Made by a program: the position numbers and the translations under genes
NCBI GenBank assembly: GCA_005885515.1
Contig: VAWK01000055.1
Coordinates: 1 to 43,693 of the forward strand
DNA length: 43,693 nucleotides
From: Actinomycetota bacterium
GTDB lineage: Bacteria; Actinomycetota; Thermoleophilia; Solirubrobacterales; Solirubrobacteraceae
Reading direction: 5' to 3'
The notes under the pieces: generated by a model
What the model was told of the DNA's origin: nothing
Database searches by the model: none
The model's input: only the letters and a program-made list of their open reading frames with translations
Shown: positions 1-43,693 of the stretch, one piece after another
Layout: each line of letters begins with the position of its first letter
Position numbering within the stretch: position 1 is the stretch's first letter

Positions 1-197
1 TGTCCGCCATCACGAGGATGTGGGCGATGCGTCTGAGCACGGCGGGCAATGTTTGCACGAAGGCGGCACGCAGCCGCGAGGACGCACTACCGACGAACCC
101 CGGAGGTTGTCACGTCCAGAAGTACCGGAGTCTCAGATCGCGCAGGGGACTCCCCATGTTCGCACTTGCGTTCGCACTCCCGCCCTCCGCCCCACGA

Positions 198-225
198 CGA
201 AGGCCGCCCTCACGGACGGCCTTCG
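198..225 (-). terminator. Hairpin downstream of tRNA-fMet
   Basis: A perfect 9-bp stem (CGAAGGCCG paired with CGGCCTTCG) closes a 10-nt loop about 60 nt past the 3' end of the initiator tRNA on the minus strand. There is no U-tract, as is common for terminators in GC-rich actinobacteria. The rest of 1-284 holds no gene I can support: short open frames there have no family signature. Confidence 0.55.
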
Positions 226-284
226 AGGTCTCGGTCGGCCGGTTTGCAGGGCTCTTGCAAGTCCTACGCCCTGGTCGGCCTCGA

Positions 285-358
<74 letters not shown>

Positions 359-370
359 TCGCTAATTGAT

Positions 371-398
371 GTTCTAGCAAAAAACAGCGCAGGAGCAA
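371..398 (-). promoter_or_regulatory. Promoter of initiator tRNA
   Basis: On the minus strand a TTGCTC -35 box (393-398) is followed by a 16-bp spacer and a TAGAAC -10 box (371-376) with an extended TGC just before it. Predicted transcription starts around position 364, a few bases before the tRNA 5' end at 358. The arrangement matches primary-sigma promoters. It is inferred from sequence only. Confidence 0.6.
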
Positions 399-481
399 GG
401 GATTCAAAACGCCATCGGCTTGGCATCGCGGAAGAATCGTCCGCTCGGCGCGGCGTCGGGGAGCGCTGGAAGTACACGCTC

Positions 482-487
482 TAGCAT
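482..487 (+). promoter_or_regulatory. -10 box for leaderless ppx/gppA
   Basis: The hexamer TAGCAT lies 7 nt before the GTG at 495, so transcription would begin at or next to the start codon. The same hexamer sits 7-8 nt before glmU and icd in this window. No -35 box is obvious. Confidence 0.5.
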
Positions 488-494
488 CTCGCCG

Positions 495-1436
495 GTGCGA
501 GTCGCCGTGGTGGACATCGGATCCAACTCCACGCGGCTATTGATCGCGGATGTCGATCCCGCCAGCGGCGTCATCGAGGAGATCCTGAAACGCTCCGAGG
601 TGACCCGTCTCGGTGCCGGCCTCGAGGTCAACGGCTCGCTATCCGAGCAGGCAATCGCGCGTGTGCTGCGCACGCTTGCGGACTACCGACGCGCGATCGA
701 GTCCAATGGCACAAAGGCCAACCTCGCCGTGCTCACGGCGGCGGCGCGGGATGCAGCCAACGGCGCCGAATTTGCGCAGCGCGTGCGTGATGAGTTCGAG
801 CTCGACGCGCATGTGTTGGCCGGCGAGGAGGAGGCGCAGCTGACGTTTCTGGGCGCAACCGCGGAGCTGCCGCGCGAGGATGGGGCATCCGAGCCCGTGC
901 CCACGGTCGTCATCGACATTGGCGGCGGCTCCACCGAGTTCATCGTCGGGCGGGGACGCAGGGCCGGCTTTCATGTTTCCCTTCCAGTTGGCGTCGTGCG
1001 CATGAGCGAGCGTCACGTTCGCTCCGACCCCCCGGATGCCGCGGAGCTCGACGGCCTCGAGGGCGATGTGCGGACGATCCTTCTGCAGGGCCTACCGGCG
1101 GCCGAACACGCCCCCGTGCAGCACGGCATCGCGGTCGCTGGCACCGCCACCTCGGCGGCCGCGATCGACCAGCGGCTCGACCCGTACGACCCGGCGCGCG
1201 TGCACGGCTACATCCTGTCGCTGGACGCCGTCGGGCGGCTGCGCAACCGCACCGCCGCGATGAGCGAAGCCGAGCGCCGCTCGGTGACCGGGCTGCACCC
1301 CGACCGTGCGCCCACGATCGTGGCCGGGCTGATCATCCTCGGCGAGGCGCTGCGCGCCTTCGAGCTTCAGGAGGTCGAGGTCTCCGAGCACGACATCCTC
1401 TTCGGCGGCGCACTGCGCCTGGCCGGCCTGGCCTGA
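495..1436 (+). CDS. Ppx/GppA family phosphatase
   Basis: A 313-residue protein of the actin-like ASKHA fold, exopolyphosphatase/guanosine pentaphosphate phosphohydrolase family. It hydrolyses inorganic polyphosphate or pppGpp in the cytosol. The first phosphate-binding loop DIGSNSTRLLIAD lies at the N-terminus and the second, DIGGGSTEFIVG, at about residue 140. A conserved GLHPDRA stretch is near residue 278. The protein is the short two-domain form without the C-terminal HD domain of E. coli Ppx. The frame stays open to a TTG at 420, but GTG 495 puts the first beta-strand at the N-terminus as in the family and has a -10 box 7 nt upstream, so I chose it. Polyphosphate versus pppGpp cannot be decided from sequence. 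In actinobacteria a ppx often lies near eno and divIC; here those are 9 kb away. Confidence 0.9.
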   Translation: MRVAVVDIGSNSTRLLIADVDPASGVIEEILKRSEVTRLGAGLEVNGSLSEQAIARVLRTLADYRRAIESNGTKANLAVLTAAARDAANGAEFAQRVRDEFELDAHVLAGEEEAQLTFLGATAELPREDGASEPVPTVVIDIGGGSTEFIVGRGRRAGFHVSLPVGVVRMSERHVRSDPPDAAELDGLEGDVRTILLQGLPAAEHAPVQHGIAVAGTATSAAAIDQRLDPYDPARVHGYILSLDAVGRLRNRTAAMSEAERRSVTGLHPDRAPTIVAGLIILGEALRAFELQEVEVSEHDILFGGALRLAGLA

Positions 1437-1472
1437 AGGATCCGCTTGGAGAGCGCTCGGGCCGCCCGGCTT

Positions 1473-1492
1473 GCCCGCGCCGCTCGGCGGGC
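1473..1492. terminator. Hairpin between convergent genes
   Basis: GCCCGC and GCGGGC form a 6-bp stem around an 8-nt loop, with further partial pairing outside it. It sits in the 69-nt gap between the phosphatase and the convergent ThDP enzyme and could terminate both. No U-tract is present. Confidence 0.45.
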
Positions 1493-1505
1493 GGCGAGCC
1501 ATCGC

Positions 1506-3176
1506 TCAGGCCAGGTTGGCCTTGCGCGGGTAGGCGACGCTCGGGTCGGTGAGCACGTTCACGAGCGCCGGGCGGCCGGCCGCGAACGCCCGCTCGAGCG
1601 CCGGACGCAGCTCGGAGGGACGCTGCACCAGCTCGCCGTGGCAGCCGAGCGCCTCGACAACCTCGTCGTAGCGAGTTCCCGAACGCAGCTCCGCGGCCAC
1701 GGAGTAGCCATACAGGAACTCCATCGGATGCTTCTCCAAGCCCCAGATGCCGTTGTTGCCCATGACGCCCACCACGCCGACGCCGTGACGCGCCAGCGTG
1801 TCGAACTCCAGGCCCGAGAAGCCGAACGCGCCGTCGCCCAGCAGCATCACGACCTGTCGCTCAGGGTGCGCGAGCTTTGCCGCCAACGCATATCCCGGGC
1901 CCGTGCCCAGGCAGCCAAACGGACCGGGGTCAAGCCAGCAGCCGGGCTCGTAGCTGTCGATCACGCGGCCCGCATAGGAGACATAGTCGCCGCCGTCGCC
2001 GATCACGATCGCATTGCGCTCGAGCACGGCGCTGAGCTCGGCGTACACGCGCATGGGGTGAAGCGGCGCGCGATCGTCCTGCAGCTCGGGCCGCTCGGCC
2101 TCGCGGCGCTCGCTCTCGACCGCGCGCAGCTCCTCGATCCAGCGCTCGCTTGCAAGCGCCTGCGACCCTGTCTGCGCGCGCACCTGCGCAAGCGTCTGCG
2201 GGAGGGCTCCGTAGCACTCGGCGGCCACCGCCCGCGGATGCGGCCGCTCCGGTTCGGCGGCGTCGGCCACGATGATCTCGGTGTCCTCGCCAAACGCGCC
2301 GCCGAAGCCCAGGCGGAAGTCCATCGGCACACCCGCCACGACGGCCACGTCGGCCCCCTTCAAGGCATGCGAGCGAGCGCGCGAGAAGAACAGCTCGTGG
2401 TCAGCGGGCACGCACCCGCGCGCCAGCCCGTTGAGGAACACGGGGATCCGGAGCGTGTCGGCGAGCTCGAGCAGGGGCTGCTCGGCGCGGTCCCAGTAAA
2501 GGTCGGTGCCAGCCATGATCACCGGCCGCTCGGCGCCCCGCAGAAGCTCGCCCGCGCGTTCGAGCGCGGCGGCGTCCGCACTTGGCCGGCTCGCGCTGCG
2601 GTCCTCGCTTGCGTCCTCCTCGCGGGCCGGCTGCGGCTCGGGCGCCTCCATGAAGACGTAGTCGAGCGGAAAGTCGACAAACGCCGCGCCGCCGTGCGGC
2701 GCCAGTGCCGCGTGAAAGGCCACGTCGACGAGCCCGGGGATCTCCTCGGTGCCGCCCGCCGTGGCGGCGAGCTTGCTCACCGGGCGCACGAACGGCACGT
2801 GGTCGATCTCCTGCAGTGACCCCTGTCCCCAGCGCAGCGCGGGCGCGCGTCCGCCGAGCACCACCATCGGTGAGTGGTTGGCCTGCGCCGAGGCCATCGC
2901 GCTCATCCCGTTCGTCACGCCCGGGCCCGCGGTCAGCGCGCACACGCCGGCCTCGCGCACAACCTTCGCCCATCCCTCGGCCGCGAACGCGGCCGTGGAC
3001 TCGTGCCGCACGTCCACGATCTCGATGCCCTCCGCGCGGCAGCCGTCGTAGATCGAGAAGAGATGCCCGCCCGAGAGCGTGAACAGCCGGCTGACGCCGT
3101 GCGCCCGCAGGCGCCGAGCCACCAGCCGACCGCCGTGGAAGGTGGTGGTCTCCTGAACGCTCTCCGGGCTCGACAT
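1506..3176 (-). CDS. Acetolactate synthase-like ThDP enzyme
   Basis: A 556-residue thiamine-diphosphate enzyme of the acetolactate synthase/2-hydroxyacyl-CoA lyase superfamily. The N-terminal PYR domain has the catalytic glutamate in [13 protein letters not shown] (about residues 58-70) and the conserved TAGPGVTNG. The C-terminal PP domain binds ThDP-Mg through [11 protein letters not shown] and, about 28 residues on, the NNGIWG loop. The order is PYR, central, PP. The N-terminal [15 protein letters not shown] resembles, from memory, mycobacterial IlvG (Rv1820). No regulatory small subunit (ilvN) or ilvC is adjacent, so a role outside branched-chain amino-acid synthesis is possible. The ATG start has only a weak ribosome site, but TAGAGT at 3189-3194 (minus strand) lies 12 nt upstream and would give a very short leader. 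It lies 73 nt downstream of tRNA-Leu on the same strand. Confidence 0.85.
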
Positions 3177-3249
3177 GCCTGAGCAGCGACTCTACCTGTT
3201 CGCGGGCGCCGCCAGGGAGCGGCTTCGGGGCGCTGTCGAGGTCCCTCGA

Positions 3250-3334
3250 TGCCCGGAACGGGATTCGAACCCGCAAGGCCCTTGCGGGCGGCGGATTTTA
3301 AGTCCGCTGACTTTGCCAGTTTGTCTACCCGGGC
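3250..3334 (-). tRNA. tRNA-Leu (UAA)
   Basis: A class II tRNA with a long variable arm. The anticodon loop CTTAAAA gives UAA, which reads the UUA codon that is very rare in a genome this GC-rich. The acceptor stem GCCCGGG pairs with TCCGGGC (one G-U pair) and the discriminator is A. CCA is not encoded. In streptomycetes the equivalent tRNA (bldA) restricts translation of UUA-containing developmental genes; whether that applies here is unknown. Confidence 0.95.
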
Positions 3335-3340
3335 CCCGCG

Positions 3341-3362
3341 ATCCTAGCGCTCTCCAGAGCGC
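3341..3362 (-). promoter_or_regulatory. tRNA-Leu promoter with inverted repeat
   Basis: TAGGAT at 3341-3346 (minus strand) is a good -10 box 6 nt before the tRNA 5' end. Next to it, 3347-3362 is a perfect inverted repeat, GCGCTC-TCCA-GAGCGC, lying in the spacer region of the promoter, where a bound regulator could act. No convincing -35 box is seen at the usual distance. Confidence 0.45.
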
Positions 3363-3404
3363 CAACTTGCCGGCTGTATCCAGAGCGCAACTTGCCTGCT
3401 GTTA
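3353..3404 (+). repeat. 26-bp imperfect tandem repeat
   Basis: Two head-to-tail 26-nt copies differ by one deletion, one substitution and one insertion. Each contains CAACTTGCC and GCTGT. They fill the gap between the tRNA-Leu promoter and the start of the sigma-factor gene. AACTT is also the core of many ECF -35 elements, so the copies may be promoter or operator modules. Confidence 0.7.
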
Positions 3405-3441
3405 CGGTGTCGATGAGACTGAGAGCCGCTTTGGACTGTCT

Positions 3442-5244
3442 GTGGAGGTCTCCGCACTCACGCATGCGAGCACCGCCCCCGGCCTGCGGGGCCCCTCGCC
3501 CCTGCTCCGGCTGCAGTCCGATGAGCGGCTCATCGCGCTGACGCGTCGCGGCCAGCACGCCGCGTTCGAGGCGCTGTGCTCGCGCTATCAGACCCGCCTG
3601 CTGTCGTTCGTGCGGCACATGCTGGGCTCGCGCGAGGACGCCGAGGATGTGCTGCAGGAGGTCTTCGCGGCCGCCTTCAACGCGGTCCTCGCCGACGAGC
3701 GCGAGATCAACGTGCGGCCGTGGCTTTACCGCATCGCCCGCAACCGCTCGCTCAACCACCTGCGCCGCGCCTCGGCGGTGGGCATGGACTCGATGGACGT
3801 CCACTACGCCGACCACGGCCTGTCGACCAGCGACCGCGTACTTCGCCGCGAGAGCTTCCGTGAGCTGCTCGCCGACGTCCGGCGGCTACCCGAGACCCAG
3901 CGCACCGCGTTGCTGCTGCGCGAGATCGACGCGCTCTCATACGAGCAGATCGCGCACGCCATGGACACCACCGTGCCATCGGTCAAGTCGCTGCTCGTGC
4001 GCGCCCGCATCTCGCTCGCCGAGGCCGCCGAGGCGCGCAAGCTCAGCTGCGCCGAGGTGCGCCTGGAGCTTGGCGAAGTCGCCGAGGGGTTGGTCAGGCT
4101 GAGCCCGCTGGCACGCCGGCACGTGCGCGACTGCGACCGCTGCCGCTCGTTCAAGCGCCAGCTGAAGGAGAACAACCACGTGCTCGCGGCCATCCTTCCG
4201 GTGGGCCCGCTGCTGCTGGTCAAGCAGCTGCTGCTCGCCAAGCTCGGCTCCAGCGCTTCCGCCGGCAGCGCGCACGTCGCCTCGGGCGCGAGCGCGACCG
4301 TCGGAGCGGGCGCCGCGGCCGGCGCCGCGGGCGGAGCGGGCAGTGGCGTGTTGACGCTCGGAGGCGGCGCGCTGGCCACCAAAGCCGTCGCAGGGCTAGC
4401 CGCGGCCGCGATCGTGAGCGCCGGCGCGGTTGCCGCAAACCAGACGGCTCCCCGCCACCACCGCACGGCCCATGCGAGGACGGCCTACGCGCCCGCCCAG
4501 CGCGACCCCTACGAACCGGTGCTCGCCGCGCAGCGCGCGCAGCCGCTGAGCGCCAGCGCGGCCAAGCCGTCCGTGATCGCCGCCCACCACGTTCGCCGCC
4601 CCGGGAATGCGGCCAAGCTCACTCCCGGCGGCGACACGTCGCCCACGGTCTCGGTGCCGTCCGCGGCTGCAGCGGTGCGGCCCGCGCCGGCGCTGCTCCC
4701 GCCCGCCAGACCGTCCCCGGAGCCCGCGACGCCGCTCACGCAGCTGACGAGCGAGAGCACCCAGCTGCCCGCAGCGGCCACGGCGGCACCCGAGTCGAGC
4801 CCCGCGGCCGTCACCGCGTCACCAGAATCCACCCCGCCTGCGCAGGCCGGTGCCACGGGCGGAGTCCCCTCGAGCTCCGGACCGCCCCCACCTGCCGCGG
4901 CAGCCGCCAGCCTGGAAGCTGCCGGCGCCAGCGCCGAGCCCGCGAGCGCTAGCTCGGGGCCCACGAGCGCGAGCTCTCCCGCCGCGAGCGCGAGCTCTGC
5001 CAGCGCCGGCCCGAGCCCCGCCGCTGCGGCTGCGCCGGTGTCCTCCCAGACCGCAGCACCCGTGGCACCGTCGGATCCCTCGGTGGAGCCCGCCGCGCCC
5101 GCGCGAGCGAGCGCGGCGCCGACCTCGCCCGACGCCCGCCCGCAGCCCATCGCGGTGCGGCATTCGACAGCTCGACTCAAGAGCACCTCCGGCAGCGCGC
5201 CCTCCCGGCGACGCACGCACCGCTCGCTGCCTAGCCGAAGCTGA
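3442..5244 (+). CDS. ECF sigma factor fused to ZAS anti-sigma domain
   Basis: A 600-residue multidomain regulator. Residues 25-110 form sigma region 2 (SREDAEDVLQEVFAAAF, then WLYRIARN). Residues 137-198 form region 4 with the helix-turn-helix LSYEQIAHAMDTTVPSVKSLL. A zinc anti-sigma (ZAS/zf-HC2) motif follows directly: C203, then H227-x3-C231-x2-C234. Next come a hydrophobic stretch (248-269), a Gly/Ala linker, a likely membrane helix (about 310-333) and about 265 residues rich in Ala, Pro and Ser. The longer frame back to 3175 is rejected because it reads through tRNA-Leu; GTG 3442 is the first in-frame start after it. The ribosome site is weak. Usually sigma and anti-sigma are separate proteins; here one membrane-tethered chain carries both, and the tail may be extracytoplasmic. 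The target regulon is unknown. It ends 14 bp inside the convergent gene. Confidence 0.85.
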   Translation: MEVSALTHASTAPGLRGPSPLLRLQSDERLIALTRRGQHAAFEALCSRYQTRLLSFVRHMLGSREDAEDVLQEVFAAAFNAVLADEREINVRPWLYRIARNRSLNHLRRASAVGMDSMDVHYADHGLSTSDRVLRRESFRELLADVRRLPETQRTALLLREIDALSYEQIAHAMDTTVPSVKSLLVRARISLAEAAEARKLSCAEVRLELGEVAEGLVRLSPLARRHVRDCDRCRSFKRQLKENNHVLAAILPVGPLLLVKQLLLAKLGSSASAGSAHVASGASATVGAGAAAGAAGGAGSGVLTLGGGALATKAVAGLAAAAIVSAGAVAANQTAPRHHRTAHARTAYAPAQRDPYEPVLAAQRAQPLSASAAKPSVIAAHHVRRPGNAAKLTPGGDTSPTVSVPSAAAAVRPAPALLPPARPSPEPATPLTQLTSESTQLPAAATAAPESSPAAVTASPESTPPAQAGATGGVPSSSGPPPPAAAAASLEAAGASAEPASASSGPTSASSPAASASSASAGPSPAAAAAPVSSQTAAPVAPSDPSVEPAAPARASAAPTSPDARPQPIAVRHSTARLKSTSGSAPSRRRTHRSLPSRS

Positions 5245-5881
5245 AGGTCTTCAGCGGCCGCAGCAGCACCCCCGCGGTGGCGACTTCCAGCGGCGATGTG
5301 ATCTGGGCGTTTGCCGTGGGCGAGGTCAGCATCACTATGTCCACGCCCTCGCGCACACCCGGCCGTTCGGGCAGCAGCAGCACGTCTCGTCCCCACATCG
5401 TGCGGCCTTCGATCTGCGCCGTGTACAGCACGTGGTAGCCGGGAACGGTGTTCACGCGCGTCTTGCCCTCGCCGCGCAGCACGAAGCCCGCGTCGCGGCG
5501 GGCCAGCTTGCGGATGTAGCCCGCCGCGTACAGCGGCAGCTCGCCCGAGAGGCTGCCGGAGTAGGGCGGCAGCGTGAGCGGCCCCACGGCGAATGAATCC
5601 TCGAGCGTGCCGTCCGCGCGGTGGCGCTGCACCTTGACGTAGCCGCCGGGGTCGGGCCGCACGCGATACAGGCTGCGGTAGCGGAAGCTGAACGGCACCC
5701 TGCCGCGATGTGAGTAGGTGGCGTTCTCGAGCGTCAGCACGGCCCCCACGATCGCCGCGATCACGCCGGCGCAGGCGGCGATCACCCCCGCCCGGGCGAG
5801 CGCCGAGGCGGCGCGCCAGCGCGGCGACAGCAGGCGCCCCAGGGTGGGGCCATACTCCGGCTTGATCGGAAGCGCGGCCAC
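5231..5881 (-). CDS. Membrane-anchored protein, unknown function
   Basis: A 216-residue protein I do not recognise. It has a short cytoplasmic N-terminus, one membrane helix (about residues 30-52, Ala/Val/Ile-rich) and an exterior part of about 160 residues that looks beta-rich, with no cysteines and no enzyme motif. The GTG at 5881 lies 13 nt after the Lrp-like gene; a TTG at 5911 would overlap that gene by 17 nt. It probably shares a transcript with the upstream Lrp-like gene. The 3' ends of this gene and the sigma factor overlap by 14 bp, which may cause mutual interference. Confidence 0.7.
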   Translation of the reverse strand: MAALPIKPEYGPTLGRLLSPRWRAASALARAGVIAACAGVIAAIVGAVLTLENATYSHRGRVPFSFRYRSLYRVRPDPGGYVKVQRHRADGTLEDSFAVGPLTLPPYSGSLSGELPLYAAGYIRKLARRDAGFVLRGEGKTRVNTVPGYHVLYTAQIEGRTMWGRDVLLLPERPGVREGVDIVMLTSPTANAQITSPLEVATAGVLLRPLKTFSFG

Positions 5882-5894
5882 GGTGCTGGCCGGA

Positions 5895-6176
5895 TCACTC
5901 GCCGATCGCAAACAGCGCTTCCAGGTCGTGGCGCGAGTAAGCGGCGAACGCGACCATGGTCTGGGTCCGGATCACCCCGGACAGCACGGTGATCGCGCCC
6001 GTGACCACGTCGGCGAGCTGCTCGTGGTCGGGCACCCGCACGATCGCCACGAAGTCCCACTCCCCGGTGACCGAATACGCCTCGGCCACCCCCTCGATGT
6101 CGGCAAGCTCGCCCCCAAGCTTCGAGAGCGCGTCACGCTCGGCCTCGATCAGCACGACCGCGTTGGTCATCGTCAT
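5895..6176 (-). CDS. Stand-alone Lrp/AsnC ligand-binding domain
   Basis: A 93-residue protein equal to the C-terminal RAM (regulation of amino-acid metabolism) domain of Lrp/AsnC regulators, with the typical GEWDFVAIVRVPD strand. The DNA-binding helix-turn-helix is absent, and the frame contains no upstream sequence encoding one. Such single-domain proteins usually assemble into dimers or octamers that bind amino acids and may modulate full-length partners. The start is ATG 6176 (ATG 6170 is an alternative), with TATGAT 8 nt upstream. Confidence 0.85.
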   Translation of the reverse strand: MTMTNAVVLIEAERDALSKLGGELADIEGVAEAYSVTGEWDFVAIVRVPDHEQLADVVTGAITVLSGVIRTQTMVAFAAYSRHDLEALFAIGE

Positions 6177-6184
6177 GGGCCAGC

Positions 6185-6190
6185 ATCATA
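6185..6190 (-). promoter_or_regulatory. -10 box for leaderless Lrp-like gene
   Basis: On the minus strand TATGAT lies 8 nt before ATG 6176. It is preceded by GGTCCT, the same bases that precede the -10 box of the rhomboid gene. No Shine-Dalgarno sequence fits between it and the start codon. Confidence 0.5.
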
Positions 6191-6260
6191 AGGACCGCGT
6201 ATCGCCGCCCGGCGGCTTGGCTGGGCGCGGGCGCGATCGCTCGCCACAGACCGGCGCCGG

Positions 6261-7067
6261 CTACAGCCCGTCGGAGCCGGCGCGCTGCAGCCCGAGTCCC
6301 AGCAACAGCCCGATCGCCCCGCCGGTGACGCCCGCCAGCCAGCTCGGCTCGGGGCGGGGCAGCGCGAACGGGACGGCCAGCAGCACCGCCGCCAGCGCAC
6401 CCGCGCCCAGGAGATCGCCCTCGTAGTAGGCACCGGCGCGGGCCGCCCGCAGATCGGGCGCCGCCCACGCGGCGAGCAGGGCGAGCGCGGCGGCATTGCC
6501 GCCGATCACGATCGGCTGCGAGTAGACCGCGCTGGCGGCAAGGGCGCCCGCGACGCCGGCACCGAGGAACAGCGCAAGCACCGCGGCGGGGCCCAGCCGG
6601 CGCTCCAGCAGCCAGCCGAAGATCGCGACCGCAAGCAGGGCCACGAACGCATACAGGCCGTTGCTGTAGGTGAACTGGCTGCTCAGCAGCTTCCACCAGT
6701 CGCCGTGCAGCGGTCCCGCGACGACGAGCTTGTCCAGCCCCACAAAGCCCCCACGCCAGGCGATCCACACGCCACAGCTCAGTGTGACCAGGCTGATCGT
6801 CGCGTACGGCGGTGAGAACGCGCGGGCCTCTCCCCAGCGCGACAAGCGACGGCGCGAGAACGCCAGCGATCGCCTGCGACTGCGCAGCGGTAGCCAGCGC
6901 AGGCGCCGCAGCACACCGCGCGGCGAGCGATTGAGGGCATGCTCGCGCGGCAGCTTCGGGGCCCGCCGGCGCAGCCGGTGGCCGCAGTACGGGCACTCGG
7001 TGATGTACGGGCTAACCTCCGATCCGCACTGCTTGCAAACCACGAACAGATCCGCGCCCGAGGACAT
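6261..7067 (-). CDS. Zinc-ribbon rhomboid pseudoprotease
   Basis: A 268-residue membrane protein. A zinc ribbon (C11, C14, C25, C28) is followed by an Arg-rich linker and a rhomboid-type bundle of about six or seven helices, recognisable by WWKLLSSQF, the ERRLG motif after the second helix, and GVAGALAAS. The rhomboid GxSG motif reads G-G-N191-A, so the nucleophilic serine is Asn. The catalytic His of the last helix (AHxGG) is V247, and the accessory His of the HxxxN motif is Tyr134. It should therefore not cleave substrates and may act as an inactive rhomboid that binds membrane proteins. The frame is open to 7259 but ATG 7067 puts the zinc ribbon at the N-terminus and has TAGAAT 8 nt upstream. 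It is divergent from the aldolase. Confidence 0.8.
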   Translation of the reverse strand: MSSGADLFVVCKQCGSEVSPYITECPYCGHRLRRRAPKLPREHALNRSPRGVLRRLRWLPLRSRRRSLAFSRRRLSRWGEARAFSPPYATISLVTLSCGVWIAWRGGFVGLDKLVVAGPLHGDWWKLLSSQFTYSNGLYAFVALLAVAIFGWLLERRLGPAAVLALFLGAGVAGALAASAVYSQPIVIGGNAAALALLAAWAAPDLRAARAGAYYEGDLLGAGALAAVLLAVPFALPRPEPSWLAGVTGGAIGLLLGLGLQRAGSDGL

Positions 7068-7075
7068 GTCGATCC

Positions 7076-7120
7076 ATTCTAAGGACCTCCCGACCTCGCC
7101 CCGCACGGCTCTGGTAATAC
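7076..7120. promoter_or_regulatory. Divergent leaderless promoters
   Basis: The 60-bp gap between the rhomboid and aldolase genes holds two -10 elements. TAGAAT on the minus strand (7076-7081) is 8 nt before ATG 7067. TAATAC on the plus strand (7115-7120), with an extended TGG just before it, is 7 nt before ATG 7128. Both predict transcripts that start at or within two bases of the start codon. Confidence 0.55.
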
Positions 7121-7127
7121 TCAGGCG

Positions 7128-8057
7128 ATGACGCTTGGCTACGACGGCAAGCTCTACATCCTCGCCTTCGACCACCGCGGCTCGTTTCAGAAGAAGTTCT
7201 TCGGTATCGATGGCGAGCCCGATCCGGAGCAGACGGCGATCATCGCCGACGCCAAGCACCTGATCTTCGAGGGCCTGCTGCGGGCGGTTGCGGGCGGTGC
7301 CGAGCCCGCCGCGGCCGGGGTGCTGGTCGATGAGCAGTTCGGCTCAGACGTGCCCCAGCAGGCGCGCGAAACGGGGCTGAGGCTCGCGATGCCGGCGGAG
7401 CGCTCCGGACAGAACGTGTTCGACTTCCAGTACGCGGATGACTTCCCCGCACACATCGAGCGCTTCGATCCCGACTTCACCAAGGTGCTCGTACGCTTCA
7501 ACCCCGACGGCGACGCCGACGCCAACCGGGTGCAGCTCGACCGGCTCAAGCGCCTGAGCGACTGGCTGAAGGCGCACGAGCGCAAGTTCCTGTTCGAGCT
7601 GCTCGTGCCCGCCGAGAGCGACCAGCTTCAGTCCGTGGCAGGTGACCCCGAGCGCTACGACGCCGAGCTGCGCCCGCAGCTGATGCTGCGCGCGATCGCC
7701 GCGATCCAGGCGGCGGGCATCGAGGTGGACGTGTGGAAGATCGAGGGCGTCGAGCAACGCTCGGACTGCGAGGCGCTGGTAGCCCAGGCCCGCTCCGGGG
7801 GGCGTGGCGGGGTCGCCTGCGTGGTGCTCGGGCGCGGCGCGGACGAGAACAAGGTCGATCACTGGCTCGCGCAGGCGGCGCCCGTGGAGGGCTTCGTCGG
7901 CTTCGCGATCGGCCGCTCCATCTGGTGGGATCCGCTGAAAGCCTACGTGGACGGGAAGATCGAGCGGGCCGCGGGGGCGCGCAAGATCGCGGAGAACTAC
8001 CTGCGCTTCGTCAAGGTCTACGAAGCGGCCGAGGGCAAGGCTCCGGTCGCCACCTAG
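7128..8057 (+). CDS. DUF2090 family aldolase-like protein
   Basis: A 309-residue TIM-barrel protein of the DUF2090 family, the domain fused to the kinase IolC in some bacteria and assigned there as 5-dehydro-2-deoxyphosphogluconate aldolase of inositol breakdown. The barrel start YILAFDHRGSFQKKFFG, VLVDEQFG and VWKIEG are visible. Here the domain stands alone and no other iol gene is present, so the substrate is uncertain; a general sugar-phosphate aldolase role is inference. The ATG start has no Shine-Dalgarno but has an extended -10 box 7 nt upstream, so the mRNA is probably leaderless. The next gene follows after 24 nt. Confidence 0.8.
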   Translation: MTLGYDGKLYILAFDHRGSFQKKFFGIDGEPDPEQTAIIADAKHLIFEGLLRAVAGGAEPAAAGVLVDEQFGSDVPQQARETGLRLAMPAERSGQNVFDFQYADDFPAHIERFDPDFTKVLVRFNPDGDADANRVQLDRLKRLSDWLKAHERKFLFELLVPAESDQLQSVAGDPERYDAELRPQLMLRAIAAIQAAGIEVDVWKIEGVEQRSDCEALVAQARSGGRGGVACVVLGRGADENKVDHWLAQAAPVEGFVGFAIGRSIWWDPLKAYVDGKIERAAGARKIAENYLRFVKVYEAAEGKAPVAT

Positions 8058-8081
8058 CCGCTCGCCGCGCAGGTGCCCGCG

Positions 8082-8321
8082 ATGAAGATGCGTCAGAGCA
8101 ACACCGACTGGGAGCGGGCGTTCGTCGAGGAGATCTCGCTGGACCGCCGGCGGCGCGCCTCACTGCGACGCACCGCGCAGCAGCGGATGCTCAAGCGCGA
8201 AGCCATCCGCCGTCACAAACAGGGCTCGGTGCGCTTCATCCTGCTGGTGCTGACCCTCATCATGACCGCCGCGATCGTGACGGCGGTCATGTTTCGCACG
8301 CTGTACCTGCTGCTCGGCTAG
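8082..8321 (+). CDS. Small single-pass membrane protein
   Basis: A 79-residue protein with a basic cytoplasmic half (many Arg and Lys, about residues 18-45) and one C-terminal membrane helix (about 50-75), ending in LYLLLG. The family is not recognised. ATG 8082 has AGG six to nine bases upstream; GTG 8073 and ATG 8088 are alternatives. It lies 24 nt after the aldolase, probably on the same transcript. Its TAG stop overlaps the stop of convergent csrA within the four bases CTAG. Confidence 0.65.
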
Positions 8322-8554
8322 CGCTCGCTCTCGCCCAGCTCCTCCAGGGCGTCGTCGACCTCGCTGGGCGCACGCTCCTCGAGAGTGCCGTCGTCGCGAT
8401 GTATCTCCAGGTAGATCTCCTTGCGGAAGACCGGGATCTCCTGCGGGGCCTGAATGCCGATGCGCACCTTCTCGCCCATGACCGACAGGACGGACACCTC
8501 GACATCATCCCCAATCATGATGCTCTGGTTGGACTTGCGCGTCAAAACCAGCAT
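8318..8554 (-). CDS. csrA: Carbon storage regulator CsrA
   Basis: A 78-residue RNA-binding protein. It begins [20 protein letters not shown], with the later [16 protein letters not shown] segment that carries the RNA-contacting arginine (Arg44 in E. coli). CsrA dimers bind GGA motifs in mRNA leaders and control translation. The C-terminal 15 or so residues are acidic and extend beyond the core. The start is ATG 8554, preceded by AGGAAGG. Unlike most Gram-positive csrA genes it is not beside fliW or flagellar genes in this window, so its partner and targets are unknown. Confidence 0.95.
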
Positions 8555-8614
8555 TCGGTAACCCTTCCTGTTGGCCGACAGTCGCCCGGCGCGACCCCCC
8601 ACGACGGTCAGCCA

Positions 8615-8620
8615 AGCATA
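8615..8620 (-). promoter_or_regulatory. Likely -10 box of csrA
   Basis: On the minus strand TATGCT fits TANNNT and lies 60 nt before the csrA start. It would give a leader of about 53 nt with the AGGAAGG ribosome site. A weak -35 (TTCGCT) lies 18 bp upstream of it. Confidence 0.35.
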
Positions 8621-8737
8621 GTCACAGGACCGGGGGAAAGCGAACCCATCTCGCACGCCGGATTGCAGAGCGCCGAAGCGCCCTTCAGCGCTCGCAACCG
8701 GGCCCCCAGGCCGGCCCGAGCGGCGCTTCCCATGCGC

Positions 8738-8743
8738 TAGTCT
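8738..8743 (+). promoter_or_regulatory. -10 box before the RG-rich protein gene
   Basis: TAGTCT lies 12 nt before ATG 8756, which predicts a leader of about six bases, too short for a Shine-Dalgarno site. The rest of the 200-nt divergent gap shows only the csrA promoter. Confidence 0.4.
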
Positions 8744-8755
8744 CCCGGTCCGTCG

Positions 8756-9340
8756 ATGCCCCGTAAGTCGCTGCGCCCCAATCTCAACCAGATCCGCACA
8801 TGGGTGCGCCAAGGCCGTACCGACGCCTGGGTGGCCCACCAGCTCGACGTGAGCGTGCGCGACATCGAGCAGTTCAAGCGCCAGAACGAGCTGGTCAGCG
8901 ACGAGGGCTCATCCGAAGGCACGATCGCCGCCGAGTACGCCGACGAGATCGACCTGCGCGCGGAGGACGACGCGCTGATCGCAGCCGAGCTCGAGGCGGC
9001 TGAAATCGAGGCCGAGCGCGCGCGGGCCGAAGCGCAGGAGCAGCAGGCGGCAGCTGAGGAGGAGTCCGGCGCGGAGGCACCCCGCGCGCGGACCCGCCGT
9101 CGTGGAGGTCGCGGCCGGCGCGGGTTGGCAGGTCGTGGTCGCGCGGCGGCGGCCTCCTCGCGCAACGTGGGCCCGCTCGAGGGCACGTTTGATCACGGCG
9201 AGGAGGGCTATGGCCTGTGGCTCGACCCGGCCATCCAGGACAACCCGATCTACGCCGAGCACTGGGCTGGGCACAGACCGGTGGAGGTGGACGTCGAGGA
9301 AGACCGCATCGTCATCCGCCGCGTGGGCGAGGACGACTAG
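8756..9340 (+). CDS. HTH-like, RG-rich protein, unknown function
   Basis: A 194-residue protein in four parts. Residues 1-45 look like a small helix-turn-helix ([20 protein letters not shown]). Residues 50-110 are an acidic Glu/Ala-rich, probably coiled-coil stretch. Residues 110-135 are an Arg/Gly-rich tract ([17 protein letters not shown]) of the kind that binds RNA or DNA. Residues 140-194 form a small folded domain with [15 protein letters not shown] do not recognise the family. The architecture suggests a nucleic-acid-binding protein. Its stop and that of the convergent gene at 9347 lie inside one short inverted repeat, CTAGC-CTCA-GCTAG. Confidence 0.75.
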
Positions 9341-9346
9341 CCTCAG

Positions 9347-9676
9347 CTAGCGCGATCCGCGCAGCTCCGGGCGGCCGCCCGCGTAGTCCGCGGCCTCGCG
9401 CAGGTAGCGGCCGAAGGCCGCATCCAGCACGACGCCGGACTCCCACGCCCATGGCTCTCCGGGGGCGACCTTCATCGCCACCGGCAGATACCAGCCGGTG
9501 CCGTCGCGGTAGAGCTGGACGAGTTCCTGCACGTAGAAGCGCCCGCCCAGACGCCGGCGAAGCTCGGCCACGAGCGCATCGGTGACCCGCTCCAGCAGCC
9601 GGCAACGCTCGGGCCGCTCGGCGCGCAGGCGCCGCTCGCCCTGCTGCCACTGGAAGATCGCGTTGTCGAACGACAC
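9347..9676 (-). CDS. Conserved-looking hypothetical protein
   Basis: A 109-residue soluble protein with GTG start at 9676. It has helical, Arg/Glu-rich character at the N-terminus and a more compact C-terminal part (FYVQELVQLYRDGTGWYL, then WAWESGVVLDAAF). No family is recognised. It is the last gene of the minus-strand run that includes eno and the FtsB-like gene and starts 38 nt after the latter, so it may be cotranscribed with them. Codon use matches its neighbours. Confidence 0.65.
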   Translation of the reverse strand: MSFDNAIFQWQQGERRLRAERPERCRLLERVTDALVAELRRRLGGRFYVQELVQLYRDGTGWYLPVAMKVAPGEPWAWESGVVLDAAFGRYLREAADYAGGRPELRGSR

Positions 9677-9714
9677 CGGCCGAGGCTACCAGCGGCGCGG
9701 GGCCGCCAGCCGCC

Positions 9715-10092
9715 TCAGTTGTCAGGCAGACCGGTGGCGATGAACGGCTGCTCGCCGGGCTTGATCATCCCCAGCTGGCGCGCCTCCGCTTCGAGCGTGG
9801 CCTGCCGTGCAAGCACTTCGTGCTGGGCTAACAGCTGCGCGCGTTCGTGCTTCAGCGCCACCACTGCCGCGCTGGTGCGGCCGTCCTGGGACCACTTGGA
9901 GAGCATGTGGATACCGGCGCTCAGATACAGGTACAGCAGAGCGACGAGCAAGAACAGCAGGGCCAGGCGCCCGAGCCGGTCCCAGCGCACTCCCGCGAGC
10001 GGAAGCGCCGCGCCGCCCGGCCCCGGTCGCCTGCGAGGCCGCGCTGGGCCAAGCCCTCGCGCGCGCGGCGCAGAAACGGTTCGAGCTGCCAC
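9715..10092 (-). CDS. FtsB/DivIC-like septum formation protein
   Basis: A 125-residue bitopic membrane protein of the FtsB/DivIC family, part of the FtsQ/DivIB-FtsL-FtsB complex of the divisome. It has a basic Pro/Arg cytoplasmic N-terminus, a membrane helix at about 42-62 (LALLFLLVALLYLYLSAGI), an exterior coiled coil (about 75-105) and the family's C-terminal motif ARQLGMIKPGEQPF. The start is GTG 10092, 42 nt downstream of eno, the usual actinobacterial arrangement. Confidence 0.9.
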   Translation of the reverse strand: MAARTVSAPRARGLGPARPRRRPGPGGAALPLAGVRWDRLGRLALLFLLVALLYLYLSAGIHMLSKWSQDGRTSAAVVALKHERAQLLAQHEVLARQATLEAEARQLGMIKPGEQPFIATGLPDN

Positions 10093-10134
10093 GCTCGCCC
10101 ATTCGCGCTCGACGGCCGAGCTCCTGCCTAGCGC

Positions 10135-12562
<2,428 letters not shown>

Positions 12563-12609
12563 GACGCGCGCACTCTAGCGGAAGACATAGGCTCATGCTT
12601 AAGGACTTC

Positions 12610-15600
12610 CTAAGCGGCATCGCGTACGACCGCGAGCAGCACGTCGGCCGCCCTGACAACCGTCGGGAAGCGCTCGTCGCCATCGCTCGGAACGCGCATC
12701 GATACCTGCGAGCGCCCGGACTCATATAGCGCGTCGGGCAGCTCACTGCGCAGACGCTTGGCACGCGCCGAATCCAGGTCGATGGGCACGACCGCCAGGC
12801 GATCTCCGCGAAAGCTCACGGTCCGCGCGCCGGCCAGACCGAACTTGATGCGGGCGCGCTGCAAATCGAGCAGGTTCTCGAGCGCTCGCGGCACCGGGCC
12901 GAAGCGATCCTCGAGCTCCTCGCGCAGGGCTTCCACCTCGGCCACCTCCATCGCGCCCGCCACGCGCCGGTGAACGTCGATCTTGGCCTGCTCGTAGGCG
13001 ATGTAGTCGGCCGGGACGTAGGCGTCGACGTTGACGTCGAGCCTGACCGGCTCCGGTTCCTCTGTCGCGCCCGCGTCGCCCTCGCCGGGAAGCCAGCCGG
13101 GGTCACGCCCGGCGGCCGAGCGCATCCCCTCCGCCACCGCCTGGTCGAGCATCTGCATGTATAGCTCGAAGCCGAGCGCCGCCACGTGCCCCGACTGCTC
13201 GTCGCCGAGCAGGTTGCCCGCGCCGCGGATCTCGAGATCTCGCATCGCGATCTTGAAGCCCGCGCCGAGCTCGGTGTAGTCCGACAGCGCCGCCAACCGC
13301 TGGGCGGCATCGGCGCCGAGGCCCTGAGCGGAGTCGTAGAACAGGTACGCGTAGGCGCGCTCGCGGCTGCGGCCCACGCGGCCGCGAATCTGGTACAGCT
13401 GCGCCAGCCCGAACGCGTCGGCGTGCTCCACGATCAGCGTGTTTGCCTGGGGGATGTCGATGCCCGACTCGATGATCGACGTGCAGACCAGCACGTCCGC
13501 CCCGCCGCGCAGATAATCGATCATCACCGCCTCGAGCTCTCCCTCGCTCATCTGGCCGTGGGCGACGGCGAAGCGCACGCCGGGGCACAGCGCCCGCAGC
13601 CGCTCGGCGGTCGCGGCGATCGTCTCGATCCGGTTGTGCATAAAGAACGCCTGCCCGCCCCGCTCGTGCTCGCGCACGATCGCGTGCCTGACGAGCTCCT
13701 CCTCGTACTCGCCCACGTATGTCCGCACAGGCCGCCGGCCCTCGGGCGGGGTCTCGATTACCGAGATGTCGCGCAAGCCGGCCAGCGACATCTGCAGCGT
13801 GCGCGGAATCGGGGTGGCCGACATCGAGATCACGTCCACCTTCAGCTTCAGCTGGCGCAGCAGCTCCTTCTGCTTGACCCCGAAGCGCTGCTCCTCGTCG
13901 ACGATCAGCAGCCCGAGGTCCTTGGCCCGGACGTCGCGCGAAAGTACGCGGTGGGTTCCGATCAGGATGTCCACCCGTCCCTCGGCGAAGCCTTCGACCA
14001 CGCTGCGCTGGTCGGCCGGCGAGCGAAAGCGCGACACGTGCTCGACCGTGATCGGGTAGTCGGCCAGACGTTCCGCGAAGGTGCCGTAGTGCTGGAGTGC
14101 GAGGATCGTGGTGGGCACGAGCATCAGCACCTGCTTGCCGTCATTTGCCGCCTTGAACGCCGCCCGCAGCGCCACCTCGGTCTTTCCGTAGCCGACATCC
14201 CCGCAGATCAGGCGGTCCATCGGGCGCGGCGCCTCCATGTCGGCCTTGACGAGCTCGATCGTGTCGCGCTGGTCCGGGGTCTCGTTGTACGGGAAGCGCT
14301 GCTCGAACTCCCGCTGCCAGTCTCCGTCGGGCTCGAAGGCGTGCCCCCGGCGGCGCAGGCGCTCGGCGTAAAGGCTCAGCAGCTCACCCGACAGCTGCTG
14401 CGCTGCGCGCCGCGCGCGTGCCTTCATCGCCTCCCAGCGCGAGCCGCCGAGCTTGCTCAGCGGTGGGTGCTCGCCGCCCGCGCCGACATAGCGCGAGATC
14501 TTCGCCAGTTGGTCGGTGGGAACGAACACGCGATCGTCGCCCTGGTATTCCAAGTACAGGTAGTCGCGCGTGACGCCCGCGACGGTGCGCGTGTCGAAGC
14601 CCGCGAAGCGGGCCACACCGTGGTCCTCGTGCACGACGATGTCGCCAGTTCGCAGCTCGCCGAACGAACGCAGCAGGCCCCTGCGCCCTGCACCCCCTCG
14701 ACCTAGGCCCTCGCGCGGGCGCTCCACGCGGCGGCGCAGCAGACGGTGCGCCGGGATCACCGCGAGCTTCAGCTGGGGCGCCACAAAGCCCTCGCGCAGA
14801 GACGCATGCGCGAAGCTGAGCGCGGGTTGCCGTAGCGCGCCCGGCGCCGCCCCGCCCTCGCCGAGCCAGTCGGGGCGCAGGCGCGCAAGGTTGTAGGCGG
14901 TCCGCTCGCCCTCACCGCGACGGGGGAAGGCCACGACAGTGCGGTAGCCCGAGCGGAGCAGCTTCTCCAGCTCGGGCTCTGCCTCGGCCAGCGAGCGCGC
15001 CGCCGTGTCGGCAGCGGCGGCCCGCAGCTGGATCTCTTGCCCGCTCGAGATCGTGGACAGCCAGATGCGCGCGCGCGCCTGCAGCTGGCCCGTGATCGTG
15101 TCGGGTTTCACATACAGGTGGTGGGCGTCCTCGTCGGCGAACGCCGCGACCACGTCGCTCCAGTGGTCGTTGAGCGCGGGCTCGAGCTCCTCCTCGGCGG
15201 CGACCACGATCTCGGTCTGCGGCGCGATGAGCTCGAGCAGCGCGCCGAACCGGTCGACCGGCAGCAGCTCGGCGATGTCGGGCCGCCCGCCGTCGCCGTC
15301 GCCGTCGGCGTCGGCGCCGGGCGCGGCGAGGGCGCCGCCGGGCGACGCGACTTTCGCACCCCGCGAGGCCTCGGCGGCCAGCGCCGGCGCGCGGTGCTCG
15401 TGCGCCAACTCGGCAGCTGGGGCGATCTCGACCTCCTCGGCCTGCCCGAGCGAGCGCTGCGTGAACGTCGAGAACCAGCGCAACGACTCGATCTCCACGT
15501 CGAACATGTCCACCCGCACCGGGCGTTCCTCGGTCGCGGCAAACACGTCCAGAAGCCCTCCCCGCAGGGCGAACTGCCCCCGCTCCTCCACCTGGTCGAC

Positions 15601-16113
15601 CCGCTCATAGCCGAGCGCCACGAGCTCGTCGGCGCACTCCTCGAGGTCCAACAGGCCACCGACGCGGAGGGTGAACGAACGCGGGCGCAACGCGGGGTCG
15701 GGCACCTTCTCCGACAGCGCGACCGCGCTCACGACCACGACCGGAGCGCCAGCGCCCGAGGCGTGGCTGTCGCCGCCCGCCGACAGCAGCGCGTCCAGCG
15801 CGGCCATGCGCAGCCCCACCAGGTGCGCGGGCGGGCGCAGGTGGGACTCGTAGGTGACGCCGCGCGAGGGGTAATAGCGCACCAGTCGGGGCGCGAGCCA
15901 GGCGCGCAGGTCGGTCGCCAGATCACGCGCGGCACGGTCATCGCCGACGACGATCAGGTGCGCTCGCGCGCGTGCCGGCTCGTCGAGATCGGCCAGCGCC
16001 GCGATCAGGTACGGCCGCAGCGAGGCCGACACGAAAGCATGGCCGCCACCGCGCTGCAGCGCGGGCGCGGCCTGCTCATCGGCGATCTGGGCGAGCAGTT
16101 CTCGAAGGGCCAT
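12610..16113 (-). CDS. mfd: Transcription-repair coupling factor Mfd
   Basis: A 1167-residue DNA translocase that removes RNA polymerase stalled at lesions and recruits UvrA. Domains in order: the UvrB-like N-terminal module, the CarD-like RNA polymerase interaction domain near residues 485-550 (GDIVVHEDHGVARF), the helicase core with Walker A GDVGYGKTEVALRAAF near 640 and the DEEQ box near 740, the TRG motif region (IRGRVGRSRERAYAYLF), and the C-terminal D7 domain. The length is typical. The start is ATG 16113, 39 nt after pth. TATCGT lies about 16 nt upstream of it and could be an internal promoter. Confidence 0.97.
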   Translation of the reverse strand: MALRELLAQIADEQAAPALQRGGGHAFVSASLRPYLIAALADLDEPARARAHLIVVGDDRAARDLATDLRAWLAPRLVRYYPSRGVTYESHLRPPAHLVGLRMAALDALLSAGGDSHASGAGAPVVVVSAVALSEKVPDPALRPRSFTLRVGGLLDLEECADELVALGYERVDQVEERGQFALRGGLLDVFAATEERPVRVDMFDVEIESLRWFSTFTQRSLGQAEEVEIAPAAELAHEHRAPALAAEASRGAKVASPGGALAAPGADADGDGDGGRPDIAELLPVDRFGALLELIAPQTEIVVAAEEELEPALNDHWSDVVAAFADEDAHHLYVKPDTITGQLQARARIWLSTISSGQEIQLRAAAADTAARSLAEAEPELEKLLRSGYRTVVAFPRRGEGERTAYNLARLRPDWLGEGGAAPGALRQPALSFAHASLREGFVAPQLKLAVIPAHRLLRRRVERPREGLGRGGAGRRGLLRSFGELRTGDIVVHEDHGVARFAGFDTRTVAGVTRDYLYLEYQGDDRVFVPTDQLAKISRYVGAGGEHPPLSKLGGSRWEAMKARARRAAQQLSGELLSLYAERLRRRGHAFEPDGDWQREFEQRFPYNETPDQRDTIELVKADMEAPRPMDRLICGDVGYGKTEVALRAAFKAANDGKQVLMLVPTTILALQHYGTFAERLADYPITVEHVSRFRSPADQRSVVEGFAEGRVDILIGTHRVLSRDVRAKDLGLLIVDEEQRFGVKQKELLRQLKLKVDVISMSATPIPRTLQMSLAGLRDISVIETPPEGRRPVRTYVGEYEEELVRHAIVREHERGGQAFFMHNRIETIAATAERLRALCPGVRFAVAHGQMSEGELEAVMIDYLRGGADVLVCTSIIESGIDIPQANTLIVEHADAFGLAQLYQIRGRVGRSRERAYAYLFYDSAQGLGADAAQRLAALSDYTELGAGFKIAMRDLEIRGAGNLLGDEQSGHVAALGFELYMQMLDQAVAEGMRSAAGRDPGWLPGEGDAGATEEPEPVRLDVNVDAYVPADYIAYEQAKIDVHRRVAGAMEVAEVEALREELEDRFGPVPRALENLLDLQRARIKFGLAGARTVSFRGDRLAVVPIDLDSARAKRLRSELPDALYESGRSQVSMRVPSDGDERFPTVVRAADVLLAVVRDAA

Positions 16114-16152
16114 GCGCAGCTGCGATCACACGATAGGAGCGCGCGTCCGCAC

Positions 16153-16770
16153 TCACGCAGCCAAGACAGGGCCGAACACGATCCCTTCGACCTCCCCGCA
16201 CGCGCGCGCGATCAGCTGTGCGACCTCCGTCGGCGGCTCGCCGAAGCGCCCGAGCACATACGCCGCCACGATCTCCGGATCGGTCGAGGCGGGGCGGCCC
16301 ACGCCGACGCGTACGCGCCTGAAACCGGGGCCCCCCAGCGCGCGTGAGACAGACTTCAGTCCGTTGTGGCCGGCCAGCCCGCCGCCGGTTCGCGCGCGCA
16401 CCTCGCCAAACTGCAGGTCGATCTCGTCGTGCACGACGATCACCTGCTCCAGCTGCAGGCGCAGCTCGCCGCGAGCGGGGCCCACCGAGCGACCGGCGTC
16501 GTTCATGTAGGTCAGCGGGCACAGCACCGCGACCTGCCGCCGCGGGCGCTCGGCCTCGGTTCCGGTGCCGGCGCCGCCCGCGCGGCCCTGCGCGATTCGG
16601 CCGCGAAAGCGCTCCCTCACCGGTCCCAGCGACCACCGCTCGATCAGCTCGCCGGCCACCATGAAGCCCACGTTGTGGCGGCCCTTGGCGTGCTCGCGCC
16701 CAGGGTTGCCGAGGCCCACGATCAGCCAGTCGACGGCCGGGCCGCGCCTGGCAGGAAAGATGCGGCGCAG
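16153..16770 (-). CDS. pth: Peptidyl-tRNA hydrolase
   Basis: An enzyme that cleaves peptidyl-tRNA dropped by ribosomes. GLGNPG carries the catalytic-site asparagine, HNVGF the catalytic histidine, and VVHDEIDL the aspartate; GHNGLKS is also present. The only ATG/GTG/TTG start near the N-terminus is GTG 16719, but that removes the first beta-strand (DWLIV) always found before GLGNPG. The frame is open back to the L25 stop codon. A CTG at 16770 lies exactly 9 nt after AGGAG (16780-16784), which overlaps the end of rplY, and would give a complete 205-residue protein. I chose CTG and treat GTG 16719 (188 residues) as the fallback. L25 and Pth share one reading frame, separated by a single TAG. 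Confidence 0.9.
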   Translation of the reverse strand: MRRIFPARRGPAVDWLIVGLGNPGREHAKGRHNVGFMVAGELIERWSLGPVRERFRGRIAQGRAGGAGTGTEAERPRRQVAVLCPLTYMNDAGRSVGPARGELRLQLEQVIVVHDEIDLQFGEVRARTGGGLAGHNGLKSVSRALGGPGFRRVRVGVGRPASTDPEIVAAYVLGRFGEPPTEVAQLIARACGEVEGIVFGPVLAA

Positions 16771-16776
16771 AAGCCG

Positions 16777-17463
16777 CTACTCCTCGCTTGAGGAAACCTC
16801 GCCGCCGGCCTCCTCGGCGCCCTCTGCGCCCTCGGCCGCCTCGGCCGCCTCGCCGACAAGCTCTGTCTCGGCCTCCACCTCGGGCTCCTCCTCGACCTGC
16901 AGCCGCGGCGGAGACAGCGTCGCGACGATCGCCTCCTCAACATCGTCCAGCAGCACCACGCCCTCGGGCATCGACACGGCCGCGAGCCCGATCGTGTCGC
17001 CGATCTGCATCTCGCCGACCGCGTGCACGATCGACTCGGGGATGGCCGTGGGCAGCGCTTCGACGTTCAGCTCGCGGGTGATCTGCTCGAGCACGCCGCC
17101 TTCCTTGACACCCGGGGCGTCCTCGGTGCCGGTGAGCTCCAGCGGCACCGTCGCATGGATCGCCTGGTCCAGTCGCACGCGCAGGAGGTCCACGTGGATG
17201 GTGTGGCCGCGCACGGGGTCTCGCTGGGCCTCCTTCAGCACCACCGGGGCCGGCTTCGCCCCGTCGATGCTGAGGTCGAGGACCGCTCCGGAGGAGGCGA
17301 GCGCGACGCGCAGCTCGCGCGCGTCGACGTCGAACCCGAGCGCCTGGTCCTGCCCGCCGTAGAGCACGCCGGGGACGCGGCCTGAGCGGCGCAGCCTGCG
17401 GGCCGCGCGCGAGCCGTTGGCGGTGCGGCTCCTCACATCGAGCTTGGTCGCGGTGTCGGGCAC
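16777..17463 (-). CDS. rplY: Ribosomal protein L25 (CTC/TL5 type)
   Basis: A 228-residue 5S rRNA-binding protein of the large subunit. The N-terminal L25 domain has the signature GSRAARRLRRSGRVPGVLYGG. A second beta-rich TL5/CTC domain follows (GTEDAPGVKEGGVLEQ, then HAVGEMQIGDTI) and the last 50 residues are very acidic (Glu/Ala-rich). This is the long form found in actinobacteria and Thermus. The frame is open far upstream but overlaps the preceding gene; GTG 17463, 14 nt after that gene, is the natural start. GTG at 17424 is possible. Confidence 0.92.
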   Translation of the reverse strand: MPDTATKLDVRSRTANGSRAARRLRRSGRVPGVLYGGQDQALGFDVDARELRVALASSGAVLDLSIDGAKPAPVVLKEAQRDPVRGHTIHVDLLRVRLDQAIHATVPLELTGTEDAPGVKEGGVLEQITRELNVEALPTAIPESIVHAVGEMQIGDTIGLAAVSMPEGVVLLDDVEEAIVATLSPPRLQVEEEPEVEAETELVGEAAEAAEGAEGAEEAGGEVSSSEE

Positions 17464-17477
17464 GAGGCTCGAAGACT

Positions 17478-17990
17478 CTAGCAATCGGCTTCGTTCGGGA
17501 TCGGCGCACTGAGCGACAACAGCGCGACGTGAATGCCGAAGAAAAAGCTCCCCGTGCGGCGCACCTCCACGCATTGAACGACGGGCAGCCTGCCGATCAC
17601 CGTCCATGCGAGGCGCGTCTTGCCGGTGGCGCCGGCGAGCGAGTAAGCGGTGGCCGATTTCAGCGACAGGATCTTCACCGCGCCGGACCTGCGCAGGCGG
17701 CTCGCGTCCGCTCGTACGGTGGCCACGCACGTGGCGCTCTGGCGGCAGCCGGTGAGCTGCGCGAGCATCGCGTTGACGTCGCCCCTGGCCTGCGCCTGCA
17801 GCAGCGTCTCCTCCTTGTCGCGCTCGGCGTTCTCAGCCGTGAGGAAGCGCGCGAGCATGCCGCTGACCACGACGAACAAAAGTATCCCGACGATCAGCGC
17901 GAGGCGTTTCAGAGCGGCCGGTTGCCTGCCCGCCCTGGGCCACGTAGCTGAAGCTCGCGAGGCGCGGGGTCTGCGGGCGGTTCGCGGCAC
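17478..17990 (-). CDS. Small membrane-anchored protein, unknown function
   Basis: About 170 residues. A basic N-terminus leads into one membrane helix (LKRLALIVGILLFVVVSGML), a Glu-rich helical segment, and an exterior domain with a cysteine pair (GCRQSATC) that could form a disulfide. No family is recognised. The start is uncertain: GTG 17990 is chosen; GTG 18083 would add an Arg-rich leader that does not look like protein. It sits between prs and rplY in the housekeeping run. Confidence 0.6.
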   Translation of the reverse strand: MPRTARRPRASRASATWPRAGRQPAALKRLALIVGILLFVVVSGMLARFLTAENAERDKEETLLQAQARGDVNAMLAQLTGCRQSATCVATVRADASRLRRSGAVKILSLKSATAYSLAGATGKTRLAWTVIGRLPVVQCVEVRRTGSFFFGIHVALLSLSAPIPNEADC

Positions 17991-18181
17991 GGCGCGGGCT
18001 GCCGGCTCTTGCCCCGAGGTCCGACCACGCCCGTTGACATCGGGTTGCCAGGCATCGATGCGCAGAGGATATGCCGGCACGGCACTCGCCGGGCGACCCC
18101 CTCGACAGGGAAACCCTGCCGGCGAAACCGTCGGACGCCACGTGGGCGGCCGGGATCCGGGAGCCTGCCGGCCTCGCGCGT
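17991..18181 (-). other. 190-nt gap between prs and the membrane protein
   Basis: No gene is supported here. A short hairpin CAGGG-TTT-CCCTG lies at 18106-18118, and TGCCGGC occurs three times on the plus strand. It may hold a terminator for prs or a leader for the next gene. I could not match it to a known riboswitch. Confidence 0.35.
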
Positions 18182-19207
18182 CTAGAACAGCTGGTTCTCG
18201 CCGCCGAACACCTCGCTGACCGAGTCGTCGACGAAGATCCGACGGATCGAGTCGGTCAGCAGGTCCGCACACGGCAGGACGCGGATGTTCGCGGGGCGAT
18301 TGGGCGGGATCGGGATCGTGTCGGTCACCACGATCTCCTCCAGGCCCGACGTTCTCAGGGTCTCAAACGCCTCACCGGAGAACACGGCGTGCGTCGCCGC
18401 CGCGTACACCCGCGCCGCGCCCTCTCCGGCGACGGTCTTGGCCGCCTCCTTGAGCGTGCCGGCGGTGTCGATCATGTCGTCGACGATCACCGCCGTCTTG
18501 TCCTTCACGTCGCCGATCACGTAGCCGATCTCCGCCACCTGCTGCGCCGGCCGCTCCTTGTCGAGGATCGCCAGCTCGGCGCCGATCTTTGAGGCGAACT
18601 TCTTGTTCAGCTTCACGCGCCCCGCGTCCGGCGCCACCACGACCAGGTCCGACAGGCCGAGATCGCCGAAGTACTGGGTCAGCATGAACAGGGCGGTCAT
18701 GTGGTCCACGGGCTTCTGGAAGAAGCCCTGGATCTGGCCCGCGTGGAGATCCATCGTCAGCACCCTGTCCGCGCCCGCCGCCTCCAGCATGCGCGCCACC
18801 AGCCGGGCCGAGATCGGCTCCCGCGGCGCGGACTTCTTGTCTTGCCGCGAATATCCGAACCACGGCGTGACGGCGATCACGCGATGCGCCGAGGCCCCCA
18901 CGGCGGCGTCGATCATGAACAGGAGCTCCATCAGCGAGTCGTTGGCGGTCACTCCCGTTTCAGCGTTGCCGCAGGTCGATTGCACGATGAACACATCCGC
19001 GCCGCGGACCGACTCCTCGTAGCGGCAGTACACCTCGCCGTTGGAGAACGTCTTCAGCGTCACCGGCCCCAGCTCGACGCCCAGCTTGTCGGCGATATCC
19101 ACCGCCAGCTGCGGGTTGGCGCGCCCGCTGAACAGCATCAGCCGCTTGTTGTAGTCGATCGGCAGGCTCGCGCGCGAGGGAGAGGTGCGCGTGTCCATCA
19201 CGCTCAT
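18182..19207 (-). CDS. prs: Ribose-phosphate pyrophosphokinase
   Basis: A 341-residue class I PRPP synthetase that makes 5-phosphoribosyl-1-pyrophosphate from ribose-5-phosphate and ATP for nucleotides, His, Trp and NAD. Visible motifs are FSNGEVYCRYEESVRG, WFGYSRQDKKSAPREPISA (ATP flexible region), MDLHAGQIQGFF and the PRPP-binding loop VIVDDMIDTAGTL. An N-terminal extension of about 20 residues precedes the core. Its ATG overlaps the glmU stop as ATGA, which indicates translational coupling to glmU. Confidence 0.97.
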   Translation of the reverse strand: MSVMDTRTSPSRASLPIDYNKRLMLFSGRANPQLAVDIADKLGVELGPVTLKTFSNGEVYCRYEESVRGADVFIVQSTCGNAETGVTANDSLMELLFMIDAAVGASAHRVIAVTPWFGYSRQDKKSAPREPISARLVARMLEAAGADRVLTMDLHAGQIQGFFQKPVDHMTALFMLTQYFGDLGLSDLVVVAPDAGRVKLNKKFASKIGAELAILDKERPAQQVAEIGYVIGDVKDKTAVIVDDMIDTAGTLKEAAKTVAGEGAARVYAAATHAVFSGEAFETLRTSGLEEIVVTDTIPIPPNRPANIRVLPCADLLTDSIRRIFVDDSVSEVFGGENQLF

Positions 19208-20583
19208 GGCTCCTCGGAGTGTAAACGCCGCTCCTGGTGCCCCGCCTTGGCGCGCTCCGCGTAGCGCTCGACGTTGCGCTGCCTGGCCCGGGCCACGGCC
19301 AGGGCGCCGTCGGGCACGTCCTCGGTTATCACCGACCCGGCAGCGGTGTAGGTGTCATCACCAACCGCCACCGGCGCCACGTAGGCGGTGTTGACGCCCC
19401 CCTGCACGCGCTTTCCGATCTTCGTGCGGTGCTTCTCGCGGCCGTCGTAGTTTGCCGTGATCGAACCCGCCCCGAGGTTTGAGCCCTCCCCCACCTCGGC
19501 GTCGCCCACGTAGGACAGATGCGGCACTTTCGCGTGGGGCCCGATGTCGGAGTTCTTGACCTCGACGAAAGTTCCCACCTTCGCGCCGGTGCGCAGCACC
19601 GCGCCCGGCCGCAGGTACGCGAACGGCCCCACGCTCGCTCCGTCCTCGACCGTGCAGTCAACCAGGTACGAGTGCCTGATGGTGCAGCCCGCGCCGATCG
19701 TGCTGCGGCCGCGGATCGTCGTAAACGGCTCGATCACGGTGTCCGGGCCGATCTGCACGTCCGCGTCGATCACCGTGGCGCGCGGATCGACGATCTCCAC
19801 CCCGGCGCGCAGATGGCGCTCGTGGATCTGCTGCTGCGCCAGCGCGCGCACCCGCGCCAGCCCGATGCGGTCGTTGACGCCCAGCACGACCCTGGGGTCC
19901 TCAACCGTGTGCGCGGCGACCGACTGACCGTTCTGCCTGAGCAGCTCGAGCACCTGCGGCAGGTACAGCTCCGCCTGCGCGTTGTCCGCCGCGAGCCGCG
20001 GCAGCGCGGCGCCGAGCGCCTGACGGTCGAACGCATACAGGCCCGCGTTCACCTCGCGGATGCGCCGCTGCTCGGCGCTGGCATCCCCGGCTGCCTTTGT
20101 CTCCACGACCCGCTCCACGTCGCCGCTTGCGTCGCGCACGACGCGGCCATACCCGCTGGGGTCCTCGAGCACCGCCGTCGCCATCGTGGCGGCCGCGCCC
20201 CCGCGCTCGTGCGCCTCGGCGAGGCCGCGGATCGCCTCTGCGCTCACGAGCGGCACATCCCCGCTGAGCACGACGAGCGGCGCCCGGTCGGCGGGTGAGG
20301 CTCCTGCCACGGCCTGGAGATGCGCCAGCGCCGCCATAACCGCTCCGCCGGTCCCGTCTGGCCTGGGCTGCACCGCCAGCTCGACGCCGTCCGGCAGTAC
20401 CGCCTGAAGCGCGCGCTCGGGCGAGTCCACCACGATCACGCGCCCGGCCCCAGCCTGCAGCGCGGCCGCTACCGGCCACAGCACCATCGGCCGTCCGCAC
20501 AGCTCGTGCAGGACCTTCGGCGTCTGCGAGCGCATCCGCGTCCCCTGACCTGCGGCGAGGATCAGCACGATCGGAGCTGCCAC
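19204..20583 (-). CDS. glmU: Bifunctional GlmU uridyltransferase/acetyltransferase
   Basis: A 459-residue enzyme for the last two steps to UDP-GlcNAc, the peptidoglycan precursor. The N-terminal nucleotidyltransferase has LAAGQGTRMRSQTPKVLHEL, LSGDVPL and GYGRVV. The C-terminal left-handed beta-helix of hexapeptide repeats has NYDGREKHRTKIGKRV and the end motif VAVGDDTYTAAGSVITEDVP. The frame is open to 20682 through tRNA-Gln; GTG 20583 puts the catalytic loop at the N-terminus and has TAGCAT 7 nt upstream, so I chose it. It couples to prs by a 4-nt overlap. Confidence 0.95.
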   Translation of the reverse strand: MAAPIVLILAAGQGTRMRSQTPKVLHELCGRPMVLWPVAAALQAGAGRVIVVDSPERALQAVLPDGVELAVQPRPDGTGGAVMAALAHLQAVAGASPADRAPLVVLSGDVPLVSAEAIRGLAEAHERGGAAATMATAVLEDPSGYGRVVRDASGDVERVVETKAAGDASAEQRRIREVNAGLYAFDRQALGAALPRLAADNAQAELYLPQVLELLRQNGQSVAAHTVEDPRVVLGVNDRIGLARVRALAQQQIHERHLRAGVEIVDPRATVIDADVQIGPDTVIEPFTTIRGRSTIGAGCTIRHSYLVDCTVEDGASVGPFAYLRPGAVLRTGAKVGTFVEVKNSDIGPHAKVPHLSYVGDAEVGEGSNLGAGSITANYDGREKHRTKIGKRVQGGVNTAYVAPVAVGDDTYTAAGSVITEDVPDGALAVARARQRNVERYAERAKAGHQERRLHSEEP

Positions 20584-20590
20584 CTCGAAG

Positions 20591-20596
20591 ATGCTA
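20591..20596 (-). promoter_or_regulatory. -10 box for leaderless glmU
   Basis: On the minus strand TAGCAT is 7 nt before GTG 20583 and 14 nt after the 3' end of tRNA-Gln. The same hexamer precedes the phosphatase gene at 495 and icd. glmU may also receive read-through from the tRNA. Confidence 0.5.
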
Positions 20597-20610
20597 CTCG
20601 GCGTCTGTAG

Positions 20611-20681
20611 CTGGGGGGCAGGGATTCGAACCCCGATTCTCAGGACCAAAACCTGATGTCCTGCCATTGGACGACCCCCCA
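20611..20681 (-). tRNA. tRNA-Gln (UUG)
   Basis: A complete cloverleaf on the minus strand. The acceptor stem TGGGGGG pairs with CCCCCCA, the discriminator is G, the anticodon loop TTTTGGT gives UUG, and the T-loop is TTCGAAT. The weak U1-A72 pair is typical of glutamine tRNAs. CCA is not encoded. Confidence 0.95.
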
Positions 20682-20800
20682 ACGGCGGCTACATCCTCGC
20701 ATGCGGCCATCCCGAAACGGCACGTTCCGAGCACTATCGAGCGTGCAAGGCGACTCTCATCTGTGCGTTCTGCAAGTATGCCCGCACCCTGTCGGAGCGA

Positions 20801-21394
20801 GTGCGAACAACTCGACGGAGGTTTGGCGCCCTGGTTTCGGCCGCGCTGCCGTTGCTGCTCGGGGTGCTCGCGCCGGTCGTCGCCGCGGCCCGAGCCGTGG
20901 TGGCGCGCCGGCCCTCACCTCCCTGCCCCGGTGCGAACCTGCGCCCCGGCCCGGAAAACACGCCGGCGGTCACCGCCGCCACTGTGTGCCTGCTCGACCA
21001 GTTGCGGCAGTCCCACCATCTGCGCGCCCTGCGCGCCAACCGTTACCTGCAGCGGGTGGCCAGCGGCCAGGTGCGCCACATGGTTCGCTGGAACTACTTC
21101 GCCGACGTCCCCCCCGCCGGTCCGCCGCCCGGGGCGTTGATCGCCTCGAGCCGCTACGGCGCACATGCCACCAAGCTGGCGACCGGGCAGAACATCGGCT
21201 GGGGCACCGGAGGGGATGGCACCCCGGCCAGGATGGTGTCGGCGTGGATGGCCTCGCCGCCGCACCGTGCGCTGATCCTGGGGGGCTCGTTTCAGAACAT
21301 CGGCGTGGCGATCTCGACGCGCCTGCCCGCGATCCTCCACCACGGACCGCAGGGAGCCTTGTACGCGGTCGAGTTCGCCGCCCGGGCCGGCTAG
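20801..21394 (+). CDS. Secreted CAP/SCP-domain protein
   Basis: A 197-residue protein with an N-terminal signal (basic TTRRRFG, then a hydrophobic segment to about residue 32) and a CAP (cysteine-rich secretory/PR-1) domain: LLDQLRQSHHLRALRANRYL, GQNIGWGTGG and MVSAWMASPPHRALILGGSF with NIGVAI. CAP proteins in bacteria are exported and of uncertain activity; some bind lipids or the cell wall. The RRRFG could suggest Tat export but lacks a full twin-arginine consensus. The start is GTG 20801 without a clear ribosome site. Its TAG stop shares CTAG with the stop of the convergent regulator. Confidence 0.8.
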   Translation: MRTTRRRFGALVSAALPLLLGVLAPVVAAARAVVARRPSPPCPGANLRPGPENTPAVTAATVCLLDQLRQSHHLRALRANRYLQRVASGQVRHMVRWNYFADVPPAGPPPGALIASSRYGAHATKLATGQNIGWGTGGDGTPARMVSAWMASPPHRALILGGSFQNIGVAISTRLPAILHHGPQGALYAVEFAARAG

Positions 21395-22605
21395 CCTCGT
21401 CTGGAGGACCGCCGCGGCACGCGACCGCCTTCGGCGCCCGCCTCCGAGGCGGGGCCGCCGGCCGCCGGGATCCCGAGCACGCGCATCGCCTTCAGCCCCA
21501 GGCTGAGCTTCTCGCGTCCGTCGCTCGAGCTCACGTCGAGCCCAGACAGCTCGCGCACGCGCTCCAGCCGGTAGTAGATCGTGTGACGGTGGGTGAACAG
21601 ACGCTGCGCGGTCCGCGCGACGTTGCCGTCGGCATCCAGGAATGCCTCGAGCGTCCCCACCAGGTCGGTCTCGTACTGGTTGTCATAGGCGACCAGCGGT
21701 TCGACCGTCTCGCCGTAGAAGCGCTGCAGCTCCTGCGGGTTCTCGCTCATCGCCGACAGCAGCAGGCGGTAGGCGCCCGTCTGCTCGAAGGCCAGCACGG
21801 CGCCGTCCTCGGAGCCCTGCGTCACGTTCGCTGCCAGCAGCGCCTCGCTGGCCGCGCGCGGCAGCTCGGCCGGATCCTCGGCGATGCGGCTGCGGCCGAT
21901 GGCAAACGTGCACCCCGCCAGCCCGGCCTCGAGCTCGCGCCGAACGGCGTCGGCCGCGCGCGCGGCGAGCTGCTCCTGGCCGCCCGGGATGAGCAGCAGC
22001 ACCTCGGCCCCCAGGGCCCCCTCGCGCTCGGCCAGGGCGGCGATCGAGCGGCTCACCACCCCCCTTGCGCCGCGCTCGGCGATACTGCGCACGCGCCCGC
22101 GCCAGCCCTCGTCGGCCGGCAGCAGCGGGTGCGCGCGCGCCACGATCATGCTCGCTCCCTCGGCGAGCTCGAGCGACAGCTCCTTGGCGCGCGCGAGCAG
22201 CTCCTCGCGACCGCTCAGCTCGCGCCCGAGCACTGCGCGCAGGAAATCGGCGGCGGCCGATTCGGACATCCGCTCCGGCGCCCTCACCCGCTCGACCTCC
22301 GACGCGATCATCGTCGCCAGCAGCCGGCGGATCGACGCGCTCGGCTCGGTCTTGGCGCGCATGTGCAGCGCCCCCACCACGGTGTCCGCCACGCGCAGCG
22401 GAAGGCTGTTCACGCCCCGGCCCTGCGAGAGCAGCGCGCGCTCCTCGGCCGGCGAGCGGGCCGCCACCGCCAGCGTGGCGCCCGCGACGTCGGTCACGGC
22501 CAGGCTCGCACCCAGCGCCCGCGCCGCCGCGCGCACGACCTCGGGAAGCCCGGCGCCCGACTCGACCGCCTCGGTGATCGCGTCGAGCGCCGCGAGGTCG
22601 GACAC
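21391..22605 (-). CDS. PucR/CdaR-type transcriptional regulator
   Basis: A 404-residue regulator. Residues 1-130 look like a GAF-like sensor (LPLRVADTVVGALHM). The middle region (about 170-300) resembles the degenerate GGDEF-like domain of the family. The C-terminus is the PucR-type helix-turn-helix: LVGTLEAFLDADGNVARTAQ, then HRHTIYYRLERVRELSGLD. Such proteins activate genes for purine, sugar-diacid or proline use. No obvious target is adjacent. GTG 22605, four bases after the preceding small gene, is the likely start and implies cotranscription with it. Confidence 0.85.
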   Translation of the reverse strand: MSDLAALDAITEAVESGAGLPEVVRAAARALGASLAVTDVAGATLAVAARSPAEERALLSQGRGVNSLPLRVADTVVGALHMRAKTEPSASIRRLLATMIASEVERVRAPERMSESAAADFLRAVLGRELSGREELLARAKELSLELAEGASMIVARAHPLLPADEGWRGRVRSIAERGARGVVSRSIAALAEREGALGAEVLLLIPGGQEQLAARAADAVRRELEAGLAGCTFAIGRSRIAEDPAELPRAASEALLAANVTQGSEDGAVLAFEQTGAYRLLLSAMSENPQELQRFYGETVEPLVAYDNQYETDLVGTLEAFLDADGNVARTAQRLFTHRHTIYYRLERVRELSGLDVSSSDGREKLSLGLKAMRVLGIPAAGGPASEAGAEGGRVPRRSSRRG

Positions 22606-22609
22606 GGCG

Positions 22610-22822
22610 CTAGCCCCAGAAGTAGACGACGGCGAGCGCCCCGGCCACGCCCACGCCAACGAGCACGGCGAGCACGTAAAGCGACAGCACCGTAGCCGCC
22701 AGCCGCTCCCACAGGCGCGAATAGGCATTCCAAGCCGGCAGCAGGATCAGGCCCGCATACAGCGCCAGCCCAAATGTGCCCGCGCCAACCGCGACCAGGG
22801 CGTTGATGGTTGTCCTGCTCAT
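22610..22822 (-). CDS. Small two-helix membrane protein
   Basis: A 70-residue protein with two membrane helices (about 8-29 and 43-66) and almost no soluble part, ending in VVYFWG. The family is not recognised. The start is ATG 22822 with GAGGACGG just upstream. It is followed after 4 nt by the PucR-type regulator, so the two are probably translated from one mRNA. Confidence 0.65.
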   Translation of the reverse strand: MSRTTINALVAVGAGTFGLALYAGLILLPAWNAYSRLWERLAATVLSLYVLAVLVGVGVAGALAVVYFWG

Positions 22823-22927
22823 CCGTCCTCGTGTGATTGTGACGCACCGGCATGTCGCCTGCGCGCGCGAGGCCTCGCGGGCGTCGGGCGCGGCTCGCGT
22901 CGCGTCGGCGCGTTTGTGGGGCGCCCC

Positions 22928-23848
22928 TCAGGAGCCGCCGGCCGGTCGCGCCCGCGCGAACGCCGGCCCCACCGAGCGGGCGCGGATCGCGGCCGTCTGT
23001 CGATCCGCCATTGCCGCGGCCGCCCGTTCGCTGTCCGCAGCACCGGCGAACAGCGCGACCACCGTCGGCCCCGAGCCGCTGACGAGCGCCCGCCGCGCTC
23101 CCACGGCGCGCGCCAGCTCGAGCGCCTGGCCGATGTGCGGAAACAGCGCGCTCGCCGCCGGCTGCAGGTCGTTGTCCAGCAGCCCGCTCGCCGCCGGGAA
23201 GGGTGCGCCGTGGGCGAAAGCCTCGCGCACCTCCCGGACGCGCCGGTCGAGCGCCGGCTGCGCGCGCCCGGTCCGCTGGCGATCGGCCTCGGCGTAGACG
23301 GCGGCGGTCGCGAGCGCGCCGGCCGGCGGCAATACCAGCAGCTCGAGCGACGGATCCGGGTCCGGCAACCGCTCCAGGCGCTCACCGGCGCCCGTCGCAA
23401 GCCAGCGCCCGGGGGCGACCTGGGCGGGGACATCTGCGCCGAGCGACCGCGCGAGCCCGTACAGGAGCTGCTCATCGCCCAATCCGGAGGCGCGACGAAG
23501 CAGGCGCAGCGTCGCCGCTGCGTCGGCCGAGCCGCCCCCCAGCCCGGCCGCCACGGGGATGCGCTTGACGATGCTCAGGCGCAGCGGCCCCGCTTCCCAG
23601 CCGGTGGCGGCACGGAAGGAGCGCAGCGCCGCCGCCGCCAGGTTCTCCTGCGGCGGACCGGGCACGCCGGGGCAGATCACCTCGTCCTCCGTGGCCGTGC
23701 CTGGGCGGCGCTCGAGCGTCAGCTCGTCGGCCAGCGAGATCGACTGCATGACGGTCACGATCTCGTGCCGGCCGTCGCTCGTCCGCGGCGGCCCGAGCCA
23801 CAGCCCCAGGTTGATCTTGGCCGGCGCGCGCGCGCACAGCGCGCTCAT
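22928..23848 (-). CDS. ispE: 4-diphosphocytidyl-2-C-methyl-D-erythritol kinase
   Basis: A 306-residue GHMP kinase of the MEP isoprenoid pathway that phosphorylates CDP-ME at the 2-hydroxyl. APAKINLGLWL is the substrate-binding N-terminus, PVAAGLGGGSADAAATL the ATP loop, and VSGSGPTVVALF the third GHMP motif. The frame is open upstream, but ATG 23848 overlaps the ksgA stop as ATGA, the arrangement seen in many actinobacteria. It is the last gene of the rsmI-metG-tatD-ksgA-ispE run. Confidence 0.95.
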   Translation of the reverse strand: MSALCARAPAKINLGLWLGPPRTSDGRHEIVTVMQSISLADELTLERRPGTATEDEVICPGVPGPPQENLAAAALRSFRAATGWEAGPLRLSIVKRIPVAAGLGGGSADAAATLRLLRRASGLGDEQLLYGLARSLGADVPAQVAPGRWLATGAGERLERLPDPDPSLELLVLPPAGALATAAVYAEADRQRTGRAQPALDRRVREVREAFAHGAPFPAASGLLDNDLQPAASALFPHIGQALELARAVGARRALVSGSGPTVVALFAGAADSERAAAAMADRQTAAIRARSVGPAFARARPAGGS

Positions 23849-24699
23849 GCCCGCAGCGCCCTGGCCAGCGCCCGGAAGTCCTCGGCAGACAGGCGCTCGG
23901 CGCGCACGTCGACACGGTGGCCCAGGCGGCGCAGCGCCTCGCGCACCTGCTCGCGGGAGCGTCCGCCGGGCGCTCCCGCCAGCGCCAGCGAGCCGGCGAG
24001 CGTCTTGCGGCGGTGCGCGAAGGCGCCAGCGACCAGGGCGCGCAGCTCGGGTCCCGGAACCGGCGGATCCGGATCGGCTGGGCGCCGCCGCAGCCGCAGC
24101 AGCGCCGAGTCGACTTTGGGCACCGGATAGAAGACGCTGCGCGGCAGCGGCCGCAGCAGCTCGACCTCGCACGCGAGCTGGGCCATCACCGACGGCACGC
24201 CGTAGACCCGGCTCCCCGGGGCCGCCACCAGGCGTTCGGCCACCTCGCGCTGCACCATCGCAACCCAGCTGTCGACAGCGGGTAGCTCATCGATCGTGCG
24301 CAGCAGCACCGAGGCCGCGATCCCGTAGGGCAGGTTCGCGACCACCTTGCGCGGTCGCGGGCGCAGCCCGCTCAGATCGATGCGCATCGCATCGCCCCAG
24401 TGCACGTCCACGTTGGCGTGCGCGTCGGTCGCATCCGAAAGCGCCTCCCGCAGGCGCTCGTCGACCTCGACCACGTGCACATGCGCGACGCGCTCGGCGA
24501 GGAACTCCGACAGCACCCCCACGCCGCCACCGATCTCGAGCACGACGTCATCGCGCGCCAGCGCGGCCGCGCGCTCGATCACGCCGAGGATGTTGCCGTC
24601 GATGAGGAAGTTCTGTCCCAGCTCGCGGTCCGGCCGCACGCCGAAGCGGCGGATCCGCCGCAGGCTTGGCTGCACCGGGGCGTCGGCCACCGCGCTCAC
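23845..24699 (-). CDS. ksgA: 16S rRNA dimethyladenosine transferase
   Basis: A 284-residue SAM-dependent enzyme (RsmA/KsgA) that dimethylates A1518 and A1519 of 16S rRNA late in 30S assembly. ELGQNFLID is the N-terminal motif, VLEIGGGVGVLSEFLAERV the SAM loop, NLPYGIAASVL the catalytic NLPY motif, and FYPVPKVDSALL follows. Length is normal. Its GTG start overlaps the tatD stop as GTGA, so translation is probably coupled. Confidence 0.96.
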   Translation of the reverse strand: MSAVADAPVQPSLRRIRRFGVRPDRELGQNFLIDGNILGVIERAAALARDDVVLEIGGGVGVLSEFLAERVAHVHVVEVDERLREALSDATDAHANVDVHWGDAMRIDLSGLRPRPRKVVANLPYGIAASVLLRTIDELPAVDSWVAMVQREVAERLVAAPGSRVYGVPSVMAQLACEVELLRPLPRSVFYPVPKVDSALLRLRRRPADPDPPVPGPELRALVAGAFAHRRKTLAGSLALAGAPGGRSREQVREALRRLGHRVDVRAERLSAEDFRALARALRA

Positions 24700-25448
24700 T
24701 CCCAGCCGAACACGCGCGCCGCGTTGCGCTCGACCGCGGCGTCGAGCCGCGCCGACGGCGTGCCCCGCGCGGACGCCAAGAAGGCGAGCGTGTGGGCGAC
24801 GTACGCCGGCTGGTTGCGCTCCCGTCGCACCGCCTGGGGCGTCAGATAGGGGGCATCGGTCTCGATCAGCAGGCGATCGTCTGGCACCTCCCGCGCCGCG
24901 CGCGCCAGATCGGCGGCGCTGGGATAGGTGACGTTGCCCGCGAAGGAGATCTCATAGCCACGCTCCAGGCACTCGTGCACGCGGCTCGCCATCGAGAAGC
25001 AATGCATCACCACGCTCACCCCCTCTGCTTCCGCGGCCAGCTGGGCAAGCGTCGGCTCCTCGGCGGCGCGCGAGTGGATCACGAGCGGCTTGCCGGTCTC
25101 GCGCGCCAGCGCGATCTGGGCCGCGAACGCGCGCTGCTGATCTGCGCGCGGGGCACCTTCGCGATAGAAGTCAAGACCGGTCTCGCCGATCGCCACGCAG
25201 CGCCGGTGCGCCGCGAGCGCGCGCAGCTCGGCCAGGTCGGCGTCGTCGAAGCCCCTGGCGGCGTTGGGGTGACGGCCGATCGCCGCGTACACCTGCGGAA
25301 AGGCCTCCGCCGCGGCGAGCGCCGCGCGGCAGGATGAGCTGTCGATGCCGATCGTCAGCATCAGCTTCACGCCCGCCGCTTGGGCCGCCGCCACCAGATC
25401 GGCGGCCGGCTGACCGCACAGGTCCAGATGGGTGTGAGAGTCGATCAC
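24696..25448 (-). CDS. tatD: TatD family metal-dependent hydrolase
   Basis: A 250-residue TIM-barrel hydrolase of the TatD/YcfH DNase family. The metal ligands are visible: the DSHTHLD motif at the N-terminus, the glutamate in GETGLDFYR, the histidine in VIHSR, the histidine in VVMHCFS, and the aspartate in IETDAPYLTP. Proposed activities are 3'-5' exonuclease and D-aminoacyl-tRNA deacylation. GTG 25448 puts the first ligand motif at the N-terminus; the longer frame overlaps metG. It begins 11 nt after metG. Confidence 0.93.
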   Translation of the reverse strand: MIDSHTHLDLCGQPAADLVAAAQAAGVKLMLTIGIDSSSCRAALAAAEAFPQVYAAIGRHPNAARGFDDADLAELRALAAHRRCVAIGETGLDFYREGAPRADQQRAFAAQIALARETGKPLVIHSRAAEEPTLAQLAAEAEGVSVVMHCFSMASRVHECLERGYEISFAGNVTYPSAADLARAAREVPDDRLLIETDAPYLTPQAVRRERNQPAYVAHTLAFLASARGTPSARLDAAVERNAARVFGWE

Positions 25449-25459
25449 CGCCCGCGGAC

Positions 25460-26956
<1,497 letters not shown>

Positions 26957-26967
26957 GCCGGCGCAGG

Positions 26968-27837
26968 CTACCGGCGCACACGCCGGACAGCCTGCCCTGT
27001 GCCGCGGGCCGATTCCCGGTAGAGCTCGTTGGCGGCGAGGCCCGTCAGCCTCGCGACCGCCGCCGCCGCAGGACGCGGTCGGGCGCCGGCGCGGATGAGC
27101 TCGGCTAGCGCCTGCACGGCCTCGACGTTGCTCGCCGGCTGCCGCGTGGCGGCACCGAGCACCAGCACCACCTCGCCGCGCAATGGCGCGCGCGCCGAAT
27201 GCGCGCCGTAATGCGAGGCCAGCTCGGCGGCGCTCCCGCGGCGGACTTCTTCATGCAGCTTGGTCAGCTCCCGGCACACGACCGCGGGGCGCTGGGGATC
27301 GAGCTCGGCGAGCACGCGCAGGGTGGCCGGCAGACGCCGCGGGGACTCGAACGCGACTAGCGTCTGCGAGGCGGCGCCCAGCATCGTCTGCAACGCCGCC
27401 CGCTTGCGCGGCAGAAAGCCCGCGAAGCACCATCGCTCCGCGGGCAGCCCCGAGGCGACCACGGCGGTGGTCACGGCACTCGGCCCGGGCAGCACTTCCA
27501 CGTCGAGGCCCGCCTGCACGCACTCCCGCAGCAGCGCGAAGCCCGGGTCGGCGACCAGCGGCATGCCGGAGTCCGACACGAGCGCCACGAGCGCGCCAGC
27601 GCGGATGCGCGCAACCAGCTCGCGCGCGCGCGCGCGTTCGTTGTGCTCATGCAGGCTCACGAGCGGCGCCGCCAGGCCGTGACGCCTGAGCAGGGCACCC
27701 GTGCGCCGCGTATCCTCACACGCCACCACGTCTGCACTGGTGAGCATGGCGAGCACGCGCAGGGTCACATCCTGCACGTTGCCGATCGGCGTTGGACACA
27801 CGGCCAGCCGCCCGACCGCGGCTTGCGAGTGGGTCAT
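26968..27837 (-). CDS. rsmI: 16S rRNA C1402 2'-O-methyltransferase
   Basis: A 289-residue SAM-dependent tetrapyrrole-methylase-fold enzyme that methylates the ribose of C1402 in the ribosomal P site. Typical motifs: CPTPIGNVQDVTLRVLAML, CEDTRRTGALL, SLHEHNE, VSDSGMPLVADPG, LPGPSAVTTAVVASGLP, CFAGFLPRK and CRELTKLHEEV. The start is ATG 27837, 6 nt after a TATATT -10 box, so the operon mRNA is predicted to be leaderless. Confidence 0.96.
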   Translation of the reverse strand: MTHSQAAVGRLAVCPTPIGNVQDVTLRVLAMLTSADVVACEDTRRTGALLRRHGLAAPLVSLHEHNERARARELVARIRAGALVALVSDSGMPLVADPGFALLRECVQAGLDVEVLPGPSAVTTAVVASGLPAERWCFAGFLPRKRAALQTMLGAASQTLVAFESPRRLPATLRVLAELDPQRPAVVCRELTKLHEEVRRGSAAELASHYGAHSARAPLRGEVVLVLGAATRQPASNVEAVQALAELIRAGARPRPAAAAVARLTGLAANELYRESARGTGQAVRRVRR

Positions 27838-27843
27838 CGAGCA

Positions 27844-27853
27844 AATATAGGCT
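27844..27853. promoter_or_regulatory. Overlapping divergent -10 boxes in a 22-bp gap
   Basis: The whole intergenic region between rsmI and the LCP gene is 22 bp. On the minus strand TATATT (27844-27849) is exactly 6 nt from ATG 27837. On the plus strand TAGGCT (27848-27853) is exactly 6 nt from ATG 27860. The hexamers share two base pairs, so polymerase cannot occupy both at once, and each transcript should begin at the A of its ATG. The -35 region of each promoter would lie inside the opposite gene. Confidence 0.6.
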
Positions 27854-27859
27854 CCCGCC

Positions 27860-28933
27860 ATGGCCGCCGAGCACGACGACCAGCCGCCGCAGTACACGCG
27901 TTATCGCGCCAGCCCGCGGCTGTTGCGTCGGCGCGAGCGCATCTCGCTCGCGCCGGGGCGGACCGCGGGCGAGCTCGCGGCAGCTTGGCGGCGGCGGCTG
28001 ACGCCCAAACGGATCGCGCTCGGCGTGCTGGCGCTGCTGGTCGGCTGGCTGGCGCTGTCGCTGCTGCTGTTTCTGATCAGCTCGCACTTCGAGCGCACCT
28101 CGCCACCCGCCGACGTGGCCGCCGCGCTGGACTCGGCCTCGTTCCCGCTGACCTCGGCGAACAACATCCTGGTGCTCGGCTCCGATCGGCGCCAGAAGAG
28201 CAGCAAGGAACCGCACGCCAACACTTCGGGCCCCAGCCGCTCGGACACGATCATGCTGCTCCGGATCGGCGGCGGCCACGCCGCGCGCCTGTCGATCCCG
28301 CGCGACACGCTGGTGGAAATCCCCGGACACGGCCGGCAGAAGATCAATGCGGCCTATGCCATCGGCGGGGCGGCGCTGTCGATCTCGGTGATCAAGAGCT
28401 ATCTCAGCGTCCCCATCAACCACCTGGTGGAAGTGAACTTCGAAGACCTTCCCCAGCTGGTGGATGCGATGGGCGGGGTGGATTACACCGGCGGCTGCGT
28501 CGTCGCGCGCATCAACGGCGGCTTTCGCAATGGCGGCTACACGCTGAGGCTCGCGAAGGGCACCCATCACCTCGACGGCAGGGCCGCGCTGGCGCTGGCG
28601 CGCACGCGCGAGAACCTGTGCCGGCCGAACGAGACCGATCTGCAGCGGGCCGAACACCAGCAGGCGCTGTTCACGGCCATGAAGAGCCGCCTGCTGTCCG
28701 TCTCGAGCTTCTTTCGCCTGCCGTGGATCGCATGGAGCGCTCCCCCGGCGATCATCTCGGACATGAGCGGCCCGACCCTGCTGGGGCTGTTCGGCGCGCT
28801 GGCCATCTCCGGCACGCCGCCGATCCGCGTGCTGAAGCCGTCCGGCGCGACCACCCTGCCTAGCGGCGAACAGGTCCTCATGGTCTCGGACGCCGAGCGC
28901 CGCGCGGCGGTCGCCCAGTTCATGCGCGGATAG
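27860..28933 (+). CDS. LytR-CpsA-Psr (LCP) family cell-wall ligase
   Basis: A 357-residue membrane-anchored enzyme that attaches glycopolymers such as teichoic acid or arabinogalactan to peptidoglycan from lipid-linked donors. A basic cytoplasmic N-terminus of about 50 residues precedes a membrane helix (about 52-76) and the exterior LCP domain: NILVLGSD, SDTIMLLRI, LSIPRDTLVEIPGHG, KINAAYAIGG and the Arg-bearing ALALARTREN. The catalytic-site arginines and aspartates are present. The ATG start is predicted to be the first base of the transcript. Confidence 0.93.
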   Translation: MAAEHDDQPPQYTRYRASPRLLRRRERISLAPGRTAGELAAAWRRRLTPKRIALGVLALLVGWLALSLLLFLISSHFERTSPPADVAAALDSASFPLTSANNILVLGSDRRQKSSKEPHANTSGPSRSDTIMLLRIGGGHAARLSIPRDTLVEIPGHGRQKINAAYAIGGAALSISVIKSYLSVPINHLVEVNFEDLPQLVDAMGGVDYTGGCVVARINGGFRNGGYTLRLAKGTHHLDGRAALALARTRENLCRPNETDLQRAEHQQALFTAMKSRLLSVSSFFRLPWIAWSAPPAIISDMSGPTLLGLFGALAISGTPPIRVLKPSGATTLPSGEQVLMVSDAERRAAVAQFMRG

Positions 28934-28971
28934 CTCGTGCCGGCGCCGGGCGCTGCGCGAGATGCCGGCTC

Positions 28972-29304
28972 TCAGGTCTTGGCCGAGACCTTGCCGGCGC
29001 CGTCCGGCTTCTTGGCGGGCGCGTTCGACGCGCCGTCCTTGCCCTCCGCGGGCTTGTCGGGTCCGCCGCCGTTGGCGGAGCCCTGCTTGGATCCCTCGGC
29101 CGCCGCGACGGTCTCGCGCTCGCGCTTGCGCGTGCCGTAGTCGGTGCTGTAGAAGCCCTTGCCCTTGAAGTGCACCGCCGGGGCATGCAGCACCCGTTCC
29201 ACGGGTACGCCTGTATCGGGATCGACGGTCAACGCATCATCACTGAACGACTGCTGCAGCTCGAATGTCGTGCCGTCGGGTCGTCGATACTCATAGATCG
29301 GCAT
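28972..29304 (-). CDS. FmdB-like protein without zinc cysteines
   Basis: A 110-residue protein whose first 60 residues follow the FmdB zinc-ribbon family (MPIYEYR at the start; VHFKGKGFYSTDYG at the end of the domain). The four zinc cysteines are missing: the first CxxC position reads RPDG and the second reads DPDT. There is no cysteine in the whole protein. The remaining 45 residues are hydrophilic and low-complexity (Lys, Ala, Gly, Asp). Function is unknown. The ATG start lies 10 nt after a consensus TATAAT. Confidence 0.8.
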   Translation of the reverse strand: MPIYEYRRPDGTTFELQQSFSDDALTVDPDTGVPVERVLHAPAVHFKGKGFYSTDYGTRKRERETVAAAEGSKQGSANGGGPDKPAEGKDGASNAPAKKPDGAGKVSAKT

Positions 29305-29314
29305 TGGCAGGCCG

Positions 29315-29320
29315 ATTATA
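29315..29320 (-). promoter_or_regulatory. Consensus TATAAT before fmdB-like gene
   Basis: A perfect -10 consensus on the minus strand, 10 nt before ATG 29304, which gives a leader of about four bases. A candidate -35 (TTGGGC) lies about 15 bp upstream. Given the high G+C content, a perfect TATAAT at this position is unlikely to be chance. Confidence 0.6.
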
Positions 29321-29375
29321 CGAGTGCCAACCGGCGCCCAACAGAGGCGCGCAGCGAGGCGACGGCGGCCGGCCG

Positions 29376-30032
29376 TCAGTCTGTCAACAGAGCGCGCGCA
29401 CAGGCGATCCCGGCCTCGACCGTCGCCCCAAAGTCGCGCTCGGGCTCGGCGAGCATTCTCAGCGCAAAGCCGTCGGCGAGCGAGAACAGGATCTCCGCGA
29501 CCGCCTCCGGGTCGGCGTGCAGGCGCAGGATGCCATCGCGCTGGCCCGCACGAAGCATGCCCGCGACCTGCTCGCGAGTGCCGCGCATCAGCTCCGCGTA
29601 CTCCATGGCGATGTCTGCGTTGCGGCGCGACAGCGTGAACAGCTCGAAGATCAGGGTCACGAAGTCGGGGTCCTCGCGCACCGTCTGCTGCAGGTTCTGG
29701 GCCATCAGGTCGATGAAGGCATCGGCGCTCTGGGCTGTCGCGAGCTGGCGCTGGAGCATCTCCATACGCAGCTCGCAGTCGCGCCGCACGGCCTCCACCA
29801 GCAGCTGCTCCTTGGTGCCGAAGTAGTAGTGCAGCAACCCCCGCGAGACACCGGCCTCCCGCGAGACGTGGTCGAACGTCGAGCCGGCGGTGCCGCGCCT
29901 GGCGACGCTCCGCCGCATCGCCTCGATGATCCGCTGCGCCTTTTCGCCCGACAGCGAGCGAGCGCTGCCGGGGACAGCTGCCGGCGCGCCGTCGGGGCCC
30001 TGCGGGGCTGCCACGGAGCTGTCCGCGGTCAC
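29376..30032 (-). CDS. TetR family transcriptional regulator
   Basis: A 218-residue repressor-type regulator. After about 25 unstructured residues, the N-terminal helix-turn-helix is visible: AQRIIEAMRRSVARRGTAG, then VSREAGVSRGLLHYYFGTKE. The C-terminal all-helical ligand domain follows (DAFIDLMAQNLQQTV, RADFVTLIFELF-like region, GMLRAGQRDGI). The ligand is unknown. GTG 30032 is chosen; GTG 30041 is also in frame. TATACC lies 9 nt before the start. No adjacent transporter suggests a target. Confidence 0.88.
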   Translation of the reverse strand: MTADSSVAAPQGPDGAPAAVPGSARSLSGEKAQRIIEAMRRSVARRGTAGSTFDHVSREAGVSRGLLHYYFGTKEQLLVEAVRRDCELRMEMLQRQLATAQSADAFIDLMAQNLQQTVREDPDFVTLIFELFTLSRRNADIAMEYAELMRGTREQVAGMLRAGQRDGILRLHADPEAVAEILFSLADGFALRMLAEPERDFGATVEAGIACARALLTD

Positions 30033-30072
30033 GCCACCCACGGTATATGCGTCCTTCCGAGCCAGGCGCAGG

Positions 30073-30528
30073 TCAGGAGGCCGAGGCGCCGGTGGGCGCG
30101 GGCTCGCTGGGCGCGGTGGTAGAGCTGTAGTCGAACTCCTCCTCGGCGCCAAACAGCAGATCCAGCACCTTGGAGCGCAGATCCTCGCTCAGGGCGATCG
30201 CGAGCACACCGGCCACCGCGAGTAGCAGCAGCGAGCGCCCGATCCCGCCGCTGCGGCGGCGCCTGGGCGGCTGGCGCAGGGCGCTCGAAGCCTGGCGAAG
30301 CGCGTTTGCCGCCTCCCTGAGCTCCCGCTGGAGCTTGCGATCCTCGAACAACGCCTGCGTCGCCGGCTTGCCGTTGGCCACGCGCCCGTACGCGTTCCGT
30401 GCCGCGCCATAGGCCGCGGCCAGGTTGGCGCGCAGCTGATCGTCCTCGACCAGACGCTGCAGGTAGCGATTGCGCTGAGCCGCCCGCACAGCTTCTCCGG
30501 CCTGGCTGAACCTATCCTTCGCTGCCAT
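30073..30528 (-). CDS. Single-pass membrane protein, unknown function
   Basis: A 151-residue protein. A helical, Gln/Arg-rich N-terminal half of about 95 residues (RNRYLQRLVEDDQLRANL) ends in a PPRRRRSG basic patch. One membrane helix follows (about 98-115), then a short segment with an acidic run and a Ser/Thr/Pro/Ala end. No family is recognised. The start is ATG 30528 with GGAG adjacent and GAGGTG further upstream. A dyad-symmetric sequence overlaps its predicted -10 box. Confidence 0.7.
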   Translation of the reverse strand: MAAKDRFSQAGEAVRAAQRNRYLQRLVEDDQLRANLAAAYGAARNAYGRVANGKPATQALFEDRKLQRELREAANALRQASSALRQPPRRRRSGGIGRSLLLLAVAGVLAIALSEDLRSKVLDLLFGAEEEFDYSSTTAPSEPAPTGASAS

Positions 30529-30557
30529 CTCCGCACCTCGTCTCTGCCGAAAGCTTT

Positions 30558-30581
30558 GCTGGTATTGCCAATATACCCGGC
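30558..30581 (-). promoter_or_regulatory. -10 box inside a dyad-symmetric site
   Basis: On the minus strand TATATT (30570-30575) is a strong -10 box about 40 nt before ATG 30528. It lies within a 24-bp imperfect dyad whose inner arms are GGTAT and ATACC around TGCCAAT. A dyad over a -10 box is the usual position of a repressor operator. The nearby TetR gene is a candidate for the binding protein. Confidence 0.4.
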
Positions 30582-30634
30582 GCGGCGAGGCTGATCTGCG
30601 CCGCGGGTGAAGCACGGGCTGCGCCCATGCGTGC

Positions 30635-30868
30635 TCAGGCGTGCAGCGCAGCCTGCTCCTGGGCCGACGGGAACGCCCACGCCGCGCGCGTGGCGCGCTC
30701 CTGGCGGAACACCAACCGCAGCTGCTGAGGGGGTTTGAGCTGCGCGTGGTCGGGGCGAAACGTGGCGCACGGCTCGGTCTCCTGGAGGGCACAGAGGAGG
30801 TTGCGGCGAAAGTAGCATTCCTCACAGCTCACTTTCCGGTTTCCCTGTCTGCCCTGCGTGCCCGGCAC
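30635..30868 (-). CDS. Small four-cysteine protein
   Basis: A 77-residue protein with cysteines 15, 18, 26 and 34 (CxxC-x7-C-x7-C) in the segment SCEECYFRRNLLCALQETEP, followed by CATFRP. This spacing suggests a bound zinc ion or a small iron-sulfur site. The C-terminal half has no cysteine. No family name can be given. GTG 30868 is the start. It lies about 107 nt upstream of the membrane protein on the same strand. Confidence 0.6.
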   Translation of the reverse strand: MPGTQGRQGNRKVSCEECYFRRNLLCALQETEPCATFRPDHAQLKPPQQLRLVFRQERATRAAWAFPSAQEQAALHA

Positions 30869-31094
30869 CTGCCCCCCGAGTGATTCGAGATTGACCTGAA
30901 GCGGGCAGCATCAAAGCACCGGCCCCCCCGGGCCACAAGGGCAGTGCCGCGGAGCACCCCGCAAATCGCTAACAAAACGTCCGTTACCCGTAAATAGCCC
31001 CAGCGGCGTCACGATCCTGTGACAAGCGTGCGTTTCGTGTCGCTGTTTGCGGCACTACCGCCGCTCGCACGCGACCGCGTCATCATCTGCGCAC
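30869..31094. other. 226-nt divergent intergenic region
   Basis: No gene is supported. It holds a G/C hairpin (GGCCC...GGGCC, about 30921-30934), an A/T-richer stretch with TAAATA near 30990 that could be a -10 box, and a palindrome GTCAC-GATCCT-GTGAC at 31008-31023, about 70 nt before the SDR gene. The palindrome has the size and arm spacing of a dimeric regulator site. Confidence 0.4.
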
Positions 31095-32111
31095 ATGCGC
31101 GTCCTCGTAACCGGCGCCTCTGGCTTTGCCGGCGCGCTGCTGATCCCACGACTGTGCCGCGCGGGGCACGAGGTGCTCGCGCTCGGGCGCGATCCCGCAC
31201 GCCTCGCGCCGGCGCCCGATCCGGGATCCTCGCGCGCCGACGAGAACTCCGTGCAGCTCATCCGCGGCGACGTGCTCACGGGTGCAGGGCTGGCGCGGGC
31301 GATGGACGGGGTGCAGGTCGCCTACTACCTGATCCACTCGATGGAGCGCGCGGCCGCTGGCTCGGGCGCGTTCGCCGAGCGGGAGCGAATCGCCGCGCGC
31401 TCCTTCGCAGCCCAGGCCGTCCGCTCGGGCGTGCAGCGCATCGTGTACCTCGGCGGGCTGCTTCCGCGCCCCCGGGCCACGACCGGAGCCGCAGCGCGAC
31501 ACGGGGAGCAAGACCGGTCCGCACACGCATCCGCCGAGCTCCCGCTCTCGCCGCACCTGGCAAGCCGACTGGCGGTCGAGCGCATCCTGCTGGAGGCGGT
31601 GCCCGACTCGGTCGCGCTGCGCGCTTCGATCGTCATCGGCGCCCAGTCGCGATCGTTTCGCCTGCTCGTTCACCTCGTCGAGCGCCTGCCCGTGCTCGCG
31701 CTGCCCGCCTGGCGCCGGTTCCGCACGCAGCCGATCGACGCGCGCGATGTCACAGACATGCTCGCCGCCGCGGCGAGCGCCGAGGTCGGCGGGCGCTCAC
31801 TGGATGTCGGCGGGCCGGATGTGCTGAGCTATGGAGAGATGATCGAGCGCATCGCGGAGCTGATGCTCGTGTACCGTCCCTCGATCGGGCTGGGGGTGAG
31901 CATGACACCCGTTACGGCGCGTCTGGCGGCGGCGATTGCCGGCGAGCAACCCGAGCTGGTGCTGCCCCTTTTCGGCAGCCTGCGTGGCGATCTGCTGCCG
32001 GCCGACGATGACGCGGCAGGGTTGCTGAACGTGAATTTACACTCCTTCGACTCGGCCGTGGAACGGGCGCTGGCGGAGTGGGAAGCGTCCGAGCCGCTGG
32101 CAGCGCGCTGA
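31095..32111 (+). CDS. NAD(P)-binding SDR-type protein
   Basis: A 338-residue atypical short-chain dehydrogenase/NmrA-like protein. The Rossmann nucleotide motif VTGASGFAGALLIPRL is at the N-terminus; DGVQVAYYLIHSM and QRIVYLGGLLP follow, then ILLEAVPDSVALRASIVIG. The canonical Tyr-x3-Lys catalytic pair is not evident, as in many atypical SDRs, so it may be a redox sensor or quinone/flavin-related reductase instead of a classical epimerase. ATG 31095 puts the Rossmann loop at the N-terminus; an in-frame start at 31047 is less likely. Confidence 0.82.
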   Translation: MRVLVTGASGFAGALLIPRLCRAGHEVLALGRDPARLAPAPDPGSSRADENSVQLIRGDVLTGAGLARAMDGVQVAYYLIHSMERAAAGSGAFAERERIAARSFAAQAVRSGVQRIVYLGGLLPRPRATTGAAARHGEQDRSAHASAELPLSPHLASRLAVERILLEAVPDSVALRASIVIGAQSRSFRLLVHLVERLPVLALPAWRRFRTQPIDARDVTDMLAAAASAEVGGRSLDVGGPDVLSYGEMIERIAELMLVYRPSIGLGVSMTPVTARLAAAIAGEQPELVLPLFGSLRGDLLPADDDAAGLLNVNLHSFDSAVERALAEWEASEPLAAR

Positions 32112-32187
32112 TGCGCACTCGCGCACGGCGAGCCTGCGCTGTCGTCCGGCGGGCCAGCTAACGGTGAGAGCAGACGGCGGGTAGCAC

Positions 32188-32640
32188 ATGAGCGTGGTCA
32201 GCGCATCGACTGAGATCGCCGCCTCGCCGGCGCGAGTGTGGGAGATGGTGATGGATCCGAGACGGCTGGAGGAGTGGGTCACCATCCATCGTCGTCTCGT
32301 GCGCGCCGACGACCTCCCGCCTCGGGTTGGCTTTCAGATGGACCAACAGATCCATCTTCGCGGCGTCAATCTCCAGGTTCGCTGGACGCTCGTCGACTGC
32401 CGCGCGCCCGAGCGCGCGGTATGGGAAGGTCGTGGACCGGCGCGCTCACGAGCGCACACCGAATATGCCTTGAAGCCCGAGGGGCAAGGTACACGCTTTG
32501 ACTATCGCAACGAGTTCCACGCCCCGTTGGGACCGCTGGGGGCTGTCATCAGCCGCGCGCTTGTGCGCGGAGTGCCAGAGCGCGAGGCCAGACGCACACT
32601 CGAGCGACTGCGCGAATACCTCGAGAAAAGTTCGTCCTAG
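32188..32640 (+). CDS. SRPBCC/polyketide-cyclase family protein
   Basis: A 150-residue START-like helix-grip protein. It begins with the typical SASTEIAASPARVWEMVMDP strand-helix and ends with a long C-terminal helix (REARRTLERLREYLEK). The fold binds hydrophobic ligands; a specific role cannot be read from sequence. The start is ATG 32188, 76 nt after the SDR gene, and no strong ribosome site is seen. Confidence 0.82.
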   Translation: MSVVSASTEIAASPARVWEMVMDPRRLEEWVTIHRRLVRADDLPPRVGFQMDQQIHLRGVNLQVRWTLVDCRAPERAVWEGRGPARSRAHTEYALKPEGQGTRFDYRNEFHAPLGPLGAVISRALVRGVPEREARRTLERLREYLEKSSS

Positions 32641-32669
32641 GAAATTCGTGTAAGGTGATGACTCATAGG

Positions 32670-32685
32670 TGTGAGTTCGATCACA
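32670..32685 (+). promoter_or_regulatory. Perfect CRP-type palindrome
   Basis: TGTGA-GTTCGA-TCACA matches the CRP/GlxR consensus TGTGA-N6-TCACA in both arms. It is 25 bp before the GTG of the AT-hook gene. Candidate -10 boxes are TAGGTG (32666-32671) and TAGTGA (32692-32697). With either, the site overlaps the core promoter, which favours repression. No CRP-family gene is in the window. Confidence 0.6.
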
Positions 32686-32709
32686 TGAAACTAGTGAAGA
32701 GGATGAATC

Positions 32710-33174
32710 GTGACCGACTTCCTTGACGACAAGCGCCGAGAGATCAGCGACCGAATGCGGGAGCTCAAGGCCGCCGTGGATGAGTACAACCGTCTCGAAG
32801 CCGCCGCTTCCGCGCTGGCCGCCGTGCGCGGCTCGGGCTCGGGCTCCGCGAGCGCGACTCCGCGCCGTCGTGGTCCAGGACGGCCGCGCGGTTCGGGCAC
32901 GCGCGCCAAAGCTGCGGGCGCCGCCACCAGGACCACCAAAGCGCGGCGCAAACCTGGCCGGCCCCCCGGCCGGCGCCGCGCGGGGCGACGTAAAGGCAGT
33001 GGCACGCGAGCCGCGCAGGCGCTCTCATTCGTGCAGGGCCAGCCCGGCATCACCATCCCCGAGCTGGCGGCGAAGATGGGCATCAAGCAGAACTACTTGT
33101 ACCGCGTGCTGCCCGGTCTGGAACAGGAAGGGAAGGTCAACAAGCGGGGCCGCGGCTGGCACCCCAAGGCGTAA
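32710..33174 (+). CDS. AT-hook/winged-helix DNA-binding protein
   Basis: A 154-residue basic protein. Residues 1-40 form a short coiled coil (RREISDRMRELKAAVDEYNR). Residues 52-98 hold two AT-hook cores, RRGPGRPRGSG and RKPGRPPGRRR, in a Lys/Arg/Ala-rich tract. Residues 100-154 form a winged-helix domain (ITIPELAAKMGIKQNYLYRV, then KVNKRGRGWHP). AT-hooks bind the minor groove of A/T-rich DNA, which is rare in this genome, so the protein could act like a nucleoid-associated silencer of A/T-rich DNA; that is inference. GTG 32710 is preceded by GAAGAGG. Confidence 0.8.
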   Translation: MTDFLDDKRREISDRMRELKAAVDEYNRLEAAASALAAVRGSGSGSASATPRRRGPGRPRGSGTRAKAAGAATRTTKARRKPGRPPGRRRAGRRKGSGTRAAQALSFVQGQPGITIPELAAKMGIKQNYLYRVLPGLEQEGKVNKRGRGWHPKA

Positions 33175-33200
33175 GCCCGCTTCCGCCTCAGCTGCCGGTC

Positions 33201-33226
33201 AGGGCGCGGTGTTAACGCCGCGCCCT
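33201..33226. terminator. Bidirectional terminator
   Basis: A 26-bp near-perfect palindrome: AGGGCGCGG and CCGCGCCCT arms with GTTAAC in the centre and one T-G mismatch. It lies between the convergent AT-hook and mdh genes, 8 nt before the mdh stop, and can serve both strands. Confidence 0.75.
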
Positions 33227-33234
33227 AGCTGTTC

Positions 33235-34215
33235 CTAGATCAGCCCCTGGCTTTGCACGGTATCGCGCTCCTCGCACAACTCGGCGACCGACGCATCGAC
33301 CCGGGCGCGTGAGAATGCGTCCAGCTCGAGGCCGCCGACGATCGACCAGGATCCGGCCGCGCACGTGCACGGGAATCCGCAGATCAGCCCCTCGGGTACT
33401 CCGTAGGAGCCATCCGAGGCGACTCCCATCGAGACCCATTCCTCACCCGTGCCGGCGACCCAGTCGCTGACGTGGTCGATCGCAGCGCTGGCCGCCGAGC
33501 CCGCGCTGGAAGCACCGCGCGCCTCGATGATCGCAGCACCGCGCTTGCCGACGTTGGGCAGGAACTCCTGCTCGATCCACGCCTGGTCGTCGAGCATGGT
33601 GGCGGCCTGCTCGCCGCGCACCCTGGCGTGGAACAGATCGGGGTACATGGTAGGAGAGTGATTGCCCCACACGCCCATGTGCGAGATCTCAGCCACGGGC
33701 ACGGCGAGCTTGCTCGCGAGCTGCGCCACGGCGCGATTGTGATCGAGGCGCATCATCGACGTGAATCGCTCGCGTGGGATATCAGCGGCGTTGCGCATCG
33801 CGATCAGGCAATTGGTGTTGGCTGGATTGCCAACCACCAGCACCTTCACATCGGGCGCCGCGCGCTCGTTTAGCGATTTGCCCTGGACGGTAAAGATCTT
33901 GCCATTCTCGCCGAGCAACTCGGCCCGCTCCATGCCCTTCGTGCGCGGACGTGAGCCGACGAGCAGCGCCAGGTTCACACCGTCGAAGGCGTCATCGGGC
34001 TGATCGTGGAGGTCGAGCCCGGCGAGCAGCGGGAACGCGCAGTCGGTGAGCTCCATCGCGACGCCCTCGAGCGCAGACATCGCCTGCGGGATCTCCAGCA
34101 GGCGCAGGTCGATCGGCTGGTCGGGGCCGAGCAGCTGTCCGCTAGCGATGCGGAAGACGATGCTGTAGCCGATCTGGCCCGCAGCCCCCGTGACGGCCAC
34201 GCACACGGGGGTCAT
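33235..34215 (-). CDS. mdh: Malate dehydrogenase
   Basis: A 326-residue NAD-dependent enzyme that oxidises malate to oxaloacetate in the TCA cycle, of the group related to cytosolic MDH. Motifs: [19 protein letters not shown] (NAD loop), the substrate arginines in [33 protein letters not shown] and the catalytic histidine in [11 protein letters not shown]. The start is ATG 34215 with a strong GGGAGG 7 nt upstream, and it overlaps the stop of a possible 27-codon upstream ORF as ATGA. Confidence 0.96.
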
Positions 34216-34295
34216 GCGTTGACCTCCCTGACGTTGCCCGGACTGACTGCGGCGCGCCCCCGGAGGGCGTGCTGGATGACGACTCGGCGGCTCAC
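34212..34295 (-). CDS. Possible 27-residue leader peptide before mdh
   Basis: A short frame begins at GTG 34295, 6 nt after GAGGAG (34302-34307), and ends with TGA inside the ATGA that starts mdh. It would encode a basic 27-residue peptide beginning [17 protein letters not shown] 34301 is an alternative start directly next to the ribosome site. Third positions are mostly G or C, as in real genes here. A hairpin (CGCCC-GGGCG near 34255-34268) lies inside. This could be an attenuation peptide or chance. Confidence 0.35.
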
Positions 34296-34355
34296 GTTCA
34301 TCTCCTCGGTGACGGTGTCATGGCCTGGCGGCTGTGTTAAATCGAGGGCGGGCGC

Positions 34356-35570
34356 TCATGTGATCGCCCGCTTGAGGCTGTCCTCTATCGAGCCGAGAAA
34401 CTCCTGGGTGGTCTGCCACGGCTGATCGCGCCCCACCAGCATGGCGAGATCCTTGGTCATCTTCCCGGCTTCAACTGTTTCCACGCACACGCGCTCGAGC
34501 GTCTGGGCAAACTCGGTGACATCGGGGGTGTCGTCCATGCGCCCGCGCGCGGCAAGAGCCCGGGTCCAGGCGAAGATCGACGCGATCGGATTGGTGGAAG
34601 TGGGCTTGCCCTGCTGGTGCAGGCGGTAGTGACGGGTGACGGTGCCGTGCGCCGCCTCGGCCTCGACCGTTTTGCCGTCGGCGCTCATGAGCACGCTGGT
34701 CATCAGCCCGAGCGAGCCGAAGCCCTGGGCGACGGTGTCGGATTGCACGTCACCGTCGTAGTTCTTGCACGCCCATACGTAGCCCCCCTCCCACTTCAAC
34801 GCGGCCGCGACCATGTCATCGATCAGACGATGTTCGTAGCTGATGCCCGCGACCTCGAAGTCCGCCCTGAACTCCGCGTCATAGATCTCCTGGAAGAGAT
34901 CCTTGAAGCGCCCGTCGTAGCGCTTGAGGATGGTGTTCTTGGTCGATAGATAGACCGGCAGCCGGTGTTCCAGGCCGTATCGCAGGGATGCGCGCGCGAA
35001 GTCGCGGATCGACGCGTCGAGGTTGTACATCGCCATCGCGATCCCTGGGCCGGGGAACTCGTACACGTCGAGTTCGGTCGGCGCGCCGCCATCCGCGGGC
35101 GCAAATGTGAGCGTGAGCTTGCCCTCCCCCGCGACCACCAGATCGCTGGCCCGATACTGGTCGCCGAACGCGTGGCGGCCGATCACGATCGGCTTGGTCC
35201 AGCCGGGCACCAGCCTGGGAATGTTCGAGATCACGATCGGCTCGCGGAAGATCACTCCGCCGAGAACGTTGCGGATCGTCCCGTTCGGAGACGGATACAT
35301 CTCCTTCAGGCCGAACTCCTTCACGCGTGCCTCGTCGGGGGTGATCGTCGCGCACTTGACGCCCACGCCGTGCTCCTTGATGGCGTTGGCTGCGTCGACC
35401 GTGATCGCGTCTTCGGTGGCGTCGCGATTCTCGATGCTCAGATCGAAGCGGCGCAGGTCTACATCGAGATAGGGAACGATCAGCTGCTCACGGATGTAGG
35501 ACCAGATGATCCTCGTCATCTCGTCGCCGTCGAGCTCCACCAGCGGCCTGCGCACCTTGACCCTGCTCAC
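34356..35570 (-). CDS. icd: NADP isocitrate dehydrogenase, eukaryote type
   Basis: A 404-residue homodimeric isocitrate dehydrogenase of the subfamily shared with eukaryotic cytosolic and mitochondrial NADP enzymes. It converts isocitrate to 2-oxoglutarate. Motifs: [20 protein letters not shown] at the N-terminus, the substrate loop [12 protein letters not shown], the metal aspartates in [16 protein letters not shown], and the NADP segment [13 protein letters not shown]. The frame reaches GTG 35591, but GTG 35570 matches the family N-terminus and has TAGCAT 8 nt upstream. mdh lies 140 nt downstream on the same strand. Confidence 0.95.
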
Positions 35571-35578
35571 GCCGCGCG

Positions 35579-35584
35579 ATGCTA
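35579..35584 (-). promoter_or_regulatory. -10 box for leaderless icd
   Basis: On the minus strand TAGCAT is 8 nt before GTG 35570. It is the third use of this exact hexamer at 7-8 nt spacing in the window. The divergent aidB gene starts 49 bp away. Confidence 0.5.
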
Positions 35585-35632
35585 TCTGCACGCCCCAGGC
35601 GGTAGGGGTCTCGCATCTGCTTCACTTCATGC

Positions 35633-37339
35633 ATGGCCACCGTCTCGCAGGTCCAGCGCGAGCATGGCGCGCCGTGGCAGACGCACACGGTGTTCAACCA
35701 GCCGCCCCCGCTGGAGCACCTCGACGTGTACACCACCAACCTGCCTCTGGTCGAGGCGGTCGAGCGCGAGGGCGCCGGGTGGGTGCACGAGCGGGCCGCC
35801 GAGCTGGGGCGGTTCGTGGGCGGCGCGCCGCAGCAGTCCTGGGGCCGGCTGGCAAACGAGAACCGGCCGGTGCTGCGAACGCACGACCGCTACGGCAACC
35901 GCATCGACGAGGTGGAGTTTCACCCTGCGTGGCATCAGCTGATGCAGATGGGCGTCGAGAACGGGTTGCACTCGCTGCCCTGGACGAGCGATGAGCCGTG
36001 CGCGCACACCGCGCGCGCGGCGCTGTACATGACCGCGATGCAGGCCGAGGCTGGGTTCTGCTGCCCGATCACGATGACCTTCGCGGTCGTGCCTGCGCTG
36101 CGCGCGCAGCCGGAGCTGGCGGCGGAGTGGGAGCCGCGCCTGATGGCACGCACGTACGACCCCCGTTTGTTGCCGCCCGGCGAGAAGGCGAGCGCGATCG
36201 CGGGCATGGCGATGACCGAGAAGCAGGGCGGCTCGGACGTGCGCGCGAACACCACCGTCGCCACGCCGCTGGGCGCCGGCGGACCCGGCGGCGAGTACGA
36301 GATCACCGGTCACAAGTGGTTCTGCTCGGCGCCGATGTCGGACATCTTCCTCGTGCTGGCCCAGACCGAGGAGGGGCTGTCCTGCTTTTTGCTGCCGCGC
36401 ATCCTGCGCGACGGCAGCCGCAACGCCTTTCACATCCAGCGCCTGAAGGACAAGCTCGGCAACCGCTCCAACGCCTCCAGCGAGCTCGAGCTGCACGGCG
36501 CCTGGGCTCAGATGGTGGGCGAGCCCGGCAGGGGCGTGCCCACGATCATCGAGATGGTCGGCCACACGCGGCTCGACTGCGTGATCGGGTCGGCCGCCGG
36601 CATGCGCGCGGGACTGGTCTCGGCGATCCACCACGCCGCCCACCGGCGCACGTTTGGCAAGCGCCTGATCGAGCAGCCGCTGATGCGCAACGTGCTCGCC
36701 GACCTGTGCGTTGAGTCCGAGGCGACGACCGCGCTCGCGATGCGCCTGGCGCGGGCCTACGACGAGGCAGACGCCGACGCGCGCGCGGGTGAGAACGGAA
36801 CCGATGCCCAGCTGTTCAAGCGCCTGGCCACGGCCGCTGGCAAGTACTGGACGTGCAAGCGCGCGCCCGGCCACGCGTGCGAGGCTCTGGAGTGCTTGGG
36901 CGGCAACGGCTACGTCGAGGAGTCGGGCATGCCGCGCCTGTACCGCGAGGCGCCACTGGCCTCGATCTGGGAGGGGTCCGGAAACGTGATGAGCCTCGAC
37001 GTGCTGCGCGCGCTGGCGCGCTCGCCACGCTCGCTGGAGGTGTTCCTGGCCGAGGTCGAACAGGCCCGTGGCGCCGACGCGCGCTTGGACGCGCGGGTGG
37101 AGGCGCTCAAGCGGCAGTTCTCGGACGCCGGCACGCTCGAGACCCGGGCACGCCGTGTCGTGGAAGCGATGGCGCTGTGCCTGCAGGGCTCGCTGCTCGT
37201 GCGCAACGGCGCGCCCGCCGTCGCCGACGCGTTCTGCGCCTCGCGCCTGGGCGCGGACGGCGGCCTCGAGTATGGAACGCTGCCGGCGGGCACCGACTTC
37301 GAGGCGATCCTCGAGCGCGGTCGCCCCCAGGCCGGCTGA
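35633..37339 (+). CDS. aidB: AidB-like acyl-CoA dehydrogenase
   Basis: A 568-residue flavoprotein of the AidB branch of acyl-CoA dehydrogenases. It matches E. coli AidB across its length: WQTHTVFNQPPPLEHLDVY at the N-terminus, FHPAWHQLM, CPITMTFAVVPAL, GMAMTEKQGGSDVRANTT (FAD region), LKDKLGNRSNASSELEL, and the C-terminal LYREAPLASIWEGSGNVM. In E. coli AidB belongs to the alkylation (Ada) response and binds DNA; its enzymatic substrate is unclear. No ada or alkA gene is nearby. The ATG start has no clear ribosome site. A 53-nt gap separates it from the protease gene. Confidence 0.92.
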   Translation: MATVSQVQREHGAPWQTHTVFNQPPPLEHLDVYTTNLPLVEAVEREGAGWVHERAAELGRFVGGAPQQSWGRLANENRPVLRTHDRYGNRIDEVEFHPAWHQLMQMGVENGLHSLPWTSDEPCAHTARAALYMTAMQAEAGFCCPITMTFAVVPALRAQPELAAEWEPRLMARTYDPRLLPPGEKASAIAGMAMTEKQGGSDVRANTTVATPLGAGGPGGEYEITGHKWFCSAPMSDIFLVLAQTEEGLSCFLLPRILRDGSRNAFHIQRLKDKLGNRSNASSELELHGAWAQMVGEPGRGVPTIIEMVGHTRLDCVIGSAAGMRAGLVSAIHHAAHRRTFGKRLIEQPLMRNVLADLCVESEATTALAMRLARAYDEADADARAGENGTDAQLFKRLATAAGKYWTCKRAPGHACEALECLGGNGYVEESGMPRLYREAPLASIWEGSGNVMSLDVLRALARSPRSLEVFLAEVEQARGADARLDARVEALKRQFSDAGTLETRARRVVEAMALCLQGSLLVRNGAPAVADAFCASRLGADGGLEYGTLPAGTDFEAILERGRPQAG

Positions 37340-37380
37340 GCGCCGGCGCCCGCCGGTCCCGTGCCGGCGCCTGTCGGCCA

Positions 37381-37386
37381 TACCAT
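37381..37386 (+). promoter_or_regulatory. -10 box for leaderless M50 protease gene
   Basis: TACCAT fits TANNNT and ends exactly 6 nt before ATG 37393, so the transcript should begin at the start codon. GAGGG lies in those six bases but is too close to act as a ribosome site. Confidence 0.5.
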
Positions 37387-37392
37387 GAGGGC

Positions 37393-38538
37393 ATGGCGCC
37401 GCGCACCAATTACCAGCTCGCCCGCATCTTCGGGATCAGGATCGGCGTGGGGATCAGCTTCTTTGTCGTGCTGTTCGTCTTCATCTTCGCGGTCACCGGT
37501 CCGTTCCACGAAATGCTCGGCGGCTCGCGCACGACCGCCTACCTCGTCGCGGTGGCGTCGGTGCTGTCGTTCTTCGCCTCGTTGATCATGCACGAGCTCG
37601 GTCATGCGCTGGTGGCCCGCCGCAACGGCCTGCCGGTCGCCGGCATCGACCTGTGGGCGTTCGGCGGGATGACGCGCAGCGGCGAGCCGCAGACGCCCGG
37701 CGTGGAGTTCCGCGTCGCGGTCGCCGGCCCGCTCGTGACCCTGGCGGTGATCGTGCTGTGCACGCTGGCGGGCCAGCTGGCGACCAACAGCAGCCATTTC
37801 TTTGAAGCCGCGCTCGCCACCGGAGGAGTCCGGGCAAGCCCCGCGCTGGTGTGGCTGAGCTGGGTGGCGACGATCAACGCGCTGGTGCTGGTCTTCAACC
37901 TGATCCCAGCCTTCCCGCTGGACGGCGGCAAGATCGCGCGCGCCGCCATCTGGTGGCGCACGGGCGATCGCTACCGCGCGACCAACGTGTCCGGGCGCAT
38001 GGGGCAGGGCTTCGCCCTGCTCCTCGGGTTGTTCGGCCTGTGGGGGCTGGCGAGCGGCAGCTCCGGCGGGCTTCTGGCGATGCTGCTGGCCTTCTTCCTC
38101 TATCAGTCGGCGAGCGCCGCGGTCGTGCAGGCGTCGCTGAACCGGCGCATCGACAACCTGACCGTCGCCGACGTGATGGATCGCGAGCCGGTCACGATCC
38201 CCTCGTCCTCGACCCTGCTGGAGGCCCACGAGCAGTTCTTCATGCGCTATCGCTGGCAGTGGTTCGCCGTCGTGGACCCGGCCCGACACTTCCTCGGGAT
38301 CGTGCGCGGCCAACGCGTGGACGCCGAGATCGCGGCCGGTCGTCCCGCGCTCGCGGTGGCGGAAGTGCTCGACGATGAGGAGCCCGTCCGCGTCGATGAG
38401 GAGCAGCCGCTGGGCTCGCTGCTGGGCGCCGAGGGCCTGCCGCGTCTGGGCGCGATGGTGGCAGTCGACGACGAGGGGGTGCTCAAGGGCGTGGTCACGC
38501 TCGGGCAGGTGCGCCGGGCCTTGCGCCTGGCGACGTAG
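37393..38538 (+). CDS. Site-2 protease (M50) with CBS pair
   Basis: A 381-residue intramembrane zinc metalloprotease. HELGH at residues 67-71 gives the two zinc histidines and the glutamate, and NLIPAFPLDGGK (169-180) gives the third ligand. About six membrane helices span residues 18-225. The C-terminal part (about 243-381) is a pair of CBS domains (LTVADVMDREPVTIPSSSTL and a second copy ending VVTLGQVRRAL), which typically bind adenine nucleotides and gate activity. Family members cleave anti-sigma factors or membrane regulators. A substrate is not identifiable; the membrane-tethered sigma fusion at 3442 is a speculative candidate. The long frame starting at 36853 is an overlap artefact. 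Confidence 0.93.
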   Translation: MAPRTNYQLARIFGIRIGVGISFFVVLFVFIFAVTGPFHEMLGGSRTTAYLVAVASVLSFFASLIMHELGHALVARRNGLPVAGIDLWAFGGMTRSGEPQTPGVEFRVAVAGPLVTLAVIVLCTLAGQLATNSSHFFEAALATGGVRASPALVWLSWVATINALVLVFNLIPAFPLDGGKIARAAIWWRTGDRYRATNVSGRMGQGFALLLGLFGLWGLASGSSGGLLAMLLAFFLYQSASAAVVQASLNRRIDNLTVADVMDREPVTIPSSSTLLEAHEQFFMRYRWQWFAVVDPARHFLGIVRGQRVDAEIAAGRPALAVAEVLDDEEPVRVDEEQPLGSLLGAEGLPRLGAMVAVDDEGVLKGVVTLGQVRRALRLAT

Positions 38539-38573
38539 GCGCCGGCACGACCGGCCCGCGCGCAGCAGCCTTA

Positions 38574-38579
38574 TAGAGT
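38574..38579 (+). promoter_or_regulatory. Likely -10 box of the sdh operon
   Basis: TAGAGT within TTATAGAGT lies 39 nt before sdhA ATG 38619, in the 80-nt gap after the protease gene. It would give a leader of about 33 nt. No purine-rich ribosome site is obvious before the ATG. Confidence 0.45.
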
Positions 38580-38618
38580 CCTCCGGGCGAGCATCCGCTT
38601 GCCAACGACCTCCCAGAC

Positions 38619-40313
38619 ATGCCAGCACACGACGTCTTGATCATCGGGGCAGGCCTCGCCGGCCAGAGGGCTGCGCTGGCGGCCGCGCGCGAGGGCGCCA
38701 CGGTGGCGGTGATGAGCAAGGTCCAACCCGTGCGCTCGCACTCGGTGGCGGCCGCGGGGGGAATCAACGCCGCGATCAGCATCGACGACGACTGGCGCTC
38801 GCACGCCTACGACACCGTCAAGGGCTCGGACTTCCTGGGCGATCAGGATGCGATCGAAATCATGTGCGCGGAGGCACCGGCCGAGGTCATGCACCTGGAG
38901 CACATCGGCGTCACCTTCCATCGCAACGAGCGCGGCGAGCTCGACCTGCGCGCGTTCGGCGGCGCGTCGATGAAGCGCACCGCATACGTCGCCGATATCA
39001 CCGGGCAGGCGATGCTGCACGTGCTGTACGAGCAGCTGATGCGACGGCATGAGACGGTGGACACCTACGAGGAGTGGTTCACCACCTCGCTGCTGCAGGA
39101 CGCGGAGGGCAGCTGCTGCGGCGCCGTCGCCCGGGACGTGCGCAGCGGACGCATGGAGGCGTTCACCGCCAAGAACGTGATCCTCGCCTGCGGCGGCGCG
39201 GGGCAGGCGTACAAGCCGACGACCAACGGCCTGATCGTCACCGGCGACGGGATCGCGCTGGCGTATCGCATCGGCGCACCGCTGATGGACATGGAGATGG
39301 TCCAGTACCACCCCACCTGCCTGGTCGAGACCGGCATCTTGATCACCGAGGGGGCGCGCGGGGAGGGCGCGCACTTGCTCAACTCCCAGGGTGAACGCTT
39401 CATGCAGAAGTCCGCTCCCAACAAGATGGAGCTGGCCTCACGCGACGTGGTCTCGCGTGCGGAGCAGATCGAGATCGACGAGGGCCGCGGCGTGGGGCCA
39501 GACGGAAACGGCCTCTATCTCGACGTCACGGTCGTGCCCCGCAAGCGCACGCTGGAGGCGCTGCGCGAGATCGTCAGCCTCGGCAAGGACTTCGCCGGCG
39601 TGGACATCACGCGCGAACCGATCACGATCCGTCCCGGCCAGCACTACATAATGGGTGGGGTCAAGACCGACGTAGACGGGCGTACGCCGATCGAGGGGCT
39701 CTACGCCGCCGGCGAGGTGGCGTGCGTGTCGGTGCACGGCGGCAACCGCCTGGGCGCCAACTCGCTGCTCGACACGCTCATCTTCGGGCGGCGCGCGGGC
39801 GAGCACGCGGCGGCGCGCGCCGCCAGCATGGGCATGCCCGAGCCCGACACCGTCGCCGCCCTGCGGCGGGACAGCGAGCTGATCGAGTCGATCATCTCGC
39901 GCCCGCGGGAGGGCAGGCGCGTCTCGGAGATCAAGGACGAGCTCGGCGAGCTGATGAACCGCGAGGCGGCGGTGTTCCGCAGCCGGGAGGGGCTGGAGCG
40001 AGCGCGCGAGACGGTTGCACGCCTCAAAGAGGAGTCGGCGCAGGCCTGGATCGACGATCGCGGCACCGTCTTCAACCAGGACGTGCTGGGCGCGATCGAG
40101 CTCGGCTACATGGTCGACTGCGCCGAGGCGATCGTGCTCGCCGCGCTCGAGCGCACCGAGTCCCGGGGCGCCCAGTTCCGCACCGATTTCCCTGCGCGCA
40201 ACGACGACGAGTGGCTCAAGCACATCGACATCTCGCTCAACGGCGACGGGCCCCGGGTGAGCTACTCGCCGGTCACGATCACCCAGTGGCAGCCCGAGGA
40301 GAGGAAGTACTAG
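38619..40313 (+). CDS. sdhA: Succinate dehydrogenase flavoprotein subunit
   Basis: A 564-residue FAD subunit that oxidises succinate to fumarate (or the reverse). [18 protein letters not shown] is the FAD dinucleotide fold. [15 protein letters not shown] carries the histidine that binds FAD covalently. [17 protein letters not shown] and [19 protein letters not shown] are the conserved capping-domain and C-terminal motifs. It is first in a tight operon: its stop TAG overlaps the sdhB GTG by one base, after a strong GAGGAGAGGAAG. Confidence 0.95.
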
Positions 40314-41701
40314 TGGCCGAGGTGCACAGACCCGCGCAGCAGTTCACGCTGAGGCTGCGCCGTTATGACCCCGAGTCCGGGCAGGCGCCCTACTGGGACC
40401 AGCACACGATCGAGCTTGAGCCCCATCGCTCGGTGCTCGAGGGGATTCTGCAGGCGCGCGACCGCGTTGACGGCTCGATCGGTATCCGCTGCTCCTGCCG
40501 GCAGGCGATCTGCGGCTCATGCGGCGTGCGCATCAACGGCGCCCCCGCGCTGGCCTGCAACACGCACCTCGAGGCGGCCGCGCGGACCGGCAGCGACGAG
40601 GTGATCGAGGTCGAGCCGATGGGCAACATGCCGGTCCTCAAGGACCTGATCGTGGACATGGACGCCGTCCACTGGAAGAAGATAAGGCGCGTCACGCCGT
40701 GGCTGCTGGCCAAGCAGCCGGTGCCCGAGCGCGAGTACCTGGTGCCGCGCGAGAGCATGGTCGACGTCACCCAGACGATGGCCTGCATCCAGTGCGGCGC
40801 GTGTGTCTCGGACTGCCTGTCGATGGAGGTCGACCCCGACTTCATCGGACCGGCCGCGCTGGCCAAGGCATACCGCTTCGTCGGCGACCCGCGCGACGAC
40901 CAGCAGTTGGAGCGGCTCAACGACCTGGCCCAGGACCCGCACGGGATCTTCGACTGCACGCACTGCTTCAACTGCGTCGATGCTTGCCCCAAGGATGTCG
41001 ACCCGATGGGCCAGATCATGCGGCTGCGGCGCATCGCGACAAGCGATCACCACATCGTCGACCGCAACAACGGCCAGCGCCACGAGGCCGCCTTCACTGG
41101 ATTGGTGCGCGACTACGGCCTCAACCACGAGGCCGAGCTGCTGTCGCGCTCCTACGGCGGCAACTCGTGGTTTGGCAAGTTCCACCCGGCAGCCGGCAAG
41201 GAGCTGCTGTCTTCGCTGCCGGTGGTCGCCAAGGGACTGCTGCGCGGCAAGCTCGATCCGCGCACGGCCGTGCTCGGCCACAAGCTGCCGAAGGCCGACC
41301 TGCGAAGCGTGCACCGGATCTACGAGCGGATCGAGGAGCGTGAGCAGCGCTACGAGCTGAACCTGTTCATCACCGGCTACGACGAGGACCTCGAGCCGGC
41401 TTCACCGCGCGACCGCTCCGGGTCGCCAGATCAGCCCGTCGCGCAGGCCGCGGCCGGCGAGGCAGCGGCTGGCGGCCCCGCGTCAGGCGAAGCCGACGCC
41501 GCGAGCGAAGGCGCGCCCGATCTCCCCTCGGCCAGCGCCGCCGCGGGTGCGTCCGGCGGCGCGGCGAGCGGCGCGTCCGCCGGTCCCGCCGCGGAGGAGT
41601 CGGGCGGTGCGGCGGGCGGCGGTGCGGCGGGCTCGAGTCCCGCCCATGGAGCCGGCGGCGGCGGCGAGCAGGGCGCGCCGAGCGAGGACAGCTCAGAGTG
41701 A
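40313..41701 (+). CDS. sdhB: Succinate dehydrogenase iron-sulfur subunit, class E-like
   Basis: A 462-residue iron-sulfur subunit. The N-terminal ferredoxin fold binds [2Fe-2S] through C62, C67, C70 and C82. C158-C161-C164-C168 is the [4Fe-4S] motif. The third motif is C215-x2-C218-x2-C221-x3-C225-P. Canonical SdhB has no cysteine at the C218 position and binds [3Fe-4S]; an extra cysteine here is the mark of class E enzymes, in which a second [4Fe-4S] is found. The last 95 or so residues (from about 368) are a Gly/Ala/Ser/Glu low-complexity tail not seen in standard SdhB. GTG 40313 overlaps the sdhA stop; the longer frame upstream is an artefact. Confidence 0.93.
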   Translation: MAEVHRPAQQFTLRLRRYDPESGQAPYWDQHTIELEPHRSVLEGILQARDRVDGSIGIRCSCRQAICGSCGVRINGAPALACNTHLEAAARTGSDEVIEVEPMGNMPVLKDLIVDMDAVHWKKIRRVTPWLLAKQPVPEREYLVPRESMVDVTQTMACIQCGACVSDCLSMEVDPDFIGPAALAKAYRFVGDPRDDQQLERLNDLAQDPHGIFDCTHCFNCVDACPKDVDPMGQIMRLRRIATSDHHIVDRNNGQRHEAAFTGLVRDYGLNHEAELLSRSYGGNSWFGKFHPAAGKELLSSLPVVAKGLLRGKLDPRTAVLGHKLPKADLRSVHRIYERIEEREQRYELNLFITGYDEDLEPASPRDRSGSPDQPVAQAAAGEAAAGGPASGEADAASEGAPDLPSASAAAGASGGAASGASAGPAAEESGGAAGGGAAGSSPAHGAGGGGEQGAPSEDSSE

Positions 41702-42603
41702 TGAGAGTCGCCTACTGGCCCGGTTGTGTGAGTCGCGGCTTTACCCCCGAGCTGCACGGGTCGATGGCCAAGGTGGCACCGCTGCTCGACCTCGAGCTGA
41801 TCGAGTTGGATCGCGCCTGCTGCACCGGCGCCGGCGTGATCGCCGAGCACAACCAGGAGCTGGCAGACACGCTGAACGCGCGCACGTTCGCGCTCGCCCA
41901 GCAGGTCGACGGAGCCGAGCTGATGATCAACATCTGCTCGACCTGCCAGGGGGCGCAGAGCGAGTGCCAGGAGCGCCTGGACGCCAACGCGGAGTACCGT
42001 GCGCACGTCAACGAGACGCTCGCGGGCGAGGGTCTGAGCTATGAGAGGGGCCTGACCAACAAGAACTTCCTGTGGCTGCTCGTGGAGGAGATCGGGCTCG
42101 AGCGGCTGCGCTCGCTGGTCACGCGTCCGCTGTACAACCTCAGAGTCGGTCCCTTCTACGGCTGCTACATCGTGCGCCCGCGCGAGCGCCTGGGGATCGA
42201 TCGCGAGCATCCCCGCGACCACTACCTGCACCAGCTAATCGAGGCCCTGGGCGGCACCGTGATCGAGTACGCCGGCATGCGCAAGTGCTGTGGTTTTCCG
42301 ATCGTCACGATGAACAAGGAGGCGTCGCTGAGACAGGCCGGGCGCCACCTCGGCGACGCCGTCGACGCCGAAGCGGACTGCCTGGTCACCCCCTGCCCGC
42401 TGTGTCATTTGAACCTCGATCTGCAGCAGCCTCTGGCCGAGCAGACGGTCGGCCGCGAGCTCGACTTGCCGGTGCTTCACCTGCCTCAGCTCGTGGGCCT
42501 CGCGCTGGGCCTCGAGCCCGGCGAGCTGGGTCTGAACCGCCACATCGTGCGGCCGACCTCGGTGATCGACTGGGCAAGCGCGGTCGTCGGCGCCGCCGCC
42601 TGA
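41701..42603 (+). CDS. CCG-domain subunit (SdhE/HdrB-like)
   Basis: A 300-residue protein with two CCG cysteine-rich domains. The first uses C9, C40-C41, C79 and C82; the second C155, C196-C197, C232 and C235. Such domains bind noncubane [4Fe-4S] clusters in heterodisulfide reductase HdrB. As the third gene after sdhAB they define class E succinate:quinone reductases and methylmenaquinol:fumarate reductases, where this subunit replaces the haem-containing SdhC/SdhD anchor. No transmembrane helix is seen, so it would bind the membrane peripherally. ATG 41701 overlaps the sdhB stop as TGATG; GTG 41698 is directly before it. Confidence 0.92.
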   Translation: MRVAYWPGCVSRGFTPELHGSMAKVAPLLDLELIELDRACCTGAGVIAEHNQELADTLNARTFALAQQVDGAELMINICSTCQGAQSECQERLDANAEYRAHVNETLAGEGLSYERGLTNKNFLWLLVEEIGLERLRSLVTRPLYNLRVGPFYGCYIVRPRERLGIDREHPRDHYLHQLIEALGGTVIEYAGMRKCCGFPIVTMNKEASLRQAGRHLGDAVDAEADCLVTPCPLCHLNLDLQQPLAEQTVGRELDLPVLHLPQLVGLALGLEPGELGLNRHIVRPTSVIDWASAVVGAAA

Positions 42604-42631
42604 TCTGAACCGGCTTTGAGCTGCCGAGGCG

Positions 42632-42706
42632 GCGTCAGCCGGGCGACTCCGGCTGTCGCATGGGACGCCAGCCGTTGGGGCCGCTGCGAGATGCCACTTA
42701 GCATCT
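42632..42706 (+). terminator. Two hairpins after the sdh operon
   Basis: The first (42632-42659) pairs GCGTCAGCCGG with CCGGCTGTCGC, 11 bp with one T-T mismatch. The second (42689-42706) pairs AGATGC with GCATCT and is followed by TCTGCT. They lie 29 and 86 nt after the last sdh gene. The rest of this 166-nt gap holds only the wecB promoter. Confidence 0.6.
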
Positions 42707-42756
42707 TCTGCTCCAGTACCGGCGAGGCGGGCCGGGTTGTCCGCGCCCGCGCCGCA

Positions 42757-42762
42757 TAGGCT
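42757..42762 (+). promoter_or_regulatory. -10 box for leaderless wecB
   Basis: TAGGCT, also used by the LCP gene, is 7 nt before GTG 42770. The intervening GAGGTGA could serve as a ribosome site only if transcription starts further upstream, so leaderless translation is the simpler reading. Confidence 0.5.
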
Positions 42763-42769
42763 GAGGTGA

Positions 42770-43693
42770 GTGAAGATCGTCGCCGTCGTCGGCAACCGAC
42801 CCCAGTTCATCAAGGCCGCGGCCGTTTCCGGGCTGCTTCGCAAACAGCACGAGGAGATCCTGGTGCACACTGGCCAGCACTACGACGACTCGCTGTCGCG
42901 CATCTTCTTTGCCGAGCTGGGTCTCGCGCGCCCGGACCGCGAGCTCGGCCTGGGCGGCGGCACGAACACGGCCCAGACCGCGCGCATGCTCGCCGCCCTG
43001 GGGCCGGTACTCGAGGAGCTGCGCCCCGACGCCGTGCTCGTCTACGGCGACACCAACTCCACGCTGGCGGGCGCGCTCGCGGCCGGACAGGCCACGGTAC
43101 CGCTCGTGCACGTCGAGGCGGGCATGCGCTCGCACGACCGCACGATGCCCGAGGAGCTCAACCGCCTGCTCACCGACCGGATCGGCGCGCTGTTGCTGTG
43201 CGCCTCGCAGACCGCGACCGAGAACCTGCGCGCCGAGTCGGTCCCGGGCAGGATCGTGCTCGTCGGCGACGTGATGGTCGACGTGGCCCTGCGCCGCGCG
43301 CGCTCGGCGCGTGATGACGTGGACACGGTGCGCGCCCGCGGGCTCGAGCCGGGTGGCTACCTGCTGCTCACGGCCCATCGCGCGGGCAACGTCGACGCGC
43401 CCGAGCGCTTGCGCGCGCTGGTGGAGCTCGTGAGGGCGCTACCGATGCCGGTCGTGTTTCCGCTGCACCCGCGCACACGCGCGCGTCTGCTTCATGAGGG
43501 GATGCTGAGCGAGCTCGAGCGCGACACCCGCGTGCTGCTCAGCGAGCCGCTGGGCTACGGCGAGTTCAGCGCCCTGCTCGTGCACGCGCGGGCAGTGCTC
43601 ACCGATTCCGGAGGCGTCCAGAAGGAGGCGTACCTTGCCGGGGTGCCCTGCCTCACGCTGCGCGCCAACACCGAGTGGGTGGAGACGGTGGCC
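42770..43693 (+). CDS. wecB: UDP-GlcNAc 2-epimerase, 3' end cut off
   Basis: The first 308 codons of a non-hydrolysing UDP-N-acetylglucosamine 2-epimerase, open to the window edge. It makes UDP-ManNAc for surface polysaccharide. The fold is GT-B. Visible motifs: VVGNRPQFIKAAAV, HTGQHYDDSLS, VYGDTNSTLAGALA, HVEAGMRSHDRTMPEELNR, LTAHRAGNVD and LTDSGGVQKEAYLAGVPCL. The HRxEN motif reads HRAGN, a change from the usual glutamate; the histidine is kept. About 50-70 residues are missing. It starts a new transcript after the sdh terminators. Confidence 0.93.
   Translation, partial: MKIVAVVGNRPQFIKAAAVSGLLRKQHEEILVHTGQHYDDSLSRIFFAELGLARPDRELGLGGGTNTAQTARMLAALGPVLEELRPDAVLVYGDTNSTLAGALAAGQATVPLVHVEAGMRSHDRTMPEELNRLLTDRIGALLLCASQTATENLRAESVPGRIVLVGDVMVDVALRRARSARDDVDTVRARGLEPGGYLLLTAHRAGNVDAPERLRALVELVRALPMPVVFPLHPRTRARLLHEGMLSELERDTRVLLSEPLGYGEFSALLVHARAVLTDSGGVQKEAYLAGVPCLTLRANTEWVETVA

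What the first reader, a model, noticed from the sequence alone, without database searches (positions are those of the whole stretch)
3442..5244. Sigma factor, zinc anti-sigma and membrane anchor in one chain
The gene reads continuously from ECF sigma regions 2 and 4 into a ZAS motif (C203, H227-x3-C231-x2-C234), one or two hydrophobic segments, and about 265 residues of Ala/Pro/Ser sequence. ZAS anti-sigmas normally are separate proteins that bind the sigma in the cytoplasm. Here inhibition would be within one molecule tied to the membrane. The tail may act outside the cell as a wall-spanning sensor. Release would require proteolysis or a conformational change. Some actinobacterial ECF groups with fused C-terminal extensions have been described, but the long unstructured tail and its role look open.
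Basis: partly seen in the sequence, partly recalled or inferred. Interest (0 to 1): 0.75.

Follow-up and report, generated by a model that had tools for sequence, protein, structure and literature searches.

The report
Membrane-tethered sigma factor with built-in inhibitor
One gene in an actinobacterium joins a gene-switching protein (sigma factor), its own zinc-type inhibitor, a membrane anchor and a long tail into a single chain; this build is known from other actinobacteria, but here it is an old, conserved family with a promoter element found almost only in front of itself.

Summary
Confirmed: window 3442-5244 (+) is one 600-aa frame with ECF sigma regions 2 and 4, a zinc anti-sigma (ZAS) motif C203 / H227-x3-C231-x2-C234, a hydrophobic (membrane) segment and a 267-aa A/P/S tail. 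It is no frameshift: 92 of 93 distinct ortholog-grade proteins keep the ZAS motif in frame; the exception is cut at a contig end.

Of 14 standalone sigma genes from outside the order, 13 have a ZAS motif 11-126 nt after their end, so the fusion corresponds to a joined sigma/anti-sigma pair. Chosen fused and split forms separate on one supported branch. The first hydrophobic segment is probably anti-sigma helix 4. Two of ten fused relatives scanned end in an SH3 domain, fitting an outside tail.

Added here: a conserved ECF-type element at 3386-3411 (AAC-N17-GT). In 41 genomes its strict form lies almost only before this gene, which predicts self-activation; no other targets were found.

The build is that of ECF48/52/53 (SCO4117), already in print, minus the carbohydrate-binding module. 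Best mechanism: an autoinhibited, membrane-held sigma factor freed by regulated proteolysis. Inhibition and release are inferred, not shown.

The parts
3386..3411 (+). Predicted ECF-type autoregulatory promoter: -35 CGCAACT (3386-3392), -10 GTGTC (3407-3411), AAC-N17-GTC spacing
   Evidence: Phylogenetic footprint: CGNAAC-N15-GTGTY in 40 of 93 upstreams at exactly this gap, 0-1 of 93 at each other gap from 8 to 23; strict motif in 41 genomes almost only here
3442..5244 (+). Whole gene: ECF sigma - ZAS - membrane helix - low-complexity tail, 600 aa
3580..3774 (+). Sigma-70 region 2 (residues 47-111)
   Evidence: Pfam PF04542, E 3.1e-16
3877..4011 (+). Sigma-70 region 4 (residues 146-190)
   Evidence: Pfam PF08281, E 1.6e-12
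4048..4143 (+). ZAS zinc-ligand stretch, residues 203-234 (C203, H227, C231, C234)
   Evidence: four ligands invariant in 47 rows; motif in 92 of 93
4201..4251 (+). Hydrophobic helix after a PVGP break (residues 254-270), read as anti-sigma helix 4 rather than a membrane span
   Evidence: AlphaFold2 helix 253-269 in model numbering, pLDDT about 75, separated from helix 231-250 by an invariant Pro; inference from the published helix-4 role
4252..4365 (+). Gly/Ala/Ser-rich linker (residues 271-308)
4366..4440 (+). Predicted membrane helix (residues 309-333)
   Evidence: hydropathy peak; a segment over the threshold in 67 of 70 complete longer orthologs; helix 309-334 in the AF2 model but mostly at pLDDT below 50
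4441..5241 (+). Low-complexity A/P/S tail (residues 334-600), predicted extracytoplasmic
   Evidence: composition and lack of conservation; 2 of 10 fused paralogs scanned carry a terminal SH3_3 domain here

Best explanation
The gene encodes a one-chain, membrane-tethered ECF sigma factor that carries its own zinc-type (class I) anti-sigma domain. At rest the ZAS helices (helix 1 joined directly to the end of region 4; helix 4 = residues 254-270) are proposed to hold regions 4 and 2 away from RNA polymerase, while one membrane helix (309-333) keeps the molecule at the membrane and the Ala/Pro/Ser tail lies outside, in or near the wall. A signal acting on the tail leads to cutting outside and then within the membrane (site-2-type protease) and removal of the ZAS part, releasing sigma. 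The freed sigma reads an AAC-N17-GT promoter and activates its own gene, amplifying the signal. Shown: architecture, conservation, start site, correspondence to split gene pairs, conserved upstream element. Inferred: zinc binding, inhibition, topology, autoregulation. Assumed by analogy with ECF52/53 and IutY: proteolytic release.
For: Domains in one frame. ZAS ligands in 92 of 93 orthologs, invariant in 47 rows. 13 of 14 standalone sigma genes outside the order (loci) have a ZAS motif 11-126 nt after their end; in L200, L204 and L208 the two frames are seen as separate ORFs with a stop between, and the ZAS frame of L208 is zf-HC2 at 2.4e-13. Fused relatives L202 and L211 reach zf-HC2 above its cut-off inside the fused chain (2 of 10 scanned). 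AF2 gives the ZAS stretch as helices 202-213, 221-229, 231-250 and 253-269, pLDDT 88-92 up to residue 240 and 75-79 after it. Tail outside: C-terminal SH3_3 in L215 (at the cut-off) and L230 (above it), 2 of 10 fused paralogs scanned. Own-promoter element: 40 of 93 at exact spacing, shuffled mean 0.025 loci; 22 of 24 strict sites in 41 genomes lie directly before the gene, and one of the other two is a contig-end overlap of the same site. Three open frames with M50 (site-2-type) protease matches exist in this genome, one inside the window.
Against: AF2 does not dock the ZAS on the sigma domains with confidence (pTM 0.45), and Foldseek superpositions on two-domain ECF sigma chains, those of anti-sigma complexes included, are poor (rmsd mostly 13-20). 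The ZAS profile finds no ZAS protein in the PDB by sequence and its match to a known ZAS is weak (probability 22%). K/R counts around the membrane helix do not follow the positive-inside rule clearly (0.89 before, 1.67 after; D/E 0.0 before, 1.54 after). No regulon beyond the own promoter was detected: 30 other loose sites against 38 of the reversed control. The strict motif was drawn from these same upstreams, so hits there are by construction; 13 of the 35 genomes with an ortholog-grade gene have no site at one mismatch. Three of 73 uncut frames lack the membrane part. M50 proteases occur in all 14 control genomes, so they say little.
Confidence: 0.68

Rival explanations
1. Self-inhibited sigma with release by a conformational or zinc/redox change, without cutting: the sigma part works while still tied to the membrane.
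For: All four putative zinc ligands are invariant, as expected if zinc loss were the switch; ECF41/ECF238 sigma factors are activated by conformational change (section 3.5 of PMC8999054).
Against: Long tails and SH3-bearing paralogs point to an external signal; about half of membrane-bound class I anti-sigmas carry the zinc motif, which may be only structural (passages of PMC7406223).
Confidence: 0.17
2. The ZAS and membrane parts no longer inhibit; they only place an always-active sigma factor at the membrane, or stabilise it.
For: No confidently docked sigma-ZAS complex in the model; no regulon found.
Against: Invariant zinc ligands and helix-break proline; a ZAS motif beside 13 of 14 split relatives.
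Confidence: 0.1
3. Two membrane helices (246-268 and 309-333), so that the tail is back in the cytoplasm.
For: Both segments exceed the hydropathy threshold in the window; segment 1 in 53 and segment 2 in 67 of 70 longer complete orthologs.
Against: Segment 1 follows the ZAS bundle directly, carries a PVGP break and Lys residues, and sits where anti-sigma helix 4 belongs; SH3 domains on paralog tails are typical of the outside (general knowledge).
Confidence: 0.12
4. Sequencing or annotation artefact: frameshift between sigma and ZAS, or two separate products.
For: In one relative (G005) the frame is broken, but inside region 4. Start-like triplets occur before the ZAS: ATG at 29 residues before C203 in 91 of 92 (a conserved Met, which has one codon) and GTG at 17 before in 53 of 92.
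Against: 92 of 93 orthologs read through. Within the 12 residues before C203 the only start triplet seen in more than 3 of 92 is an ATG in 5 of 92.
Confidence: 0.02

Closest known systems
ECF52, SCO4117 of Streptomyces coelicolor (passages of PMC5826349; PMC8999054 section 3.5)
   Same: ECF sigma, then zinc finger, membrane region and Pro-rich extension in one chain; proposed autoregulation and proteolytic release
   Different: Here no carbohydrate-binding family was matched in 22 members scanned; upstream element AAC-N17-GT, not the reported CSGYN-17-SRHA; a neighbourhood partly conserved within the order
ECF48 and ECF53 (PMC8999054 section 3.5)
   Same: C-terminal extension of up to 400 residues with a ZAS-like zinc finger and one or two membrane helices
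   Different: Group membership could not be tested: no reference sequences or group models on hand
IutY of Pseudomonas putida, ECF243 (PMC8999054 section 3.5)
   Same: Sigma fused to its membrane anti-sigma; per that 2022 review the only such fusion with experimentally characterised proteolytic activation
   Different: Iron-starvation cell-surface signalling type; no ZAS described for it in the section read
Adjacent ECF sigma and ZAS genes (for example L200, L204, L208; L003 with L187 in the same genome)
   Same: Same parts in the same order
   Different: A stop codon separates them; the chosen split rows lie on the other side of a 99/95-supported branch

Membership tests
ECF sigma factors | Sigma regions 2 and 4 only | tested here: met
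   Sigma70_r2 and r4_2 in the window and in 22 of 22 members scanned
ECF sigma factors | Recognises an AAC-type -35 / GT-type -10 promoter | tested here: inconclusive
   Conserved AAC-N17-GT element upstream of the gene itself; that this sigma reads it was not tested
ZAS / class I anti-sigma domain | Hx3Cx2C with an N-terminal Cys/His ligand | tested here: met
   92 of 93 orthologs; invariant in 47 rows
ZAS / class I anti-sigma domain | Pfam zf-HC2 match | tested here: not met
   0 of 22 members at E 0.05. Of 10 more distant fused relatives, 2 pass the cut-off (L202, L211) and 2 are weak (L217, L218)
ZAS / class I anti-sigma domain | Three-helix bundle plus helix 4 | tested here: inconclusive
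   Four helices in the AF2 model; no ZAS chain among the 50 of 337 Foldseek rows shown
ECF52 | Sigma - zinc finger - membrane helix - Pro-rich extension in one chain | tested here: met
   membrane helix by hydropathy only, zinc finger by motif
ECF52 | Carbohydrate-binding module on the extension | tested here: not met
   No such Pfam family among those matched at E 0.05 in 22 members; the only non-sigma match was Collagen in 1 of 22, E 0.00028
ECF52 / ECF53 / ECF48 | Phylogenetic placement in the group | not testable with these tools
   No named reference of these groups or group HMM on hand; the classification paper (PMC7826278) is not held
IutY-type fusions | Proteolytic release of the sigma part | not testable with these tools
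   Needs experiment

The most novel reading that the evidence does not exclude
Thermoleophilia carry an old radiation of single-protein transmembrane transcription receptors. One ancestral joining of a sigma/ZAS pair would have given up to eight fused copies in one genome (G056), whose intracellular parts are conserved and whose outside tails were exchanged (plain low-complexity or SH3-tipped). The copy studied here is the order's conserved core member, its strict promoter existing almost nowhere but in front of itself, so that the molecule acts as a self-amplifying switch.
Probability: 0.3. Interest if true: 0.62.

Novelty: new variant of a known kind. Interest (0 to 1): 0.45.

Why it matters
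It extends the few described sigma/anti-sigma fusions (ECF48/52/53, IutY) to a family found widely in Solirubrobacterales, including cultured Solirubrobacter, Conexibacter and Patulibacter strains. It supplies a defined promoter element with which inhibition, release and signal can be tested directly, and a tractable case of how a two-protein stress pathway collapses into one molecule.

Tried and rejected
Frameshift or two products: rejected, because 92 of 93 orthologs read through. Longer start at 3175: rejected, because it overlaps the tRNA-Leu gene and the conserved promoter, and orthologs start at 3442. Housekeeping promoter: the consensus scan found none in 3170-5400, but its shuffles also gave 0.0, so it is uninformative. 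The better argument is that the TGYTA block is lost in family f4 (L031, L032, L033, L035) while an -AC-N17-GT core is kept. Regulon search with the loose half-motif: 42 sites in 41 genomes, 12 of them the own promoter (one a contig-end duplicate), 30 others against 38 of the reversed pattern, so no excess (own-promoter sites assigned by me from coordinates). Own genome at up to 3 mismatches: 6 sites, only this one with fewer than 3, against 9 reversed-control sites. Neighbouring rhomboid as release protease: a homolog lies in 29 of 37 loci with enough flank, but the position of the catalytic Ser is Asn in 28 of 34 rows and Ser in 1, and the stretch that I read as TMH6 holds a His in 3 of 34 (L121, L130, L153). 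The GxSG and TMH6-His motifs are recalled. It is probably not an active protease. Plasmid collection as a source of named fused relatives: 482 records, none covering 80% of the query. PDB search with the ZAS profile: three designed proteins at E 0.5 or worse. Further sigma loci that I fetched: of 8 distinct new ones, mostly longer ORFs, 1 (L232) has a ZAS motif downstream and 7 (L233-L239) have none, two of these (L237, L239) being standalone-size ORFs; in the own genome L003 has one and L004-L008 have none. Paralog promoters: AAC-N17-GT in 7 of 26 stretches searched, one of them inside the gene, about 3 expected by my own estimate, so not used as evidence. Papers: searches (any two of ECF sigma factor, Thermoleophilia, zf-HC2; Solirubrobacter, sigma factor, anti-sigma) found none. 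I saw section 3.5, tables and legends of PMC8999054, found passages only of PMC5826349, PMC7406223, PMC8103513 and PMC10766802, and listings for the rest.

Full report
1. What is there. Window 3442-5244 (+) encodes 600 aa in one frame. Pfam places ECF sigma region 2 at 47-111 and region 4 at 146-190. Hydropathy shows two segments, 246-268 and 309-333, and a 267-residue tail follows. The longer ORF from 3175 overlaps a tRNA-Leu gene (3250-3334 -) and the conserved promoter. 79 of 93 orthologs have a start codon at exactly the aligned residue 1, so 3442 is taken as the start.

2. It is real and conserved. A match at E <= 1e-20 was found in 38 of 41 related genomes, the window's own included. By my reading of that table 35 of the 41 hold an ortholog-grade match (E below 1e-80), three only weaker ones and three none. 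Named loci include Solirubrobacter, Conexibacter, Patulibacter and Paraconexibacter strains and many MAGs, most of them titled Solirubrobacterales or one of its families. 104 loci gave 93 distinct proteins. 92 carry C-x20-26-HxxxCxxC in the same frame, and the exception is cut at a contig end. In a 47-row alignment the four ligands are invariant, as are a Pro between the last two ZAS helices and a Lys near the start of the membrane segment. Of 73 frames not cut by a contig end, 70 go on to a long C-terminal part and 3 (L027, L164, L166) end soon after the ZAS. The tail is unconserved and rich in A, P, T and S, with practically no Cys.

3. The neighbourhood looks inherited, not mobile. A tRNA-Leu(UAA) lies within about 260 nt upstream of the start in 19 of 26 named loci scanned. 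By tblastn anywhere in the locus, a Ppx/GppA gene is found in 35 of 45 loci with enough left flank and a rhomboid homolog in 29 of 37 with enough right flank; the acetolactate-synthase-like gene (22 of 45), the AsnC-like gene (20 of 37) and the convergent neighbour (17 of 37) are kept less often. In the window the next gene downstream is convergent.

4. Where the fusion comes from. A profile of the sigma+ZAS part was run over 198 genomes of the phylum. 14 of the 25 loci it returned were standalone sigma ORFs of about 190-215 aa, all from outside the order. 13 of these 14 have a ZAS motif 11-126 nt after the ORF's end. For L200, L204 and L208 the separate ZAS frame was read, with the sigma stop codon in the same frame, and that of L208 is a clear zf-HC2 (2.4e-13). 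Of 8 further sigma loci, fetched mostly for their long frames, only 1 has such a motif; in the own genome L003 has one and L004-L008 have none. In a tree of sigma domains the 15 rows labelled split and the 38 fused rows are separated by one branch with 99/95 support. The rows were chosen by me and the root is only a midpoint, so one ancient fusion is the simplest reading, not a proof. All 26 fused relatives picked, mostly for long coverage, have the ZAS motif in the same ORF. One relative, G056 (97% complete), has nine profile matches, of which eight, the ortholog included, were seen to be fused. The window's own genome holds at least one fused paralog (L002) and one split pair (L003 with L187).

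5. ZAS identity. Neither the window protein nor the 21 other members scanned reach zf-HC2 in Pfam. A profile comparison with L208's ZAS aligns the ligands in register but is weak (probability 22%). Of 10 more distant fused relatives, 2 pass the zf-HC2 cut-off inside the fused chain (L202, 5.7e-7; L211, 1.3e-4, barely), 2 are weak and 6 show none. AlphaFold2 on residues 2-272 gives helices 202-213, 221-229, 231-250 and 253-269 in model numbering, mean pLDDT 84.5, but pTM only 0.45. The domains are believable; the way they pack is not known.

6. Topology. In class I anti-sigmas, helices 1-3 form a bundle, helix 1 binds region 4, and helix 4 after a flexible linker binds region 2 (passages of PMC7406223). 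The first hydrophobic segment here starts right after the bundle, is broken by PVGP and contains Lys, so I read it as helix 4. That leaves one membrane helix (309-333) and the tail outside. Support comes from two fused paralogs whose tails end in an SH3_3 domain (L215, at the cut-off; L230, above it; 2 of 10 scanned), a type usually found outside the membrane (general knowledge). The K/R counts around the helix are not clear support, and no dedicated topology predictor was available.

7. The promoter. Upstream stretches of many orthologs share CGCAACT-N7-TGYTANSGTGT. The core CGNAAC-N15-GTGTY begins 26-110 nt before the start, median 57. It occurs in 40 of 93 at this gap and in 0-1 of 93 at each other gap from 8 to 23; shuffled upstreams give 0.025 loci on average. 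A looser form, CGNNAC-N17-KTY, is in 79 of 93, against 2-33 of 93 at other gaps from 12 to 23. In 41 genomes, with one mismatch allowed, there are 24 sites in 22 genomes. 22 sites lie directly in front of the fused gene, one is a 127-bp contig-end overlap of the same site and one is elsewhere; the reversed pattern gives none. The pattern was drawn from these upstreams, so the telling part is its near absence elsewhere; 13 of the 35 genomes with an ortholog-grade gene have no site this strict. The spacing equals that of known ECF promoters (recalled, not from a call). Self-activation is therefore a good prediction, while no further targets were found.

8. Mechanism. The most likely working is self-inhibition in one membrane-held molecule, release by cutting, and self-amplification. 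Proteolysis is proposed for ECF48/52/53 and shown for IutY according to the review PMC8999054. For SCO4117 a sigma-only version still modulated development and activated its own gene's expression (passages of PMC5826349). Nothing in the sequence here proves proteolysis. M50 proteases exist in the genome, one within the window frame 36853-38538, but they rang in all 14 control genomes.

9. Known or new. The build is that of ECF52 without its carbohydrate-binding module (tested, not met), so it is not filed as ECF52; it works like it. ECF48/53 membership could not be tested, and it may already sit in a published ECF group. I call it a new variant of a known kind. What is added here is the widely conserved ortholog with a promoter element of its own, the comparison with split pairs, the helix-4 reading of the first hydrophobic segment, and SH3-tipped paralogs.

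Noticed in passing
window 6261-7259 (-): Zinc-ribbon plus rhomboid-fold membrane protein often kept near the sigma gene (29 of 37 loci); the catalytic Ser position is Asn in 28 of 34 rows and a TMH6-region His is seen in only 3 of 34: probably a conserved pseudo-rhomboid.
   Followed up: partly
window 3363-3377 and 3388-3402: CAACTTGCC-GCTGT occurs twice, 25 bases apart; by eye only the second copy is conserved in orthologs. Possibly a local duplication of the -35 region.
   Followed up: partly
L215 and L230 (C-terminal 50 residues): Fused sigma/ZAS paralogs whose tail ends in a bacterial SH3_3 domain: possible wall-sensing versions.
   Followed up: partly
window 36853-38538 (+): Frame with M50 site-2-type protease matches in the same window.
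   Followed up: no
L027 (same contig as L111), L164, L166: Three frames not cut by a contig end stop soon after the ZAS, without membrane segment or tail; L027 ends in a different, charged stretch close to a contig end, so artefact is possible.
   Followed up: partly
window 5231-5911 (-): Convergent neighbour with an N-terminal hydrophobic segment by eye and no Pfam family; a homolog is found in 17 of 37 loci with enough flank.
   Followed up: no
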